Shown piece after piece: positions 1 through 64,000 of a stretch of 64,000 bases of DNA. Source of the DNA: Paenibacillus sp. DCT19. GTDB lineage: Bacteria > Bacillota > Bacilli > Paenibacillales > Paenibacillaceae. The notes beneath the pieces are model-generated. The model was not told where the DNA came from. It ran no database searches and was given only the letters and a program-made list of their open reading frames with translations. Position numbers and translations under genes: made by a program. The stretch's first letter is position 1. Each line of letters opens with the position of its first letter. The DNA lies in the NCBI RefSeq assembly GCF_003268635.1, contig NZ_CP029639.1, forward strand, positions 2,429,501-2,493,500. The letters are read 5' to 3'.

Positions 1-310
1 TATTAGAATCTAATTAGCAAAAAAAAGCAGGTTGTCACGTAGTCTGCTAAGCGGCTTCACTAGCGTCGTCGTAAGTATTTAGTTTGGAAAAAACAGAAGC
101 GGATGTGGTCGAAGAAGATTTTCTTCATCTCCATTACACCACGTTCGTTCTCTATAATAGTTGCACAATATCCGTAAGCTCCATGTTTAGCTGCATTCCG
201 TTTTCTTATTGCACGATCACTACATTCACTTAAAATAGTAGAATAAATCCGTCATGCATGCTTAATGTGCCTCGGTTTACAACAAGTATAGATACGGAGC
301 ATGGAGGGTC
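1..310. other. Upstream region without a recognised gene
   Basis: No reading frame here has a believable start with a ribosome binding site or resembles a known protein. The stretch is AT-rich. A short hairpin (AGCAG/CTGCT arms at about 27-49) borders an A-run but is too weak to call a terminator. The region lies upstream of the yceD promoters and probably separates them from an unrelated gene outside the window. Confidence 0.5.
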
Positions 311-328
311 GTGTGATATAGATCACAC
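311..328. promoter_or_regulatory. Crp/Fnr-type palindromic operator candidate
   Basis: GTGTGATATAGATCACAC is a perfect inverted repeat with 7-bp arms and a 4-bp spacer. It contains an exact TGTGA-N6-TCACA, the half-site pair known for Crp/Fnr family regulators, including Bacillus Fnr. It is centred about 87 bp upstream of the likely start site of the 372-400 promoter. The match is seen directly. Binding by an Fnr or Crp homologue, and which gene it would control, are inferred. Confidence 0.55.
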
Positions 329-371
329 TAATTATCAACGAATTGTGACCGGTTATTCATGCAATAGATGC

Positions 372-400
372 TTGTAGTTCGCGTGAAGTAAGCCTATAAT
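372..400 (+). promoter_or_regulatory. Probable sigma-A promoter, distal, for yceD-rpmF
   Basis: TTGTAG (372-377) is followed after exactly 17 bp by a perfect TATAAT (395-400). It would start transcription near 407 and give a roughly 250-nt leader before yceD. With the second promoter at 464-493 this makes a tandem pair. Confidence 0.5.
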
Positions 401-463
401 GTTTCAATGTGTGTGTTCGGTTGGAGAACATCGGTTATAAAAAAGGGTGTAAAGTTAAAAGTG

Positions 464-493
464 TTGACAAACCTCTTGGAAAATCGGTATAAT
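464..493 (+). promoter_or_regulatory. Sigma-A promoter for yceD-rpmF
   Basis: Consensus TTGACA (464-469) and consensus TATAAT (488-493) are separated by 18 bp. This is the strongest housekeeping promoter match upstream of yceD. It predicts a 5' leader of about 150 nt. Confidence 0.7.
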
Positions 494-653
494 GATTTTT
501 GTTTGTTAAGTCAATTTCATAATAGTTTTAATGATATAGCGTCAGAATACATACAGTCAGGAAATGAAGTGCTTATACCTCAGCTTGATCTGTATACATG
601 TCGTAATGCGTTTGACAACAATTATGAGATTGGTTTCGTTTGGAGTGATGGAA

Positions 654-1160
654 ATGTTAATGCCATTTCGCAAAGTGGCAACCAGTGATCGTCCCCTACA
701 GTTCAATGAACAGTGGGATGTTATGGAACTGGTTTCTAACCGACAAGATATCACAGCCGTTACCCCGCTGACTGCGGATTTATCTGCAGAACAGAAAGAG
801 GGAAACGTTGTGGATGTTCATGGCAAGCTGACAGCAGGAGCGGACATGTTATGCTCCAGATGTCTTAAGCCGATTAATGAACATTTTCATATTGATTTTC
901 ATGAGCAATTCAAGCAGGGAAAACAACCAGAGGAATTGCACGAAGACGACGATACTTTCTATGTGGATGAAGATAGCGTTGATCTGAAGGTTTATGCCGA
1001 GGGAACTTTTCTGCTACATCTTCCGTTTGTACCGCTCTGTAGCGATACATGCAAAGGGTTATGCCCTAAGTGTGGCCACGAGTTGAACGAAGGTGACTGC
1101 GGTTGTGATAACGAAGTTATCGACCCGCGGCTTGCAGGGCTCAAGGATTTTTTTAAATGA
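654..1160 (+). CDS. yceD: YceD/DUF177 family protein (23S rRNA accumulation protein)
   Basis: This 168-residue protein has the DUF177 (YceD, B. subtilis YlbN) layout: an N-terminal strand beginning MLMPFRKVATSD and a C-terminal acidic stretch. It also carries four Cys in two pairs (MLCSRCLK, and CPKCGHELNEGDCGC near the end) that could bind zinc. Family members lie directly upstream of rpmF in most bacteria and are linked to ribosome or 23S rRNA biogenesis. The start chosen is the ATG at 654, eight bases after GGAG; the ATG at 648 is too close to that site. A longer upstream reading frame has no ribosome binding site. Co-transcription with rpmF is expected. Confidence 0.9.
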   Translation: MLMPFRKVATSDRPLQFNEQWDVMELVSNRQDITAVTPLTADLSAEQKEGNVVDVHGKLTAGADMLCSRCLKPINEHFHIDFHEQFKQGKQPEELHEDDDTFYVDEDSVDLKVYAEGTFLLHLPFVPLCSDTCKGLCPKCGHELNEGDCGCDNEVIDPRLAGLKDFFK

Positions 1161-1225
1161 GCATGATTGAAAATCGAACGTAACAACTACCTGCAAAGGT
1201 TGATTTTGATAAGGAGGTGGGAATA

Positions 1226-1399
1226 ATGGCAGTACCTCAACGGAGAACGTCCAAGACGCGTCGCGACAAACGTCGCACTCACTTTAAATTGGCTGTACCG
1301 GGCATGGTGAAATGTGAGCAATGTGGCGAACTGAAACTTAGTCACCACGTTTGCAAAGTGTGCGGAACGTACAAAGCAAGAGAGATCATCTCTCAATAA
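1226..1399 (+). CDS. rpmF: 50S ribosomal protein L32
   Basis: This 57-residue basic protein begins [18 protein letters not shown], the L32 signature. It is the zinc-binding (C+) form, with CEQC and CKVC pairs in its C-terminal half. L32 sits on the large subunit near the exit tunnel and peptidyl-transferase region. The ATG at 1226 has a near-perfect AAGGAGGTGG site 5 nt upstream; an in-frame GTG at 1217 lies inside that site and is not used. It follows yceD by 65 bp and precedes a terminator, so the two form a small transcription unit. Confidence 0.97.
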
Positions 1400-1412
1400 T
1401 AGCTAGCTAATA

Positions 1413-1451
1413 AGTAGTACTTCATTTCGGTGGAGTGCTACTTTTTCTTTT
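1413..1451 (+). terminator. Intrinsic terminator after rpmF
   Basis: AGTAGTACT (1413-1421) pairs with AGTGCTACT (1434-1442), allowing one G-T pair, and is followed by a T-rich tract. It ends the yceD-rpmF transcript before the fapR promoter. Confidence 0.8.
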
Positions 1452-1643
1452 TCATTTTTTTGTAGGGATGGAGCTTAGACGCTTTGTTGCTTCACATTAC
1501 TTCTATCCGCGTTGCTTCTGTCAAATGTCTAGTTCAAGCTATATAGATATTTTTTCGGTATAGGACAAGGGTTTCGTATAATACGGGCGGGTGGAGCGAA
1601 GCTTCAGAATAACGGATTGTTTTTGATGGATCAGCCTTTCTTT

Positions 1644-1670
1644 TTGACACAGGATGAGATATACTATAGT
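1644..1670 (+). promoter_or_regulatory. Promoter of the fapR-fab operon
   Basis: TTGACA (1644-1649) is followed after 15 bp by TATAGT (1665-1670), or after 17 bp by TAGTTT. The FapR operator begins at 1671, directly at the -10 edge. FapR binding would therefore block RNA polymerase, as in the known B. subtilis fap regulon. The exact -10 choice is uncertain. Confidence 0.6.
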
Positions 1671-1687
1671 TTAGTACCAGGTTCTAA
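1671..1687. promoter_or_regulatory. FapR operator
   Basis: TTAGTACCAGGTTCTAA is a 17-bp near-palindrome matching the FapR operator of Bacillus (TTAGTACCNGGTACTAA-type, with one departure in the right arm). It overlaps the start region of the fapR promoter. FapR is released from this site by malonyl-CoA, so the site implies autoregulated feed-forward control of fapR-plsX-fab. Confidence 0.85.
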
Positions 1688-1820
1688 GATTTGACGTTAC
1701 ATAGATATGAGTTATAACTTGTACGAAGAAAGGCCCTGAAGTTCGGGCGTAATTATAGAGTAATAAGCATCAAGGATAGAACTGACCGGATGGGCGGTTC
1801 CGTAAACGATATAGCTGGGG

Positions 1821-2423
1821 GTGTCAGGCATCGAACGTGTACCGAAAAGACAGAGGCAGCAACAGTTGACCAAAATGATCGAAGACAACCCGTTTGTGAC
1901 GGATCAGGAGCTTACACGACAGTTAAAAGTGAGTATTCAGACGATTCGTCTCGACAGGCTGGAGCTTGGCATACCTGAGCTTCGGGAACGGATGAAACTA
2001 ATGGCAGAGCGCTCATACGATCAGGTTCGCTCTTTGCCTCTGCATGAGATTATCGGTGATATTGTAGACTTGCAGTTGGACAAGAGTGGAATCTCCTTGT
2101 TTGAGATTAAGGAAGAGCATGTCTTTTCCAGAACGGGTATTGCTCGTGGTCACTATGTTTTTGCCCAGGCGAACTCCCTTGCTGTAGCGGTGATTAATGA
2201 TGAGATCGCATTGACTGCATCGGCAGACATTCGTTTTGTGCGTTCTGTTCATCTGGCTGAGAAATGTATTGCCAAGGCCTATGTCAGATCAATCTCAGGT
2301 CAAAAGGGAAAAGCCAAAGTGGAAGTGTTCACTTATGTGGGGGAAGAAATGGTGTTCCAAGGCAACTTTGTTATCTACCGTTCGGGTGGAGAAGACAGCG
2401 TAGAGGGAGGTCAACTGGTATGA
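1821..2423 (+). CDS. fapR: FapR, malonyl-CoA-responsive repressor of lipid synthesis
   Basis: This 200-residue protein has an N-terminal winged helix (KVSIQTIRLDRLELGIPELR, around 36-55) and a C-terminal hotdog-fold effector domain. The domain contains the conserved EEHVFSRTGIARGHYVFAQA and EIALTASADIRF segments that bind malonyl-CoA. It represses fatty acid and phospholipid genes until malonyl-CoA accumulates. The GTG at 1821 is the most likely start because the DNA-binding arm (RVPKRQRQQQL) needs this extent, though the upstream GGGGG gives only a weak ribosome site. Its stop overlaps the plsX start by 4 bp (ATGA), so the two are translationally coupled. A FapR operator lies 134 bp upstream of the start. 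Confidence 0.95.
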   Translation: MSGIERVPKRQRQQQLTKMIEDNPFVTDQELTRQLKVSIQTIRLDRLELGIPELRERMKLMAERSYDQVRSLPLHEIIGDIVDLQLDKSGISLFEIKEEHVFSRTGIARGHYVFAQANSLAVAVINDEIALTASADIRFVRSVHLAEKCIAKAYVRSISGQKGKAKVEVFTYVGEEMVFQGNFVIYRSGGEDSVEGGQLV

Positions 2424-3415
2424 AGATTGTCATTGATGCTATGGGAGGCGATAATGCCCCTGCGGCAACGGTCGAAGGGGCGATTGCAGCCGCCACAGAA
2501 TGGACGGATACACAGATCGTTCTGGTTGGCGACGAAGCCCAAATTGAACCGCTTCTGAGTCAAGCTGCGGTTAAGCCTGCGAATCTGTCCATTCGTCATG
2601 CTTCTGAAGTTATCGGTTCGGATGATGAACCTGTGAGAGCTGTCCGCCGTAAAAAGGATGCTTCCATGGTCGTAGCCGGAAGGATGCTGAAGGAAGGTGA
2701 AGCAGATGCCATGATCTCTGCGGGCAATACCGGAGCACTCATGACAACCGGATTACTAGTTGTAGGTCGCATGGATGGCATCGAGCGTCCAGCACTCGCA
2801 CCGATGATTCCAACGATTGATGATGTAGGTGTACTTGCATTGGATCTTGGCGCTAACATGGATGCGAAGCCAGAGCATCTTGCGCAGTATGGACTTATGG
2901 GTAGCTTGTATAGACAGAAGGTTCAAGGTGTTGACTCACCGCGAGTGGGTTTGTTGAATGTAGGTACAGAGCCTGGTAAAGGAAACGAACTCACGAAACA
3001 TGCCTATCCTTTGCTGGAGCAGTTACCGATTCGTTTTGTAGGAAATGTTGAAGCTCGTGACGTACTGACAGGTGCATGTGATGTGCTTGTCTGCGACGGG
3101 TTTGCAGGAAATATATTGTTAAAATCGCTGGAAGGCACAGCAGGTGCCATTTTTACTCTGCTCAAAGAACAGTTCTCATCGTCACTCAAAAGCAAATTGG
3201 CTGCTGCTGTGCTTATGCCTGAGCTGAGAGGTCTGAAACGGAAACTGGATTATACCGAGCATGGCGGCGCGCCGCTTCTCGGTTTAAGCAGACTGGTTGT
3301 TAAGAGTCATGGGTCGGCCGATGGGAATGCGATCAAAAATGCAGTGCGTCAAGCACGGATCGCAGTACAGAATCAGCTAGTGGAGAGCATATCTAAGGAA
3401 ATTAGCGGGAAGTGA
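2420..3415 (+). CDS. plsX: Acyl-ACP:phosphate acyltransferase PlsX
   Basis: This 331-residue peripheral membrane enzyme makes acyl-phosphate from acyl-ACP, the first step of PlsX/PlsY phosphatidic acid synthesis. It opens with the family signature MKIVIDAMGGDNAP and has the glycine-rich SAGNTGALM and CDGFAGNILLKSLEG motifs. The ATG at 2420 follows GAGGGAGG at 9 bp and overlaps the fapR stop. A longer in-frame extension into fapR has no support. Its stop overlaps or abuts the fabH start, consistent with one operon under FapR. Confidence 0.96.
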   Translation: MKIVIDAMGGDNAPAATVEGAIAAATEWTDTQIVLVGDEAQIEPLLSQAAVKPANLSIRHASEVIGSDDEPVRAVRRKKDASMVVAGRMLKEGEADAMISAGNTGALMTTGLLVVGRMDGIERPALAPMIPTIDDVGVLALDLGANMDAKPEHLAQYGLMGSLYRQKVQGVDSPRVGLLNVGTEPGKGNELTKHAYPLLEQLPIRFVGNVEARDVLTGACDVLVCDGFAGNILLKSLEGTAGAIFTLLKEQFSSSLKSKLAAAVLMPELRGLKRKLDYTEHGGAPLLGLSRLVVKSHGSADGNAIKNAVRQARIAVQNQLVESISKEISGK

Positions 3416-3423
3416 GTGACGAC

Positions 3424-4413
3424 ATGAATAATTTGCGCCCGGTTGGGGTTATTGGTACGGGGAAATATGTGCCTGAGAAAATTTTGACAAACAGCGATCT
3501 TGAAAAAATGGTAGATACAAATGACGAGTGGATTGTCAGTCGAACAGGAATCAAAGAGCGTCACATCGCTGCACCGGATCAAGCCACTTCGGATCTGGCA
3601 TATGAAGCAGCGATCAAGGCTTTGGAATCTGCGGGTATGACAGGTAGCGATTTGGATCTAATCATCGTTGCAACGATTACACCAGATTCTGCTTTCCCTT
3701 CTACTGCTTGTATTCTTCAAGATAAATTAGGCGCTAAAGGTGCAGCTGCGTTTGACCTGTCTGCTGCTTGCTCTGGTTTTGTATATGGACTTGCGACAGC
3801 AACAAGCTTTATCAAAAGTGGTCTTTACAATAATGCACTTGTTATTGGTGCAGACTGTCTGTCTCGTATTACGGATTACACGGATCGGAATACCTGTGTA
3901 CTGTTCGGAGATGGCGCAGGCGCGGTAATCGTTGGGGAAGTGCCTGAAGGCCGTGGATTCAAATCATTTGATCTTGGTGCTGAAGGTGCGGGCGGTAGCC
4001 TGCTTCAACTGGAAGGTGGAGGTTCACGTTTACCGGCTTCTGCAGAGACTATTGAGAACAAAAAGCATTACATCTACATGAATGGTCGGGAAGTATTCAA
4101 ATTTGCGGTACGTGTTATGGGAACGGCTACGCTAGAAGTGTTGAACAAAGCAGGTATGGATCGCTCAGACGTAGATTTGTTTGTTCCGCATCAAGCTAAT
4201 ATTCGTATCATTCAATCCGCGATGCAGCGACTGGATCTTCCAGAAGAAAAAGTAGTTGTGAACGTAGATAAATATGCTAACACATCAGCGGCCTCTATCC
4301 CGCTTGCTTTGGTTGAAGCTGCTGAAGAAGGACGCATGAAAGCTGGAGATACCGTACTGATGGTTGGATTCGGCGGCGGACTGACATGGGGAGCATCTGT
4401 ACTCGTTTGGTAA
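3424..4413 (+). CDS. fabH: Beta-ketoacyl-ACP synthase III (FabH)
   Basis: This 329-residue KAS III condenses acyl-CoA primers with malonyl-ACP to start fatty acid chains. The catalytic triad is visible: Cys116 in SAACSGF, His in PHQANIRI and Asn in YANTSAASI. An N-terminal GTGKYVPEKILTNSDLE matches the Bacillota family. Branched-chain primers are likely, since Paenibacillus makes iso/anteiso acids, but that is inference. The start could be the GTG at 3412 (overlapping the plsX stop) or the ATG at 3424. The ATG is preferred because family proteins begin close to this residue. Confidence 0.95.
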   Translation: MNNLRPVGVIGTGKYVPEKILTNSDLEKMVDTNDEWIVSRTGIKERHIAAPDQATSDLAYEAAIKALESAGMTGSDLDLIIVATITPDSAFPSTACILQDKLGAKGAAAFDLSAACSGFVYGLATATSFIKSGLYNNALVIGADCLSRITDYTDRNTCVLFGDGAGAVIVGEVPEGRGFKSFDLGAEGAGGSLLQLEGGGSRLPASAETIENKKHYIYMNGREVFKFAVRVMGTATLEVLNKAGMDRSDVDLFVPHQANIRIIQSAMQRLDLPEEKVVVNVDKYANTSAASIPLALVEAAEEGRMKAGDTVLMVGFGGGLTWGASVLVW

Positions 4414-4440
4414 ATTAGATAGCTTGGAGAGATGAATCTG

Positions 4441-5373
4441 ATGAGTAAAATAGCATTTGTATTTCCCGGTCAGGGATCACAGGCGGTAGGTATGGCGAAG
4501 GAAGCGTATGAGACGGTTCCAGCGTCAAAAGAAATTTTTGAAGTAGCTGATCAAACGCTTGGCTTTTCGCTGAGCAACCTGATATTTGAAGGTCCGGAGA
4601 CTGAGTTGAAACAGACATCAAATACACAACCGGCTCTGTTGACAGCAAGTATTGCTTGGCTTGAGGCATTTAAGGAAAAAGGAATTCAAGCGGATTACAT
4701 GGCTGGACATAGCTTGGGAGAATACAGTGCACTAGTGGCGGCAGGCGTATTGTCGTTTGCTGATGCGGTAAGTATTGTCCGGGCACGCGGTCAGTACATG
4801 GAGCAGGCTGTACCAGGTGGACAGGGAGCGATGGCTGCAGTACTGGGTGCGGATCGGGAAGCGCTGGGGGTGCTTTGCCTTGACGTATCTGAAAGTGGAC
4901 ATGTCGTAGAACTGGCGAACATGAACTGCCCAGGTCAAATTGTTATATCAGGTGTTAAAGAAGGCGTTGCTGCAGTAGCGGAACGTGTGAAAGAAGCAGG
5001 CGGCAAACGTGCAATTGCACTGGAAGTCAGTGGGCCGTTCCACTCTTCCTTGATGAAGGATGCGGCAGAGAAACTAGCAGATAAACTTACAACTGTTTCT
5101 TTCGCACCAGCTAATGTTCCTGTTGTGGCTAATGTGACTGCACAGCCGGTAGAAGATGGACAAGTTCAACAATTGTTGACAGAACAGGTCTATTCTCCCG
5201 TATTATGGGAAGACAGTGTGACATGGCTTATTGAGCAAGGTGTAGACACGTTTATCGAGATTGGTTCGGGAAGTGTACTAACGGGTTTAATTAAAAAGAC
5301 AGATAAAACCGTAAAACTGTACAACGTAAACAGTCTTGAAACACTTGAAGCAACGGCAGCTGCTTTGCAATAA
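4441..5373 (+). CDS. fabD: Malonyl-CoA:ACP transacylase (FabD)
   Basis: This 310-residue enzyme transfers malonyl from CoA to ACP. It has the oxyanion-loop motif FPGQGSQ at residues 8-14 and the nucleophile Ser91 in GHSLGEYS. The partner His follows in GPFHSSLM. The ATG at 4441 lies 10 nt after GGAGA; an in-frame ATG at 4432 lies directly on that site and is less likely. It follows fabH by 27 bp. Downstream there is a 190-bp structured spacer before fabG. Confidence 0.95.
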   Translation: MSKIAFVFPGQGSQAVGMAKEAYETVPASKEIFEVADQTLGFSLSNLIFEGPETELKQTSNTQPALLTASIAWLEAFKEKGIQADYMAGHSLGEYSALVAAGVLSFADAVSIVRARGQYMEQAVPGGQGAMAAVLGADREALGVLCLDVSESGHVVELANMNCPGQIVISGVKEGVAAVAERVKEAGGKRAIALEVSGPFHSSLMKDAAEKLADKLTTVSFAPANVPVVANVTAQPVEDGQVQQLLTEQVYSPVLWEDSVTWLIEQGVDTFIEIGSGSVLTGLIKKTDKTVKLYNVNSLETLEATAAALQ

Positions 5374-5505
5374 AAAAACGTGAAGAAGCGAAGCGTTTGC
5401 CTGAAAGCTTTCTTAAAGAAAGCCACATCGGAAGCATACGCTATCACAAGATTTTCCCTTTAGAAAAGGGGATCAAAAAATCTGGGGATAACAGTGATCG
5501 GAACG
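5374..5505 (+). repeat. Structured intergenic repeat element, copy 1
   Basis: The fabD-fabG spacer contains two hairpins: a perfect GCTTTCTT/AAGAAAGC palindrome at 5407-5423, and a nested one at 5449-5483 (AGATTTT/AAAATCT around CCCTTT/AAAGGG). It ends in GGGGATAACAGTGATCGGAA (5484-5503), which recurs exactly at 17335-17354. The sequence upstream of that core is partly similar in both copies (GAAGC..CGCT/CGTTCAC, ATTTTC, then a run of A). It is probably a dispersed non-coding element of this genus. Confidence 0.55.
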
Positions 5506-5563
5506 TTGTTCTGTCATCGGAGTGGTAAGTGGTAACTCTATATTTGGGAGAGGAGGAAAGATT

Positions 5564-6313
5564 ATGTCTAAACCGTTAGAAGGAAAAAATGCATTGGTTA
5601 CAGGTGCATCCCGTGGAATTGGGCGCAGTATCGCGCTTGCTCTGGCGGAGGCGGGTGCCAACGTTGCCGTGAACTATGCAGGCAGCCAAGCGGCTGCTGA
5701 GGAGGTAGCGGAAGCGATCCGTGCCAAAGGGGTCAAAGCAATTACCGTTCAGGCTAATGTGGGTCTGATGGATGAGGCTGAACAGATGGTCAAAGCCACG
5801 CTTGAAGAGTGGGGTAATGTCGATATTCTCGTTAACAATGCGGGAATTACTCGTGATAACCTGATTATGCGTATGAAAGAAGAAGAGTTTGATCAGGTTA
5901 TTGAGACGAATCTAAAAGGTGTATTTAACTGCCTGAAGGCAGTTACGCGCCCGATGATGAAGCAGCGCTCAGGAAGAATTATTAATATTTCCTCTGTTGT
6001 AGGTGTACTTGGTAATGCAGGTCAAGCCAACTATGTTGCTGCTAAAGCAGGCGTGATTGGTTTAACGAAAGCATCTGCTCGTGAACTCGCTTCACGAGGC
6101 ATCACAGTGAACTGTGTTGCACCAGGTTTCATTGAAACGGATATGACGAAAGAACTGTCCCAGGAATTGGTTGATGGTATGCTAAGTGGTATTCCATTGT
6201 CCCGTCTGGGTCAGCCGGATGAAATTGCTGGTGTCGTAACATTCCTGGCATCAGAAGCTTCATCTTATATGACAGGTCAGACACTTCATGTCGATGGTGG
6301 CATGTACATGTAA
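5564..6313 (+). CDS. fabG: 3-oxoacyl-ACP reductase (FabG)
   Basis: This 249-residue short-chain dehydrogenase reduces beta-ketoacyl-ACP with NADPH in the elongation cycle. The cofactor motif TGASRGIG (around 14-21), the NNAG motif, the catalytic Ser in NISSVVG, and Tyr157 and Lys161 in YVAAK are all present. The ATG at 5564 follows a strong GAGGAGG site; a longer in-frame extension upstream lacks one. It lies between fabD and acpP in the FapR-controlled cluster. Confidence 0.96.
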
Positions 6314-6376
6314 TTCTTTCCTGACGTGAACAATAGTCGGGGAACAGGCGCTGGACGATCCGAAATGCCGGAAAAA

Positions 6377-6393
6377 GGCCGGATTCCCCGGCC
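6377..6393. other. GC-rich hairpin between fabG and acpP
   Basis: GGCCGG (6377-6382) and CCGGCC (6388-6393) form a perfect 6-bp stem with a 5-nt loop. No T-run follows, so it is not a canonical terminator. It could be an RNA stability or processing element that separates highly expressed acpP from fabG; that role is inferred. Confidence 0.4.
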
Positions 6394-6464
6394 GGGAGCC
6401 GCATATGTCTTCTATGGCATTTTGCCTGCGATTCTCGTATAATACCAAGGAGGAGGTGAACCGG

Positions 6465-6698
6465 ATGTCCGATGTATTGGAGCGTGTAAAACGCATCGTC
6501 GTCGACCGCTTGGGCGCAGACGAAGCTGAAGTTACACTTGAAGCATCTTTCAAAGAAGATTTGGGTGCTGATTCTTTGGATGTAGTGGAATTGGTCATGG
6601 AATTGGAAGATGAATTCGATTTGGAAATCTCTGATGAAGATGCAGAAAAAATCACGACCGTAGGTGAAGTTGTAAACTACATACAATCTCATACCTAA
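6465..6698 (+). CDS. acpP: Acyl carrier protein
   Basis: This 77-residue, strongly acidic ACP carries the 4'-phosphopantetheine attachment site Ser37 in [11 protein letters not shown]. It shuttles growing acyl chains among FabH, FabG and FabF and feeds PlsX. The ATG at 6465 sits behind an excellent AAGGAGGAGGTG site, in keeping with high expression. Reading further upstream would add unrelated residues. A hairpin terminator-like structure follows. Confidence 0.97.
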
Positions 6699-6707
6699 AG
6701 TCAATTC

Positions 6708-6745
6708 AGTCCCGCACCTGTTTTCGAACAGGCGGGACTTCTCAT
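6708..6745 (+). terminator. Terminator-like hairpin after acpP
   Basis: AGTCCCGC (6708-6715) pairs with GCGGGACT (6732-6739), with an inner CTGTT/AACAG extension. The following T content is modest, so read-through into fabF is likely. Confidence 0.55.
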
Positions 6746-6876
6746 CATTCATTGGTTTTTCTCATTCCGCAGGAAGCGTAGGTTAAGTCAGGAATTCATC
6801 TTGATTTCTTACGTGTCACCTGCGGATTTTCCACAAAAATACTTGCGTAAAGCAGTCGATATAGAGGTGAGTCGGT

Positions 6877-8115
6877 TTGAAACAAAGAGTAGTAATTACC
6901 GGAATGGGCGTAATGACATCGCTCGGAAAAGATTTAGAGACGTTCTGGGGAAGTTTAATGGCAGGTAAGTCCGGAATCTCTCAGATTGAGGCATTTGATG
7001 TAAGTGAATATACTACTCAAATTGCTGCCGAAATCAAGGATTTCAACCCGGAAGAATATATGGATCGTAAGGACGCACGCAAAATGGATCGTTTTGTTCA
7101 GTTTGCTGTAGCTGCCGGATTCAAAGCTGTGGAAGACAGCGGCTTGAAAATTGACGAGAACATTGAGGCAGAGCGTTTTGGCGTATCAATCGGATCCGGT
7201 ATCGGTGGATTGGGTACTTGGGAAGATCAGCATAACGCATTGCTGCAAAAAGGTCCTAAACGTGTTAGCCCTTTCTTCATCCCAATGATGATTTCGAATA
7301 TGGCTTCTGGTCAAATGTCGATCTCTCTTGGTGCAAAAGGACCGAACATTAACGTAGTAACTGCTTGTGCTACAGGAACACACTCCATTGGAGATTCCTT
7401 CAAGTTGATTGCTAACGGTGATGCAGATGCAATGATCTGCGGAGGAGCTGAAGCAACGATCCGCCCAACTGGACTTGCTGGTTTCTGTGCAATGCGTGCG
7501 ATGTCTACACGTAATGATGATCCAGCTCATTCTAGCCGTCCGTTTGATACGGGACGTGATGGATTCGTTATGGGTGAGGGTGCAGGTATTCTGATTTTGG
7601 AATCACTGGAACACGCTCAAAAACGTGGTGCACGTATCTATGGTGAAGTCATTGGTTACGGATTGACTGGGGATGCACATCACATGACAGAACCAGATCC
7701 AGATGGAGCAGCTCGTTGTATGAAGATGGCACTTCGCAATGCAGGTATTGAACCTGAAGAAGTGGACTACATCAATGCACACGGAACATCCACACCTGTA
7801 GGTGACCGCTCAGAGACGCTGGCAATCAAGAAAGCGTTTGGAGATCATGCGTACAAGTTGGCTGTGAGTTCCACTAAATCGATGACTGGTCATATGCTCG
7901 GGGCTGCTGGTGGGGTTGAAGCAGTAATCTGTGGATTGTCTTTGACACATCAGACACTTGCTCCAACGATCAATCTGGAGAACCAAGATCCAGAATGTGA
8001 CCTTGACTATGTACCAAATGTTCCACGTCAAACGAAGGTTAATATTGCAATGTCCAATTCATTTGGATTCGGCGGTCACAATGCCACCATTATTCTCAAA
8101 AAATTTGAAGCATAA
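6877..8115 (+). CDS. fabF: Beta-ketoacyl-ACP synthase II (FabF)
   Basis: This 412-residue KAS II elongates acyl-ACP with malonyl-ACP. The catalytic residues are Cys164 in TACATGTHS, His in NAHGTSTP and His in [11 protein letters not shown]. The C-terminal FGFGGHNA motif closes the thiolase fold. Translation starts at TTG 6877, preceded by GAGGTGA at 6 nt, and no ATG alternative preserves the first strand. rnc follows after 14 bp, a conserved arrangement. Confidence 0.96.
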
Positions 8116-8129
8116 GGGGCTAGTTCAAT

Positions 8130-8828
8130 TTGAGTGAAGATCTGAAGCAATTACAGCACAAACTTCAAATCAAATTTGACAACAGGCAGCTTTTAAAACA
8201 AGCGTTTACCCATGCTTCGTATGTAAACGAACACCGGTTCAGTCAACATCAGGATAACGAACGTTTGGAGTTTCTAGGCGATGCGGTATTGGAGTTGACT
8301 GTTTCGGAATACTTGTATCATTTGTATCCTAACCGTCCGGAAGGTGAACTAACGAAGCTGCGGGCATCTATTGTCTGTGAACCTTCCCTTGTCAAATTTG
8401 CTGAAGCATTGGGTTTTGGACAGTATGTACTTCTTGGAAAAGGTGAGGAACTGACTGGAGGACGGACGCGGCCAGCGCTGCTAGCTGATGTGTTTGAATC
8501 CTTCATAGGTGCATTATATCTGGATCAGGGACTGGAACCGGTTAGGGCGTTTCTGGATCAGCATGTATTTCCGTTAATCGTTCTGGGCGGCAAGCTGCAA
8601 ATGAGCGATTACAAAACGGAGTTGCAGGAACTCACACAGCATCACAACATGGGATCTTTGGAATATCGAATTGTTGAAGAACGGGGTCCTGCCCATGAAA
8701 GGGAGTTTGTCTCCGAGGTCCATATGGGTCAAGAACGGCTTGGCAGAGGTACAGGACGTTCCAAAAAAGAAGCTGAACAGCAGGCTGCATCAGCAGCGCT
8801 GGAACGATTGAAGCTTCCGGAAGCCTGA
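8130..8828 (+). CDS. rnc: Ribonuclease III
   Basis: This 232-residue double-strand RNase matures rRNA and processes structured mRNAs. The N-terminal nuclease domain carries the signature [13 protein letters not shown], and the second acidic cluster is in [14 protein letters not shown]-terminal double-stranded RNA-binding domain follows (from about residue 158, ending in [16 protein letters not shown]). The start is TTG 8130 with AAGGGG 10 nt upstream. It is the last gene before a strong terminator. Confidence 0.96.
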
Positions 8829-8856
8829 GGCTTTACCGATAGCGCATAGACAAACG

Positions 8857-8928
8857 AAGAGCAAAGAGCAGCCCCGCGGGTCCGCCCCGGCGGAATGATT
8901 AGCCGGACTGCTTTTTGCTCTTTTTTTT
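8857..8928 (+). terminator. Strong intrinsic terminator after rnc
   Basis: A 15-bp stem is formed by AAGAGCAAAGAGCAG (8857-8871) and CTGCTTTTTGCTCTT (8908-8922) with one G-T pair. The loop is GC-rich and can fold on itself. A run of about ten T follows, ending the fab-rnc transcript. Confidence 0.9.
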
Positions 8929-9011
8929 GTAAAGAGAGGTTAGGGTACTCCTAATTCAATCATATGCGCTGCAACAACTGAAATTTGCAAGAGGAGGTGA
9001 CGGGAAGCCCT

Positions 9012-12000
9012 ATGTTTCTTAAACGTATTGAACTGGGTGGATTCAAGTCATTCGCCGACAAAACAGAGATGGAATTTGTTCGTGGCATAACCGCGGTTGT
9101 GGGTCCGAACGGTAGTGGAAAAAGTAATATATCTGACGGAATTCGCTGGGTATTGGGGGAGCAAAGCGCCAAATCACTACGTGGTGGCAAAATGGAAGAT
9201 ATTATTTTTGCTGGTAGTGACGCGCGAAAAGCCGTCAATTATGGTGAAGTTTCTTTAACGCTCGATAACGAGGATCATGCGCTTGCCTTAGATTTTGGTG
9301 AGGTGACCGTGACACGTCGTGTACACCGTAGCGGAGATAGTGAATATTTTATTAACAAGCAATCATGCCGTTTGAAAGATATTACAGAATTGTTTATGGA
9401 TACAGGGATCGGTAAAGAAGCCTACTCGATTATTGGACAGGGACGAATTGAAGAGATTTTGAGCACCCGGTCAGAAGACCGCAGGGGGATCTTCGAAGAG
9501 GCTTCTGGTATCGTCAAATATAAATCTCGTAAACGGGATGCTACACGAAAGCTGGATGAAACAGAGCAAAATTTGCTGCGGATTCATGACCTCGTTACTG
9601 AACTAGAAGATCAGATTGGCCCGCTCAGAGAACAGTCGGAGAAGGCAATTCACTATAAGGAATTACGGAGTCAGTTGAAATCTCAAGAAATTTCGATGTA
9701 TGTGTATCAGATTGAACAAATCCATGCTTCCTGGAGCAAGGCTAATGAACGTTTACAATCGTTAAAACAGGAAGAGGTTGGTCTCTCTGCAATTGTCTCC
9801 ACACATGATGCAAAGCTAGAGAGCGATCGTAATGCGTTACGTACGCTCGAAGCTGAGACGGAGCGACTGCAATCGGAGCTCCTGCAATTCAGTGAAGCAA
9901 CCGAGAAGAGTGAAGGGCACAGAGAATTATTGAAAGAACGAGCTCGCAATCTGCAAACGAACCATGAGCAATTGACCGTGACCGTTGCAGCCAGTGAAGA
10001 AAAGCACCGCGAGCGTGAGGCTGAGTTGCTCTCCCTTCGTGAGAAGTTCGCTAAGCTGGAGAAAGAACTTACGGAAGTGAGAAACAGCCTGTCCGAGGAA
10101 GAGGCTAAGCTCATTGGGGTGACTGGAGGTATCAGTCAACAACAAGAGGAGAGTCTCAAAGGTAATTTGCTCGAATTAATGAATCAGATGGCACAGACAC
10201 GGAACGAAATTCGTTATGTGGATCAGCAAAAAGAAACGCTGGAGCGACGTATGAGTCGTGCATCCGAGGAGTCGGGCAAATGGGAAGAGCAAAAGGAAAC
10301 GTTAGAGCAGCGGAAGGCGGAAATTGAGAAAAAGGTTGCTCGTCTGGGCAAGGAAATTAGTGAACTCCGCGGGGATACATTACCGAGAGTGAACGACTTC
10401 AGTCCTTGCAGAAGCTGCTGGAAGAGAGTCGCGGAACCGTGCGGAAATGGGAGCAGAAGCGTGAAGCTCAAGTTTCCAGACGTGATACGATGAAAGAAAT
10501 GCAGGATGATTTTGATGGCTTCATGCTTGGTGTTAAAGAAGTCCTGAAGGCGTCCCGTAAAGGTACACTGAGCGGGGTTCATGGTGCGGTAGCTGAGCTG
10601 ATCAAAGTACCTGAGAAGATTGAACTTGCGGTAGAGACGGCGATGGGTGCGTCTGTGCAACATATCGTCATGGAGAACGAATCGGTCTCCAGACAGGCGA
10701 TATCTTTTCTGAAGCAACGTCAACTAGGTAGAGCTACATTCCTGCCGCTGGATGTCATTCGTCCACGTACAATTGGTGCTAATGAGCGCTCGATGATTGA
10801 AGGTATGGATGGATTTGTTGGTATTGGTGCCGATCTGGTTCAATATGACTCTACGTATGCTTCGATTATCGGTAGCTTGCTTGGTAATGTCATCATTGCA
10901 GAAACGTTGGAGGTAGCCAACAAAATTGCTGCACGGTGTCAATATCGCTTCCGGGTAGTAACCCTTGAAGGCGATGTGGTTAACGCAGGTGGTTCCATGA
11001 CAGGCGGAAGCCAGCACAAGAAAAACGGCAGTCTGCTCAGCCGTAAACGGCAATTGGATCAGTTGGACCAAGACATTGTGGATACCGAAAACCAAATCGT
11101 CAAATTGCATTGCAGTGTGGACGATGTGAAAGCTCAGTTGGAGCAGTGCCAGGACAAGCTGGATGAGCTGCGACAGTCTGGTGATGATACGCGTAATGCG
11201 GAACAGCAGGCATCGATGGAAATGAAGCAGGTTGAGCATGAGCTTCGTCACGTACTGGAGCAGGTTGCTGTAGCCGGTCAAGAGAAGAGTGGATTCAAAG
11301 AAGAGATTCAAGAGATGGATAATGCTCGTGCGGTCGCTGTCCAAAAGCTTGCTCAGCTTGAAGAGGAAGAGAAGGCAACGCATCGTGCTATCCACGCTGC
11401 TGAATTCGCGCGTAAGGCCAATGAATCAGCCAAAGAGGAATTGCAGAGCCAATTGACAGAACTGAAAGTGCGGGAAGGTAAGCTGGATCAAGAGCGTTAT
11501 TCCAATGAAGAGCAGCTACGCCGTTTGGAACGAGAAGTCGAGTCACTTGTGAAGGAACTTCGTCAGAATCGTACCTTGCTTGCCTCGATGGAAGCGGATC
11601 TGAAGAAAACACAACTTGAGAGCGTTACGCAGATTGAGAATCTGAACGAGTACAAGATGAAGAAAGCAGAAGCTTCTCAGGAGCTTGATTTCAAGCGTGC
11701 TGCTCGAAGTCAATTGTCGAAGAAGCTAGAGCTTGCGGAAAGTGAAACAAAGGAACAGCGCACACAGCTCAAAGCAGTGGAAGAGCAGATGCGTCAGACC
11801 GAGATTTCCGTGAACAGGCTTGATGTTGAGCTCGAAAATATTTTGCGTAAATTGACCGATGAATATGAGCTCGGATATGAGCTAGCTAAAGAGCGTTATC
11901 CTGTACCAGAGGATGTAGAAAGCACACAGGCTGAGGTACAGAAGCTCAAACGAAGTATATCTGCGCTTGGTGAGGTCAATCTGGGAGCGATTGAAGAATT

Positions 12001-12580
12001 CCAGCGTGTCAATGAACGTTATGAATTCCTCAGTGAACAGAAGAATGACCTGGTCGAGGCCAAAACAACCTTGTATCAAGTTATCCGTGAGATGGAAGAC
12101 GAGATGGCTAAGCGTTTCAAATCAACGTTTGATGCGATTCGCCGTGAATTCGGCACCGTATTCTCCAAATTATTTGGTGGTGGACGCGCGGATCTCGTCC
12201 TAATGGATCCTGAGCGAATGCTGGATACGGGAATAGATATCGTCGCTCAGCCGCCAGGCAAAAAGCTGCAAAATTTGCAGCTATTGTCCGGGGGAGAGCG
12301 AGCGCTCACAGCCATGGCATTGTTGTTTGCCATCCTGCATGTTAAACCCGTGCCGTTTTGTGTTCTTGATGAAGTTGAAGCTGCACTGGATGAAGCGAAC
12401 GTTGTTCGATTTGCTCAATATCTACGTGAATTCTCCGAACAAACCCAGTTTATCGTGGTGACACACCGCAAGGGTACGATGGAGGAGGCTGACGTTCTCT
12501 ATGGCGTTACGATGGAAGAGGGCGGCGTGTCCAAGCTCGTTTCAGTTAGGTTGGAGGACGAGGAAGCGGAGATCGCATAG
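9012..12580 (+). CDS. smc: SMC chromosome condensation ATPase, one-base frameshift in this sequence
   Basis: SMC forms the ring-shaped condensin with ScpA/ScpB and organises the chromosome at origins. The N-terminal ATPase half has Walker A GPNGSGKS (31-38). Long coiled-coil arms surround a hinge with GAVAELI and GGSMTGG. The C-terminal half has the ABC signature LLSGGERAL and Walker B CVLDEVEAALDE. The frame breaks at the G4 run 10371-10374, near residue 454 in the first coiled coil. Adding one G joins both halves into 1189 residues, the usual Bacillota length. Since smc is near-essential, a sequencing error is more likely than true loss. The start ATG at 9012 follows GAGGAGGTGA. Confidence 0.93.
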
Positions 12581-12686
12581 ATGGTTTAACTAGGTCGTGT
12601 CTGAAAAGAGCACTACGAAGTATGGGCAATATTACAGATGGTCTATTATAAATGAAGTATGACTATGCACACGATGGAGGGGCTTT

Positions 12687-13688
12687 ATGAGTTTTTTTAA
12701 GAAGCTGAGAGATAGCATTGCTAGCAAAACGGAGTCGGTTACGAAGCAGTTTAAGGAAGGACTCGAAAAGACACGCAAAGAGTTTGTTGAGAAAGTATCT
12801 GACCTTATGGTTAGACGCAAAAAAATCGACGAGGAATTCTACGAAGAATTGGAAGAAATTCTAATTGGAGCAGACGTTGGTGTTAACACCGTGATGAATC
12901 TCATTGATGAATTACGTGTTGAGGTGAAAAAACGCAAGATTGAGGACGCGGCTGAGCTACAGCCTGTGCTTTCTGAGAAACTAACTGACTTGCTGCGCGG
13001 AGAACAAAATAATGAATTAAAGCTAAACCCGAATGGAATTACGGTAATTCTATTTGTTGGCGTTAACGGTGTTGGAAAAACAACGACAATTGGTAAACTT
13101 GCACATCGTTACAAACAGCAGGGCAAAAAAGTCATTATGGCAGCAGGGGATACATTCCGTGCAGGTGCAATCGAACAGTTAGAGGTTTGGGGACAACGTG
13201 CTGGAGTGGAAGTCATTAAGCAGCAAGCGGGTTCGGATCCGGCGGCAGTGATGTTTGATGCTGTGCAAGCCGCTAAACAGCGTAACGCGGATATTTTACT
13301 CTGCGACACAGCTGGTCGACTGCAAAATAAATCCAACCTGATGGAAGAGCTGAACAAAATTTATCGTGTTATTCAGCGTGAAATTCCGGATGCTCCACAT
13401 GAGGTGCTGATGGTGCTTGATGCAACGACAGGACAAAACGCCCTGAATCAAGCGAAACTCTTTGGAGAGAAAAGTGGCGTGACAGGACTTGTACTGACGA
13501 AGCTTGATGGAACAGCTAAGGGAGGGATCGTGGTTGCGATTCGCCAAGAGTTGGACTTGCCTGTGAAAATGGTAGGTTTGGGTGAGAAAATGGAGGATCT
13601 GCAGCCATTCGATTCTGAGCAGTTTGTACACGCACTGTTTGCTGGTTTAATTCAGGAGCAGGTAGAAGAGGGGTCTACTGAAGAGTAA
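12687..13688 (+). CDS. ftsY: Signal recognition particle receptor FtsY
   Basis: This 333-residue SRP-family GTPase docks ribosome-nascent-chain/SRP complexes at the membrane. It has a helical N domain and a G domain with GVNGVGKTTT, DTAGRLQNK and TKLDGTAKGG. The short basic N-terminus (MSFFKKLRDSI) can act as the membrane-binding helix, and the long acidic A domain of E. coli FtsY is absent, as usual in Firmicutes. GGAGGGG lies upstream. It follows smc by 106 bp, as in B. subtilis. Confidence 0.96.
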   Translation: MSFFKKLRDSIASKTESVTKQFKEGLEKTRKEFVEKVSDLMVRRKKIDEEFYEELEEILIGADVGVNTVMNLIDELRVEVKKRKIEDAAELQPVLSEKLTDLLRGEQNNELKLNPNGITVILFVGVNGVGKTTTIGKLAHRYKQQGKKVIMAAGDTFRAGAIEQLEVWGQRAGVEVIKQQAGSDPAAVMFDAVQAAKQRNADILLCDTAGRLQNKSNLMEELNKIYRVIQREIPDAPHEVLMVLDATTGQNALNQAKLFGEKSGVTGLVLTKLDGTAKGGIVVAIRQELDLPVKMVGLGEKMEDLQPFDSEQFVHALFAGLIQEQVEEGSTEE

Positions 13689-13759
13689 TTTTACCGTCAA
13701 CTGATGGTTTACACAGACACAGCATTTTTGGGAACACGAACGTATCGTATACATGACTC

Positions 13760-13806
13760 TATTGCCGTTGATAAGCGTATGCTCAACATGTTTATCTGCG
13801 GCAATA
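13760..13806. other. Inverted repeat between ftsY and trhA
   Basis: TATTGCCG (13760-13767) and CGGCAATA (13799-13806) pair perfectly. The stem continues inward, after a 2-nt mismatch, with GATAA/TTATC. No T-run follows in either direction. A TATAAT-like box (13811-13816) sits just after it and may belong to the next gene's promoter, but a good -35 is missing. Confidence 0.4.
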
Positions 13807-13860
13807 GGTGTATAATGGAATAAAATTGAACTTAAAATAGGGTTAGAAAGGACGGTTGAT

Positions 13861-14507
13861 ATGGCCAATACCTATACCTATTCCCGCCGTGAAGAAGTCG
13901 CCAATGCAGTAACTCATGGGATCGGTGCTGCGCTTAGTGTGGCTGCATTGGTACTATTAATTGTATTCTCCAGCATGAAAGGTACGGCATGGCATGTGGT
14001 CAGTTTCACGATCTATGGGATCACGATGCTGATGCTCTATACCAACTCAACGCTAGTACACGCACTTAAAGAGGGTAAAGCCAAAGACTTATTTGAGTTT
14101 TTTGATCATTCCTCTATTTATTTGTTTATAGCAGGAACATATACGCCCTTCTTGTTCATTGCTGTCCGTGGCACACTTGGTTGGACGTTATTTGGAGTCA
14201 TTTGGGGCATCGCGTTATTCGGCGTGATCTTCAAGGCGTTCTTTACGAAAAAGTTTCTGTTTATGTCCACGATCTTCTATATTGCCATGGGCTGGCTCAT
14301 CGTCATTGCATGGCAGCCTCTTGTAGCTGCAATTCCTTCAGGAGGAATTGTGTTATTAGTAACGGGGGGCTGATGTATACGCTCGGAACGCTGTTTTATG
14401 TATGGCGTGGATTCCCGTACCATCATGCCATCTGGCATTTGTTTGTACTGGCGGGCAGTATTCTTCACTTCTTCGCCGTGCTTTTGTACCTTACACCTTT
14501 ACGATAG
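13861..14507 (+). CDS. trhA: TrhA/hemolysin III family membrane protein, one-base frameshift in this sequence
   Basis: This seven-helix PAQR/HlyIII-type membrane protein has the metal-site residues HGIGAALS near the N-terminus, FFDHSSIY in the middle and a C-terminal HAIWHLFVLAGS. Family members (B. subtilis YplQ/TrhA) affect membrane energetics; the old hemolysin label is not a firm function. The frame breaks at the G6 run 14364-14369. One extra G yields a 215-residue protein with all seven helices and the final HAIWH motif, so the break is probably an error. A terminator follows. Confidence 0.85.
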
Positions 14508-14514
14508 TAACAAT

Positions 14515-14552
14515 AAACGAATCGTCTCTTTGGGGAGGGGTTCGTTTTTTAT
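14515..14552 (+). terminator. Intrinsic terminator after trhA
   Basis: AAACGAA (14515-14521) pairs with TTCGTTT (14541-14547), with an inner TCTC/GGGA pairing, followed by a T6 run. Confidence 0.8.
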
Positions 14553-14670
14553 TTAGAGAGCAGTGATATAAAAGAAGGATATAGGGCGGATTAATAATGA
14601 TTATTTCACCTTATTTATGAGTGCTTTTTTGCCTTAAATAAAGCAATTTTATTGTGACAAGTATTTTTGC

Positions 14671-14699
14671 TTGACATCCTGATTTGTTTTCGGTATTAT
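14671..14699 (+). promoter_or_regulatory. Sigma-A promoter for ylxM-ffh
   Basis: TTGACA (14671-14676), a 17-bp spacer and TATTAT (14694-14699) lie upstream of ylxM with a leader of about 48 nt. It follows the trhA terminator, so ylxM-ffh starts a new transcription unit. Confidence 0.75.
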
Positions 14700-14753
14700 T
14701 AGGAACGTTGCAAGAGTGTAAAGTGTTTTTCCTTGACGAAGGGAGTCCCCGAT

Positions 14754-15104
14754 ATGAGTCAAGAAAATCGGCTTGAGAAGACAAACCGGATTAACTTGCT
14801 GTTTGCTTTTTATGAACGTTTACTGACAGAGAAGCAACAGACCTTTTTAAAGTATTACTTTCATGATGATTTCTCGCTCGGTGAAATTGCATCCGAGTTC
14901 GAGATCAGCCGCCAGGCGGTATACGAGCATATCAAGCGTGCCGAACAAGTGCTTGAAAATTACGAAAGCAAGCTTGGCTTGTTAGAAAAGCATGAGCGTC
15001 GCAATCGTAATCTTGAAGATTTGCAAAATGCATTGGCAGACATCGGTGTCTCCATTGATAACAACAAACCAATAAACGATATTGTTCAGCAGCTTAGAGA
15101 ATAG
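14754..15104 (+). CDS. ylxM: YlxM, SRP-associated helix-turn-helix protein
   Basis: This 116-residue protein of the UPF0122/YlxM family is known as a helix-turn-helix accessory factor of the SRP. It is almost always encoded upstream of ffh. The sigma-70 region-4-like helix-turn-helix is clear in [26 protein letters not shown]. The ATG at 14754 lies 8 nt after GAAGGGAG; an upstream in-frame ATG has no site. It precedes ffh by 69 bp. Confidence 0.92.
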
Positions 15105-15173
15105 AACGATTTTGAGCGCTGAGCGAAACGTAACGATCTTACAAACAGTATTACAGCTTAAGGAGGTGGGATC

Positions 15174-16550
15174 ATGGCATTTGAAGGATTAACGACCCGA
15201 TTGCAGAATGTGTTCAGTAAACTGCGCGGCAAAGGCAAGGTGTCTGATGAAGATGTTGCCGAAGCGATGCGCGAGGTGCGTCTGGCATTGCTTGAAGCGG
15301 ATGTAAACTTCAAAGTGGTCAAGGAATTCATCGCCAAGGTGAAAGAAAAGGCTGTCGGTAAAGAAGTGATGGATAGCTTCACACCAGGAATGGTGATTAT
15401 CGACATCGTAAACAAGGAACTTACGGACTTGATGGGTGGAAGTCAGTCAAAGCTGGCTAAAGCGAATAAGCCTCCAACGGTTCTGATGATGGTTGGTTTA
15501 CAGGGTGCAGGTAAAACGACAACATCGGGTAAACTCGCTAAGATGCTGCAAAAGCAAAATAGCAGACCATTGCTTGTGGCGGGAGATATTTATCGTCCTG
15601 CAGCGATTAAGCAGTTGCAAGTGCTTGGTGAACAGATCAAAGCGCCTGTATTCACACTGGGAGATCAGACAAGCCCCGTAGAGATTGCACGTCAGGGATT
15701 GCAACATGCAAAGGATAACGGCAATGATTATGTTATCATCGATACCGCAGGTCGTTTGCACGTAGATGAAGAACTGATGGAAGAACTTCGTCAGATCCAT
15801 AGTGTAGTTAACCCGGATGAGGTTCTGCTTGTTGTAGATAGTATGACAGGACAAGATGCTGTTAATGTGGCAGAACACTTTAACAAGCAGCTTGATCTAA
15901 CCGGTGTTGTACTGACCAAACTGGACGGAGATACTCGTGGTGGTGCGGCACTTTCTGTCAAAGCCGTTACGGGTTGCCCAATCAAGTTTGCTTCTCTTGG
16001 TGAGAAGCTGGACGCACTTGAGCCTTTCCATCCGGAACGGATGGCTTCACGGATTCTCGGTATGGGCGACATGCTCTCTCTAATTGAGAAAGCTCAGTCG
16101 AACATTGATACAGAGAAAGCCAAGGAAATGGAACGTAAGATGCGTAATGCTGAATTTACGTTTGAGGATTTCCTTGAGCAGATGGATCAAGTGAAAAAGC
16201 TTGGACCAATCGATCAGATCATGGATATGATTCCTGGCATGGGCAAGATGAAACAAGCCAAGGATCTGAAGGTTGATGACAAGCAGATGGGTCGAATCGA
16301 GGCGATTGTGTACTCGATGACAACAGAAGAGAAACGTAACCCGGATATGATTAATCATAGTCGCCGGAAACGGATTGCAACGGGGAGCGGAACATCTCTA
16401 GCTGAAGTTAACCGATTGATCAAGCAGTTTGATGAAATGCGCCGCATGATGAAACAGTTCTCGGATATGATGGGACCTAAAGGCGGCAAAAATAAAGCAA
16501 TGAAGCAACTCAAAGGATTAGGAAAAGGAATGAAGTTTCCTTTCCGTTGA
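15174..16550 (+). CDS. ffh: Signal recognition particle protein Ffh
   Basis: This 458-residue SRP54 GTPase binds 4.5S/6S scRNA and signal sequences. The N domain is followed by a G domain (GLQGAGKTTT, DTAGRLHVDEEL, TKLDGDTRGG). The C-terminal M domain is methionine-rich (EMRRMMKQFSDMMGPKGG) and binds signal peptides and RNA. AAGGAGGTGGG precedes the ATG. It partners with FtsY encoded 1.5 kb upstream. rpsP follows directly, a conserved order. Confidence 0.97.
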   Translation: MAFEGLTTRLQNVFSKLRGKGKVSDEDVAEAMREVRLALLEADVNFKVVKEFIAKVKEKAVGKEVMDSFTPGMVIIDIVNKELTDLMGGSQSKLAKANKPPTVLMMVGLQGAGKTTTSGKLAKMLQKQNSRPLLVAGDIYRPAAIKQLQVLGEQIKAPVFTLGDQTSPVEIARQGLQHAKDNGNDYVIIDTAGRLHVDEELMEELRQIHSVVNPDEVLLVVDSMTGQDAVNVAEHFNKQLDLTGVVLTKLDGDTRGGAALSVKAVTGCPIKFASLGEKLDALEPFHPERMASRILGMGDMLSLIEKAQSNIDTEKAKEMERKMRNAEFTFEDFLEQMDQVKKLGPIDQIMDMIPGMGKMKQAKDLKVDDKQMGRIEAIVYSMTTEEKRNPDMINHSRRKRIATGSGTSLAEVNRLIKQFDEMRRMMKQFSDMMGPKGGKNKAMKQLKGLGKGMKFPFR

Positions 16551-16604
16551 TGTTACCTGCACTAAAGCAATAATCTGATTTCATTGAAGGAGGTGAATTT
16601 TCAA

Positions 16605-16877
16605 ATGGCAGTTCGTATTCGTCTGAAACGTATGGGTGCTCACAAAGCTCCTTTCTACCGCGTAGTGGTATCGGATTCCCGTTCCCCACGTGACGGTCGT
16701 TTTATCGAGGAGATCGGTTACTACAACCCGGTTGAACAACCGGCTGTTGTTAAGATCGATGAAGATAAAGCATTGCAATGGCTTCAAAATGGTGCGCAAG
16801 CATCTGACACTGTCCGCAACTTGCTTAGCAAAGCGGGCGTGATGAAGAAGTTCCACGAGTCTAAACTATCTAAATAA
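16605..16877 (+). CDS. rpsP: 30S ribosomal protein S16
   Basis: This 90-residue small-subunit protein begins [19 protein letters not shown], a diagnostic S16 N-terminus, followed by [19 protein letters not shown]. The ATG at 16605 has GAAGGAGGTGA 8 nt upstream. An in-frame ATG at 16584 lies before the ribosome site and is not used. It forms a unit with khpA. Confidence 0.98.
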
Positions 16878-16900
16878 GGTGCTGATTCGGAGGGTCATCT

Positions 16901-17131
16901 ATGGAAGAATTAGTAAGTGTAATTGCTAAGGCTTTGGTCGATCATCCGGAAGATGTGACGGTTCGGACGGTTGAGAAAGACCGGCTTGTCGTGTATGAGT
17001 TAACCGTGCATCCTGACGATGTTGGGAAGGTCATTGGTAAACAGGGACGTATCGCAAAGTCTCTCCGTACAGTCGTCACATCAGCAGCAGTTAAGATGGA
17101 TAAACGGGTTACCGTAGATATCATATCTTAA
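16901..17131 (+). CDS. khpA: KH-domain RNA-binding protein KhpA (YlqC)
   Basis: This 76-residue single-KH-domain protein has the GxxG loop in VIGKQGRIAKSLR. KhpA acts with KhpB (Jag/EloR) in RNA binding and cell envelope control in Firmicutes. It lies 23 bp after rpsP, and a strong hairpin terminator follows. The ylqD gene that comes next in B. subtilis is absent; a repeat element occupies the space. Confidence 0.93.
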   Translation: MEELVSVIAKALVDHPEDVTVRTVEKDRLVVYELTVHPDDVGKVIGKQGRIAKSLRTVVTSAAVKMDKRVTVDIIS

Positions 17132-17140
17132 AGATATACG

Positions 17141-17174
17141 AAAGGGGGTTAGGATGCATGTCCTAGCCCCTTTT
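17141..17174 (+). terminator. Terminator after khpA
   Basis: AAAGGGGGTTAGGA (17141-17154) and TCCTAGCCCCTTTT (17161-17174) form a long stem with one bulged G and a 6-nt loop. The stem ends in T4. Confidence 0.75.
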
Positions 17175-17269
17175 CGTGCATGCTGAACTTAATGTTTATT
17201 GGATATTAAATAAAAATATTTTTTGGTATGAGTGACATCGGGAGCAGTGTAGGAGACGGAATCGATTCT

Positions 17270-17375
17270 GGAGAAGCGTTAGCGTTCACCTTTATCACCA
17301 CATTTTCACCTTTTTATAATAGTTCAAAAAATGAGGGGATAACAGTGATCGGAAGAACGAACCGTCGCTGGAACG
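17270..17375 (+). repeat. Intergenic repeat element, copy 2
   Basis: This spacer between khpA and rimM contains the same 20-base core as the fabD-fabG spacer (17335-17354). A similar block precedes it (GAAGCG, AGCGTTCACC, ATTTTCACCTTTTTATAA, a run of A). A 61-codon open frame crosses it but has no ribosome site or recognisable product. Confidence 0.5.
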
Positions 17376-17431
17376 GCCATTCGAGAGTCGAAGTACCTAT
17401 TTATTTTGATTGAATTTCGTAGGAGGATTGT

Positions 17432-17944
17432 ATGGCAGAATTTATGAATGTAGGTAAAATCGTGAACACTCATGGCATTCGTGGAGAATTGAGAATTATG
17501 CCGTTGACGGATTTCCCGGAAGTACGGTTCGCTAAAAATGCAGAGCTATATTTCTTTACAGCGGATAATCATCCGATCTTGGTGCATGTAGAATCTGCAC
17601 GTTTGCATAAAAATATGTACATCGTTCGTTTGAAAGAGTATGGAAACATTAACGAAGTGGAAAAGTTCAAAGGCGGGATGGCTAAAGTATCCAAAGAAGA
17701 TTTGGCTGAACTCGAAGAGAATGAATACTACTTCCATCAGATTGTGGGATGTACTGTTATTACGGAAGAGGATGAGACACTCGGAACGATCTCCGAAATT
17801 CTAACGCCTGGTGCCAATGATGTATGGGTGGTCAAAACACCAGCAGGCAAAGAAGTTTTAATTCCGGTAATTGACGATGTCGTGCTTCATGTTGATGTGA
17901 AGGAGAAGCTGGTTAAGATTCACCTTATGGAAGGGCTGCTGTAG
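17432..17944 (+). CDS. rimM: Ribosome maturation factor RimM
   Basis: This 170-residue protein helps process the 16S rRNA 3' domain and binds S19. It has the N-terminal RimM beta-barrel ([16 protein letters not shown]) and the C-terminal PRC-barrel ([27 protein letters not shown]). TAGGAGG lies 6 nt upstream. trmD starts 1 bp after the stop, so they are co-translated. Confidence 0.96.
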
Positions 17945-17945
17945 C

Positions 17946-18713
17946 ATGAAAGTAGATGTATTAACTTTGTTCCCGGAAATGTTCGATGGTGTATTCGGGA
18001 CAAGTATTCTTGGTAAAGCTCAGACCAAAGGACTTGTATCTCTCAATGCAGTTAATTTCCGTAATTATGCGACCAATAAGCATAACACAGTAGATGATAC
18101 GCCATATGGGGGCGGAGGCGGTATGGTGTTAAAACCGGATCCGATCTTTGCTGCTGTGGAGGATATCCTTGATCAACGTGAAGAGGCTGCTGTACCTACG
18201 ATGAAGGCGCCACGTATTATTCTAATGTGTCCACAAGGAGAGACGTTCACACAGCAGAAGGCGGAAGAGCTTGTGCAAGAGGATCATCTTATTTTTATAT
18301 GTGGACATTATGAAGGTTATGATGAGCGCATTCGTGAATTTCTCGTTACAGATGAATTGTCCATTGGCGATTATGTGTTAACGGGTGGAGAGTTACCGGC
18401 TATGGTTGCTATTGATAGTGTGGTGCGTTTGATTCCAGGTGTACTCGGCAATGAAACGAGCGCAGTGACCGACTCGTTCAGTACAGGCCTACTGGAGTAT
18501 CCGCATTATACACGTCCACCAGAGTTTCGAGGTATGAAGGTACCAGACGTGCTGTTATCAGGTCATCATCTGAATATCGATGCATGGCGCCGGGAGCAGT
18601 CTCTGCTACGTACATTAGAGCGCAGACCTGATATGCTGGAAAGTGCGGAGTTGACGGATAAAGAACGGATCTGGTTAGAAGAGCTTCGTTTGAAAAAAGA
18701 GAAATTAGAGTAG
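17946..18713 (+). CDS. trmD: tRNA (guanine-37-N1)-methyltransferase TrmD
   Basis: This 255-residue SPOUT methyltransferase makes m1G37, which prevents +1 frameshifting. The knotted AdoMet site is seen in [11 protein letters not shown] and [15 protein letters not shown], and the N-terminal VLTLFPEMF is typical. In most Bacillota rplS follows directly. Here a reverse-oriented deacetylase and about 1.7 kb separate them, and a terminator lies 137 bp after the stop. Confidence 0.97.
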
Positions 18714-18849
18714 AAAAAGAGCCTTCATACTGACTTTAGATATATTAAAGTACAGATGTAGTGATCGTATAAGCTGTTATAGGTAACATAAGCGTATGCT
18801 GATTAATGAAAAGGGCTCAACTTTGTATATTAACGGATAAAGACGTAAG

Positions 18850-18893
18850 GCCTAGCTACAGCCCTGTTTGGGCGGTATAGCTAGGCTTTTTTG
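18850..18893 (+). terminator. Intrinsic terminator after trmD
   Basis: GCCTAGCTA (18850-18858) pairs with TAGCTAGGC (18878-18886), with an inner GCCC/GGGC stem, followed by T6. It lies between the converging trmD and deacetylase genes and is oriented for trmD. Confidence 0.85.
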
Positions 18894-18923
18894 TGTGTAA
18901 AGACATGCGCCGAATGGATGAGC

Positions 18924-19895
18924 TTAGTTTGTCTCGTTTGTCTCAGTGACCGATCCAGATCCAGCATCTCGACTTGAACTCGATTGCAGCAATGCAGGCA
19001 GATCCGTGCCAGTAGTCACGGTAAGACGTGGAAGCCTCATTAAGTCGGCACCGGGCTTCACCATCCCCTGAACAATCGTAAAGGCCATGCGGTAGCTATT
19101 TTGCTGCAAGTAGTAGATCATCTGTGTGCTTGTATATCCAAAAGGATAAGCAATATAAGGTGTGTCAATGCCTGTCTGCTTCATCTGCTGAATATCATCA
19201 TTGAGGAGGTTAGTATCCAGACCAGCGGGAACGAGCTGACCACATCGTATGAAACCTTTATGATGAAGGTTGTAGGTGTGACTGTTATACTCAAATACAT
19301 CTGAACCCGCTTCTATCTCTGGTTTAGATAAAAACGTATCTTTGCTTGAGTCAAATATAGAAGGCTGATCCTGAATCTTACTGCCGATCACAAAAATGGA
19401 AGCGTGGAAATCATACTTCTTGAGAACAGGATAGGCAAGTGTGTAGTTGTTCTGGTAACCATCATCAAAGGTGATTACGATCGATTTGGAAGGTAATGAA
19501 ATTCGTCCATTAACGTAGTCCTCCAACTGTTCAAGTGTGATCGTATGGTAACCTTCGTCATGCAAATATTTCATGTTTTTTTCAAAGTCTTGCAGACTAA
19601 TCATGGATTTGTTTTGTTTCTTCTGAGCGTCCATATGAGGTTCTATGTAATGATACATCAATACAGGGACTTCCGACGCAGTACCTGGCTCCACCTGAAA
19701 TGTAGTGGTATCAAGAGCAGGTATGCTGTTATATTCGGAGTGAGATAATGAGAACGCTTCACGTTTCACCATATCCCATGATGTGCAGGCTTTGTGCGCT
19801 AAGGCATTGGAAGGATGATTAACGGCATAGACATACACTGTAGTCAGACAGGTCAGTACAGCTAGAGTAACGAGTAAACATTTTTTCCATTTCAT
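18924..19895 (-). CDS. Secreted or membrane-anchored polysaccharide deacetylase
   Basis: This 323-residue protein begins with a hydrophobic segment (CLLVTLAVLTCLTTVYVYAV, residues 6-25) acting as a signal peptide or anchor. The NodB-type catalytic domain carries VLMYHYI, the metal/base motif TFDDGYQNNY, the paired histidines in NSHTYNLH and the YPFGY loop. Such enzymes remove acetyl groups from peptidoglycan or extracellular polysaccharide; the exact substrate is unknown. The C-terminal tail is Ser/Thr-rich. AAGGAG lies upstream of the ATG. It is the only gene opposed to the ribosomal cluster, sitting between trmD and rplS. Confidence 0.88.
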   Translation of the reverse strand: MKWKKCLLVTLAVLTCLTTVYVYAVNHPSNALAHKACTSWDMVKREAFSLSHSEYNSIPALDTTTFQVEPGTASEVPVLMYHYIEPHMDAQKKQNKSMISLQDFEKNMKYLHDEGYHTITLEQLEDYVNGRISLPSKSIVITFDDGYQNNYTLAYPVLKKYDFHASIFVIGSKIQDQPSIFDSSKDTFLSKPEIEAGSDVFEYNSHTYNLHHKGFIRCGQLVPAGLDTNLLNDDIQQMKQTGIDTPYIAYPFGYTSTQMIYYLQQNSYRMAFTIVQGMVKPGADLMRLPRLTVTTGTDLPALLQSSSSRDAGSGSVTETNETN

Positions 19896-20306
19896 ACGAT
19901 CGGGGTTCTCCTTGTAAAAATATCTTTATTATTTATGGGCATAAGTAACCTTGTATATCATAGACGAACATGGCCCCGCGGAAGTTACAGTATCTTAGCC
20001 GGTTGAAGGTTGACTTTGTTCCGCGAATCTGATTGCTAAGCAATCTAATCATGAGACTATGTCTAATTGTAGAGCTGTAATAAGGGAGATCATGAAAAGT
20101 CGCCAAAAAGTTATGATTACGGTTCTATGGGTACTATTATTCGTTGTCATTCAGAAATAGTTAGGATATAAGGATGAGACGTTTATTACGAGGGTAATTT
20201 TTCTATAGGATGATCAAATTAAAGCGATTGATGGGATACCTGATTATACACTTGGGAATAGTTTATCCATTCATCTTCAGAACACAAATAACTTGTTACA
20301 ATTATC
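19896..20306. other. Intergenic region upstream of rplS with a decayed or tiny frame
   Basis: No standard gene is visible. It holds a perfect 15-nt palindrome at 20031-20045 (GATTGCT-A-AGCAATC) and a long-range CGCGGAA/TTCCGCG inverted repeat (19977-20025). A short reading frame at 20092 is described separately. The deacetylase start region lies at the left edge. Confidence 0.5.
20092..20160 (+). pseudogene. Tiny hydrophobic reading frame, possibly a decayed gene
   Basis: An ATG behind AAGGGAG encodes 22 residues with a membrane-like core (VMITVLWVLLFVVIQ) and a basic start (MKSRQK). After the TAG stop the same frame stays protein-like for over 50 codons, interrupted only by one more TAG near 20214. 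This suggests either a genuine micropeptide or the remnant of a small membrane-anchored protein. No family is recognised. Confidence 0.25.
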
Positions 20307-20335
20307 TTGTGTTTTGATATGCTACATGATACAAT
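20307..20335 (+). promoter_or_regulatory. Probable promoter of rplS
   Basis: TTGTGT (20307-20312) and TACAAT (20330-20335) are separated by 17 bp, about 100 bp upstream of the rplS start. Because rplS is separated from trmD by a terminator and an opposing gene, it needs its own promoter. Confidence 0.55.
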
Positions 20336-20339
20336 AAGT

Positions 20340-20430
20340 CTGTTGTGTGGAATACGGCGGTCCTCTATGGATAATGAAGGAGACAAGGTGATCTCTGGAA
20401 GAAGTATGAACGCCTGTACGGAAGGAGGGA
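20340..20430 (+). ncRNA. Candidate ribosomal protein L19 leader RNA
   Basis: The rplS 5' leader contains TACGGCGGTCC and, about 60 nt later, GAACGCCTGTACGGAAGGAGG. TACGGCG and CGCCTGTA can pair with one bulge, enclosing a shorter TCCT/AGGA helix. Bacillota rplS mRNAs are known to carry an autoregulatory L19 leader in this position. The assignment rests on position and this pairing and was not tested against a covariance model. Confidence 0.45.
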
Positions 20431-20437
20431 GTCATAG

Positions 20438-20779
20438 ATGAATATCGTTCAAGCGATTACACAAGAACAACTTCGCAAAGATATTCCGAGTTTTCGTCCT
20501 GGTGACACTTTGAAAGTGCACGTTAAGGTAATCGAGGGAACTCGTGAGCGTATCCAATTGTTCGAAGGTGTTGTGATTAAACGCCGTGGTGGTGGAATCA
20601 GTGAGACTTTTACAGTTCGTAAAATTTCTTACGGTGTAGGTGTGGAAAGAGCTTTCCCGCTTCATTCCCCTAAAATCGATAGAATCGAAGTGGCTCGCCG
20701 TGGTAAAGTGCGTCGTGCGAAGCTTTATTATCTTCGTGAACTACGCGGTAAAGCAGCGAGAATTAAAGAAATTCGTTAA
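20438..20779 (+). CDS. rplS: 50S ribosomal protein L19
   Basis: This 113-residue protein sits at the 30S-50S interface. It begins [19 protein letters not shown] and carries the L19 core [20 protein letters not shown] and [28 protein letters not shown] precedes the ATG. It is a monocistronic unit here, with its own promoter, leader and terminator. Confidence 0.97.
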
Positions 20780-20796
20780 TATAACGGATACCGGGG

Positions 20797-20828
20797 AGGG
20801 CTTGGAGACAAGCCCTTTTCGTTTTTGT
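20797..20828 (+). terminator. Intrinsic terminator after rplS
   Basis: AGGGCTTG (20797-20804) and CAAGCCCT (20809-20816) form a perfect 8-bp stem with a 4-nt loop, followed by T4-C-G-T5. Confidence 0.85.
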
Positions 20829-20971
20829 CTGGGAAAAGTTGAACCGGAGGTACACTTCCGAGTAAAATGGTATGGCGGCACACGTAAGAGTTAGTCCGGG
20901 AGGTTAGGATTAATCAGTTATTGATGTCATTTAATTGTGGTTTGAATGTGCGGAGTTCTTGTGTGAGCATT

Positions 20972-21000
20972 TTGCATAAATCCAATGTACGACTTATAAT
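20972..21000 (+). promoter_or_regulatory. Probable promoter upstream of lepB
   Basis: TTGCAT (20972-20977), a 17-bp spacer and TATAAT (20995-21000) lie about 240 bp before lepB. The rest of the rplS-lepB gap (20829-21241) contains no recognisable gene. Confidence 0.5.
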
Positions 21001-21241
21001 TACCAAAGATTACATTTTTAGTGAGTTATAAAAATGATTCGTTTGTCTTTACATTGGTTTACACAGGTGTATCTGCCTGTCTGATTACCGTTTCCCCAAG
21101 TAAGTGGAATCGAATTATGCAAAATGCTGGCGTATAGATTACATAACTGATGAGATTATTTTGTATCTGTTTCGAGTTAGATGCAAAATCTGGATTTGCA
21201 AGCTGCTATAAACATGTACCGTGAAGAGAGGAAGATCAGTG

Positions 21242-21862
21242 ATGGAACATGAAGTTCAACCAAACCAAGGCAATGCTGTCGATGAAAAAGACAGTCGATC
21301 CAAAAAAGCTAAAAATGAAATTCTCGAGTGGCTTAAAGCCATTGTTATCGCATTAGTGCTCGTTATTTTGATTCGGTGGTTGTTATTCAAACCATTTGTC
21401 GTAGACGGACCGTCGATGCAACCGAATTTTGAGACGGGTGAACGAGTCATTGTTAATGAAATATTATACGACATTCGAGAGCCGAAGCGTGGTGAGGTTA
21501 TTGTCTTCCACGTACCTTCCGAAGGTCGCGATTTCATTAAACGTGTTATTGCAGTTGAAGGTGACACGGTTGAGGTAAATGATGATACGGTAACGGTCAA
21601 TGGTCAAAAAGTCAATGAGACTTATATTCAAGATGCGATTGATGCCGCGGAAGCAAATGGCGGGACGTATAACGTGAAGGATTTCCCGAATGATCAATTC
21701 CCGGATGGTAAAGTGCCACCAGGACATGTGTTTGTAATGGGAGATAATCGTCCTAACAGTACAGATAGCCGTATGATTGGATATGTATCTCTAGAGGATA
21801 TCATCGGTCGTGCCGATGTAATATTCTGGCCGGTCGGTAAGATAAAATGGATTAACCATTAA
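21242..21862 (+). CDS. lepB: Signal peptidase I
   Basis: This 206-residue type I signal peptidase removes signal peptides of secreted proteins. An N-terminal hydrophobic anchor (AIVIALVLVILIRWLLF, about 34-50) follows a charged cytoplasmic tail. The nucleophile Ser58 is in DGPSMQPNF, and the general-base Lys100 is in RDFIKRVIAVEGD. The C-terminal box PPGHVFVMGDNRPNSTDSR is complete. The ATG at 21242 lies 8 nt after AGAGGAAG. It precedes rbgA by 118 bp. Confidence 0.95.
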   Translation: MEHEVQPNQGNAVDEKDSRSKKAKNEILEWLKAIVIALVLVILIRWLLFKPFVVDGPSMQPNFETGERVIVNEILYDIREPKRGEVIVFHVPSEGRDFIKRVIAVEGDTVEVNDDTVTVNGQKVNETYIQDAIDAAEANGGTYNVKDFPNDQFPDGKVPPGHVFVMGDNRPNSTDSRMIGYVSLEDIIGRADVIFWPVGKIKWINH

Positions 21863-21980
21863 TAGTGATGCAGGCTTTATGAGCAGACTATGTAATAGGA
21901 TTGATAATGAACAAGAAGGCATTGCCTATAGGAAACAAGTAAGCTGCCTTAGATTAGAATGATAATGAGGTGAGGACAAG

Positions 21981-22844
21981 GTGACGATACAATGGTTTCC
22001 AGGTCATATGACCCGAGCCAGACGCCAGATTCAGGATAAGTTGAAGCTCATTGACGTGGTCATCGAACTGTTGGATGCCCGTCTGCCTGTCTCCAGCCGT
22101 AATCCGATGATTGACGAGATATTGCAGGGGAAACCCCGTATGATTCTGTTGAATAAGTCTGATTTGGCAGATGCTAAAGTGACGCAAGAATGGATTGACT
22201 ATTTCAAAAAAGAGGGAATTACCGCTTTTCCTGTAGATGCTTCAACAGGCACGAATGTAAAAGACATTCCTGCACAGGCGAAGCTTCTTCTAAAAGAAAA
22301 AATTGATCGCCAGCTGGCTAAAGGGGTTAATCCTCGTGCGGTTCGTGGATTGATTGTAGGTATTCCAAACGTGGGTAAATCAACGCTGATTAATCGACTG
22401 GCAGGACGAAGCATTGCACTAACAGGGGATCGCCCGGGTGTGACGAAGGGACAACAGTGGATTAAGGTAGGCAAAGAGATGGAACTGCTGGATACCCCTG
22501 GTATTCTATGGCCTAAGTTCGAAGATCAGAACGTAGGTTATCGCCTTGCGGTAACGGGTGCCATCAAAGAAGAAATTCTGAATGCCGAGGATATTGCCTT
22601 TTTTGCGATTAGTTACTTAATGCGTTATTACTGGGATGCTCTTGAGGAGCGTTACGGACTTGAGGATTTTTCCAAGGATGCAGATGATTCGGACAGTGTC
22701 ATTGCGATTATGGAAAAGGTTGGACGCATTCGTGGTTGTATTGTAAGCGGAGGGCGTGTTGACCTCGAAAAGGCATCCAGAGCCTTTTTGCGTGAACTGC
22801 GTGCTGGCAAGATGGGACGCTTCTCAATGGAAGCTCCATATTAA
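21981..22844 (+). CDS. rbgA: Ribosome biogenesis GTPase RbgA (YlqF)
   Basis: This 287-residue circularly permuted GTPase is needed for late 50S assembly. The order G4 (NKSD), G5, G1 (GIPNVGKST), G3 (DTPG) is permuted as expected. The N-terminal [13 protein letters not shown] motif and a C-terminal RNA-binding helix domain are present. It starts at GTG 21981 with GAGGTGAGGA upstream. A terminator follows. Confidence 0.96.
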
Positions 22845-22913
22845 ATCAATATATTATAGGAAGATGAACTGTATACTCCGTCTTCTTATATGGAACAAGA
22901 GCCGAAAGAAGCG

Positions 22914-22949
22914 GCCGTTACCGGATTACCGGGAGCGGCTGTTTTTTTG
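22914..22949 (+). terminator. Intrinsic terminator after rbgA
   Basis: GCCGTTACCGG and CCGGGAGCGGC form an 11-bp stem with one mismatch and an ATTA loop, followed by TG and T7. Confidence 0.85.
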
Positions 22950-23386
22950 TATATAAGGCACGATATCTAATGAACTAAGTCTGTTGCGTTAGATAATGGG
23001 GAGCCAAAATGATAGTTAGCGGAGGGATGAGCTTAATCGAAAAAAGCGAGATTTACGGGATGATTTTGAGTGAGAACTTGCATTGCTCAGATTGCGTCAT
23101 ATATATATGAGGACAAAACGAATCATGGTATGATGAATGGTGAAGTAAATGGACAAGGACGGATGCAAAATATCTTCAATTTAAATAAACAAATGCCGAT
23201 AAAAATAATAAATCTATTTCTTTTTCTATAGTAATTAATATGTAACAAGTTTTCTATTAATAAAATGTTGTTGGTGAACATGTATGGTTCATTAACCCTA
23301 ATATTCTAATTGAAATGCTAATTTATATATGTATTTAATCTGAAGAAAATGTTATTGCAAGCATGGGCAGAGGAGATGAAGGCAAG
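22950..23386. other. AT-rich intergenic region between rbgA and rnhB
   Basis: No convincing gene is visible. A 27-codon frame at 23027-23110 follows GGAGGG and ends in a Cys pair (HCSDC). It has no relative I recognise and may be chance. The 23150-23360 part is very AT-rich and may hold the rnhB promoter, but no clear -35/-10 pair was found. Confidence 0.45.
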
Positions 23387-24094
23387 ATGACTCATAACGA
23401 TAAAGAATACGAAATTATTCAGCTAGAAGCCCTGGATAAACCGAAGAAGAAAAAAGAAAAAGTGGTTACTGAACCACAAGATCTGCTGAGATATGAACGA
23501 GAGTATTGGGAGAGTGGATTCGAACATATTGCTGGCATTGATGAAGTCGGTCGGGGATGTTTGTTTGGAGATGTGGTGGCGGCAGCAGTAATCTTGCCTC
23601 GGGATATGATTCTGGAAGGTGTGAACGATTCGAAAAAGCTATCGGAGAAAAAACGCGATATGTTGTTTGAACTCATCATAGAGAAGGCGATATCCGTCGG
23701 TATTGGTTTTGCCGACTCAAAAGAGATTGACCATCTTAATATTAAACAAGCGACTCGTCTGGCGATGAAGCGGGCAGTGGAAGGGCTTGGGGTTCGTCCT
23801 GACTATCTCTTCGTAGACGCGGAAAAGGTCGATGTGACTATACCGCAGATGTCGATCATTAAAGGAGATGCGAATAGTCAGTCCATTGCTGCAGCATCCA
23901 TTATTGCGAAGGTAACCCGGGATCGACTGTGTAAGGAAGAGTGGGAGACGTTATATCCGGATTACGGTCTGTCGATACATAAAGGCTACGCTACCAAATT
24001 TCATCGAGAACAGATCATGGCTTTGGGAGCTTCACCTATGCATCGCCGTAGTTTCCTAGGGAATTTGTTAGGGGAGCAACAAACGTTATTTTAA
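23387..24094 (+). CDS. rnhB: Ribonuclease HII
   Basis: This 235-residue enzyme cleaves RNA in RNA-DNA hybrids and removes misinserted ribonucleotides. A basic N-terminal extension (KPKKKKEK) precedes the catalytic domain. The domain has AGIDEVGRG (Asp-Glu), NDSKKLSEKKR, VDAEKVD and SIIAKVTRD. The ATG at 23387 is preferred, with AAGG and AGGAG nearby; an in-frame ATG at 23363 is possible. Next comes the FliK-like gene, as in the B. subtilis rnhB-ylqG order. Confidence 0.94.
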   Translation: MTHNDKEYEIIQLEALDKPKKKKEKVVTEPQDLLRYEREYWESGFEHIAGIDEVGRGCLFGDVVAAAVILPRDMILEGVNDSKKLSEKKRDMLFELIIEKAISVGIGFADSKEIDHLNIKQATRLAMKRAVEGLGVRPDYLFVDAEKVDVTIPQMSIIKGDANSQSIAAASIIAKVTRDRLCKEEWETLYPDYGLSIHKGYATKFHREQIMALGASPMHRRSFLGNLLGEQQTLF

Positions 24095-24127
24095 TTTATA
24101 TAGATTAGGACGAGAGGAGGGAAAGTC

Positions 24128-26182
24128 GTGAATATCAGCTCAATGATTCGAGGGCTACTCGGGGACAACAAACCAGGTGAAGCCAAACCTCTTGAATTAA
24201 AAGAAGGTCAGGTGGTACGTGGATCTGTTCTTAGTGTGTCAGATGATGGCGGAGAGGCCGTTCTGCAAATACAGGGGGTTCAGGTGAGAGCCAAGCTTGA
24301 AACGCCTCTGCGGCCTGGGGAAACTACCTTGCTTCAAGTCCAGCCTCAGGGAGAGAATGGCATCACTGTGATGAAACCAATGGCTAATGCGCTATCAGAA
24401 CTGCCTCAAGCTTCGTTGAACAACCTGCTTCAGGAAGTGGGTTTGTCAGATACAAAAGTTAATCGTGAATTGTTACTGGCGATGCAACGCAGTGGGTTAC
24501 CTCTGACCAAGGACAATGTCGCTATGATTCAAAATATGATGACAGCTAAGCCAGCACAGGTTCCGGTGGAGGAATGGGTGCAATCGACGGGAATTGCTTT
24601 CCAGCGGGGGCTTCCCATTACCGCCGAGACTGTTAAAGGGTTGCATCAGGCAGTGTTTGGTCCACCCTTGCATCAATTGTTGAATGGACTTGCAGATCAG
24701 CTGGAATCCTTCCTCACGCAACAGGCAGGCAAGTCGGCCGCAACCATGGGAGAACAAGCTGGTGCGGCGAAGACGGGGATCAACCAAGCGGTAGCAATGC
24801 CCGTGACGGGAAGTCTGCAAGCAGACGATGCTGCATTGCCTGCTAGTGCAGGGCGTCCTTTGGCAGCAACGAATGGAGCAGGACAGGCAACCGTAGCAGT
24901 TGGGGGACCCTGTTATGACTGATGGTGCAGCAGAAGAGACTGGAGCTCCATCAAAGGCGACTGGGCAACCGCCAGCAGCAGGCACCGGTAACGCTACGGA
25001 GGCTGCTGGCGCGAAGGCGGGAGCCAGCCAAGTGGAGACGGCTGGCAAGCAAGGAACAGGTATTCCGGCGGGAACCGGAATACCTGGGAGAGCCCGCACG
25101 GTGCAGAAGCGGGCTCTGTGGGTCAGAGCCGCCCGGGTACACCAGGGGCGGCAGATCTTCAGGCTGGCCGCGCAATCGCGGGACAGCCTGAAGCAGGCGC
25201 TGCCGGGCGAACTGCCGGCAGCGCTGAGGCTACGCCTGCGGCTGCGAGTGCAACGCCCGCAGCCGCGCAGGCGGCGCCAGCAGCAGCAAGCGCAGCGGAG
25301 CTTGCGCCTAAGCTGCTGGCGCTGCTGGATGCGCTGCGCAGCGCATCCACTGCCGCACCGGCACAGCCGGGTGCGGCAGCCCAGGCCGCCCCTGCATCGC
25401 AGGGCGGCCAAGCCGCTGCGGCTGCCGGAGGCGTGCCGCAGCAGGTTCCAGCCAGCGCTGATGCGCCGCCGGCTGGTGGAACTGCCGCAGCTCCTGCAGG
25501 TGCTGCGGCAGCGCCCGTCACCCACGGGGGAGACCCGTGGGTGGGGCGTGTGTTGAAGCTGCTCGGTGCAGAACACGAGCAGCAGGCAGTGCACGGCGCA
25601 GCTGCGCAAGCGCGCGTGGGCGACGTGGCGAGTCCGGGAACCACGGACACGCTGAAGGGCTTGCTGCTGCAGTTAGCCAGCAGCGACAATGCCCCGGCGG
25701 CACTCAAAGATGCCGCCGGGCAGGCTGTGCAATATTTAACGGGGCAGCAGTTATTGCTGACAACCGATCGAAGCTCTACCTTTGCCCAGATGCATTGGTT
25801 TATTCCAATTACGGGTCCTGATGGAGAAGAGACCGCTTCAGTCCAGATTCAATCTCGCAGAGGCCAGCGCGGCGAACTGGATGCATCCAACTGCCGGTTG
25901 TGGTTTGACTTGGACATGAAGAGTCTGGGACCAACGTTGGTGGATGTGCATGTCGTCAATAATATTGTCAGTCTGCGTGTGCTTAATGATCGGGAAGGCA
26001 TGGGGCCGCTACTCGAAAGTGGGCGTGAAGTCATTCATACGGCTCTCGACAAGCTAGGCTACCAACTGCTTACCTTTAAGACAGAACCTTGGCCGGTAGG
26101 TCAGGAACCTGGTGCAGAACGTAAAATCAATGCGTCGGATTATAGCCCTGAACGGTACAAAGGGGTGGACTTTAAAATATGA
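24128..26182 (+). CDS. ylqG: YlqG/FliK-like low-complexity protein, two compensating frameshifts
   Basis: Position, length and C-terminal pattern match the YlqG type: a basic-to-polar N-domain (residues 1-200), a long Ala/Gly/Pro/Gln-rich linker and a conserved C-terminal domain. That domain (WFIPITGPDGEETASVQI, DLDMKSLGPTLVDVHVV) resembles the hook-length-control fold. One base seems extra in the G5 run 24902-24906 and one missing near 25086-25088. Correcting both leaves 684 residues. The linker (about 24.9-25.7 kb) is far more GC-rich than its neighbours. The function is unknown; the FlhB-like partner downstream suggests an export-related role, by inference only. Confidence 0.75.
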
Positions 26183-26487
26183 AAGATGAGCCGCAGCCGG
26201 ATCTGCTTTCCAAAAAGGCTGTTGCCTTAAAATATGTACCAGGGGAAACGGAAGCACCTGTTGTCGTGGCCAAAGGTCGTGGCAAAGTGGCAGAAGCCAT
26301 TCTGGACAAAGCCAAGGAAAATGGTGTGCCTGTTCAAGAAGATGCGGCTCTGGTCGAGGTGCTCTCCAAGCTGGATCTAGATGAACAGATACCGGCGGAG
26401 TTATATCAGTTAGTAGCAGAGGTATTAACCTACATTTATCGAGCTGATCGGTTGGCTTCTGGACGGGAGGAGCAAAACGATTGGTAG
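26179..26487 (+). CDS. ylqH: FlhB C-terminal-domain-like protein (YlqH)
   Basis: This 102-residue soluble protein resembles the cytoplasmic domain of FlhB/YscU switch proteins (VALKYVPGETEAPVVVAKGR, AKENGVPVQEDAALVEVLSK, LYQLVAEVLTYIYR). It lacks membrane helices and the NPTH self-cleavage motif, which is intact in the FlhB encoded at 60 kb. Its start overlaps the upstream gene by 4 bp and its end overlaps yraN by 7 bp. The role is unproven; substrate-specificity or regulatory duty in flagellar export is a guess from homology. Confidence 0.85.
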   Translation: MKDEPQPDLLSKKAVALKYVPGETEAPVVVAKGRGKVAEAILDKAKENGVPVQEDAALVEVLSKLDLDEQIPAELYQLVAEVLTYIYRADRLASGREEQNDW

Positions 26488-26879
26488 ATCATAAACCAGA
26501 ACATAAGTCCTCCCCTAAGCTTACACGTCAGCAAAAAGGAAAATTAGGCGAGCAAGCGGCTTGTCGGTGGCTACAAGAGCATGATTACGAGATTGTAGCT
26601 CAAAACTGGCGTTGCCGTAGTGGGGAGATTGATATTGTTGCCACGTTTGAAGGACTCGTCATTTTTGTTGAAGTCCGAAGCAGGAGCGGGGCAGGGAGAT
26701 ATGGTACACCACAGGAATCGGTTGATTTCCGTAAGGTGCAGCAGGTTCGTTCAACAGCGGCGGTGTATATGCAAAGGTCTGGAGAGCTTAATCGGCAAAT
26801 CCGCTTTGATGTTATTGCAGTGATGCAGGATGCGACAGGCGAGACGGTTTCTATAGAACATATCGTAAATGCGTTCTAG
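26481..26879 (+). CDS. yraN: UPF0102 family endonuclease-like protein YraN
   Basis: This 132-residue protein of the UPF0102 family has a restriction-endonuclease-like core: GKLGEQAACRWL, SGEIDIVA with the acidic metal ligands, and VEVRSRSG. The biochemical role is not established; family members are often near recombination and DNA-processing genes. It starts at TTG 26481 behind GGGAGGAG and overlaps the preceding gene. A strong terminator lies 180 bp downstream. Confidence 0.9.
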   Translation: MVDHKPEHKSSPKLTRQQKGKLGEQAACRWLQEHDYEIVAQNWRCRSGEIDIVATFEGLVIFVEVRSRSGAGRYGTPQESVDFRKVQQVRSTAAVYMQRSGELNRQIRFDVIAVMQDATGETVSIEHIVNAF

Positions 26880-26910
26880 GGCGCTAATAAATCTCACTTA
26901 AAGGCATCAT

Positions 26911-27059
26911 TCACCGGCTTCTCGCGCCTGCAGTGTTATGTTCTCTTGAAACACCTCAGTAATATGCGTGCGAAAAACTTCTGACCGGATGCTTAAATAT
27001 TCGGCAAAATTTACTTCTCTCGGATTTTTTAATACACTCAAATAAATTAGGTTGAAAAC
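26911..27059 (-). pseudogene. Decayed reading frame, unidentified C-terminal fragment
   Basis: On the minus strand an open frame without its own start encodes a fragment with protein-like composition. It includes FAEYLSIRSEVFRTHITEVF followed by QENITLQAREAGE and a stop. It ends beside yraN and is cut off upstream by the yraN terminator hairpin. I do not recognise the family. The helical, charged pattern looks like a real protein end rather than random translation. Confidence 0.35.
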
Positions 27060-27060
27060 G

Positions 27061-27104
27061 GACTTTATTACCACGAACACAGTCGTGGTAGTGAAGTCTT
27101 TTTT
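27061..27104 (+). terminator. Intrinsic terminator after yraN
   Basis: GACTTTATTACCACGA (27061-27076) pairs with TCGTGGTAGTGAAGTC (27083-27098) through G-T wobbles, followed by T7. It ends the rnhB-ylqG-ylqH-yraN unit. Confidence 0.85.
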
Positions 27105-27128
27105 GGTTGATAGGCAATTTTTGATCTT

Positions 27129-27245
27129 CTATGATTTTTCTATTGCTTCAAAATCTATCGGATCCAATCAATAGGGTTGAAACTTAGTTCCATAATGCTC
27201 CAAATTGGTCTCGATCCACTTACAACATCTAGGATGATTGAGTTA
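27129..27245 (-). pseudogene. Second decayed minus-strand reading frame
   Basis: Minus-strand translation gives a coherent fragment (CCKWIETNLEHYGTKFQPY, then a TGA stop, then LDPIDFEAIEKS and a final TAG). The internal stop and lack of a start mark it as a relic. It has the same orientation as the fragment at 26911-27059. Together they suggest an accessory gene or mobile element has decayed here. Confidence 0.3.
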
Positions 27246-27281
27246 AACGTTAGGCTTTAGTTGTGTGCAGTAAATTCCATA

Positions 27282-27310
27282 TTGTTTTTGAATGATACAA
27301 ATTGTATCAT
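27282..27310 (+). promoter_or_regulatory. Promoter with embedded 19-bp palindromic operator
   Basis: TTGTTT (27282-27287) and TATCAT (27305-27310) are 17 bp apart. Between and over the -10 lies ATGATACAAATTGTATCAT (27292-27310), a perfect 19-bp palindrome. A dimeric repressor bound there would cover the -10. The start site would give a 44-nt leader to the small gene at 27361. The regulator is unknown. Confidence 0.5.
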
Positions 27311-27360
27311 ATATCGTGGGAAATAACAGAAAAGAAGAACAAAGGTAGGAGGAGAGGAAG

Positions 27361-27519
27361 ATGGAAAAAGAAACAACTAGAACTAACACCCAAGTTAAGC
27401 GTTGTTGGCAAACACCAAAAGTGGATGTGTTGGAGGTGCAGCATACTCTCAGTGGTGGGGGAATCTGGCATTATGTATGGGATGGAGAGTTTTGGAAACT
27501 TGAATTACTCACAAGCTGA
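27361..27519 (+). CDS. Putative lasso-peptide-like (paeninodin-type) RiPP precursor
   Basis: This 52-residue product starts at an ATG 8 nt after a perfect AGGAGG. Residues 16-34 (WQTPKVDVLEVQHTLSGGG) have the paeninodin-type lasso leader pattern: aromatic, Pro three residues on, VL-acidic-V, then Thr two residues before the expected core and a Gly-rich core start. The C-terminal part (residues 35-52) is Trp-rich and ends in Ser, as in paeninodin-type precursors. No Asp/Glu sits at core position 7-9 when counted from Ser31; Asp41 would be residue 9 or 8 only if the core began at Gly33 or Gly34. No cyclase, protease or transporter gene is adjacent. A one-base shift near the G5 run would give a different tail ending at 27556. 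The precursor call is inference. Confidence 0.5.
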   Translation: MEKETTRTNTQVKRCWQTPKVDVLEVQHTLSGGGIWHYVWDGEFWKLELLTS

Positions 27520-27574
27520 TACTTACTGGCTATTGTATGACAAGACCTATAAATAGACTAATGAGGTGAAAACC

Positions 27575-28803
27575 ATGTTCATGAGTAGGTACTCTAAATG
27601 GATCTCTCGATCGTTCATGCTGTGCTTCTTTTCGATCTTACTTAGTATTGTATACGCTGGAACCTCCTACGCATTGGAGCAGGAAGGGGCACCCTCCGCC
27701 GCACAAGAAAATAATGCCCAACCACCAGCCATTATTCATGGGAAAATAACGGATCGAGAAGGCTACAGTGTCCCTCATGCCAAAGTGGATTATGAGCTTT
27801 ATTATCGGGGGGATACGACCAAACACAGTCTGGTCGCTGATGAAAACGGAAACTATCGCTTTGAAGCAGTCGTTGAAGATTATACAGACCTAACATTGTA
27901 CGTTGAAGCAGAAGGCTTCATTACCTATGCGTCCTATAGGCAATATCAAAATTATACGTTAAGTCCTGGGGATGAAGTGAACATCAATGTAAGCCTATAT
28001 GAGCCCTCTACCATTGTGGGCACGGTAACAGATCCAGCGGGTCAACCGATTCCTGGTGCAGCAATTAAAGTGACGAGTATAACAGATCGTGTAATACAGA
28101 CGGATGCAAACGGAAGGTATACAGTTACGGGTATCGATTACGATTATAACCCAACATTGCCATCTGGATCGATAGTCAGGATCATCTCCCTTATCTACAA
28201 GACCGTCTAGGCATTGATGCAGGTCAAACGTTACGTATTGATGTTGTACTGGAGAATGCTGCTCATGTCAGAGGACAGATTGTTGATGCTAGTGGGAATC
28301 CGGTAGCAGGAGTCAAAGTTAGTGGGTACACGGAACGAGCTACAACCGATGTTCAAGGCTATTATTTACTTAAACGGATTCCAACAGGTTCAATTACAAT
28401 CGTTGCGGAAGCAGCTGGTTACCCCAAACATAGCAAATTAGCAAATTTAACTCCGGGAGATCATAATAGCGTGGATTTTGTATTACGCGTAAACCAAGAT
28501 ATTCAGCCTCCAGTAACCAAATATCGACTGGTGCCATTAACGGAAACGATTAATGGGAAGCTTTATATTGTTGGGTTTACGTTTAGACTGCAAGCCACGG
28601 ATGAAGCTAACGGATCAGGCGTAAAAATAACACAATATCGTTACAATGGCGGAGAATGGATGACCTATAATGGCCCTGTTAAATTTTATGCAAATGACGT
28701 AAAGTTGGTGGAATACTACAGCACGGATGTGGCAGGGAATACAGAGAAAATGAACAAAATGGACTTTGTAAAGGGTATCTTTGAAGGAGCTGGCTCGTAC
28801 TAA
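27575..28803 (+). CDS. Secreted carboxypeptidase-regulatory-like domain protein, one-base frameshift
   Basis: A Sec signal peptide (FMLCFFSILLSIVYAGTSYA, then cleavage near ALEQ) leads into three CarboxypepD-regulatory-like beta-sandwich repeats: IIHGKITDREGYSVPHAKV, STIVGTVTDPAGQPIPGAAI and AHVRGQIVDASGNPVAGVKV. The C-terminal domain (DEANGSGVKITQYRYNGGEW and YYSTDVAGNTEK) is the OmpL47-type Ig-like fold. The frame breaks near 28167-28171 (one base missing); corrected length is about 409 residues. It is probably an extracellular or wall-associated binding protein of unknown ligand. GAGGTGA precedes the ATG, and it lies 55 bp after the RiPP-like gene without a terminator between. Confidence 0.75.
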
Positions 28804-28856
28804 GTGGCTCTTACTAGAAACCGTAGGAACGTTGCCAGTTAAATAGGTGTGAGTAG

Positions 28857-28917
28857 ATCGATGTTTTTAATCTCTGTATTCCTTTCGAGGGGGCAGGATT
28901 GAGAGCATCTTTTTTTA
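28857..28917 (+). terminator. Possible terminator after the secreted protein
   Basis: An imperfect stem between GATG..ATCTCT and GAGAGCATC, with an inner TCC/GGA part, precedes T7 (28910-28916). The pairing is interrupted, so confidence is moderate. The rest of the 293-bp gap shows no gene. Confidence 0.45.
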
Positions 28918-29096
28918 TGATAATAGGAGATAGAAGATGAGGAGATCCATAGAGGTCAGCTTTTTTGAATCTGGCGAACAGAACGATGTATAATAAAGAA
29001 GCAACTTCATATGTTGGCAGTTTTATATCAAATCATATGCTTGGCTTACAAGCTGTTACACCATAATTTAAACAAGAAAGCCTAGGAGGTTATGTT

Positions 29097-29647
29097 ATGA
29101 GCAAATCAATTCAGACAGGAAACGCGGTCATTGAAGCAATTCAAAATCGTCGGACGGTCAAAAAGTTCAAAAAAGACGCGGTTCCTACAGACAAAATTAT
29201 TGAATTATTAGATGCAGCTGTATGGGCTCCTAATCACAAACTGCGCGAACCTTGGCGGTTCCTTCTGTTCACTGGGGATGGCCGCAAAAAGCTAGCTCAA
29301 GCTATTGATGCTGAGATGGGAGAGGATAATAAATTCTCAGCGAATATTAAGCAGGTGCCTGCGATTATGCTGGTTGTACTGGAAGAGGATCCACGCCAAA
29401 ACATTTGGGATGAGGATTTTGCTGCGGTTAGCGCACTCGTGCAGAACTTTTTGCTTGCAGCCTGGAGTGAAGAGATTGGGACATTCTGGGTAACGAAGCC
29501 ATTTCTATATGCCCCAAATTCCGTAAACCGCTCGGCATCGAAGCGGGCGAAAAGATTATTGGCATGATTTATATGGGATATCCGGATGTTATTCCTTCAG
29601 CTAAAGAGCGTACAGCAGCCAAAGACAAGCTGACTCTGTTTGAATAA
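29097..29647 (+). CDS. Nitroreductase family protein, one-base frameshift in this sequence
   Basis: This FMN-dependent nitroreductase-fold protein of about 183 residues begins with AIQNRRTVKKFKKDAVP, containing the RRT/S cofactor motif. LLDAAVWAPNHKLREPWRF follows, with the conserved APN and PWRF. The C-terminal half (GIEAGEKIIGMIYMGYPD) is in another frame. Adding one A at 29516-29518 joins them and gives the normal family length. AGGAGG precedes the ATG. The physiological substrate cannot be told from sequence. Confidence 0.82.
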
Positions 29648-29937
29648 TCTATTTTCATAACGTAGGTTATGTAAAGTTGTAACTATTTTGTCGATGTTTG
29701 GTGAAGGGTGAAACGACACAAATCGCCCCAATTTACGCTAAACTCCCTTATGCATGAGGGATGCTATATAGGTTGAATTTATCCGTTTATGGCCGAAACG
29801 ATGACCCTAAGGACGGTTTGTTATCTTGGGTTTTGGTCATAACGTATGTAATTCAATCGATTAGCAAGCGTAAGTGGGGGCTATTTGTTATGCTTAAGTT
29901 GAAGGCTCCTATAACAATGCAGGTTACGGCTTTTCTT
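29648..29937. other. Gap between nitroreductase and comM without a gene
   Basis: The stretch holds a CATAAC/GTTATG hairpin (29656-29671) and a TCCCT-TATGCATG-AGGGA inverted repeat (29744-29761). It also has a longer ATGACC/GGTCAT pairing across roughly 29801-29843. Open frames crossing it have no ribosome site or family resemblance. The genes on both sides converge, so this is a tail-to-tail spacer. Confidence 0.45.
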
Positions 29938-31542
29938 TTAAAAGATTTTAAGATCCAATTGACGATATTGAATGGCTTCAGCCACATGGGCAGTAACCAC
30001 TTTACCTTCATTTTCAAGGTCAGCTATCGTCTGTGCCATCTTCATGATTCGATCATGTGCTCGCATGCTTAGGTTCATGGCCTGTAGTGTATTTTGCAGC
30101 AATTGCTCTGCCTCTTGAGGTAGAACGATCATGCGGCGTAGCAATGCTCCAGAGAGCTGGCTATTCCAATGCACACGAGTATTTGTGTAACGTTTGGCTT
30201 GAAGCTGATGGGCATGCATGACCTTGGCTTGCATCTCATTGGAGCTAAGCGAAGGCGCAGCCTTACGCCATTCCCCCGGAGGTGGAACTTCGACTTGAAG
30301 ATCGATTCGATCAAGCAAGGGACCTGATATTTTGGCACGATATGCTGCAACGCGGGAAGGACTGCAGATACAACTCAGGTCATCTGTTTGTGCTGACAAG
30401 TATCCACAAGGACACGGGTTCATCGAACAGGCGAGCATAAACTGTGCGGGGAACGTGAATACAGCTCTAGCGCGGCTGATCGTCACCGTCTGATCCTCCA
30501 AAGGCTGACGCAATACCTCGAGCACTTGACGTTGGAATTCGGGCAGCTCATCCAAAAACAAAATGCCGCGATGTGCCAGACTTACTTCACCAGGTTTTGG
30601 AATACTGCCGCCTCCGATCAATCCTGAAGTTGAGATAGTATGATGTGGAGAGCGGAAAGGCCTTTGGCTAACGAGCCCTTGCGAGATTTCCTTTAATTTA
30701 CCTGCCGCGCTTAAAATTTTGGTTACCTCAAGAGCTTCCTCTTCGGAAAGAGGAGGGAGGATGGTGGGTAGCCTTTTAATTAACATGGTTTTGCCTGTTC
30801 CTGGTGGCCCAACAAGCATTATATTATGCATGCCCGCTGCAGCGATCATCAGTGCCCGTTTCACATGATGCTGTCCTAATACATCGTTATAGTCCTCTGC
30901 AGAAGAGTCTTCCTGTTGTCCTCCTTTATCCGAATCGATCACTTCTATTGCATCCTTCGATGTTAACAAATGGTTGTAATTTTTCAAAATGAGTGGCTGA
31001 TTATTTGCTTTTGTTTCTACAGCGTTACCTACACCAGATTCGCTTTGCGGTATAACATCTTGCAAATGACGAATGCCATATACGTGAATGCCTCGAATTA
31101 ATGCAGCTTCAGCCAAATTGTCCTGTGGTAGCAAGACAGAAGTGAAGCCTCCTCTTTTAGCGAGATCAACCATAGCGAGGATACCTGGTACCGAACGCAC
31201 CGTGCCATCCAGAGCAAGCTCTCCAAGGATAAGCGTTCGTTCTTGTGGAGGAAGCATGAGTTGCCCACTGGTAACAAGCAAACCCACCGCAATAGCCAGA
31301 TCAAAGGAAGAACCTTCTTTTCGTAAATCAGCAGGAGCTAGATTAATCGTAATTCGCTGTAGCGGGTACTGGAATCCGCAGTTTTTAATCGCTGCCCGTA
31401 CACGCTCGACAGCCTCACGAATGGCCGAATCTGGCAGTCCAATGATGGCTGTCTGAGGCAAGCCATTCGATAAATCGGTTTCGACTTCAATCAAAACCCC
31501 ATCGATTCCGTACAAACAAGCACTATGTATTTTGCCGTACAT
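29938..31542 (-). CDS. comM: YifB/ComM-type Mg-chelatase-like AAA+ ATPase
   Basis: This 534-residue protein has an N-terminal Lon-protease-like (ChlI-type) domain (GLPQTAIIGLPDSAIREAVERV). An AAA+ domain follows with Walker A GPPGTGKT, Walker B ILFLDELPEF and sensor/arginine regions. It ends in a C-terminal Mg-chelatase-like domain with a CNPCPCG-like cluster (SMNPCPCGYLS). ComM helps branch migration during natural transformation in other bacteria. It starts at the ATG at 31542 with GAGGTG upstream. Its presence together with dprA hints at DNA uptake capacity, though other competence genes are outside the window. Confidence 0.93.
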   Translation of the reverse strand: MYGKIHSACLYGIDGVLIEVETDLSNGLPQTAIIGLPDSAIREAVERVRAAIKNCGFQYPLQRITINLAPADLRKEGSSFDLAIAVGLLVTSGQLMLPPQERTLILGELALDGTVRSVPGILAMVDLAKRGGFTSVLLPQDNLAEAALIRGIHVYGIRHLQDVIPQSESGVGNAVETKANNQPLILKNYNHLLTSKDAIEVIDSDKGGQQEDSSAEDYNDVLGQHHVKRALMIAAAGMHNIMLVGPPGTGKTMLIKRLPTILPPLSEEEALEVTKILSAAGKLKEISQGLVSQRPFRSPHHTISTSGLIGGGSIPKPGEVSLAHRGILFLDELPEFQRQVLEVLRQPLEDQTVTISRARAVFTFPAQFMLACSMNPCPCGYLSAQTDDLSCICSPSRVAAYRAKISGPLLDRIDLQVEVPPPGEWRKAAPSLSSNEMQAKVMHAHQLQAKRYTNTRVHWNSQLSGALLRRMIVLPQEAEQLLQNTLQAMNLSMRAHDRIMKMAQTIADLENEGKVVTAHVAEAIQYRQLDLKIF

Positions 31543-31571
31543 AATAAAAGAAACACCTCACTTCGTTCTTG

Positions 31572-31583
31572 ACTCTGCAGAGT
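31572..31583. promoter_or_regulatory. 12-bp palindrome in the comM leader
   Basis: ACTCTGCAGAGT is a perfect palindrome about 30 bp upstream of the comM start. It could be an operator or chance. No supporting promoter was identified nearby. Confidence 0.25.
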
Positions 31584-31795
31584 GCAGGCCAGTCTTCGAA
31601 TTAAGGTGCTTCCTCATCTTCTATTATGCATTTTATATAAAAGAAATCAGGGCGTCAACTCAGGTGTTCATCATGATGACCTCGATCAAGAATCCTGATT
31701 CCTGAATTGTTATGTGATCAACAAGAAATTCCTCAGAGAATTACGAATGGAACCAAATGTCCTTATATAAGGCATGCAAAAGCAAAGTGAATTGT

Positions 31796-31963
31796 TTAAA
31801 GTACGTTCAGTTCAACGACAATATTTCCACGTGTTGCACGAGAATAAGGGCATGCTTGGTGAGCAGCTTCGACTAATTTTGCAGCAGTTTCTTGATCTAC
31901 ACCTTTGGCGAGTACGTCGAGTGTAGCCGCGTCATCTTTTGTTGAATAGTCATCATATATCAT
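31796..31963 (-). pseudogene. ohr: Remnant of ohr, organic hydroperoxide resistance protein (internal deletion)
   Basis: The minus strand encodes 55 residues matching only the C-terminal end of Ohr: AKGVDQETAAKLVEAAHQ, ACPYSRATRGNIVVELNVL, which contain the resolving Cys. The N-terminal two thirds, with the peroxidatic Cys, is missing. An AGGAG 9 nt before a tandem ATG at 31956-31951 looks like the original translation start, but it is now fused out of frame to the 3' part. This points to an internal deletion of roughly 250 bp rather than a one-base error. The intact divergent ohrR identifies the locus. Confidence 0.8.
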
Positions 31964-31999
31964 CACTCCTGAGTAAACAATTATATTTTATACAACCTA

Positions 32000-32016
32000 A
32001 TTTAACACGATTAAAT
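32000..32016. promoter_or_regulatory. Candidate OhrR operator in the ohr-ohrR intergenic region
   Basis: ATTTAA-CACGA-TTAAAT is an AT-rich inverted repeat between the divergent ohr remnant and ohrR. Known OhrR sites are AT-rich inverted repeats in this position, but the match to the Bacillus consensus is loose. Confidence 0.35.
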
Positions 32017-32182
32017 ATAAAAGTAAAATACTTTGTGCTCAATTATTCTGTTTTTTTTCTAATTTGTGATAAGATAGATCTAGAGTTTCTAATCATTCGC
32101 AAAACTTAAGTGGCTAGCATAGCTATGATAATGCGGATTAAGTTAGGAATTGAATGCACAATTAGGCAGGTGAGAACAATAT

Positions 32183-32638
32183 ATGCAGAATGATTCATTG
32201 AAGTTGGATAACCAATTATGCTTTGCCATATATGCTTGTTCACGGGAAATTACGAAGTTGTATCAGCCTTATCTCGAAGTGCTCGGTGTAACTTACTCGC
32301 AGTATTTAGTACTGATGGTGCTGTGGGAGCGTGAAGAATGTACGGTGAAAGAAATCGGAGAGGCGCTTTATCTTGATTCGGGAACATTGACTCCTCTGCT
32401 GAAACGCCTGCAATCAGCGGGTCACATCCATCGTGAACGCTCGGCGCAGGATGAACGTAAGGTACTTATAACGTTAACTGATTCGGGTAGAGAATTACGG
32501 AACAAAGCTTTGGCTATACCGTCATCCATCCAAGGAGACGCTTGCTTAAATAGTACTGAGTTTGAGGCCTTGCTCGGACAGTTTAAAGGGCTTTTGCATA
32601 AGGTGCATGAGACCAATATGAAAGAGTCCAGGAAGTAA
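32183..32638 (+). CDS. ohrR: OhrR, peroxide-sensing MarR-family repressor
   Basis: This 151-residue MarR-type winged helix protein has the OhrR N-terminal signature NQLCFAIYACSREITKLYQPYL. Its redox Cys13 corresponds to B. subtilis Cys15, and an additional Cys lies at position 19. The recognition helix lies in LYLDSGTLTPLLKRL and the wing in RERSAQDERKVLITLT. Organic peroxides oxidise the Cys and release DNA. Its usual target ohr is damaged next door, so it may regulate other genes or be a leftover. AGGTGAGAA precedes the ATG. Confidence 0.93.
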   Translation: MQNDSLKLDNQLCFAIYACSREITKLYQPYLEVLGVTYSQYLVLMVLWEREECTVKEIGEALYLDSGTLTPLLKRLQSAGHIHRERSAQDERKVLITLTDSGRELRNKALAIPSSIQGDACLNSTEFEALLGQFKGLLHKVHETNMKESRK

Positions 32639-32661
32639 CGAATAACCGCCAAATGATGATG

Positions 32662-32691
32662 AACCTTCGACATATTCGTTGAAGGTTTTTT
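32662..32691 (+). terminator. Intrinsic terminator after ohrR
   Basis: AACCTTC (32662-32668) pairs with GAAGGTT (32681-32687), followed by T4 beyond the stem. Confidence 0.8.
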
Positions 32692-32767
32692 CCATTTATA
32701 TCCAAGCATTCACAAAATGGGATGATATCCATATCAAAATGCTGTCTATTAACCATTAATTTTTTAA

Positions 32768-32781
32768 GGAAAGCGTTTTAA
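32768..32781. promoter_or_regulatory. Candidate cre (CcpA) site upstream of sucCD
   Basis: GGAAAGCGTTTTAA matches the Bacillus cre consensus TGWAARCGYTWNCW at 12 of 14 positions. It lies about 106 bp before sucC, near a TACAAT box at 32790-32795. Carbon-source repression of TCA cycle genes through such sites is known in Bacilli. Here it is inferred from sequence only. Confidence 0.45.
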
Positions 32782-32886
32782 AAACGTGTTACAATGAACT
32801 GGGTTTAAGTAAAAATAGTCAACATTTGTCTTTTGTTAGTCAACCAACCCGCCTTGTTGCAGTCATGTTGATAGGAGGATTCGAGA

Positions 32887-34047
32887 ATGAATATCCATGA
32901 ATATCAAGGAAAAGAAGTACTGAAACAGTATGGAGTTGCCGTTCCTAATGGAAAGGTTGCTTATACAGTCGATGAAGCGGTCGCGGCCGCAGAGGCACTG
33001 GGCAGTCCGGTGACTGTAGTAAAAGCGCAAATTCACGCAGGTGGCCGGGGGAAAGCCGGCGGTGTGAAAGTGGCGAAGAGCACGGATGAGGTTCGTGCGT
33101 ATGCATCCGAAATTCTGGGTAAAGTGTTGGTTACACACCAAACCGGACCTGAAGGTAAAGAAGTGAAGCGTCTTCTGATCGAAGAAGGATGCGATATCCG
33201 CAAAGAATACTATGTGGGTGTTGTTGTTGACCGCGCTACGGGACGTGTCGTGATGATGGCTTCCGAAGAGGGCGGTACGGAGATCGAAGAAGTAGCTGAA
33301 GCTACGCCTGAGAAAATTTTCAAAGAAATCGTTGATCCTGCAATCGGATTGCAAGTGTTCCAAGCGCGTAAACTGGCTTACAGCATTAATATTCCAAATG
33401 AATTGGTTAACAAAGCTGTGAAGTTCATGCTCGCGTTGTACAAAGCATTTGTCGAAAAAGATTGCTCCATCGCTGAGATCAACCCACTCGTTGTTACAGG
33501 AGATGGAAACGTTATCGCACTGGATGCGAAACTAAACTTTGACTCCAATGCGCTGTTCCGTCACAAGGACATTTTGGAACTGCGTGATCTGGACGAAGAA
33601 GACGAAAAAGAAATCGAAGCTTCGAAATACGACCTCAGCTACATAGCACTTGATGGAAACATCGGCTGTATGGTTAATGGTGCGGGACTTGCGATGGCAA
33701 CGATGGACATTATCAAATATTATGGAGGCGACCCAGCCAACTTCCTTGACGTTGGGGGCGGTGCCACAACGGAGAAAGTAACAGAAGCGTTTAAAATTAT
33801 TCTGTCTGACGCTAAAGTTGCGGGCATCTTCGTTAATATTTTCGGCGGTATCATGCGCTGTGATGTCATTGCCAATGGTGTCGTTGAAGCTGCGAAGCAG
33901 CTTGGACTTACGAAACCACTGGTAGTCCGTCTTGAAGGAACAAACGTGGAGCTTGGTAAGCGTATTTTGGGTGAATCCGGCCTAAATATCGTACCTGCTG
34001 ACTCCATGGCCGATGGTGCACAGAAAATTGTTGCCCTCGTGAAGTAA
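32887..34047 (+). CDS. sucC: Succinyl-CoA synthetase, beta subunit
   Basis: This 386-residue ADP-forming subunit has an ATP-grasp fold ([17 protein letters not shown], then [16 protein letters not shown]). The C-terminal ligase domain contains GGGATTEKV and [10 protein letters not shown]. With SucD it converts succinyl-CoA, ADP and phosphate to succinate, CoA and ATP. ATAGGAGG precedes the ATG. sucD follows after 99 bp. Confidence 0.97.
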
Positions 34048-34146
34048 GCTCATTCCTGGGAAGGTTGCACCCGAGTAGTGCAACAAGCTTCCTTAGTACC
34101 GGAGCTGTCCGGCACTTGAAAAATAACCGTAAGGATGTGAAGCAAC

Positions 34147-35075
34147 GTGAGTATTTTGATTGATAAAAATACAAAAGTCATTACGCAAGGCATTACGGGT
34201 TCAACGGGAATGTTCCACACGAAGGGCGCATTGGACTACGGAACCCAGATGGTAGGCGGTGTTACTCCGGGTAAAGGCGGAACCAATGTTGACATCACGC
34301 TGGAAGACGGTTCAGTAGTCAGCCTTCCGGTATTCAACACGGTGCAGGAAGCGAAGGAAGCAACTGGCGCAACAGCGAGCGTCATTTATGTTCCCCAGCA
34401 TTCGCAGCAGATTCCATCATGGAGGCTGTTGACGCAGAGTTGGATCTCGTTATCTGTATCACAGAAGGTATTCCTGTGTTAGATATGGTTAAGGTAGATC
34501 GTTTTATGGAGGGGAAAGATACCGTCCTGATCGGCCCTAACTGTCCAGGTGTCATTACGCCAGGCGAATGTAAAATCGGAATTATGCCAGGGTACATCCA
34601 TATGCCAGGACATGTTGGTGTCGTTTCCCGTAGTGGAACATTGACGTATGAAGCTGTACATCAATTGACTACTCGTGGTATCGGACAATCCTCTGCTGTC
34701 GGAATCGGTGGAGACCCTGTTAAGGGCTCTGAGTTCATTGATATTCTCAAGCGGTTCAATGAAGATCCGCAGACACACGCTGTAATCATGATTGGTGAAA
34801 TCGGTGGTACAGCGGAAGAGGATGCGGCAGAATGGGTGGCGGCTAACATGACCAAACCTGTTGTAGGGTTCATTGGTGGTGTTACAGCTCCTCCAGGCAA
34901 ACGTATGGGTCACGCTGGCGCAATCATTTCCGGTGGTAAAGGTACGGCTAAGGAAAAAATTGCGAAGCTTGAATCTTGCGGTATCAAGGTTGCGCCTACG
35001 CCAGCCGAGATGGGATCTACGCTTGTCAGTGTGCTTGAAGAACGCGGTATTCTGAATTTGTGCACGACACATTAA
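34147..35075 (+). CDS. sucD: Succinyl-CoA synthetase, alpha subunit, one-base frameshift in this sequence
   Basis: The CoA-binding N-terminal domain ([28 protein letters not shown]) is followed, in another frame, by [20 protein letters not shown]. The phosphohistidine loop [18 protein letters not shown] comes next. The break is at the C4 run 34393-34396; one extra C restores [13 protein letters not shown] and a 309-residue subunit of normal size. Since sucC is intact, a read error is more likely than inactivation. The start is GTG 34147. A strong terminator follows. Confidence 0.93.
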
Positions 35076-35153
35076 TTCTTTTCCGTTATAATAGAAGAAA
35101 CGGTGCAGGAAACTCGTTTTCCAGGTAACCGACTTTGTGGATACGGAAAAGGT

Positions 35154-35196
35154 AAGCAACCTTTTGTCCTAATTTAGGGCGAAGGGTTGCTTTTTT
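35154..35196 (+). terminator. Intrinsic terminator after sucCD
   Basis: AAGCAACC pairs with GGTTGCTT and the stem extends inward through TTTTGTCC/GGGCGAAG with wobbles. T6 follows. Confidence 0.85.
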
Positions 35197-35252
35197 GCGT
35201 TTTTTTACTCGGTTTCTCGTGAGCATGGAGTGATTCTTTTTAGAGTAAACGC

Positions 35253-35281
35253 TTGCAATCCGTTGTCACAGCCTACACAAT
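35253..35281 (+). promoter_or_regulatory. Possible dprA promoter
   Basis: TTGCAA (35253-35258), 17 bp, then CACAAT (35276-35281). The -10 is imperfect. It would start transcription at or just inside the first hairpin of the dprA leader. Confidence 0.35.
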
Positions 35282-35285
35282 ATGA

Positions 35286-35319
35286 GGGAAGAACTTCTTC
35301 CCGGATCGGGAGGTTTTTT
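35286..35319 (+). promoter_or_regulatory. Mutually exclusive hairpins in the dprA leader (attenuator-like)
   Basis: GGGAAGAA (35286-35293) can pair with TTCTTCCC (35295-35302). The same 3' arm region CTTCCCG (35297-35303) can instead pair with CGGGAGG (35307-35313), a stem followed at once by T6 (35314-35319), the form of an intrinsic terminator. The second stem also buries the dprA ribosome site GGGAGG. The pairings are seen; regulatory use is inferred. Confidence 0.5.
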
Positions 35320-35323
35320 GTTT

Positions 35324-36454
35324 ATGGAGGAGAGATGGATTTTATTTGGTTTGCATGAAATGGACGGGGTCGGTAAGAAAACAATTGCGAAGTTATTATC
35401 TGGACAGCATAGGCTCCAAGACCTGCTAGAGTATACAGAAGCCGATTGGCTAGAGGCGGGTTTGAGGAAGGATCAGGCGCATCGCCTTGCGGTGCATTTT
35501 GACCTTGACTGGATTGCTCAAAGACGGGAGAACGTTTACAAACAGGGAATTGAGGTTATAACTTATCTGGATTCCAATTACCCTATATTAATGAAGGAAA
35601 CCGATCAGCCCCCATGGGTACTATATGGTCGTGGAGATATGCAGCTGCTGCATTCCAAGTCCATTGCGATGGTGGGTACCCGTATGCCGACCGTTTATGG
35701 TCGTAAAGTTGGGGAGCGTTTAACTGAGGAATTATGCAAGGCCGGTTTAACTATTGTCAGTGGACTAGCTAGAGGTATTGATAGCGTGTGTCATGATGCG
35801 GCTTTGCGCGCAGGTGGCAAAACGATTGCGGTATTTGGAACAGGAATAGATACCATCTATCCACCTGAAAATAATAGTTTGGCTGAACGCATTGCCGAAA
35901 CGGGTCTACTTTTGTCAGAATATCCTCCAGGTACTCGAGCTCACCAGGGGTTGTTTCCGGAACGGAATCGAATTATTGCTGGCTTGAGCCTAGGAACGCT
36001 GGTGGTGGAAGCTGACATTCGTAGTGGATCACTCATTACGGCTGATGCAGCGTTGGATGCGGGCAGGGATGTATTTGCTGTGCCAGGTCCTATTACATCG
36101 CCGAAGAGCAGAGGGTCACACAACCTCATTCGACAGGGCGCAAAATTGGTCACTTCTGCTGCCGATCTGTTAGAAGAGTATCAAATGGACTTGCCAAATC
36201 CCGAACAAGTTCCTTACAATAGAGGACGTTCGACGCAAAATAAACAATCTGTTACAGCGGGAATGTTTCCTCCGGTAACCCTCTTCTCCGATGAGCAGAG
36301 AGTAATCACCATACTGGAGCAAGAGGAACAATCCTTGGATCAACTTGTTGAACGGCTTGGTTGGGATTTTGGACATTTGCATTCAGTTCTGTTATCTTTA
36401 ATCATAAAAAAGCAGATTAGCCAATTACCTGGAACTAGATATGCAAGGGTATGA
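35324..36454 (+). CDS. dprA: DNA processing protein DprA (Smf)
   Basis: This 376-residue protein loads RecA on incoming single-stranded DNA during transformation. After a helical N-terminal domain comes the Rossmann-like core with IAMVGTRMPT, IVSGLARGIDSVCHDAAL, FPERNRIIAGL and VVEADIRSGSLITA. A C-terminal winged helix (DEQRVITILEQEEQSLDQLV) is the DprA wHTH. The ATG at 35324, 10 nt after GGGAGG, is the best start; in-frame extension to 35282 would run through the leader hairpins. It heads the dprA-topA-trmFO segment. Confidence 0.93.
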   Translation: MEERWILFGLHEMDGVGKKTIAKLLSGQHRLQDLLEYTEADWLEAGLRKDQAHRLAVHFDLDWIAQRRENVYKQGIEVITYLDSNYPILMKETDQPPWVLYGRGDMQLLHSKSIAMVGTRMPTVYGRKVGERLTEELCKAGLTIVSGLARGIDSVCHDAALRAGGKTIAVFGTGIDTIYPPENNSLAERIAETGLLLSEYPPGTRAHQGLFPERNRIIAGLSLGTLVVEADIRSGSLITADAALDAGRDVFAVPGPITSPKSRGSHNLIRQGAKLVTSAADLLEEYQMDLPNPEQVPYNRGRSTQNKQSVTAGMFPPVTLFSDEQRVITILEQEEQSLDQLVERLGWDFGHLHSVLLSLIIKKQISQLPGTRYARV

Positions 36455-36570
36455 CGATGCTGTGACGTATGCAGCGTGTTAATATAGATTATTAACGGAA
36501 GTTAACGGCTATGATGAGCATTACTATGAATTGGAACCAAGCAGTTTCATGACTGAGAGGAGATGGACCT

Positions 36571-38670
36571 ATGGCGGATTCACTCGTAATCGTGGAGTCG
36601 CCCTCAAAGGCGAAGACCATTGGCAAATATTTAGGCAGCAAGTTCATCGTTAAGGCTTCGATGGGACATGTGCGAGATTTGCCGAAAAGTCAGATCGGCG
36701 TTGAGGTTGAGAATGATTTTAATCCGAAATATATTACGATCCGCGGCAAAGGTTCGATTTTGAAAGAACTGAAAGATGCACGTAAGAAAGTGAAAAAAGT
36801 GTACCTCGCAGCTGACCCGGATCGCGAAGGTGAGGCTATTGCATGGCATTTAGCTCATGCCTTGGAACTTGATGATACAGAGGATTGCCGCGTTGTATTT
36901 AATGAGATTACTAAACAAGCAGTCAAGGATGCGTTCAAAACGCCGCGCAAAATCAATATGGATCTGGTTAATGCGCAGCAGGCAAGACGTATTCTGGATC
37001 GGCTCGTAGGATATAAGATTAGCCCATTATTATGGAAGAAAGTCAAAAAAGGACTATCGGCTGGTCGGGTTCAATCGGTAGCGGTCAAAATCATTTTGGA
37101 TCGTGAAAATGAAATTGATGATTTTGTACCTGAAGAGTACTGGAGCATAACCGCAAAGCTGACAGCTGATGGAAATCCGTTCGAAGCCAAATTTCATCAG
37201 TTAAACGGCACCAAGACCGAACTGGGTAGCGAAGCTGAAGTGCAGGCGATCCTGAAACAGATCGAAGGCGCTGACTTTACGGTCAAAGAAGTGAAAGAGA
37301 AGGAACGTAGCCGCAATCCTTCCGCTCCGTTTACGACGAGTTCCTTGCAACAGGAAGCTGCTCGTAAATTGAATTTCAGAGCTTCTAAGACGATGTCCGT
37401 TGCACAACAGCTGTATGAGGGCGTAGACCTCGGAAAAGAAGGCACAGTGGGTCTCATCACGTATATGAGAACCGATTCCACACGAATTGCAGCATCTGCA
37501 CAGGAAGAAGCGAAGGAATACATCATTGGCAAGTACGGTGAACCATTTGCGCCAGAAACACCTAGAAACTATTCCAAAAAGGCAGCTAATGCTCAGGATG
37601 CGCATGAAGCTATTCGCCCAACGTCCATTTTGCGTGATCCGGATTCGATTAAATCATTTATGAGCCGGGATCAATTTCGCTTATATAAACTAGTTTGGGA
37701 ACGATTTGTCGCAAGTCAGATGTCATCGGCTATTCTGGATACACTGTCTGTAGATATTGCTGTCGGAGATACGATCTTTCGCGCTGCGGGCTCCAAAGTT
37801 CGCTTCCAAGGTTTCATGAAGGTGTATGTGGAAGGTAACGATGACGGAACAACAGAAGAAGATCGCCTGCTTCCTCCTCTGAAAAATGGAGATGTACTGG
37901 AGAAACAGGAGATCGAGCCGAAGCAGCACTTCACTCAGCCACCACCGCGTTATACCGAGGCGAGGCTGGTTAAGACTCTTGAAGAACTGGGCATAGGCCG
38001 TCCGAGTACATATGCGCCAACGCTGGAAACTATTCAGAAGCGCGGGTATGTTGCTATCGAGGAAAAGAAATTCATGCCTACAGAGTTAGGTGAGCTTGTC
38101 ATAGAACAGATGGAAGAGTTTTTCCCAGAAATTCTTAATGTAGAGTTTACTGCCAACATGGAAGGTGACCTTGACCATGTAGAAGAAGGCTCTGAGGATT
38201 GGGTCAAGGTGCTTGCGGAATTTTACGAATCCTTCGAGAAACGGCTTGAATTCGCAGAAGAAGAAATGAAGGAAATTGAGATTGAAGATGAAGTTTCCGA
38301 TGAAATTTGCGAAAAGTGCGGTAAACATTTAGTTTATAAGCTTGGCCGTTTTGGTAAGTTTTTGGCTTGTTCTGGCTTCCCGGAATGTCGAAATACCAAA
38401 CCGATTATTAAGGATATCGGCGTGACTTGCCCGAAATGTAAGGAAGGGCATGTTGTAGAGCGACGCAGCAAAAAGGGACGTGTATTCTACGGTTGTGACA
38501 AGTATCCTGAATGTGACTTTGTCTCGTGGGATAAGCCATCAGCGAAGCCATGTCCAAGCTGCGGTTCGTTAATGATTGAGAAGCGCAATAAGCAAGGAAC
38601 AAGATTACAATGTACGTCCTGTGACCATCAGGAGCCTGTGGAAGAAGCAGACGAGGAATCAGCGGATTAG
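36571..38670 (+). CDS. topA: DNA topoisomerase I
   Basis: This 699-residue type IA topoisomerase relaxes negative supercoils. The Toprim domain shows [17 protein letters not shown] and [15 protein letters not shown]. The active Tyr298 is in [12 protein letters not shown]. Three C-terminal zinc ribbons follow: [38 protein letters not shown] and [27 protein letters not shown] precedes the ATG. trmFO starts 14 bp after the stop. Confidence 0.97.
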
Positions 38671-38684
38671 CATATATGGGGTAA

Positions 38685-40027
38685 ATGATTTTGACTAACG
38701 AACAACAAGTAACGGTTATTGGAGCAGGTCTGGCGGGAACAGAAGCAGCTTGGCAGATTGCGAGTCGCGGTGTACGCGTAAAATTATACGAGATGAGACC
38801 GGTTGTGAAAACGCCGGCTCATCATACAGATAAATTTGCAGAACTGGTATGCAGTAACTCACTGCGTGCTAACGGTCTGACCAATGCAGTAGGTGTTCTT
38901 AAGGAAGAAATGAGAATGCTTAACTCTCTTGTTCTGGGAGCGGCAGACAAGCATGCTGTACCAGCAGGTGGAGCTCTTGCGGTTGACCGGGATGGATTCT
39001 CGGGGAGATCACTTCTACGCTGCAACAGCATCCTTTAATTGAGGTTGTCAATGAGGAACTGACTTCTCTTCCGGAAGATGGCATCGTTGTTGTTGCAACA
39101 GGGCCTTTGACTTCGCCGGCATTATCCGAGCAGATCAAAGCACTCATGGGAGAGGAATACTTCTACTTCTATGATGCAGCTGCACCAATTATTGAGAAAG
39201 ACTCCATTGACATGAATAAGGTCTACCTGGCTTCCCGTTATGACAAGGGAGAGGCGGCTTATCTGAACTGTCCGATGACAGAAGAGGAATTTGATGTGTT
39301 TTATGATGCATTGATTACGGCTGAGGTAGCTCAATTAAAAGAGTTTGAGAAAGAGATTTACTTTGAGGGCTGCATGCCAATCGAAGTCATGATGAAACGT
39401 GGTAAACAAACAGCATTGTTTGGACCGATGAAACCTGTAGGTCTAGTTAACCCACATACAGGAACACTTCCACACGCGGTAGTTCAGCTTAGACAGGATA
39501 ATGCTGCAGGAACGTTGTACAATTTGGTTGGTTTCCAGACCCATCTGAAGTGGGGAGAACAAAAACGTGTATTTTCATTGATTCCTGGTCTTGAAAATGC
39601 AGAATTTGTACGTTACGGCGTAATGCATCGCAATACATTTATTAATTCTCCTAAGTTGCTTCGTCCAACTTATCAATTTAAAGACCGTCCTAACCTGTTC
39701 TTCGCTGGACAGATGACTGGTGTTGAAGGATATGTCGAATCGGCTGCATCGGGTCTGATCGCAGGTATGAATGCAGCAAAAGCGGCTCTTGGTCAGGAAC
39801 TTGTAGTACTGCCAGTAGAAACAACACTGGGTAGTATGGCACAATATATTACGACAGCAGATTTTAAACACTTCCAGCCGATGAATGCAAACTTTGGTTT
39901 GTTGCCGAAACTGGAAACAAAGATACGCAACAAAAAGGAAAAGAATGAAGCTCTTGCCCAGCGTGCATTGGATGGAATTGCTCGGTTTGCTGCTTCAGAA
40001 GGTCTAACCGTTCCTGAACGCGTATAA
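38685..40027 (+). CDS. trmFO: tRNA uridine-54 methyltransferase TrmFO, one-base frameshift in this sequence
   Basis: This folate/FAD-dependent enzyme makes m5U54 in the tRNA T-loop. The N-terminal FAD motif [12 protein letters not shown] and LYEMRP are followed by [20 protein letters not shown]. The C-terminal half carries [32 protein letters not shown] and [11 protein letters not shown]. The break is in the G4 run 39002-39005; one extra G gives 447 residues, normal for the family. In B. subtilis codV (xerC) follows; here hslV follows directly. Confidence 0.93.
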
Positions 40028-40050
40028 ATTATTCGTGGGGAGGCTATATG

Positions 40051-40593
40051 ATGGATATGTCATTTCATGCCACTACGATCTGTGCAGTGCGTCATAATGG
40101 CAAGGCAGCGATTGCTGGAGATGGTCAAGTGACCATGGGACAAAGTGTTGTTATGAAGAATACCGCCAAAAAGGTAAGACGTTTGTATCGCGGACAGGTC
40201 GTTGCTGGTTTTGCCGGCTCCGTAGCAGATGCGATTACACTCTTTGAGAAATTCGAAGGTAAGCTAGAGGAGCACCACGGTAATTTACAACGGGCTGCTG
40301 TAGAGCTTGCCAAAGACTGGAGACAGGATCGGATACTCCGTAAGCTTGAAGCACTTTTAATCGTTATGGATAAAACAGGTATGTTACTCATCTCTGGTGG
40401 TGGTGAGATCATCGAGCCGGATGATGATGTTATTGCCATAGGATCAGGGGGGAACTTCGCCTTATCCGCAGCGCGTGCCTTGAAACGACATGCAGGTAAT
40501 TTGGAAGCCAAAGATATTGCGCGTGAATCACTCCAAATTGCAGCAGAATTGTGTGTGTACACCAATACGAATATCATTGTAGAAGAGTTGTAA
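40051..40593 (+). CDS. hslV: HslV (ClpQ) peptidase subunit
   Basis: This 180-residue proteasome-like peptidase forms the HslVU (ClpQY) protease. It has [26 protein letters not shown], in which the TTI threonine aligns with the E. coli nucleophile. B. subtilis ClpQ instead uses an N-terminal serine, and this protein likewise has a few residues ahead of [17 protein letters not shown] and the C-terminal [10 protein letters not shown] are typical. Two adjacent ATGs (40048, 40051) are possible; the second has better spacing to GGGGAGG. Confidence 0.94.
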
Positions 40594-40596
40594 TTC

Positions 40597-40651
40597 AACC
40601 CCGCAAAATGGAGCCTGACCCCGGTCATTTATCCTCATGTTTTGCGGGGTT
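40597..40651. other. Long perfect hairpin between hslV and hslU
   Basis: AACCCCGCAAAA (40597-40608) and TTTTGCGGGGTT (40640-40651) form a perfect 12-bp stem. The loop holds a second small hairpin (GACC/GGTC). Only two T end the stem, so it may be a weak terminator, processing site or bidirectional signal. Confidence 0.55.
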
Positions 40652-40687
40652 CTCCCTAATTTTGGTCATCGATATGTTTAAGTGCGT

Positions 40688-40710
40688 GTTCAAAAAGGTC
40701 GGTTTTGAAC
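40688..40710. other. Inverted repeat in the hslU leader
   Basis: GTTCAAAA (40688-40695) and TTTTGAAC (40703-40710) form a perfect 8-bp stem with a 7-nt loop, about 50 bp before hslU. No T-run follows. It may be an operator or part of a dispersed element. Confidence 0.4.
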
Positions 40711-40759
40711 AACCTCTTTGAGAATCAAAATACAAGTATACCGGTAGGAGGGAAGCTAT

Positions 40760-42160
40760 ATGCAATCACAAGCATTAACACCTAGACAAATTGTTGCAGA
40801 GCTCGATAAATACATCGTTGGTCAAAAACAAGCTAAGAAATCCGTAGCGGTGGCTCTTCGTAACCGTTATCGTCGTAGCTTGCTACCCGAGCAAACCCAG
40901 GATGATATCGTTCCAAAAAATATCCTGATGATCGGACCTACAGGTGTAGGTAAAACAGAGATAGCCCGTCGTTTGGCTAAGCTCGTGGGTGCCCCATTTG
41001 TTAAAGTAGAGGCGACCAAATTTACAGAAGTGGGTTATGTGGGTCGTGATGTTGAGTCCATGGTTCGTGATCTCATCGAAACGTCCTTGCGTATGGTTAA
41101 ATTGGAGCGGACAGAACAGGTGAAAGATAAAGCCGAGGAAGCTGCCAACGAGCGAATTGTACATATTTTGGCTCCTTCACAATCCAAATCCAAAAATCAG
41201 CGAAATCCGTTTGAGATGATCTTCGGGAATAATGGTAATAACGTCCCTGAGCAAGAAGAAGCTGAGCCAGATACCAATGTGGCTGAGCGCCGCCGTAAGA
41301 TTAAATTCGATCTGTTATCAGGCAAGCTAGAGGACGATGTTATAGAGATTGATGTAGAGGATACAATACCTAACATGATGGATATGTTTGCTGGTCAGGG
41401 TAATGACCAGATGGGAATGAACATGCAGGAGATGTTTGGTAGCTTGTTGCCTCGTCGCACTAAGAAGCGCAAATTAGCTATTAAAGAAGCACGTAAAGTG
41501 CTCATCCAGGAAGAAGCTGGAAAGTTAATCGACATGGATGACGTTACGCAGGAATCGATCCGCAGAGCAGAGCAAACCGGAATTATCTTCATTGATGAAA
41601 TAGACAAGGTAGCCAGCCAGGGACGCGGAAGTGGCCCTGACGTGTCACGCGAAGGTGTACAGCGGGATATTTTGCCTATCGTTGAAGGATCGACTGTAAT
41701 GACTAAATACGGCCCTGTCAAAACCGATTATATTCTATTTATGGCCGCGGGGGCATTTCATGTGGCTAAGCCTTCAGATCTGATCCCAGAGCTTCAGGGG
41801 CGTTTCCCAATTCGTGTAGAATTGAATAGCCTCACACTGGACGAATTTGTATCCATTTTGACTGAACCGAAAAATGCATTAACGAAGCAATACGTAGATC
41901 TATTACGTACAGAGAATATCGAAATTGAGTTTTCGGATGAAGCGATTCGGGAAATTGCTAAGCTTGCTGAGTCCGTGAACCAGAATACGGAGAATATTGG
42001 CGCACGTCGTCTGCACACGATTCTGGAGAAACTGCTTGAGGACTTGTCCTTTGAGGCGGCTGAGCTTACGTTAGAGCGTATGGTGATTACTCCGGAATAT
42101 GTGCGTGAGAAATTGAATGACATTGCTCTGGATCGTGATCTGAGCCAGTACATTCTATAA
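40760..42160 (+). CDS. hslU: HslU (ClpY) unfoldase ATPase
   Basis: This 466-residue AAA+ ATPase unfolds substrates for HslV. It has Walker [16 protein letters not shown], an inserted acidic I domain (about residues 140-230), Walker [12 protein letters not shown] and the sensor-2 region [16 protein letters not shown]. The C-terminal tail [10 protein letters not shown] docks into HslV. GTAGGAGGGA precedes the ATG. The stop codon is embedded in a 20-bp palindrome. Confidence 0.97.
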
Positions 42161-42178
42161 GTCAGCTATAGCTGACTT
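42159..42178. other. 20-bp perfect palindrome at the hslU stop
   Basis: AAGTCAGCTATAGCTGACTT is fully self-complementary and can form a GTCAGC-TATA-GCTGAC hairpin. No T-run follows, so it is either a weak end-of-transcript structure or a protein-binding site. Confidence 0.5.
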
Positions 42179-42953
42179 GCAATTTCGATATAGATGAGAG
42201 AATGACGGTATACATCGGATAAACTATCACATTTATAGCTATTAGGGGATAAGCAATCCTGTATTGGCTTGTAAGTGTGCTGGCAATCCAGAGGTATACC
42301 GTTATTTTGTTTTAATCTAAACGACCTTGTTAACGAATCCATCTAATAAAATGGAGGTCACGAACCGATAATTAGGTGAATGAAGAATTTTGGTAGGTAC
42401 AATATAGGACTTGTGCCGCAGATCGGGCATAATTCGCTCGCTAAAAGTAAGTTATAGTGATGATCAGGAGTGGAACCTCTTCCAATATAAGGGTTTTGTT
42501 TTAACCAAGTCTGACGATAGGTTTTATGAAGAATGAGAGAAACTTTGCGCAAATGTGCAAAAAGTGGGTTTGGAGGAATTTCTGGAATAACAAACTACTT
42601 TCCGAGAAATTAATCTACATACAAGTTGATAATTGTTAAAAAAGTGTTGTGGAATAGACGCAGAATTGAAATAAGAACTATCATTTTTTTGTCAAAATTC
42701 CATTGCATAGAAATGGCATTGCAGAAGTGGGTTTAATAAAAAAACCGTATTATTACGGCAATTATTAGTAACATACAGAGGGATGATCCGATCAATCTTA
42801 CTGCTGTTTTGTAAAGGTTGCGTAAGAAACAAGGCTATGAATCATTTTTTTTATTTTAAGAATGTTTAAGCGTAGGATGATCGTATGTTCGAAAAGTTTT
42901 GTCTTGGGCCTCATCATTTGCGAAAAAAATCATAATTTGCAGAAAATACACAA
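42179..42953. other. Gene-free region between hslU and the flagellar operon
   Basis: About 0.8 kb of AT-rich sequence contains no reading frame with a believable start and no family resemblance. In B. subtilis this place is held by codY. A CCGTA-TTAT-TACGG hairpin (42745-42758) is preceded by A7, so it would read as a weak terminator on the minus strand. Runs of A and T suggest promoter-like or curved DNA, but no strong promoter was identified. Confidence 0.5.
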
Positions 42954-42988
42954 AAAGCCCTCTATTACAGAAAAGATAGGGCTTTTTT
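42954..42988 (+). terminator. Terminator upstream of flgB without an obvious gene before it
   Basis: AAAGCCCT (42954-42961) and AGGGCTTT (42978-42985) form an 8-bp stem followed by a T-rich end. No protein gene precedes it for 790 bp, so it may end a non-coding transcript or late read-through from hslU. Confidence 0.65.
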
Positions 42989-43166
42989 CTTATTGTAATA
43001 AATCCCAATCTCGAAGAAACTTATCATATACGACAACATCAGAGTTAATTCTACTTAAGTCCTAGAAAAACGTGTAAAAGCGAATGTTTTTGTCGAAAAA
43101 ACATAAGCGATTAAAAGGAAGAAGATTCAATCTTTTTCCATAATTTCTAAGGAGAGGAGGGAAAAT

Positions 43167-43574
43167 ATGAATCTTTTGAATGATATTAGTTTCCGGAGGT
43201 TACAAGGTGCACTTGATGCGTCGAACATGAGACAACGTACGATTTCAGACAACATTGCAAATGCGGATACCCCATACTTTAAGCGTTCGAACGTCGCTTT
43301 TGAAGAAATGTTGCAGCAGCAAATGGATGGAGATACGCCTGTTCTTAGAGGGAAAGTAACGGATTCAAGGCATTTTGTCATAGGCCCTTCCTCTTCCGTA
43401 CCTACACCAGTAGTCAATTTGGATCAGTCCACATCGATGAATAATAACCAGAATAATGTCGATATCGACAGAGAAATGAGTCTTCTGGCGGACAACCAAT
43501 TGCGCTACAGTGCTTATATCCAGCAAGTCAATGAACAGATCAAAATGATGCGTGTTGGCGTTGAAGGGAGATAA
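43167..43574 (+). CDS. flgB: Flagellar basal-body rod protein FlgB
   Basis: This 135-residue proximal rod protein is the first gene of the fla/che operon. The conserved rod N-motif is seen in RTISDNIANADTPYFKRSNVAFEEML and the C-terminal heptad region in DREMSLLADNQLRYSAYIQQVN. AAGGAGAGGAGGG precedes the ATG. flgC starts 5 bp after the stop. Confidence 0.95.
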   Translation: MNLLNDISFRRLQGALDASNMRQRTISDNIANADTPYFKRSNVAFEEMLQQQMDGDTPVLRGKVTDSRHFVIGPSSSVPTPVVNLDQSTSMNNNQNNVDIDREMSLLADNQLRYSAYIQQVNEQIKMMRVGVEGR

Positions 43575-43579
43575 CAAAG

Positions 43580-44032
43580 GTGAACATCAGTAATAGCTTT
43601 GGGATTAGTGCATCGGCTCTAACGGCTCAACGTTTGCGAATGGACGTGATTTCTTCCAATATTGCCAACGCAGAGACAACACGTGCGAGTGTAGTTAACG
43701 GGGAAGCCGTTCCTTATAAGAGGAAAATGGTCGTTCTTGAGCCCAACAAATCCTCATTTAACAGCATACTTCAAAGCCAAATGAGAGACGGTGGAACTGG
43801 GGAAGGTGTTCGAGTTTCCGAGATCCGAGATGATCAATCTCCGCTCAAGCCTGTCTACGATCCAACACATCCAGATGCAAATGCAGATGGGTATGTATTT
43901 ATGCCTAATGTCGACATTGCGAAAGAGATGGTTGATATGATCTCAGCTTCGCGGTCATATGAGGCGAACGTTACTGCTTTGAATTCAACTAAAGCCATGA
44001 TATCTAAGGCATTGGAGATTGGTAGAGCCTAG
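43580..44032 (+). CDS. flgC: Flagellar basal-body rod protein FlgC
   Basis: This 150-residue proximal rod protein has SALTAQRLRMDVISSNIANAETT and the C-terminal YVFMPNVDIAKEMVDMISASRSYEANV, both typical of FlgC. It starts at GTG 43580 with GGGAG at 9 nt. It stacks with FlgB and FliE between MS ring and distal rod. Confidence 0.95.
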   Translation: MNISNSFGISASALTAQRLRMDVISSNIANAETTRASVVNGEAVPYKRKMVVLEPNKSSFNSILQSQMRDGGTGEGVRVSEIRDDQSPLKPVYDPTHPDANADGYVFMPNVDIAKEMVDMISASRSYEANVTALNSTKAMISKALEIGRA

Positions 44033-44096
44033 TTAAACAGGAATGGAATTTAAATTCTTCTTAAACTGAAGAAAGAGATGAAGGGGAGGGACATTA

Positions 44097-44408
44097 ATGA
44101 TTCAGAATAACATGTTTAACACACAGGGGATTCAACCGCTCCAAATGCAAAATGCTTCCGTTAGCAAACCCTCAACACCAGCCGAAACTATTGAGAGCTT
44201 CGGTACATACTTACAAGAAGCGCTAGGCTCTGTAGCTGCACAGGAGTCCCAGGCGCATGAAATGTCTAATCAGTTCTTAGTTGGGAAAGTGAACGTTGAC
44301 CAAGTGATGATCGCATCAGAACAAGCTCTGTTGAGTTTGCAACTGACGACTCAGGTCCGAAACAAAGTAGTCGAAGCATACCAAGAAATTATGCGTACGC
44401 AATTGTAA
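44097..44408 (+). CDS. fliE: Flagellar hook-basal body protein FliE
   Basis: This 103-residue protein links the MS ring to the rod. The C-terminal half (LVGKVNVDQVMIASEQALLS, QVRNKVVEAYQEIMRTQL) is the FliE signature. AGGGGAGGGA precedes the ATG. A 148-bp spacer with an AGCAGC/GCTGCT hairpin (44454-44470) separates it from fliF. Confidence 0.94.
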   Translation: MIQNNMFNTQGIQPLQMQNASVSKPSTPAETIESFGTYLQEALGSVAAQESQAHEMSNQFLVGKVNVDQVMIASEQALLSLQLTTQVRNKVVEAYQEIMRTQL

Positions 44409-44556
44409 AATAGCACGCCTTGCGCTTCGATGACAGCGCTGATTATTACAACAAGCAGCGTGATGCTGCTCCTAAAAGCCAACGTTATTCTGTAACGAAT
44501 GACGTACAGAAGTTGCTTCGGGACAGACTAAGCAAAGTTTCGGATGGGGTGACAGA

Positions 44557-46140
44557 GTGAATGAGAGAATTGCCCAGTACAAAGACAAGACGGTTCAGTA
44601 CTGGAATAGTTTTAGCAAAAAACAAAAGGTATTACTGGTATCTACCTTTTTATTTTTAATCATGGCAGCAGTTGTTCTAACCATGCAACTCTCCAAAACG
44701 GAGTATGAGGTCGCCTTCAGAGATCTGAACTCTAGTGACTCGGCGGGAGTTATCGCATACCTAGATTCAGCCAATATTCCTTACAAATTAAGTGCAGATG
44801 GCAAATCGATCTCCATTCCTAGTACGGATGTTGCAATTACGAAAGTGAATGTCGGATCACAAGGTATTATCCAAAACGGTTCGTTAGGTTACAAAGCATT
44901 CTCAGAATCCTCGTCTCCAATTGGGATGACGGATAAAGAATTTGATGTGAAATACAACAGTGCGTTAAACGGAGAAGTGGAGCAATTACTTCAACGGATG
45001 CAAGGAATTCAGGATGCCAAGGTGCTCGTGAATATGCCAAAGGATAACATCTTCGCTGGCTTAGAAGAGCAAGACAAAGCATCCGCATCTGTAGCCCTAC
45101 AATTCAAACCGGGTTATCACCCAAATCAAGCAGCAGTTGATGGGTATTTTAATTTGGTTAAAACCGCTATTCCTAATCTACCAATAGAGAATATTACAAT
45201 TACCAATACAGATGAAGCAGAGCTCATTCCAACAGCCCGAGGTGGCAGTGGTGGCTTGTCATCTGAAGTTCAAGAGAACATGGCACTTCAGAAGAAATTT
45301 GAAAATGATGTTCGTAACAACGTGAAGCAATTCCTTTCACAAATCGTAGGCGAAGACAAAGTTAACGTTCTTGTCGTTTCTACATTGAATTTTGACAAGG
45401 AAACTAGAACAGAAAATAGAGTAGAGCCAGTCGATGTTGAAAATATGAAAGGTATTGAGATTAGTGTACAAGAGATTCAGAAGAGTTATACCGGAGCGAG
45501 TACACCTACAGGTGGCGTAGCTGGTACGGGGCAGGAAGAAGTTCCGGGTTATCCATCGGCTGATGCAACAGGAAATTCAACCTCTGAAGAATCATCAAGC
45601 ACTAAGAATTACGATGTTAATCGAATTGTTAAAGATATTGTGGCAAGCCCATATTCTGTAAAAGACTTAACCATTAACGTGGCTGTTGAACCACCAGCAG
45701 GTCAGACAGAATTGCAAGCGCCAGTTCAAGATGCGATTGAAAATATCTTGGTGAATATCGTTCGTGCTTCACTTGCTGACACAGGCACGGTTATCACTGA
45801 CGCGGATCTGGCTAAAAAAGTATCTGTTATCTCACAAGGCTTCCAGACTACAGATACAGCGGAAACAGGATTCCCACTTTCAACAGGAATGCTATGGGGC
45901 ATAGGTGGACTGGTTGCAGCATTGATCGCAGCCGTTGTGATCCTGCTTGTACGCCGTCGCCGGAAACAAAACGAAGAAGAAGAAGAGGAAATCCCTCTTC
46001 CGGTAGCAACAGAGTTCCCGTCCATAACGTTGGACAGTGTAACGAACGAAAGTCAGGTGCGCAAACAATTGGAGAGTTTGGCGAAGAAAAAGCCAGACGA
46101 ATTCGTCAATCTGCTGCGTACATGGCTGGCTGACGAATAG
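44557..46140 (+). CDS. fliF: Flagellar MS-ring protein FliF
   Basis: This 527-residue protein forms the membrane ring. It has two membrane helices (VLLVSTFLFLIMAAVVLTMQ near residue 25 and MLWGIGGLVAALIAAVVILLV near residue 450), ring-building motifs between them and a Ser/Thr/Gly-rich loop. The C-terminal segment (QLESLAKKKPDEFVNLLRTW) binds FliG. It starts at GTG 44557. fliG follows after 11 bp. Confidence 0.96.
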   Translation: MNERIAQYKDKTVQYWNSFSKKQKVLLVSTFLFLIMAAVVLTMQLSKTEYEVAFRDLNSSDSAGVIAYLDSANIPYKLSADGKSISIPSTDVAITKVNVGSQGIIQNGSLGYKAFSESSSPIGMTDKEFDVKYNSALNGEVEQLLQRMQGIQDAKVLVNMPKDNIFAGLEEQDKASASVALQFKPGYHPNQAAVDGYFNLVKTAIPNLPIENITITNTDEAELIPTARGGSGGLSSEVQENMALQKKFENDVRNNVKQFLSQIVGEDKVNVLVVSTLNFDKETRTENRVEPVDVENMKGIEISVQEIQKSYTGASTPTGGVAGTGQEEVPGYPSADATGNSTSEESSSTKNYDVNRIVKDIVASPYSVKDLTINVAVEPPAGQTELQAPVQDAIENILVNIVRASLADTGTVITDADLAKKVSVISQGFQTTDTAETGFPLSTGMLWGIGGLVAALIAAVVILLVRRRRKQNEEEEEEIPLPVATEFPSITLDSVTNESQVRKQLESLAKKKPDEFVNLLRTWLADE

Positions 46141-46151
46141 AGGTGGACGCA

Positions 46152-47168
46152 TTGGCAAAGGCAAGCAATCAGGGACTAAGCGGAAGACAAAAAGCAGCTA
46201 TTTTGCTCATAACACTTGGTCCAGAGGTATCGGCACAAATCTTCAAGCATCTTCGTGATGAGGAAATAGAACAATTGACGTTGGAAATTGCTAACGTTCG
46301 TAAAGTGGATGCCGCGGAAAAAGACATGATTATGGCTGAATTTCATCAGATCTGCCTGGCTCAGGAATACATTTCTCAAGGCGGTATCACATATGCGAGA
46401 GAGATTCTCGAGAAGGCATTGGGATCTTCGAAAGCTCTTGAAGTCATTAATCGCTTGACGGCAACACTGCAAGTTAGGCCATTCGACTTTGCTCGTAAAG
46501 CCGATCCGAATCAAATTTTGAACTTTATTCAAAATGAAAGTCCACAAACGATCGCTTTGGTACTATCCTATCTGCAATTCGAGCAAGCTGCAGCGATCCT
46601 TTCCTCTTTACCACAGGAGAAGCAGGCTGATGTGGCTAGAAGAGTGGCGGTCATGGATAGTACTTCTCCGGAAGTTATCGCACAGGTGGAACGGGTGCTG
46701 GAGCAAAAATTGTCTTCAACCGTTACGCAGGACTACACGAATGCTGGTGGTATCGAGTCAATCGTTCAGATTTTGAACGGTGTAGACCGTGGTACAGAGC
46801 GTACGATTTTGGATTCTCTCGAGATACAAGATCCAGAGCTTGCTGAAGAGATCAAAAAGCGGATGTTTGTCTTCGAGGATATCGTCAACGTCGACGATCG
46901 TTCGATTCAACGAATTATTCGCGATATCGACAACGCAGATCTGCAGTTGGCGCTCAAAGTTGCTAGCGAGGAAGTACGCGATGCGGTGTTCCGGAATATG
47001 TCGAAACGGATGTCCGAAACGTTCAAGGAAGAAATGGAGTTCATGGGACCTGTACGATTGCGTGATGTGGAGGAAGCACAGACTCGTATCGTAGGTACAA
47101 TCCGTAGGTTGGAAGAAGCTGGTGAGATCATTATCGCTCGTGGTGGAGGAGATGATATCATTGTCTAA
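46152..47168 (+). CDS. fliG: Flagellar motor switch protein FliG
   Basis: This 338-residue switch protein couples the stator to rotation. The N domain (GRQKAAILLITLGPEVSAQIFKHL), the middle domain with the EHPQ-like NESPQTIALVLSYL, and the C domain with the charged torque helix (DIDNADLQLALKVASEEVR) are clear. The start is probably TTG 46152 (MAKASNQGLSGRQK), which has AGAGGTGG at 5 nt. The GTG at 46143 lies inside that site. Confidence 0.95.
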   Translation: MAKASNQGLSGRQKAAILLITLGPEVSAQIFKHLRDEEIEQLTLEIANVRKVDAAEKDMIMAEFHQICLAQEYISQGGITYAREILEKALGSSKALEVINRLTATLQVRPFDFARKADPNQILNFIQNESPQTIALVLSYLQFEQAAAILSSLPQEKQADVARRVAVMDSTSPEVIAQVERVLEQKLSSTVTQDYTNAGGIESIVQILNGVDRGTERTILDSLEIQDPELAEEIKKRMFVFEDIVNVDDRSIQRIIRDIDNADLQLALKVASEEVRDAVFRNMSKRMSETFKEEMEFMGPVRLRDVEEAQTRIVGTIRRLEEAGEIIIARGGGDDIIV

Positions 47169-48015
47169 TTTGATTAAATCTTTCCAGTATGTTCCGGTAG
47201 ATGACCGCAAACGACTTGAAAATCATCATCATTATGGAGATTCGGAAGCGGAATTCGAAGAGGTACGAGATGAAAGTGCTGAAGCAGAACAGCTGCAAGC
47301 ACGTGTAGACGAGGAGTCACAACGACTCACTGCAGAGATGCTGGAGGATGCGAAGGAGTTTGCAGAAAAGCAGGTGCGGGAAGCTTCTGAGGAGGCGGAA
47401 CGTTTGCTTCAAGAAGCCCGTGAACAGATTGATACCTGGTGGCAGGAGCAGCGCATGCAGGATGAACATCTTACTGAAGCGATGCGATCACAAGGCTTTC
47501 AGCAAGGGTTTGAAGAAGGCAAAGTGCAGGCTGAACTGGATCTCCAAGTGCAGATCGAAGAGATGATGAAAGAAGCTCGTGAGGTTCTTGAAGAGGCTTA
47601 TGTTGCTAAAGATCAGATTATTCAAGAAGCAGAACCATTTCTAGTTGATCTAGCTTGTGGTATTGCTGAGAAAGTAATTGATATGCAACTTACTGTGGAG
47701 CCAGAACAAATGCTTGAATTGATTCGTCAAAACCTATCGCGCAAACGAGAACAGGGAATGATCACATTATGTGTAGCACCAGATCAGTTTTCGTTTGTGC
47801 AAGCAGCACGGGAAGAGTTATCGCTAGCGATTGACTCACAAGCTGAATTACAGATTTTGCCTGATGCAACCGTCAAAGACAAGGGATGTGTCATACGTTC
47901 TTCCTTCGGTAGCGTGGATGCTCGTATTGATACTCAACTCACTGAAATTAAAAAGGAACTGATCCGCTTAGCACTTGAGGATGAGGGGCGAAAAAATCAA
48001 CATGAAGGTTCTTAG
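47161..48015 (+). CDS. fliH: Flagellar export regulator FliH
   Basis: This 284-residue cytoplasmic stator of the export ATPase has a long acidic coiled coil (about residues 30-150, rich in Glu and Gln). A V-ATPase E-subunit-like C domain follows (FLVDLACGIAEKVIDMQL, ILPDATVKDKGCVIRSSFG). The TTG at 47161, 10 nt after GGAGGAG, is the likely start and overlaps the fliG stop by 8 bp. FliH binds FliI encoded next. Confidence 0.9.
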   Translation: MSNLIKSFQYVPVDDRKRLENHHHYGDSEAEFEEVRDESAEAEQLQARVDEESQRLTAEMLEDAKEFAEKQVREASEEAERLLQEAREQIDTWWQEQRMQDEHLTEAMRSQGFQQGFEEGKVQAELDLQVQIEEMMKEAREVLEEAYVAKDQIIQEAEPFLVDLACGIAEKVIDMQLTVEPEQMLELIRQNLSRKREQGMITLCVAPDQFSFVQAAREELSLAIDSQAELQILPDATVKDKGCVIRSSFGSVDARIDTQLTEIKKELIRLALEDEGRKNQHEGS

Positions 48016-49321
48016 TTCACAGCGGTATATGGAACACTTAAAAGGTTTTGACCCTGTCCGGGTTAACGGAAAAGTGACTCAGGTTATTGGATTAATGGTT
48101 GAATCTGAGGGGCCAGATGCAAGCATCGGTGACGTATGTTACATCTACCCTGGAAAATCAGCTAAACCACTTCAGGCAGAGGTTGTTGGGTTCAGAGATA
48201 ACAAAGTATTGTTAATGCCATTAGGTGAATTGCAGTCGATCGGGCCGGGTTGTGATGTTGTAGGAACTGGCAAACCGCTCGGTGTACAGGTAGGTTCGGA
48301 GCTGCTTGGCAAAGTACTTGACGGATTGGGACAGCCGCTGGATGGTTCGCTTCTACCTTCAAGAATGCCTACGTATTCAACCTCCAATACACCCGTCAAT
48401 CCGATGGATCGACCGCGCGTACTGGAGACGATGGGGGTTGGCGTTCGTGCCATTGATGGACTGCTAACCGTCGGTAAAGGTCAACGGGTCGGGATTTTTG
48501 CGGGATCTGGTGTCGGTAAGAGTACATTAATGGGCATGATCGCTCGAAACACAGCCGCTGACGTGAATGTAATCGCACTTGTTGGTGAACGGGGACGTGA
48601 GGTTCGCGACTTTATTGAACGGGATCTAGGACCAGAGGGATTGGAACGATCTGTTGTGATTGTAGCGACTTCCGATCAACCTGCACTGATTCGGATCAAG
48701 GGAGCGGTCATTGCAACGACGATTGCAGAGTATTTCAGGGATAGAGGCATGAACGTCATGCTGATGATGGACTCCGTCACACGTTACGCAATGGCACAAA
48801 GGGAAGTAGGACTCGCTGTTGGAGAGCCGCCTGCGATGAGAGGATATACGCCTTCTGTTTTTGCTAGCCTTCCCAAATTGCTAGAGCGAGCAGGAACTGG
48901 TCCAACGGGCTCAATTACCGCCTTCTACACGGTTCTCGTTGATGGTGATGATATGAATGAACCGATTGCGGATGCAGTGAGGGGTATACTCGATGGTCAT
49001 ATTGTATTAAATCGTGCTATTGCAAACAAAGGCCACTTTCCAGCCATCGATGTACTTGCGAGTATTAGCCGTGTCATGAAGGACATTGCACCTCAAGAGC
49101 AGATCGAAGCAACGAATAATATGAAGCGATTAATGGCTGTCTATAAAGAATCCGAGGACTTGATTAACATTGGAGCCTATCAGAGAGGTTCCAATGCCGC
49201 GATCGACGAATCAATGGATCAGATTGATAACATTTGGAATTTTACCAAACAAAAAGTAGATGAAAAAGTGACACTGAGTGAAGTACAGGAACGTTTGATT
49301 CTTGAGTTTGCAAGGAGATGA
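48002..49321 (+). CDS. fliI: Flagellum-specific ATPase FliI
   Basis: This 439-residue F1-beta-like ATPase energises flagellar export. Walker A is GIFAGSGVGKSTLMG, Walker B is NVMLMMDSVTRYA, and LVGERGREVRDFIERDL is typical. The start is ATG 48002, inside the end of fliH (14-bp overlap). fliJ follows after 11 bp. Confidence 0.96.
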   Translation: MKVLSSQRYMEHLKGFDPVRVNGKVTQVIGLMVESEGPDASIGDVCYIYPGKSAKPLQAEVVGFRDNKVLLMPLGELQSIGPGCDVVGTGKPLGVQVGSELLGKVLDGLGQPLDGSLLPSRMPTYSTSNTPVNPMDRPRVLETMGVGVRAIDGLLTVGKGQRVGIFAGSGVGKSTLMGMIARNTAADVNVIALVGERGREVRDFIERDLGPEGLERSVVIVATSDQPALIRIKGAVIATTIAEYFRDRGMNVMLMMDSVTRYAMAQREVGLAVGEPPAMRGYTPSVFASLPKLLERAGTGPTGSITAFYTVLVDGDDMNEPIADAVRGILDGHIVLNRAIANKGHFPAIDVLASISRVMKDIAPQEQIEATNNMKRLMAVYKESEDLINIGAYQRGSNAAIDESMDQIDNIWNFTKQKVDEKVTLSEVQERLILEFARR

Positions 49322-49332
49322 ATGAGTAAGCG

Positions 49333-49785
49333 ATGAAATTTCTATATCATTTCCAGAAGGTTGTTGACCTGAAGAGCAATGAGAAAACACAAGCGGAGTG
49401 GATGTTATCCACAGCCATCGGTAAACTTCAGACGGAAGAAGAGCATCTTTTACAACTTTTGAATGATAAAAATGATTTGATCCAAGTGATTCAATCGACA
49501 ACGGAAAGCACAGCCTCCGTATCTACTCTACAAGAAATGCAACGATATGTTCATCACCTGGATGAATGCATCAGTAGAAAGAATACGGATGTAAAGCATG
49601 CTCAGGTCAATGTAGAACGAAATAAAACGTTCCTAAATGGCAAAATGGTGGACGAAAAAGTATGGCTTGAAGCGAGAGACAAGGCCAAGATCAAATTTCA
49701 GCAGGAGATGCTCCTCCGTGAACAGAACGATCTGGACGAGATGGCTACTGTACGCTTCGCTGCAAAAGCCGGACGGGCAATGTAA
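49333..49785 (+). CDS. fliJ: Flagellar export protein FliJ
   Basis: This 150-residue, almost entirely alpha-helical coiled-coil protein begins MKFLYHFQKVVDLKSNEKTQ, the FliJ-type start. It acts as the central stalk of the FliI ring and as an export chaperone. It lacks other recognisable motifs; position between fliI and ylxF supports the name. Confidence 0.88.
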   Translation: MKFLYHFQKVVDLKSNEKTQAEWMLSTAIGKLQTEEEHLLQLLNDKNDLIQVIQSTTESTASVSTLQEMQRYVHHLDECISRKNTDVKHAQVNVERNKTFLNGKMVDEKVWLEARDKAKIKFQQEMLLREQNDLDEMATVRFAAKAGRAM

Positions 49786-49830
49786 TAGAAGTCTGGAAGC
49801 GAGGTTGCCCTCGTGAGGGAGGAATAAACG

Positions 49831-50769
49831 ATGGCTGTAAAAGACACAGAGGACATGGAAAAAGAATCAAGCGGTGGCTGGGAAAAGTTTCTAATGATCT
49901 CTATTCCAATTGTATTCACTGTTGTACTGCTTGGGGTACTACTTACCCTATTTAATGTAGACATTCGCAATAACTTACTAGATTTAGCTAATAAAATTCC
50001 AATCGTCAAGGACTGGGTTCCTGAGCCTGTGTTAGATCCGGAGAAAGAGAAACTAGAGAAGAGCGAAAAGCAAGTTGAAAGTGCTGAAGCGACGATCGAG
50101 AAGCTCAAATCTCAAGTTGCTGCGAAGGAAACGGAGCTTCAAGCAGCTAAGGATGCTACGACTACAGAAACACAGAAAGCTAGCGATTTGCAAAAAAAAT
50201 TAGATGAAGCTGAGCAGGCTGCTGAAACAGCTGCACAGGCTACTCCAGAGACACCTTCTGATTACCAAAAACAGATCAAAGATTTGGCTAAAATGTATGC
50301 AGACATGAGTCCAAGTAAAGCAGCACCGATTTTGCAAAACATGACGAATGAAGAAATGGTTCTTCTGCTGAGTGCGATGCAATCTACATCTCGGACTAGA
50401 GTACTTGAGAAGATGGATCCCAAGACAGCTGCAGATGTCACCATGTTGATGAAGGATGCCAAACCATCTGGAGACTTGGCCATCGATGCACTGCAATCTA
50501 GATTGAATAAGGAAGCGACAACAACGGCAGCGGCTACGACAACATCGAAGAATTTAGACAAAAACCAACTTAGTCAAACCTTTGCTAGCATGTCAGCTTC
50601 AAGTGGTGCAAAACTACTGCTCGAAACATATAAGCTCAGTCCAGACAAAACGTTGACCATTTTGAACTCAGTGGATGATGCCACTCGTTCGCAGTTGCTT
50701 GAGAATATGTCTACCGAGAATTCAGTGGAAACGGCCAAAATTTTAAACAGACTGATGGGAAATAAGTAG
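49831..50769 (+). CDS. ylxF: YlxF/MotE-like flagellar operon membrane protein
   Basis: This 312-residue protein has one N-terminal membrane helix (FLMISIPIVFTVVLLGVLLTLF), a coiled coil (residues about 70-150) and a C-terminal MgtE-N/FliG-like helical repeat region (MSPSKAAPILQNMTNEEMVL, MDPKTAADVTMLMKD). This layout matches YlxF in B. subtilis and MotE, proposed to stabilise the motor. AGGGAGGA precedes the ATG. Confidence 0.85.
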   Translation: MAVKDTEDMEKESSGGWEKFLMISIPIVFTVVLLGVLLTLFNVDIRNNLLDLANKIPIVKDWVPEPVLDPEKEKLEKSEKQVESAEATIEKLKSQVAAKETELQAAKDATTTETQKASDLQKKLDEAEQAAETAAQATPETPSDYQKQIKDLAKMYADMSPSKAAPILQNMTNEEMVLLLSAMQSTSRTRVLEKMDPKTAADVTMLMKDAKPSGDLAIDALQSRLNKEATTTAAATTTSKNLDKNQLSQTFASMSASSGAKLLLETYKLSPDKTLTILNSVDDATRSQLLENMSTENSVETAKILNRLMGNK

Positions 50770-50824
50770 TCGGAGCATCATCTTTTTAACATGTTTCCGA
50801 ACATTTGAAAGGAGGTGAGAACAT

Positions 50825-52219
50825 ATGTCGATCGTATATCAGATGACTACAGCATCCTCAGCGAAAGCGACTGCAACAAATTCAACGACAGGAACCCAAG
50901 CAAAGGGAGCTACTACGGCACCAGGGGGAGAATTTATGCAAACCCTCGCAGCATCCTTGAATGGTGGAACTACAGAAGGAAGCAATGCGGCAGCATCAGG
51001 GATGTTAAGTGTTAATCCACTCGTAGTTGCATTAGCATCTAGTGAGGAAGATGAGCAAAGCTCGTTAACGGACATACTGAATTCTTTATTCAGCGACTTG
51101 GAACCTTTAGATGAAGCTATTGAGCAAGACCCGTCACTTCTTGCCGAACTACAGATTCTCATTCAGCAGATGTACGCTCAGATCACCGATGGTACAGAGC
51201 AAGAGAGTGGGACAACAGATACAGATGTCGCTCCAGAGGCATTGAAAGCTGTACCAGCTATTAACCTGACGGAACATCCGACAGTAGCTCGTTTTGTGTT
51301 GCAGGATGCTCTTACACAAATGGCGACAAACCTAGTTAACCCTGATGGTACTCTTAATAAAAACACAAGTGAGTTTAAGAATCTCCTGCAGAATCTACAG
51401 AATCATTTACAGAACTCAGGTGTGGATTTAAGCAGTAGTAAGGGCTGGGCAGATCTTAAATCTATTGTGGATACGTTAGTAGCCATAAAGGATCAGAATG
51501 TACAAGTCACTCAAGCGAGTACAGGCCAAGCACTGAATAAGCAAGATGCAGTGATCTCTCAGCTCCTTATTGCGTCAGCAGCAGGTAAGGGTACTCAGGC
51601 TACGATGGAGACAGGAACGAATTCTTCTGTAACGGCAAGCACAGATGTAGAGTTGGATCATTCCACTGTAATTACAGCTGGTGAGTTATCTATGCGTACT
51701 TCGGGTACTTCTGCAGCTAAACCTGCGGAGCCTGTTATGCAAGCTTCACAGTTTGCTAAGGAAATGACGCAGTTCGTTGTGAACAAGTTGGATATCGTTC
51801 AGAAGAATGGATTCTCTGAAGCGACGATTTCACTTCGTCCGGAGCATTTAGGTAAGTTGGATGTTCAGATCACGTTACAGAACGGACAATTGGTTGCTCG
51901 TTTTATGACAGAACATACCATGGCGAGAGATATGCTTGAACAACAGATGATGCAACTACGTAGTTCACTTCAAGCCCAAGGGATTCAAGTAGAACGACTT
52001 GAAGTTACACAGAACAGCTCACTGGGATCTCAAATGTATCAGGATGGTGGACGTCAGCCAGGAAGTAACTCCCAGCAGCAACGTCGTTCGCGTGAACGTG
52101 AAGAGCAATCTGATGATGCTATAACAACAGCAGGGATCCAGGAAGAATTGCGTAACTGGCGCAGCGAGCAAGTAGAGGGTCAAGAGCTTAAACGGGATTC
52201 ATTTACAGCAGAAGCTTAA
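50825..52219 (+). CDS. fliK: Flagellar hook-length control protein FliK
   Basis: This 464-residue ruler protein has a Thr/Ser/Gly/Ala-rich N-terminal half of low complexity. The C-terminal Flg_hook domain shows ATISLRPEHLGKLDVQITLQ and MLEQQMMQLRSSLQAQGI. It switches export from hook to filament substrates through FlhB. AGGAGGTGAG precedes the ATG. The tail is charged and Gln-rich. Confidence 0.92.
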   Translation: MSIVYQMTTASSAKATATNSTTGTQAKGATTAPGGEFMQTLAASLNGGTTEGSNAAASGMLSVNPLVVALASSEEDEQSSLTDILNSLFSDLEPLDEAIEQDPSLLAELQILIQQMYAQITDGTEQESGTTDTDVAPEALKAVPAINLTEHPTVARFVLQDALTQMATNLVNPDGTLNKNTSEFKNLLQNLQNHLQNSGVDLSSSKGWADLKSIVDTLVAIKDQNVQVTQASTGQALNKQDAVISQLLIASAAGKGTQATMETGTNSSVTASTDVELDHSTVITAGELSMRTSGTSAAKPAEPVMQASQFAKEMTQFVVNKLDIVQKNGFSEATISLRPEHLGKLDVQITLQNGQLVARFMTEHTMARDMLEQQMMQLRSSLQAQGIQVERLEVTQNSSLGSQMYQDGGRQPGSNSQQQRRSREREEQSDDAITTAGIQEELRNWRSEQVEGQELKRDSFTAEA

Positions 52220-52237
52220 TAGAAATGAGGTGAATAT

Positions 52238-52813
52238 ATGGCTAATGAAATCGTTTCAACCAACAATACCTGGCCAAACTACTCGGCAGCGAACAAAGCA
52301 ACGACAAGTGCTGCTACAAAGGAGTTAGGGAAGGATCAGTTTCTCAAAATTTTGATTACTCAGCTTCAGAACCAAGATCCGATGCAGCCGATGGAGGATA
52401 AAGAGTTTATCGCTCAGATGGCGCAGTTCAGTTCGGTCGAACAATTGGTTAACATTTCATCACAACTGAAGACTTTGAACCAATCCCTGGGTGCTGTGTC
52501 TGGCATGATTGGTCGAGAGATCAGTTGGCTTTCTTCTAATAAAGCAGATAACGGAACGCTTCGTCAGGGCATTGTAGATTCAATCGTTGTTCGTGATGGT
52601 GTACAGTACGCTAAAGTGGGCAATGACGAAATCAAATTGGATGAGATTATTCAGGTAACCAATCCGAAGGAACCGGAATCAAGTGATCTGAATCAGCCGC
52701 AGCAAAGTGAACCTCAGGTTCAAAACACTACGGATAACGTAACAGACACAAACGAAAGCCCAGTTAATCCAGAAGCAACCGAGCGGGCGGATGACAGTGA
52801 GAACTTGTTATGA
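52238..52813 (+). CDS. flgD: Flagellar hook assembly scaffold FlgD
   Basis: This 191-residue hook cap protein has the FlgD N-terminal core GKDQFLKILITQLQNQDPMQ, EFIAQMAQFSSVEQL. A short beta region follows, then a polar Gln/Asn/Glu-rich tail in place of the longer Ig domain of some bacteria. ATGAGGTGA precedes the ATG. Its stop overlaps the next start (ATGA). Confidence 0.93.
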   Translation: MANEIVSTNNTWPNYSAANKATTSAATKELGKDQFLKILITQLQNQDPMQPMEDKEFIAQMAQFSSVEQLVNISSQLKTLNQSLGAVSGMIGREISWLSSNKADNGTLRQGIVDSIVVRDGVQYAKVGNDEIKLDEIIQVTNPKEPESSDLNQPQQSEPQVQNTTDNVTDTNESPVNPEATERADDSENLL

Positions 52814-53193
52814 GTGATCGCATAACGGTTGGACAGTTATACACAGGGATAAATACACCAAATTTGCTGAGTCGATCCAAGCAAGCGGAATTATCCACAA
52901 CTCCGGAGCGCCCCTTTGCTCAGGTTTTGGAAGATAATCTTCTAAAGTTAAGCAATCACGCTGCCAAGAGATTGGAACAACGTGGCATTGAACTGAAAAG
53001 TGAGCAAATGCAGCAAATTGGTACAGCGCTAGACAAAGCTGCTGCCAAAGGAGCGAAAGAGTCTCTGATTTTAATGCAGGATCTTGCCTTTATCGTGAAC
53101 GTCAAAAATCGCACCGTCGTAACTGCCATGGATAGTGAAAGTATGAAGAACAACGTATTCACTCAAATTGATAGTGCTGTCATTATTTCTTAA
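52810..53193 (+). CDS. Flagellar operon protein (TIGR02530 type)
   Basis: This 127-residue protein corresponds to the small conserved flagellar operon protein between flgD and the hook gene in Firmicutes. Conserved features are FAQVLEDNLLKLSNHAAKRL and LAFIVNVKNRTVVTAMD. The role is unknown; translational coupling to flgD and its position imply hook assembly. No membrane segment is present. Confidence 0.85.
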   Translation: MSDRITVGQLYTGINTPNLLSRSKQAELSTTPERPFAQVLEDNLLKLSNHAAKRLEQRGIELKSEQMQQIGTALDKAAAKGAKESLILMQDLAFIVNVKNRTVVTAMDSESMKNNVFTQIDSAVIIS

Positions 53194-53275
53194 CCGGCTG
53201 GCCCTTCTCGGGAGCCGGAATGCCGCTGACCGATTGATGCGGTAAACCAAATTATGGCTGGGAGGCTTTTCTAAA

Positions 53276-54091
53276 ATGTTGAAATCAATGTACTCAGGCG
53301 TTTCCGGGATGCGGGGTTTTCAAACAAAGCTAGATGTTATCGGTAATAATATTGCGAACGTGAATACGGTTGGTTTTAAAGGTAGCCGCGTCATGTTCAA
53401 AGATATTATGAGCCAAACAACAGCTGGGGTAACTGCTCCAGGAGATGCAACTGGTGGTGTGAACGCGAAACAAATCGGACTCGGGGTATCGATTGGTTCA
53501 ATTGATACGTTGCACTTGGCAGGTAGCCCGATGACAACGAACAATCCTACAGATTTGCGGATTAACGGGGATGGATTCTTCTTGGTACGCCTCAGTGAGG
53601 ATCAAGAGGTTCCTTATTTGACTCGTGCTGGTGATTTCCACATTGATGCTGCACGTAACCTGTTGACATCTGATGGATTGTTTGTACTGGATAATGGTGG
53701 TGCTAACATTACCCTTGGAGATGATGTCGTGTCCTTCACGATTGGTCAAGATGGCACGATCAATCAGACGATGGCTGATGGCACGATTGAGGCTGGTGCA
53801 CAGCTTGGTATCGGTAAGGTAGTCAATCCAGAAGGCTTGGAGAAAATCGGAGGCAACTTGTACCGTATGACGGCCAATGCGAATCCTGATGGTGCACTTG
53901 AGCCCCTGACAGCTAACAGTGCCGAAGATGGAACAGGTGCGATTATCGCTGGTCAGCTTGAAATGTCTAACGTGGACTTGACTGGTGAATTTACAGAGAT
54001 GATTGTAGCTCAACGTGGATTCCAAGCTAACTCAAGAATCATTACCACATCGGATGAAGTGCTTCAAGAAGTTGTTAACCTGAAACGTTAA
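53276..54091 (+). CDS. flgE: Flagellar hook protein FlgE (FlgG-like, short)
   Basis: This 271-residue rod/hook-family protein has the N-terminal motif MYSGVSGMRGFQTKLDVIGNNIANVNTVGFK. The C-terminal FlgG/FlgE motif is LTGEFTEMIVAQRGFQANSRIITTSDEVLQE. At this locus and length B. subtilis encodes its hook protein (formerly called FlgG), so FlgE is the best functional guess. Sequence alone cannot fully exclude a distal-rod FlgG role. TGGGAGG lies upstream. Confidence 0.88.
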   Translation: MLKSMYSGVSGMRGFQTKLDVIGNNIANVNTVGFKGSRVMFKDIMSQTTAGVTAPGDATGGVNAKQIGLGVSIGSIDTLHLAGSPMTTNNPTDLRINGDGFFLVRLSEDQEVPYLTRAGDFHIDAARNLLTSDGLFVLDNGGANITLGDDVVSFTIGQDGTINQTMADGTIEAGAQLGIGKVVNPEGLEKIGGNLYRMTANANPDGALEPLTANSAEDGTGAIIAGQLEMSNVDLTGEFTEMIVAQRGFQANSRIITTSDEVLQEVVNLKR

Positions 54092-54119
54092 TAACGGTTT
54101 AGTAGTTTTTTAATTGTGT

Positions 54120-54139
54120 GTGGGAGTATGTTCCCCCAC
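54120..54139. other. Small hairpin between flgE and swrD
   Basis: GTGGG (54120-54124) can pair with CCCAC (54135-54139). No T-run follows; it may be an mRNA processing or stability element inside the operon. Confidence 0.35.
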
Positions 54140-54159
54140 GCTGAATAAGGGGGCTTAGC

Positions 54160-54381
54160 ATGATTTCGGTGACGCGGTTAAATGGTTCTCCCATGTGGTT
54201 GAATGCGCTGATGGTGGAAATTGTTGAAGAGACGCCAGATACGTATATAACTCTTGTCACAGGAAAGAGACTCATTGTGCTGGAAAAGGCGGATGAAGTC
54301 ATTTCCAAAATTAAAGAATACAACCGTGAAATTGGGGTTCAGGCGGCCACCATCAAAGTGCAACAAACGGAGGAATCCTGA
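54160..54381 (+). CDS. swrD: FlbD/SwrD family flagellar protein
   Basis: This 73-residue protein with MISVTRLNGSPMWLNALMVE and TLVTGKRLIVLEKADEVI matches the FlbD family (SwrD/YlzI in B. subtilis, known to increase flagellar motor power for swarming). It ends one base into the fliL start codon, so it is translationally coupled to fliL. AAGGGGGC precedes the ATG. Confidence 0.9.
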   Translation: MISVTRLNGSPMWLNALMVEIVEETPDTYITLVTGKRLIVLEKADEVISKIKEYNREIGVQAATIKVQQTEES

Positions 54382-54842
54382 TGAAAAAGATGATGCCCTG
54401 GATTGCAATGAGCCTGCTTGCTATAACACTCATTGCGGTGGTTGTGTTTGTATTTATGCAAACTCAGAACGGGAACAATGCTGATGCACATAAGTCTGCT
54501 GCTGTAGTAGAGAAGAAGAAGACTGCAGATGAGATTGTCGAAGTAACATCAGAAATTACAGACATAAAAACGAATCTAGCAGATACCAATCACATTTTAC
54601 AAGCGAAGTTATCCTTTGAGCTAGCAGATGCTAAATCAAAAGAAGATTTTGAGAAAATCAAAGAAATTACGGTGAAACCGATTATTATTCAGACTCTAGC
54701 AGATACACAACCAGAAGAATTAAAAACAGCAAAAGGCCGTTCTGAGTTCAACACAAAGCTTACAGAATTAATTAATAATGCCTTACCAGAACCAAAGCTC
54801 AGCAGTACTAGCTTTACTGATTTCTTATTGGTATCTATGTAA
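54381..54842 (+). CDS. fliL: Flagellar basal body protein FliL
   Basis: This 153-residue protein has an N-terminal membrane helix (WIAMSLLAITLIAVVVFVFM) and an extracytoplasmic FliL domain (NHILQAKLSFELADAKSKED, and the C-terminal TSFTDFLLVSM). FliL supports stators and swarming. It overlaps swrD by one base and precedes fliM by 41 bp. Confidence 0.92.
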   Translation: MKKMMPWIAMSLLAITLIAVVVFVFMQTQNGNNADAHKSAAVVEKKKTADEIVEVTSEITDIKTNLADTNHILQAKLSFELADAKSKEDFEKIKEITVKPIIIQTLADTQPEELKTAKGRSEFNTKLTELINNALPEPKLSSTSFTDFLLVSM

Positions 54843-54883
54843 TATGAACAGAACACGCTGTAAACCTGTAAGGGGGTGAGAAC

Positions 54884-55882
54884 ATGGTGGATGTATTATC
54901 ACAAAATGAGATTGATGCCCTATTAGCAGCACTTTCCTCAGGTGAGATGGATGCTGAGGAATTGAAAAAGGAAGAAACTCAGAAGAAAATTAGATCTTAC
55001 GATTTTAAGCGGGCAGTGCGCTTTTCAAAGGATCATATTCGAAGTTTGACCCGGATTCACGAAAACTTTGCACGCTTTCTCACCACTTATTTTTCAGCCC
55101 AACTGCGGACGTTCGTTCAGATCAATGTCGTTCAGGTTGAACAATTGCCTTATGATGAATTTATCCGTTCGATACCAAAAATGACCATATTAAACATTTT
55201 TGAAGCCGAGCCTTTGCAGGGTCGAATGGTCATGGAGGTACATCCTAACGTTGGTTATGCAATGCTGGATCGGTTGCTTGGTGGAACGGGCAGTGCACCA
55301 GCCAAAATAGCCTCAATGACTGAAATTGAGACAACCATTATGGAGCGGATTTTTAGCCGGGCGTTTGAAAGCTTGCAGGAAGCATGGAAAACGGTGCTGG
55401 ATATCTCACCCAAATTGGAAGCGTTGGAGACTAATCCACAATTCATGCAAATTGTATCACCCAATGAAACGATTGCGCTGATCTCACTGAGCACTAAAAT
55501 CGGTGACACAACAGGCATGATCAATTTGTGTATCCCGCATGTCGTTCTTGAACCCATTATGTCACGTCTGTCTACGCACCAATGGTTTGTTTCTGAGAAA
55601 AAGACCAGAGCCCCAGAGGAATATGAAGCTCTTAGGGAACGTGTCAATAAGGCTAAATTGCCAGTGGTTGCCGAACTCGGAGAGTCCAAAATTTCCATTT
55701 CAGAGTTTTTGGGTCTGTCGGTTGGTGACGTGATTACGTTAAACAAACCGGTTGAGGAAGGCTTATCCATTAAAGTTGGCGACAGGCTGAAGTATATGGG
55801 TAGTCCGGGAACGATTAAAGATCGTGTGGCTATACAAATAGACGAGATTGTCACCGAAGGAGTTGAAGAATTTGACGAGTAA
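54884..55882 (+). CDS. fliM: Flagellar motor switch protein FliM
   Basis: This 332-residue C-ring protein begins with the CheY-binding peptide (VDVLSQNEIDALLAALSSGE). The CheC-like middle domain includes VHPNVGYAMLDRLLGGTG, and a C-terminal SpoA domain follows (VGDVITLNKPVEEGLSIKVGD). AAGGGGGTGAG precedes the ATG. The last 11 bp overlap the start of fliY. Confidence 0.96.
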   Translation: MVDVLSQNEIDALLAALSSGEMDAEELKKEETQKKIRSYDFKRAVRFSKDHIRSLTRIHENFARFLTTYFSAQLRTFVQINVVQVEQLPYDEFIRSIPKMTILNIFEAEPLQGRMVMEVHPNVGYAMLDRLLGGTGSAPAKIASMTEIETTIMERIFSRAFESLQEAWKTVLDISPKLEALETNPQFMQIVSPNETIALISLSTKIGDTTGMINLCIPHVVLEPIMSRLSTHQWFVSEKKTRAPEEYEALRERVNKAKLPVVAELGESKISISEFLGLSVGDVITLNKPVEEGLSIKVGDRLKYMGSPGTIKDRVAIQIDEIVTEGVEEFDE

Positions 55883-57193
55883 GGATTATTTATCCCAGGA
55901 CGAGATCGATGCTTTGCTCAGGCAATCTGAATCGATCAACAGCTCTGAACCAGCGGAGAAGACGGTTGACGATTTCTTAACCGAGCTGGAGCAAGATGCT
56001 CTGGGCGAAATTGGTAATATTACATTTGGTAGTGCAGCAACCGCTTTGTCCACCTTATTAGGACTCAAAGTGGATATTACAACACCTAAGGTTTCGGCAA
56101 TTAGCCGATCACAGTTTGAAGATGCGTTCCCTAAACCTCATGTTGCCGTCCATGTGAATTATGTCGATGGATTTGAAGGAATCAACTCGCTCGTCATCAA
56201 AAAACGCGATGCTCAAGTGATTGCTGACTTGATGCTTGGGGCGAGGGCAATCCTGCGGATGAGGAATTGAATGAAATCCACATCAGTGCTGTGCAAGAAG
56301 CCATGAATCAGATGATGGGCTCTTCTGCTACATCCATGTCTACGATATTTAATCGTTTCGTAAATATCTCTCCTCCAGGGATTGATATTCTCAACATGGA
56401 AAGTGGTGAAGGGGTAAGCAACCTTCCGGAAGACGAAACACTTATTCAAGTATCCTTCCGGTTGTTGATCGGTGATCTGATTGATTCCAATCTGATGCAA
56501 TTGCTTCCCGTTCATTTCGCGAAGCACATGGTTGAATTGCTGATTGGAGGCGCACAGGAGTCTACAGCGAATACACCTGCTCCAGCGGCACCAGAGCCTG
56601 TACAGACGCCAGAACCTCAGGCAGCGGCACCGGCACCGGTAGCTCCATCACAACCTCCAGCACAGCAGCAGATGCCACCACAGCAGGCGGCGCAGCCGCC
56701 AGTGCAGGATTATAACAGTTATGGACAAGCACCAATGGGGATGCCGCAAGGGATGCCTCAGGGAATGCCGCCACAGCAACCGTATGGAATGCCACCACAG
56801 CAACCATATGCTATGCCACCACAGCCGCATTATGGTGAACCACAGCATTACGGCGGTGTGCCGAATAGGAATGTAAACGTACAGCCTGTACAGTTTGCTA
56901 ATTTGCAAAATGGCGCTTACAGTCAGGTCGATGAAAACAATTTGAATTTATTGATGGACATTCCCCTTAAAGTCACCGTAGAATTAGGAAGGACCCAAAA
57001 GCAAATTAAGGATATATTGGAACTATCACAAGGTTCAATTGTCGAGCTCGATAAACTAGCCGGCGAACCTGTCGATATTTTGGTTAATAACAAGCTGATC
57101 GCCAAGGGAGAAGTTGTCGTTATCGACGAAAACTTTGGTGTTCGTGTTATAGATATCGTAAGCCAATGGGACCGAATTCAGAAATTACAATAA
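55872..57193 (+). CDS. fliY: Flagellar switch phosphatase FliY, one-base frameshift in this sequence
   Basis: FliY combines a CheC-type phosphatase domain acting on CheY-P with a FliN-like C-ring domain. An N-terminal CheY-binding peptide ([13 protein letters not shown]) and CheC domain ([20 protein letters not shown]) come first. A linker rich in Pro, Gln and Met (around 56.6-56.85 kb, with repeats of the [12 protein letters not shown] kind) precedes the SpoA domain ([20 protein letters not shown]). The break is in the G4 run 56238-56241; one extra G gives 440 residues. The start is TTG 55872 with GAAGGAG at 9 nt. Confidence 0.92.
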
Positions 57194-57221
57194 GCACAAT
57201 TTAGGGAGGACTTGAATCAAG

Positions 57222-57587
57222 ATGGCAAACCGAATTTTAGTCGTGGACGACGCTGCATTTATGAGAATGATGATCCGGGACATTTTGTCCAAAAACGGAT
57301 ATGAGGTCGTTGGCGAGGCTCAGGATGGAGCACAAGCAATTGAGAAATTTAAGGAACTTCGTCCTGATCTGATCACGATGGATATTACCATGCCTGAGAT
57401 GGATGGAATCGCGGCTCTGAAAGAAATCAAAAAAATTGATGGCAATGCCAAAGTGATTATGTGCTCTGCAATGGGGCAACAAGCAATGGTAATCGATGCA
57501 ATTCAAGCGGGAGCCAAAGATTTCATCGTTAAGCCATTCCAGTCCGACCGCGTTATCGAAGCGATCAGCAAAACACTGGGCGTGTAA
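57222..57587 (+). CDS. cheY: Chemotaxis response regulator CheY
   Basis: This 121-residue single-domain receiver has acidic residues Asp9/Asp10, the phosphorylation site Asp54 in TMDITMPEMDG, and the switch residues Ser82 and Lys104 (CSAMGQQ, IVKPF). CheY-P binds FliM/FliY to control rotation. It sits between fliY and fliO as in B. subtilis. TAGGGAGGA precedes the ATG. Confidence 0.96.
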   Translation: MANRILVVDDAAFMRMMIRDILSKNGYEVVGEAQDGAQAIEKFKELRPDLITMDITMPEMDGIAALKEIKKIDGNAKVIMCSAMGQQAMVIDAIQAGAKDFIVKPFQSDRVIEAISKTLGV

Positions 57588-57592
57588 GAGAT

Positions 57593-58129
57593 ATGATGAT
57601 GGCTCAGGATGAAATTCCATTAGCGGGTACCAATTATTATTTGCAGCTTGTTTGGGTGATTGTTGTCCTGGCCGTCATCCTAGCCCTTATCGTCTACTTG
57701 ATTCGTTTTCTCAACAAACGAAATCAGCAGTGGTTTCGTAACGGTACAGTCCGGATTTTAGGCGGAGTTGGGCTTGGGCCTAACAAATCACTACAGATTA
57801 TTGAAATTGGCGGTAACGTTTATCTGCTTGGTGTAGGTGAGAATATCCAACTTGTAGATAAAATTTCTGATCTGGATGAGGCACAGCGAATCATCGATTC
57901 GTTTGAACGAGAAGCTTCTTCATCAAACGGAAGCCTCTCGCCTCTCATCAACAAGCTCGCTACTCGTTTCCGCAAAGAAGAACCACCGCGGGAAATGGAG
58001 CTAGAGGATACAACCTCTTTTCACGAATTGTTTGAATCCAAACTTCGGCAGATGCCTAACCGAAAAGAGAAGATGGAGAAGCTCCTGAAAGAAGAAGACA
58101 ATACTACAGATCGGTCGAGGGATTCATGA
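57593..58129 (+). CDS. fliO: Flagellar export component FliO/FliZ
   Basis: This 178-residue protein has one membrane helix (LVWVIVVLAVILALIVYLI) and a FliO-type cytoplasmic domain (GTVRILGGVGLGPNKSLQIIEI, YLLGVGENIQLVDKI). It assists assembly of the FliP pore. Three successive ATGs start the frame; the first is listed. Its stop overlaps the fliP start by 4 bp. Confidence 0.87.
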   Translation: MMMAQDEIPLAGTNYYLQLVWVIVVLAVILALIVYLIRFLNKRNQQWFRNGTVRILGGVGLGPNKSLQIIEIGGNVYLLGVGENIQLVDKISDLDEAQRIIDSFEREASSSNGSLSPLINKLATRFRKEEPPREMELEDTTSFHELFESKLRQMPNRKEKMEKLLKEEDNTTDRSRDS

Positions 58130-58881
58130 AGAAAAAGATTTGGCTAGCATGTTGTTTGATGGGGCTGATCAGCCTGGCGTCCGTAACAGTCGCCTTTGCC
58201 GAACCGATACCGAATATTGATATTCAAATCGGAAATGGGGATGGAGGAGCACCAAGCACAAGCTCATTATCGCTCATCCTATTAATTACGGTACTGAGTA
58301 TCGCACCGGCATTACTGGTACTCATGACCAGTTTTACCCGAATTGTTATCGTTCTCGGTTTTGTGCGAACTTCCTTGGGGACACAGCAAATGCCACCCAA
58401 TCAGGTGCTTGTCGGGTTAGCGCTCTTCTTGACATTATTCATCATGTCACCGACATTGTCTTCGATTAATCAGGTAGCACTTCAGCCCTATATTCAAGGA
58501 GAAATTACGCAAACCGAGGCATTGGAAAAGGCAGCAGATCCTATAAAGAAATTTATGTTCTCCCACACTAGGGAGAAGGACCTATTGCTTTTTATGAAAT
58601 ACAATCAAACCGAACAGCCTAGTTCGTATCAAGATATACCGCTCACTGTTATGGTGCCGGCATATGCAATCAGTGAATTAAAGACAGCGTTCCAGATGGG
58701 ATTTATGATTTTTATTCCATTTCTGGTCATAGACATCGTCGTAGCAAGCACACTGATGGCAATGGGGATGATGATGCTTCCGCCGGTTATGATCTCATTA
58801 CCTTTCAAAATACTATTATTTGTCCTTGTGGATGGATGGTATCTGGTAGTGAAGTCACTGTTGCTGAGTTTTAATACTTGA
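58126..58881 (+). CDS. fliP: Flagellar export gate protein FliP
   Basis: This 251-residue pore subunit has a cleavable signal peptide (MKKKIWLACCLMGLISLASV, then AFAEP). Membrane helices follow, with the FliP signature TSFTRIVIVLGFVRTSLGTQ and FIPFLVIDIVVASTLMAMGM. It forms the export channel with FliQ and FliR. It is translationally coupled to fliO. Confidence 0.96.
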   Translation: MKKKIWLACCLMGLISLASVTVAFAEPIPNIDIQIGNGDGGAPSTSSLSLILLITVLSIAPALLVLMTSFTRIVIVLGFVRTSLGTQQMPPNQVLVGLALFLTLFIMSPTLSSINQVALQPYIQGEITQTEALEKAADPIKKFMFSHTREKDLLLFMKYNQTEQPSSYQDIPLTVMVPAYAISELKTAFQMGFMIFIPFLVIDIVVASTLMAMGMMMLPPVMISLPFKILLFVLVDGWYLVVKSLLLSFNT

Positions 58882-58906
58882 GCCGGAATAGTAAAGGAGG
58901 ACGGTC

Positions 58907-59176
58907 ATGACTTCGGAGTTTATTATCGGTCTGGCCGGGAAAGCAGTTTATACAGCACTGTTGGCCAGCGCACCCATGCTTATACTTGCTCTGGTTGTAG
59001 GACTTATGATCAGTATATTTCAAGCGACAACGCAGATCCAGGAACAGACTCTGGCTTTTGTGCCAAAAATTGTTGCCGTATTACTGGCAGTACTATTGTT
59101 TGGGCCATGGATATTGAATATATTGGTCGATTTCACGTACAACATACTCGATAATTTATACAGATATATAGGTTAG
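58907..59176 (+). CDS. fliQ: Flagellar export gate protein FliQ
   Basis: This 89-residue protein with two membrane hairpin helices (ALLASAPMLILALVVGLMISIF and IVAVLLAVLLFGPWILNIL) and the QATTQIQEQTLAFVPKI loop is characteristic of FliQ. AAAGGAGGA precedes the ATG. fliR follows within 10 bp. Confidence 0.96.
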   Translation: MTSEFIIGLAGKAVYTALLASAPMLILALVVGLMISIFQATTQIQEQTLAFVPKIVAVLLAVLLFGPWILNILVDFTYNILDNLYRYIG

Positions 59177-59186
59177 GCTTTTGCAG

Positions 59187-59975
59187 ATGGAGACATTGTT
59201 GCAAAGTTTTCCTGTCGCTCTGCTTATGTTTTGTCGAATTGCATCATTTTTTGTAACAGCACCCGTCTTTTCAGCTCGAAATGTGCCTAATACGTTTAAA
59301 ATTGGAATTTCAGCATTTGTCACGTTAACCGTGTACTTGGTGTATGGCATTAATCAAGAGGTTCCTACAGATCTAAGCTACATTTTGCTGATCATTAGGG
59401 AAATTCTGATTGGCCTGCTGCTGGGTTTCGTAGCGTATCTTATTATGACTGCTGTTCAGACCGCAGGAGCGTTTATCGATTTTCAGATTGGTTTTGCCAT
59501 GGCGAACGTCTATGATCCAATGACTGGTGCTTCAGCACCACTTACAGGTAACTTCAAGTACGCTTTTGCCATGCTACTATTTTTGACGATGAATGGTCAT
59601 CATTACTTGCTAGACGCTATCGTATACAGTTATCGATGGATACCGCTATCCAATGCATTTTTTATTCGTTTGGCAGATGGAAGTATAGCAGAATTTTTAG
59701 TACGAACGTTAGGTGAGACATTTATGCTTGCTTTTCAGATGTCTGCACCGATTGTCGTTGCTCTATTCTTGACAGACGTAGGATTAGGGTTTCTAGCCAA
59801 AACGGCTCCTCAATTCAACGTATTTGCTGTTGGTATGCCGCTTAAGGTACTTGTCGGGATTGCTATTTTGCTTTTACTGGTTCCGAGTTTTTCCTTTGTA
59901 TTTAGTCAATTGTTCGAAGTAATGTTCAGATCCATGGAAAAATTGCTTGGGACCATTGGACAAAGGCCGGGCTGA
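59187..59975 (+). CDS. fliR: Flagellar export gate protein FliR
   Basis: This 262-residue multi-helix protein completes the FliPQR channel. It has RIASFFVTAPVFSARNVPNT, the conserved LGFVAYLIMTAVQTAGAFIDFQIGF and NPMTG-like YDPMTGASAPLTG, and the C-terminal LKVLVGIAILLLLVP. An in-frame TTG at 59181 is an alternative start; the ATG at 59187 has better spacing to the weak TTAGG site. Confidence 0.94.
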   Translation: METLLQSFPVALLMFCRIASFFVTAPVFSARNVPNTFKIGISAFVTLTVYLVYGINQEVPTDLSYILLIIREILIGLLLGFVAYLIMTAVQTAGAFIDFQIGFAMANVYDPMTGASAPLTGNFKYAFAMLLFLTMNGHHYLLDAIVYSYRWIPLSNAFFIRLADGSIAEFLVRTLGETFMLAFQMSAPIVVALFLTDVGLGFLAKTAPQFNVFAVGMPLKVLVGIAILLLLVPSFSFVFSQLFEVMFRSMEKLLGTIGQRPG

Positions 59976-59998
59976 GTGAAATGGAGGACAAGACCCAA

Positions 59999-61080
59999 AT
60001 GAAATATCAACTCGACCTCCAATTGTTTGCAGGAGAAAAGACCGAAAAGGCGACACCGAATAAGAGGCAGGAAACGCGCAAAAAGGGACAGGTCGTCAAA
60101 AGTATGGAGATCTCCGGTGCTTCGATTCTCCTGTTCACCTTTTTGATCTTTATGTTTTTTAGTGACTTTTATAAGGAACGAATGGTTCGGCTTTTCACGG
60201 ATATTTTTATCAACCGGCTAAGCATGCAGATCACTGGTGAGAATGTAATGGCACTCATGATGCGTTATGGCATCGAAGTTATGCTGTTACTTGCTCCTGT
60301 GTTGCTGGGAGTTGCTCTTATCGCTCTGATTGTAAACTATATGCAAGTTGGGTTTTTACTTGTAGGAGAAGGGCTTAAGCCAAAGCTAGAAAAGCTTGAT
60401 CCCATCAAAGGATTCAAAAATATTTTTTCATTGCGTTCAGTAGTAGAATTCGCCAAATCCGTATTAAAGATGTCGATTATTGGTTATCTCGTGTACAGCA
60501 CAATTATCAGTTACCAATCAGACATTGCTTCACTCTCACATTTTTCGGTGGATGCTATTTTACATTTTGCAGCTTCCATTACATTAAGTTTAGGCGTCAA
60601 AATTGCAGTAGCTCTTATGATTCTTGCGATTTTCGACTACATGTATCAGAAATATGATTATGAGAAAAACATTCGGATGTCTAAACAAGACATCAAGGAT
60701 GAGTACAAAAAATGGAAGGTGACCCACTGATCAAGGGTAAAATTCGAGAGCGCCAGCGTCGTATGGCTATGCAGCGCATGATGCAGGAAGTTCCGAATGC
60801 TGACGTAATCATCACAAACCCAACCCACTTTGCGGTAGCGCTGAAGTATGAAGGGTCAGAGATGGAGGCACCTCAGATCATTGCCAAAGGTCAAGACTAT
60901 GTCGCCTTGCGTATAAGAGAAATAGCTAAAGAAAACGGCGTCATTACGATGGAAAACAAGCCGCTGGCACGGGCGTTGTTCCAGAGAGCTGAGATTGGAG
61001 ACGCCATACCTGCTGATTTGTTTCAAGCGGTAGCCGAAGTGCTGGCTTATGTATATAAATTAAAGGGCAGAACGAAATAA
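59999..61080 (+). CDS. flhB: Flagellar export switch protein FlhB, one-base frameshift in this sequence
   Basis: FlhB controls the rod/hook-to-filament export switch. It begins [20 protein letters not shown], with the EKTEKAT motif, has four membrane helices, and ends in a cytoplasmic domain with the NPTH self-cleavage site in [18 protein letters not shown]. The frame breaks in the A6 run 60707-60712. One extra A restores [20 protein letters not shown] and a 360-residue protein, the usual length. The ATG at 59999 has GGAGG at 11 nt; the ATG at 59981 lacks a site. Confidence 0.93.
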
Positions 61081-61105
61081 AAGGGGATCGGAGGCCGTAC
61101 ATTCA

Positions 61106-63139
61106 TTGAAGACTAAAGATATTGCTGTCCTTGCGGGTATTATCGGCATCGTATTGATGATGATTCTCCCGATCCCAACCTGGTTGTTGGACATGCTACT
61201 CGTTATCAACATTTCAATTGCGCTCATGATTTTGCTCGTTGCTATGAACAGCAAAGAAGCACTCCAATTTTCAATCTTCCCGGCGATGTTGTTGATTACA
61301 ACTTTGTTCCGACTAGCGTTGAACATTTCAACAACCAAATTGATCCTTGGTGAAGGGGATGCCGGATCGGTCGTAGCGACTTTCGGTAGTTGGATTGCGG
61401 GTGGACAGATTGCGATAGGGTTTATCGTGTTCCTGATTCTCGTTGTTGTTCAGTTTATCGTTATCACGAAGGGGTCTGAGCGTGTAGCTGAGGTTGCAGC
61501 TCGTTTTACTCTCGATGCGATGCCTGGTAAACAAATGAGTATTGATGCGGATTTGAATGCAGGTCTGATCAACGAGCAGCAAGCCCGTGAACGTCGTACT
61601 AAGATTGAGCGAGAAGCAGACTTTTACGGAGCGATGGATGGAGCAAGTAAATTCGTTAAAGGGGATGCGATTGCGAGTATCATTATCCTCATTATCAATC
61701 TCATTGGCGGATTTATTATCGGAATGACAGTACACGGAATGGCTTTTGCAGATGCGCTTTCTACTTACTCGGTGTTGACCATCGGGGATGGTCTGGTAAG
61801 TCAGATTCCTGCGCTTCTGATCTCAACGGCTGCCGGTCTGATTGTTACACGAGCGTCATCAGAAGGAAATCTTGCAGATGATATTACGGGGCAATTATTT
61901 ACATACCCGACGCTCATTTATATTGTAGCTTTTGTCATTGCTATGCTGGGGTTCTTCACACCAATTCATGTTATTACTACGCTACCTTTAGCCGCTTTAC
62001 TTGCTTTTACCGCCTGGAGGATGCAGAATACGCTGAAATCCAAACAAGTGGCTGAAGAGCAGTTGGAGGAGGAGCAACAGATCGAAGAAGTTCGAAGCCC
62101 TGAAAGTGTGATTAACCTTCTTCAAGTGGATCCGATCGAGTTCGAATTTGGATATGGATTGATCCCTCTTGCTGATAACCAGCAAGGTGGTGACTTGTTG
62201 GATCGAATTATTATGATTCGTAGACAGTGTGCGCTTGAACTGGGTCTAGTAGTTCCTGTCATTCGTATTCGAGACAACATTCAATTAAGACCTAATGAAT
62301 ATGTAATCAAAATCAAAGGTAATGTTGTTGGTGGTGGAGAACTGCTTCTGAATCATTACTTGGCGATGAGTCCAGGGTATGAAGAAGAATCGGTAACCGG
62401 TATTGAGACGACAGAGCCTGCCTTTGGACTTCCAGCTTTGTGGATTGACGAGCTGACCAAAGATAGAGCAGAACTTGCTGGTTATACCGTTGTAGATCCG
62501 CCTTCGGTTGTAGCAACGCATCTAACTGAATTGATTAAGAAACACGCACATGAATTACTTGGAAGACAAGAAACAAAAGCGCTTGTGGATAACCTCAGAG
62601 AAAATTATGCCGCTCTTGTGGATGAATTGATTCCTTCTGTTCTAGCGATTGGTGATGTTCAAAAGGTACTAGCCAAACTATTGCGTGAGAAAATATCCAT
62701 ACGAGACATGGTTACCATCTTTGAGACACTAGCTGACTATGGTACGTATACCAAAGATCCAGACGTGCTAACCGAGTATGTAAGACAATCGCTCTCACGT
62801 CAGATTACGCAGCAGTTCTCACAGAAAGGTGAGACACTTAGAGTAATCACGGTTGGTCCTGGCTTAGAGAAAAAAATTGCTGAGTCTGTACAACAGTCAG
62901 AGCAAGGTAGCTATCTTGCATTAGATCCAGTGTCTACACAGAGTGTCTATCAAAAGTTGACAGAACAGGTGAATCGATTGATTCAATCTGGTCAGCAACC
63001 AGTTGTATTAACATCTCCAACCATTCGGATGTACTTGCGCCAAGTCATTGAGCGTACTATGCAGGACATACCAGTGCTTTCCTATAGCGAGTTGGAACCG
63101 AATGTTGAAATCCAAAGTGTCGGGGTGGTGAACTTATGA
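61106..63139 (+). CDS. flhA: Flagellar export gate protein FlhA
   Basis: This 677-residue protein has eight predicted membrane helices, with the FHIPEP-type cytoplasmic loop region (RFTLDAMPGKQMSIDADLNA, then NEQQARERRTKIEREADFYG). A large C-terminal cytoplasmic domain binds chaperone-substrate complexes. It starts at TTG 61106 behind GGATCGGAGG. Its stop overlaps the flhF start (ATGA). Confidence 0.96.
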   Translation: MKTKDIAVLAGIIGIVLMMILPIPTWLLDMLLVINISIALMILLVAMNSKEALQFSIFPAMLLITTLFRLALNISTTKLILGEGDAGSVVATFGSWIAGGQIAIGFIVFLILVVVQFIVITKGSERVAEVAARFTLDAMPGKQMSIDADLNAGLINEQQARERRTKIEREADFYGAMDGASKFVKGDAIASIIILIINLIGGFIIGMTVHGMAFADALSTYSVLTIGDGLVSQIPALLISTAAGLIVTRASSEGNLADDITGQLFTYPTLIYIVAFVIAMLGFFTPIHVITTLPLAALLAFTAWRMQNTLKSKQVAEEQLEEEQQIEEVRSPESVINLLQVDPIEFEFGYGLIPLADNQQGGDLLDRIIMIRRQCALELGLVVPVIRIRDNIQLRPNEYVIKIKGNVVGGGELLLNHYLAMSPGYEEESVTGIETTEPAFGLPALWIDELTKDRAELAGYTVVDPPSVVATHLTELIKKHAHELLGRQETKALVDNLRENYAALVDELIPSVLAIGDVQKVLAKLLREKISIRDMVTIFETLADYGTYTKDPDVLTEYVRQSLSRQITQQFSQKGETLRVITVGPGLEKKIAESVQQSEQGSYLALDPVSTQSVYQKLTEQVNRLIQSGQQPVVLTSPTIRMYLRQVIERTMQDIPVLSYSELEPNVEIQSVGVVNL

Positions 63140-64000
63140 GAGTAAAACAATACGTTGTTGAGACCATGCCCGAAGCGATGCTTCAAATTCGTAAAGACTT
63201 GGGAAGTGATGCCGTTATCTTGTCTACCAAAGAGATCAAGGTAGGCGGGGTCCTCGGTATGTTCCGTAAAAAGAAGATTGAAGTTGTAGCTGCAGTTGAT
63301 AAGGCAGAGAAAAAAGAAACGAAGAAGCAAGCTCAACCTCAGTTTGCACCTGTACCGCGTGCTTTTGTTCCTGAAGCCTACCGTCAAACAGCCCGTACAT
63401 TTGATAAGGCTTCAGATTCGCCAGTTGCTAAATCAACCGATCATTCGTTAACTGAAGAACGTGCGGATGCTAATCCTGTGTTTGAATCGAGTCAGCTGGA
63501 TTCAAACACAGATAAGAGCAAATCTGATTTGAACCTCGATTATAAACCGCGACCGGAAGGGGCGGATTTTTCGGGTTCAAGCTCTCCCTCTATACAGAAG
63601 AGCAATACCTTAGATCAGCAACAACTAATGTCTGAACTGCAAGATCTGAAACAGATGATGTCCAAGATATCCAGATTAGGAGTCGCGGAAGAGAATCTAC
63701 CAGAACAACTGCGCCTCGTAAGAGATCGTCTGAACGAGCAAGAAGTTTGGCCAAATGTATCGGAATCTTGGTTTGAAGCTGTTCAGCGGAAAATCACTGA
63801 GGACGAGTTAAAGGAAGAAAACAGTTATGAGGCCATGGAACAAGTGATAACGCAGTTCTTGAAAGATCGTATCGCTGAAGGTATTCTTTCTACCACTCGA
63901 ATCGTGTATGTAGCTGGACCAACGGGGGTTGGTAAAACAACCACCATTGCCAAGCTGGCTGCTGAGCAGATGTTCAAGAACCATCGTAAAGTTGGATTCA
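63136..64000 (+). CDS. flhF: Flagellar SRP-like GTPase FlhF (cut by window end)
   Basis: The visible 288 residues hold the FlhF B domain (MRVKQYVVETMPEAMLQIRK, LGSDAVILSTKEIKVGG), a variable polar linker, the N domain and the start of the G domain with Walker [21 protein letters not shown]. FlhF determines flagellar number and placement with FlhG, which should follow outside the window. It is a third SRP-type GTPase after FtsY and Ffh. Confidence 0.95.
   Translation, partial: MRVKQYVVETMPEAMLQIRKDLGSDAVILSTKEIKVGGVLGMFRKKKIEVVAAVDKAEKKETKKQAQPQFAPVPRAFVPEAYRQTARTFDKASDSPVAKSTDHSLTEERADANPVFESSQLDSNTDKSKSDLNLDYKPRPEGADFSGSSSPSIQKSNTLDQQQLMSELQDLKQMMSKISRLGVAEENLPEQLRLVRDRLNEQEVWPNVSESWFEAVQRKITEDELKEENSYEAMEQVITQFLKDRIAEGILSTTRIVYVAGPTGVGKTTTIAKLAAEQMFKNHRKVGF

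Follow-up and report, generated by a model that had tools for sequence, protein, structure and literature searches.

The 64,000-nucleotide stretch of Paenibacillus sp. DCT19 DNA analyzed here (the window) contains a 52-residue gene that resembles a lasso peptide precursor and has no modifying enzyme beside it. In RiPP discovery, a precursor is usually sought next to its enzymes. The question raised by this locus is what such a gene encodes and how, and for what use, its product might be matured. The features that bear on this question are as follows.

27292..27310, no strand assigned: palindrome ATGATACAAATTGTATCAT, agreeing at 16/16 fixed positions; presumed operator common to the lasso cluster
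27347..27352, plus strand: ribosome-binding site AGGAGG, 8 nt 5' of the ATG, read from the sequence
27361..27519, plus strand: precursor peptide gene, 52 residues, stop codon included; 52-codon open reading frame with a family match
27361..27450, plus strand: paeninodin-type leader, residues 1-30; NF033524 match, with the cut after Thr29-Leu30 presumed by analogy
27406..27417, plus strand: WxxP motif (W16, P19), the RRE-binding signature of paeninodin-type leaders; from the alignment, with the specificity given in the available text of PMC13381572
27451..27516, plus strand: core, residues 31-52, Trp-rich, no acid at 7-9; pN/pS 0.12 for the W-to-S part
27466..27507, plus strand: predicted beta-hairpin, strands at residues 36-40 and 45-49; AlphaFold2 model, alignment A4
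27514..27516, plus strand: C-terminal Ser52, the residue phosphorylated by paeninodin-type HprK-like kinases (available text of PMC9266682); Ser is last in 48/48 family members
27566..28803, plus strand: secreted partner gene, here in two frames; intact orthologues in other genomes
28507..28800, plus strand: the partner's C-terminal OmpL47-type domain; profile A5, E = 7.7e-40

The product of the window gene is MEKETTRTNTQVKRCWQTPKVDVLEVQHTLSGGGIWHYVWDGEFWKLELLTS. The initial annotation had described a 52-residue gene behind AGGAGG with a paeninodin-type leader, and both parts of this description were borne out. The open reading frame spans 27361-27519 with the AGGAGG at 27347-27352, and the NCBIfam profile NF033524 (paeninodin family lasso peptide) matched residues 13-35 with E = 2.5e-5. 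At 23.9 bits, this match falls below the curated cut-off of 27 bits, which is passed by 27 of the 31 congeneric orthologues. A Pfam search of the peptide found no family, and an Rfam scan over the window gave no match. Within the leader, Thr29 takes the place of the lasso-leader Thr(-2), and Trp16 falls at -15, the spacing of W-15 in PbaA; according to the same available text (PMC13381572), paeninodin RREs favor Trp over Tyr at -15. The WxxP and the Thr at -2 of a paeninodin-type leader are therefore both present. A double-glycine (C39-type) leader, raised by the GG in congeneric cores, was set aside because GG is missing in several distant members.

If the leader is removed at the usual site, after Thr29-Leu30, the remaining core is SGGGIWHYVWDGEFWKLELLTS. 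Its acids stand at positions 11, 13, and 18 and, as had been pointed out, none stands at 7-9. It had likewise been recorded correctly that no modifying enzyme lies next door, since the neighbors include no cyclase, peptidase, or kinase; the cluster with B1, B2, and cyclase lies about 0.38 Mb away in the same genome (G000). These observations confirm that the gene is a precursor with a paeninodin-type lasso leader and without the ring acid. Across the family, Asp or Glu occurs at core positions 7-9 in 3 of 48 members. The window peptide probably cannot form a lasso knot.

The initial annotation had also suggested that a ring might close on Asp41. This residue is Asp in the window peptide, Asn in one relative (L011), and Gly throughout one clade, and on these grounds it was rejected as the ring acid. 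Relatives have Q, E, D, S, K, or G at the position between the glycines. Asn, Asp, or Gly at this position fits a beta-turn, and we infer that Asp/Asn/Gly-Gly at 41-42 is such a turn. The distant cores have W-x-F-V-x3-G-D-F-W-K-R in common. In an AlphaFold2 model built on 25 sequences (pLDDT 77 for residues 31-40 and 89 for residues 41-50, mean 70.4, pTM 0.30), the Trp-rich core is predicted to be a beta-hairpin.

At E < 1e-12, orthologues were found in 31 of 75 congeneric genomes, a result well beyond chance. These 31 peptides form clades whose identity to the window peptide ranges from 44 to 100%. In a profile search of 388 genomes of the family, drawn evenly from a larger group, full-length members appeared in 15 more genomes, spread over four other genera, and these loci held 17 further peptides, three of which are in G313. 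Trp(-15), Thr(-2), and the C-terminal Ser are each present in 48/48 members and P-12 in 47/48 (L102 is the sole exception), counts that are descriptive rather than an independent test because the search profiles reward those residues. Pairwise comparison (465 pairs) gave pS 0.60 and pN 0.07 (ratio 0.12) for the core, taken from its first Trp to its final Ser, and pS 0.46 and pN 0.14 (ratio 0.31) for the leader part from W..P to T. Purifying selection is thus stronger on the Trp-rich core than on the leader, so that selection acts on the core too and not on the leader alone.

A single-sequence protein search with the peptide found one relative, and an alignment-based search found 18. NCBI names several of the relatives "paeninodin family lasso peptide." A tblastn search of plasmids gave no match, and none of the titles and abstracts listed in searches of an open-access library describes the cassette, the operator, or the scattered precursors. 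The family is conserved and overlooked and is not a relic. The earlier suggestion of a relic or of a sequencing error in the peptide is contradicted by a frame kept in 31 genomes and a strongly conserved core. The G5 run suspected of such an error lies at 27457-27461 and not near 27467. The peptide itself shows no sign of a frame error: its closest relatives keep the frame and differ by one extra Gly codon. Compared with G035, the window genome has frame changes in the partner gene, the nitroreductase gene, a gene near 34395, and the lasso kinase. The stretches broken here and intact in G035 are 27566-28803, 29097-29640, and the one near 34395 in the window, together with L038:7512-8506. So many breaks in a short span suggest indel errors in the G000 assembly.

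The peptide gene and the gene of a secreted partner together form a two-gene unit. In the genus, the peptide gene lies between yraN and the nitroreductase gene at 8/8 loci compared, with the partner directly 3' of it. In the G035 orthologue, the partner consists of three CarboxypepD_reg stretches followed by the C-terminal OmpL47-type domain. This secreted-looking CarboxypepD_reg protein is present in 30 of 75 congeneric genomes, all 30 of which also carry the peptide, and the gap between the matched parts of the two is 49-79 nt at 30/30 congeneric loci. The peptide in G033 has a shortened start region and no partner. At the distant loci, the partner adjoins the peptide in 17/17 cases, either 5' or 3' of it, and the partner gene adjoins 47/48 peptides overall.

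The partners vary at their N termini, with CarboxypepD_reg in L071, L072, and L074; Hcp (PF05638) in L073, L075-L080, L101, L103, and L104 among those scanned; SLH in L100; and LamG in L102. The C-terminal OmpL47-type domain is common to all of them, and NF047446 scored above its cut-off in 5 of 6 scanned. With a profile of this domain, we recovered 30 congeneric and 18 other strong copies (E < 1e-18), set apart from weak copies in large proteins. Of these 48 strong copies, 47 adjoin a peptide (the exception is G308:C1:4833177), and the 44 congeneric genomes that lack the peptide held none. The domain was modeled as a beta-sandwich (pLDDT 96.2), and a PDB fold search with it returned nothing at E <= 0.001 (best E 0.039). 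Peptide and partner distances correlated over 17 pairs (r 0.42), a signal that vanished when the set was reduced to 13 (r 0.05).

Some side observations concern these partners. Hcp-domain proteins (PF05638) are often paired around the peptide (L073, L075-L080, L101, L103-L106). The export-signal-like N termini of the Hcp-domain partners were judged by eye and occur in Gram-positive genomes. At L107 (G308:C1:4833177), a partner-type Hcp pair with a strong C-terminal domain has no recognizable peptide between its genes; the peptide has perhaps been lost.

An alignment of the regions upstream of 12 congeneric cassettes contained one conserved block, a 19-bp palindrome, ATGATACAnnnTGTATCAT. It agrees at 16/16 positions both at the window cassette and at the lasso cluster of the same genome, where it lies 111 nt 5' of the first gene and occupies the spacer between TTGACA and TAGAGT. 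In 800 kb of this genome sampled elsewhere, no palindrome reached at least 14/16 and four reached 13. At a score of at least 13/16, the palindrome precedes 29 of 31 congeneric cassettes; it falls short in G033 and G057, where the genes appear damaged as well. Of the 17 distant cassettes, 13 have it at this score and one more at 12, with failures at L077, L100, and L102. For some loci in this census (including L079, L103, L104, and L106), the start of the first gene was set manually at an internal start codon. The failures include L077 and L102 of G313, and the best palindrome at the G184 cassette scored only 11/16. Among 1,204 control stretches, 0 reached 13 and 0.17% reached 12.

The palindrome also accompanies lasso clusters and other precursors. 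It scored at least 14/16 at 9 of 10 congeneric lasso clusters read (L156 scored only 12). Among the four genomes read outside the genus, the palindrome lies close to the first genes at 12-14/16 in G308 and G076, and it is missing at the one cluster read in each of G083 and G184. A second orphan precursor has 12-14/16 in the window genome and in 13/13 chosen relatives (1.1-kb stretches), and a third precursor class (L108-L112) has the palindrome upstream in 5/5. These positions lead us to infer that the palindrome is an operator common to the cassette and the lasso cluster. An Rrf2-type gene beside the second orphan precursor of G000 was considered as the regulator and set aside, as it had no copy in the 1.1-kb stretches of the 13 relatives. 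In G308, a separate 16/16 palindrome lies about 0.66 kb 5' of a second lasso cyclase gene (L115:13617).

The initial annotation had left room for a stray precursor modified by distant enzymes. A genome-wide search for lasso genes found one lasso B2 above the cut-off in G000, within the cluster L038 about 0.38 Mb from the window gene. This cluster encodes a sulfotransferase, cyclase, precursor, HprK-like kinase, B1 (recognized by eye), B2, nucleotidyltransferase, and ABC transporter. Its own precursor has the core AGKGYRQIDW..., with the ring acid at 9. Distant enzymes are thus favored, as the one lasso cluster carries the same palindrome; the peptide is not stray, as it is paired with a secreted partner. 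With a leader-family match established and with RRE, protease, and cyclase genes present in the genome, the findings that would have spoken against a lasso-type precursor here did not arise.

Lasso B2 was present in 46/46 peptide-bearing genomes compared to 210/342 others among the 388; every genome found to carry the peptide thus also has B2. Within the genus, B2 is near-universal (72/75), so that co-occurrence there is uninformative. Outside the genus, the counts were 15/15 peptide genomes versus 169/298 (P = 6e-4), a value that is overstated because only four genera are involved. All 15 distant peptide genomes also hold paeninodin precursors above the cut-off. Other orphan precursors were seen along the way. 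A second one in the window genome (L002/L039; G000:C1:3625173-3625307, minus strand) has a normal ring acid, the core AGYGYRQIDWIEEHDADLYDPTS, a 13/16 palindrome upstream, and no lasso enzymes near it, and similar second precursors exist in other congeneric genomes. A third orphan class (L108-L112, five genomes, genus g2) has a paeninodin leader and a core like KFFPPIHPPGGGGPGGGGGEDCPPELDS that ends in Ser.

Published work bears on maturation without a ring. The HprK-like kinase PadeK modifies the C-terminal Ser of the linear precursor (available text of PMC9266682), and RREs help both the peptidase and the kinase (available text of PMC10368454). A linear substrate with the right leader and a suitable last Ser could therefore, in principle, be matured without the cyclase. 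Together with the shared palindrome, this makes processing in trans the best reading. We hold, with moderate confidence, that the cassette is coregulated with the remote lasso cluster, whose enzymes turn the peptide in trans into a hairpin that is linear, probably phosphorylated, and active together with the secreted protein. Under this model, the palindromic operator would switch on the cassette and the paeninodin-type cluster together. The cluster RRE (B1) would bind the leader through Trp-15, Pro-12, and Thr-2 and hand the peptide to the HprK-like kinase, which would phosphorylate the C-terminal Ser, and to B2, the peptidase that would cut after Thr-x. Since no Asp or Glu stands at core positions 7-9, the cyclase would make no normal lasso ring. 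The product would be a linear Trp-rich beta-hairpin of about 22 residues, which the ABC transporter of the cluster may export. Outside the cell, the hairpin would dock on the C-terminal domain of the partner; this is the weakest step of the model, as it goes beyond the pairing itself. Speaking against the model are the broken frames of the kinase and partner genes in G000, the cassettes and clusters that have no palindrome (in G184, G313, and G083), the loss of P-12 in L102, and the low pTM of the predicted hairpin.

Other explanations were weighed against this model. The peptide could still be a true lasso with an unusual ring, if B2 cuts elsewhere or if a ring larger than 9 closes on the acid of G-[DE]-F-W (core about 11-16). 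The lasso-type leader, the lasso cyclase in the genome, the acid after the turn in most members, and the fact that a later cut could make Asp41 residue 9 all speak for such a ring. However, the 3/48 acids at 7-9 are at differing sites, position 41 varies to Asn and Gly as described above, the turn acid is missing in L100 and L101 and shifted in L078, and the first core Trp ranges from core position 4 to 9 relative to Thr-2. Published rings close at 7-9 (available text of PMC10368454), and we regard this explanation as improbable. It would be a closer call, though still unlikely in our view, that the leader likeness reflects ancestry only and that the peptide, free of RiPP enzymes, is a small chaperone, regulator, or subunit of the secreted partner. 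The partner pairing does outweigh any link to the lasso cluster, and the core is better conserved than the leader. Yet W-15, T-2, and the C-terminal Ser persist in 48/48 members even though two clades diverge at many other leader sites, cassette and cluster have the palindrome in common, and the peptide was seen only in genomes with B2.

A decoy or regulator of the lasso pathway, whose leader titrates B1 and whose core is a mere carrier, would account for a leader and presumed switch that are the same as those of the lasso cluster. Such a decoy would have no need of a conserved core, whereas here the core has a pN/pS of 0.12 and comes with a dedicated secreted partner, and we give this idea very little credence. 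Equally remote to us is an LPP-like linear phosphorylated peptide that LPP enzymes encoded at another place in the genome would mature. LPPs have been described as linear counterparts of phosphorylated lasso peptides whose leaders are similar, but in the available text of PMC13381572 their leaders have YxxP, where all 48 members here have W, and they are phosphorylated at Ser3, where the window core has Gly.

We return to maturation in trans by the lasso cluster. A broader version of it, on which we are evenly divided, is that one lasso cluster serves as a maturation hub for several dispersed precursor classes with a common leader type and operator, one class being the hairpin ligand of a secreted family, that is, a RiPP used as a subunit or tag of a surface protein. 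If so, lasso enzymes act on several unlinked substrates, and some NCBI-labeled lasso peptide precursors are not lassos. The biological role of paeninodin-type systems, called unknown in the available text of PMC13381572, would become testable through a defined protein partner. The links used here, namely, the leader, the shared palindrome, and the secreted partner, are ones that cluster-based mining does not use. New in this work are the pairing with a secreted OmpL47-type-domain protein and the palindrome common to the cassette and the lasso cluster.

Compared to paeninodin-type lasso peptides (PadeA; NF033524), the window family has the same WxxP leader, Trp -15, Thr -2, and C-terminal Ser. 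It differs in having no acid at 7-9 and no adjoining enzymes, and it adds a conserved Trp-rich hairpin-like core and a secreted partner gene. LPPs (Popov et al. 2026; available text of PMC13381572), with an RRE-bound leader, kinase modification, and no macrolactam, may be likened to the window family. They have a YxxP leader, a Ser3 site, and their own cluster with RRE, kinase, and SpI-like peptidase, whereas the window family has WxxP, a C-terminal Ser, and no enzymes of its own; the window peptide has neither YxxP nor Ser3, and no SpI-like peptidase, RRE, or kinase is among the immediate neighbors of its gene. With OmpL47-type proteins (NF047446), the partners share a C-terminal domain that scores above the cut-off in the five of six noted above, and the peptide-linked version, distinct at E < 1e-18 from the copies in large proteins, closes the protein C terminus. 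Hcp-like proteins (PF05638) match the N-terminal domain of many distant partners, which differ in having export-signal-like N-terminal segments (by eye) and in lying in the peptide operon. Tryptophan-zipper hairpins are designed Trp-rich strand-turn-strand peptides with Asn-Gly or Asp-Gly at the turn. The predicted Trp-rich strand-turn-strand core of the window peptide resembles them, with the difference that it is natural and carries a leader.
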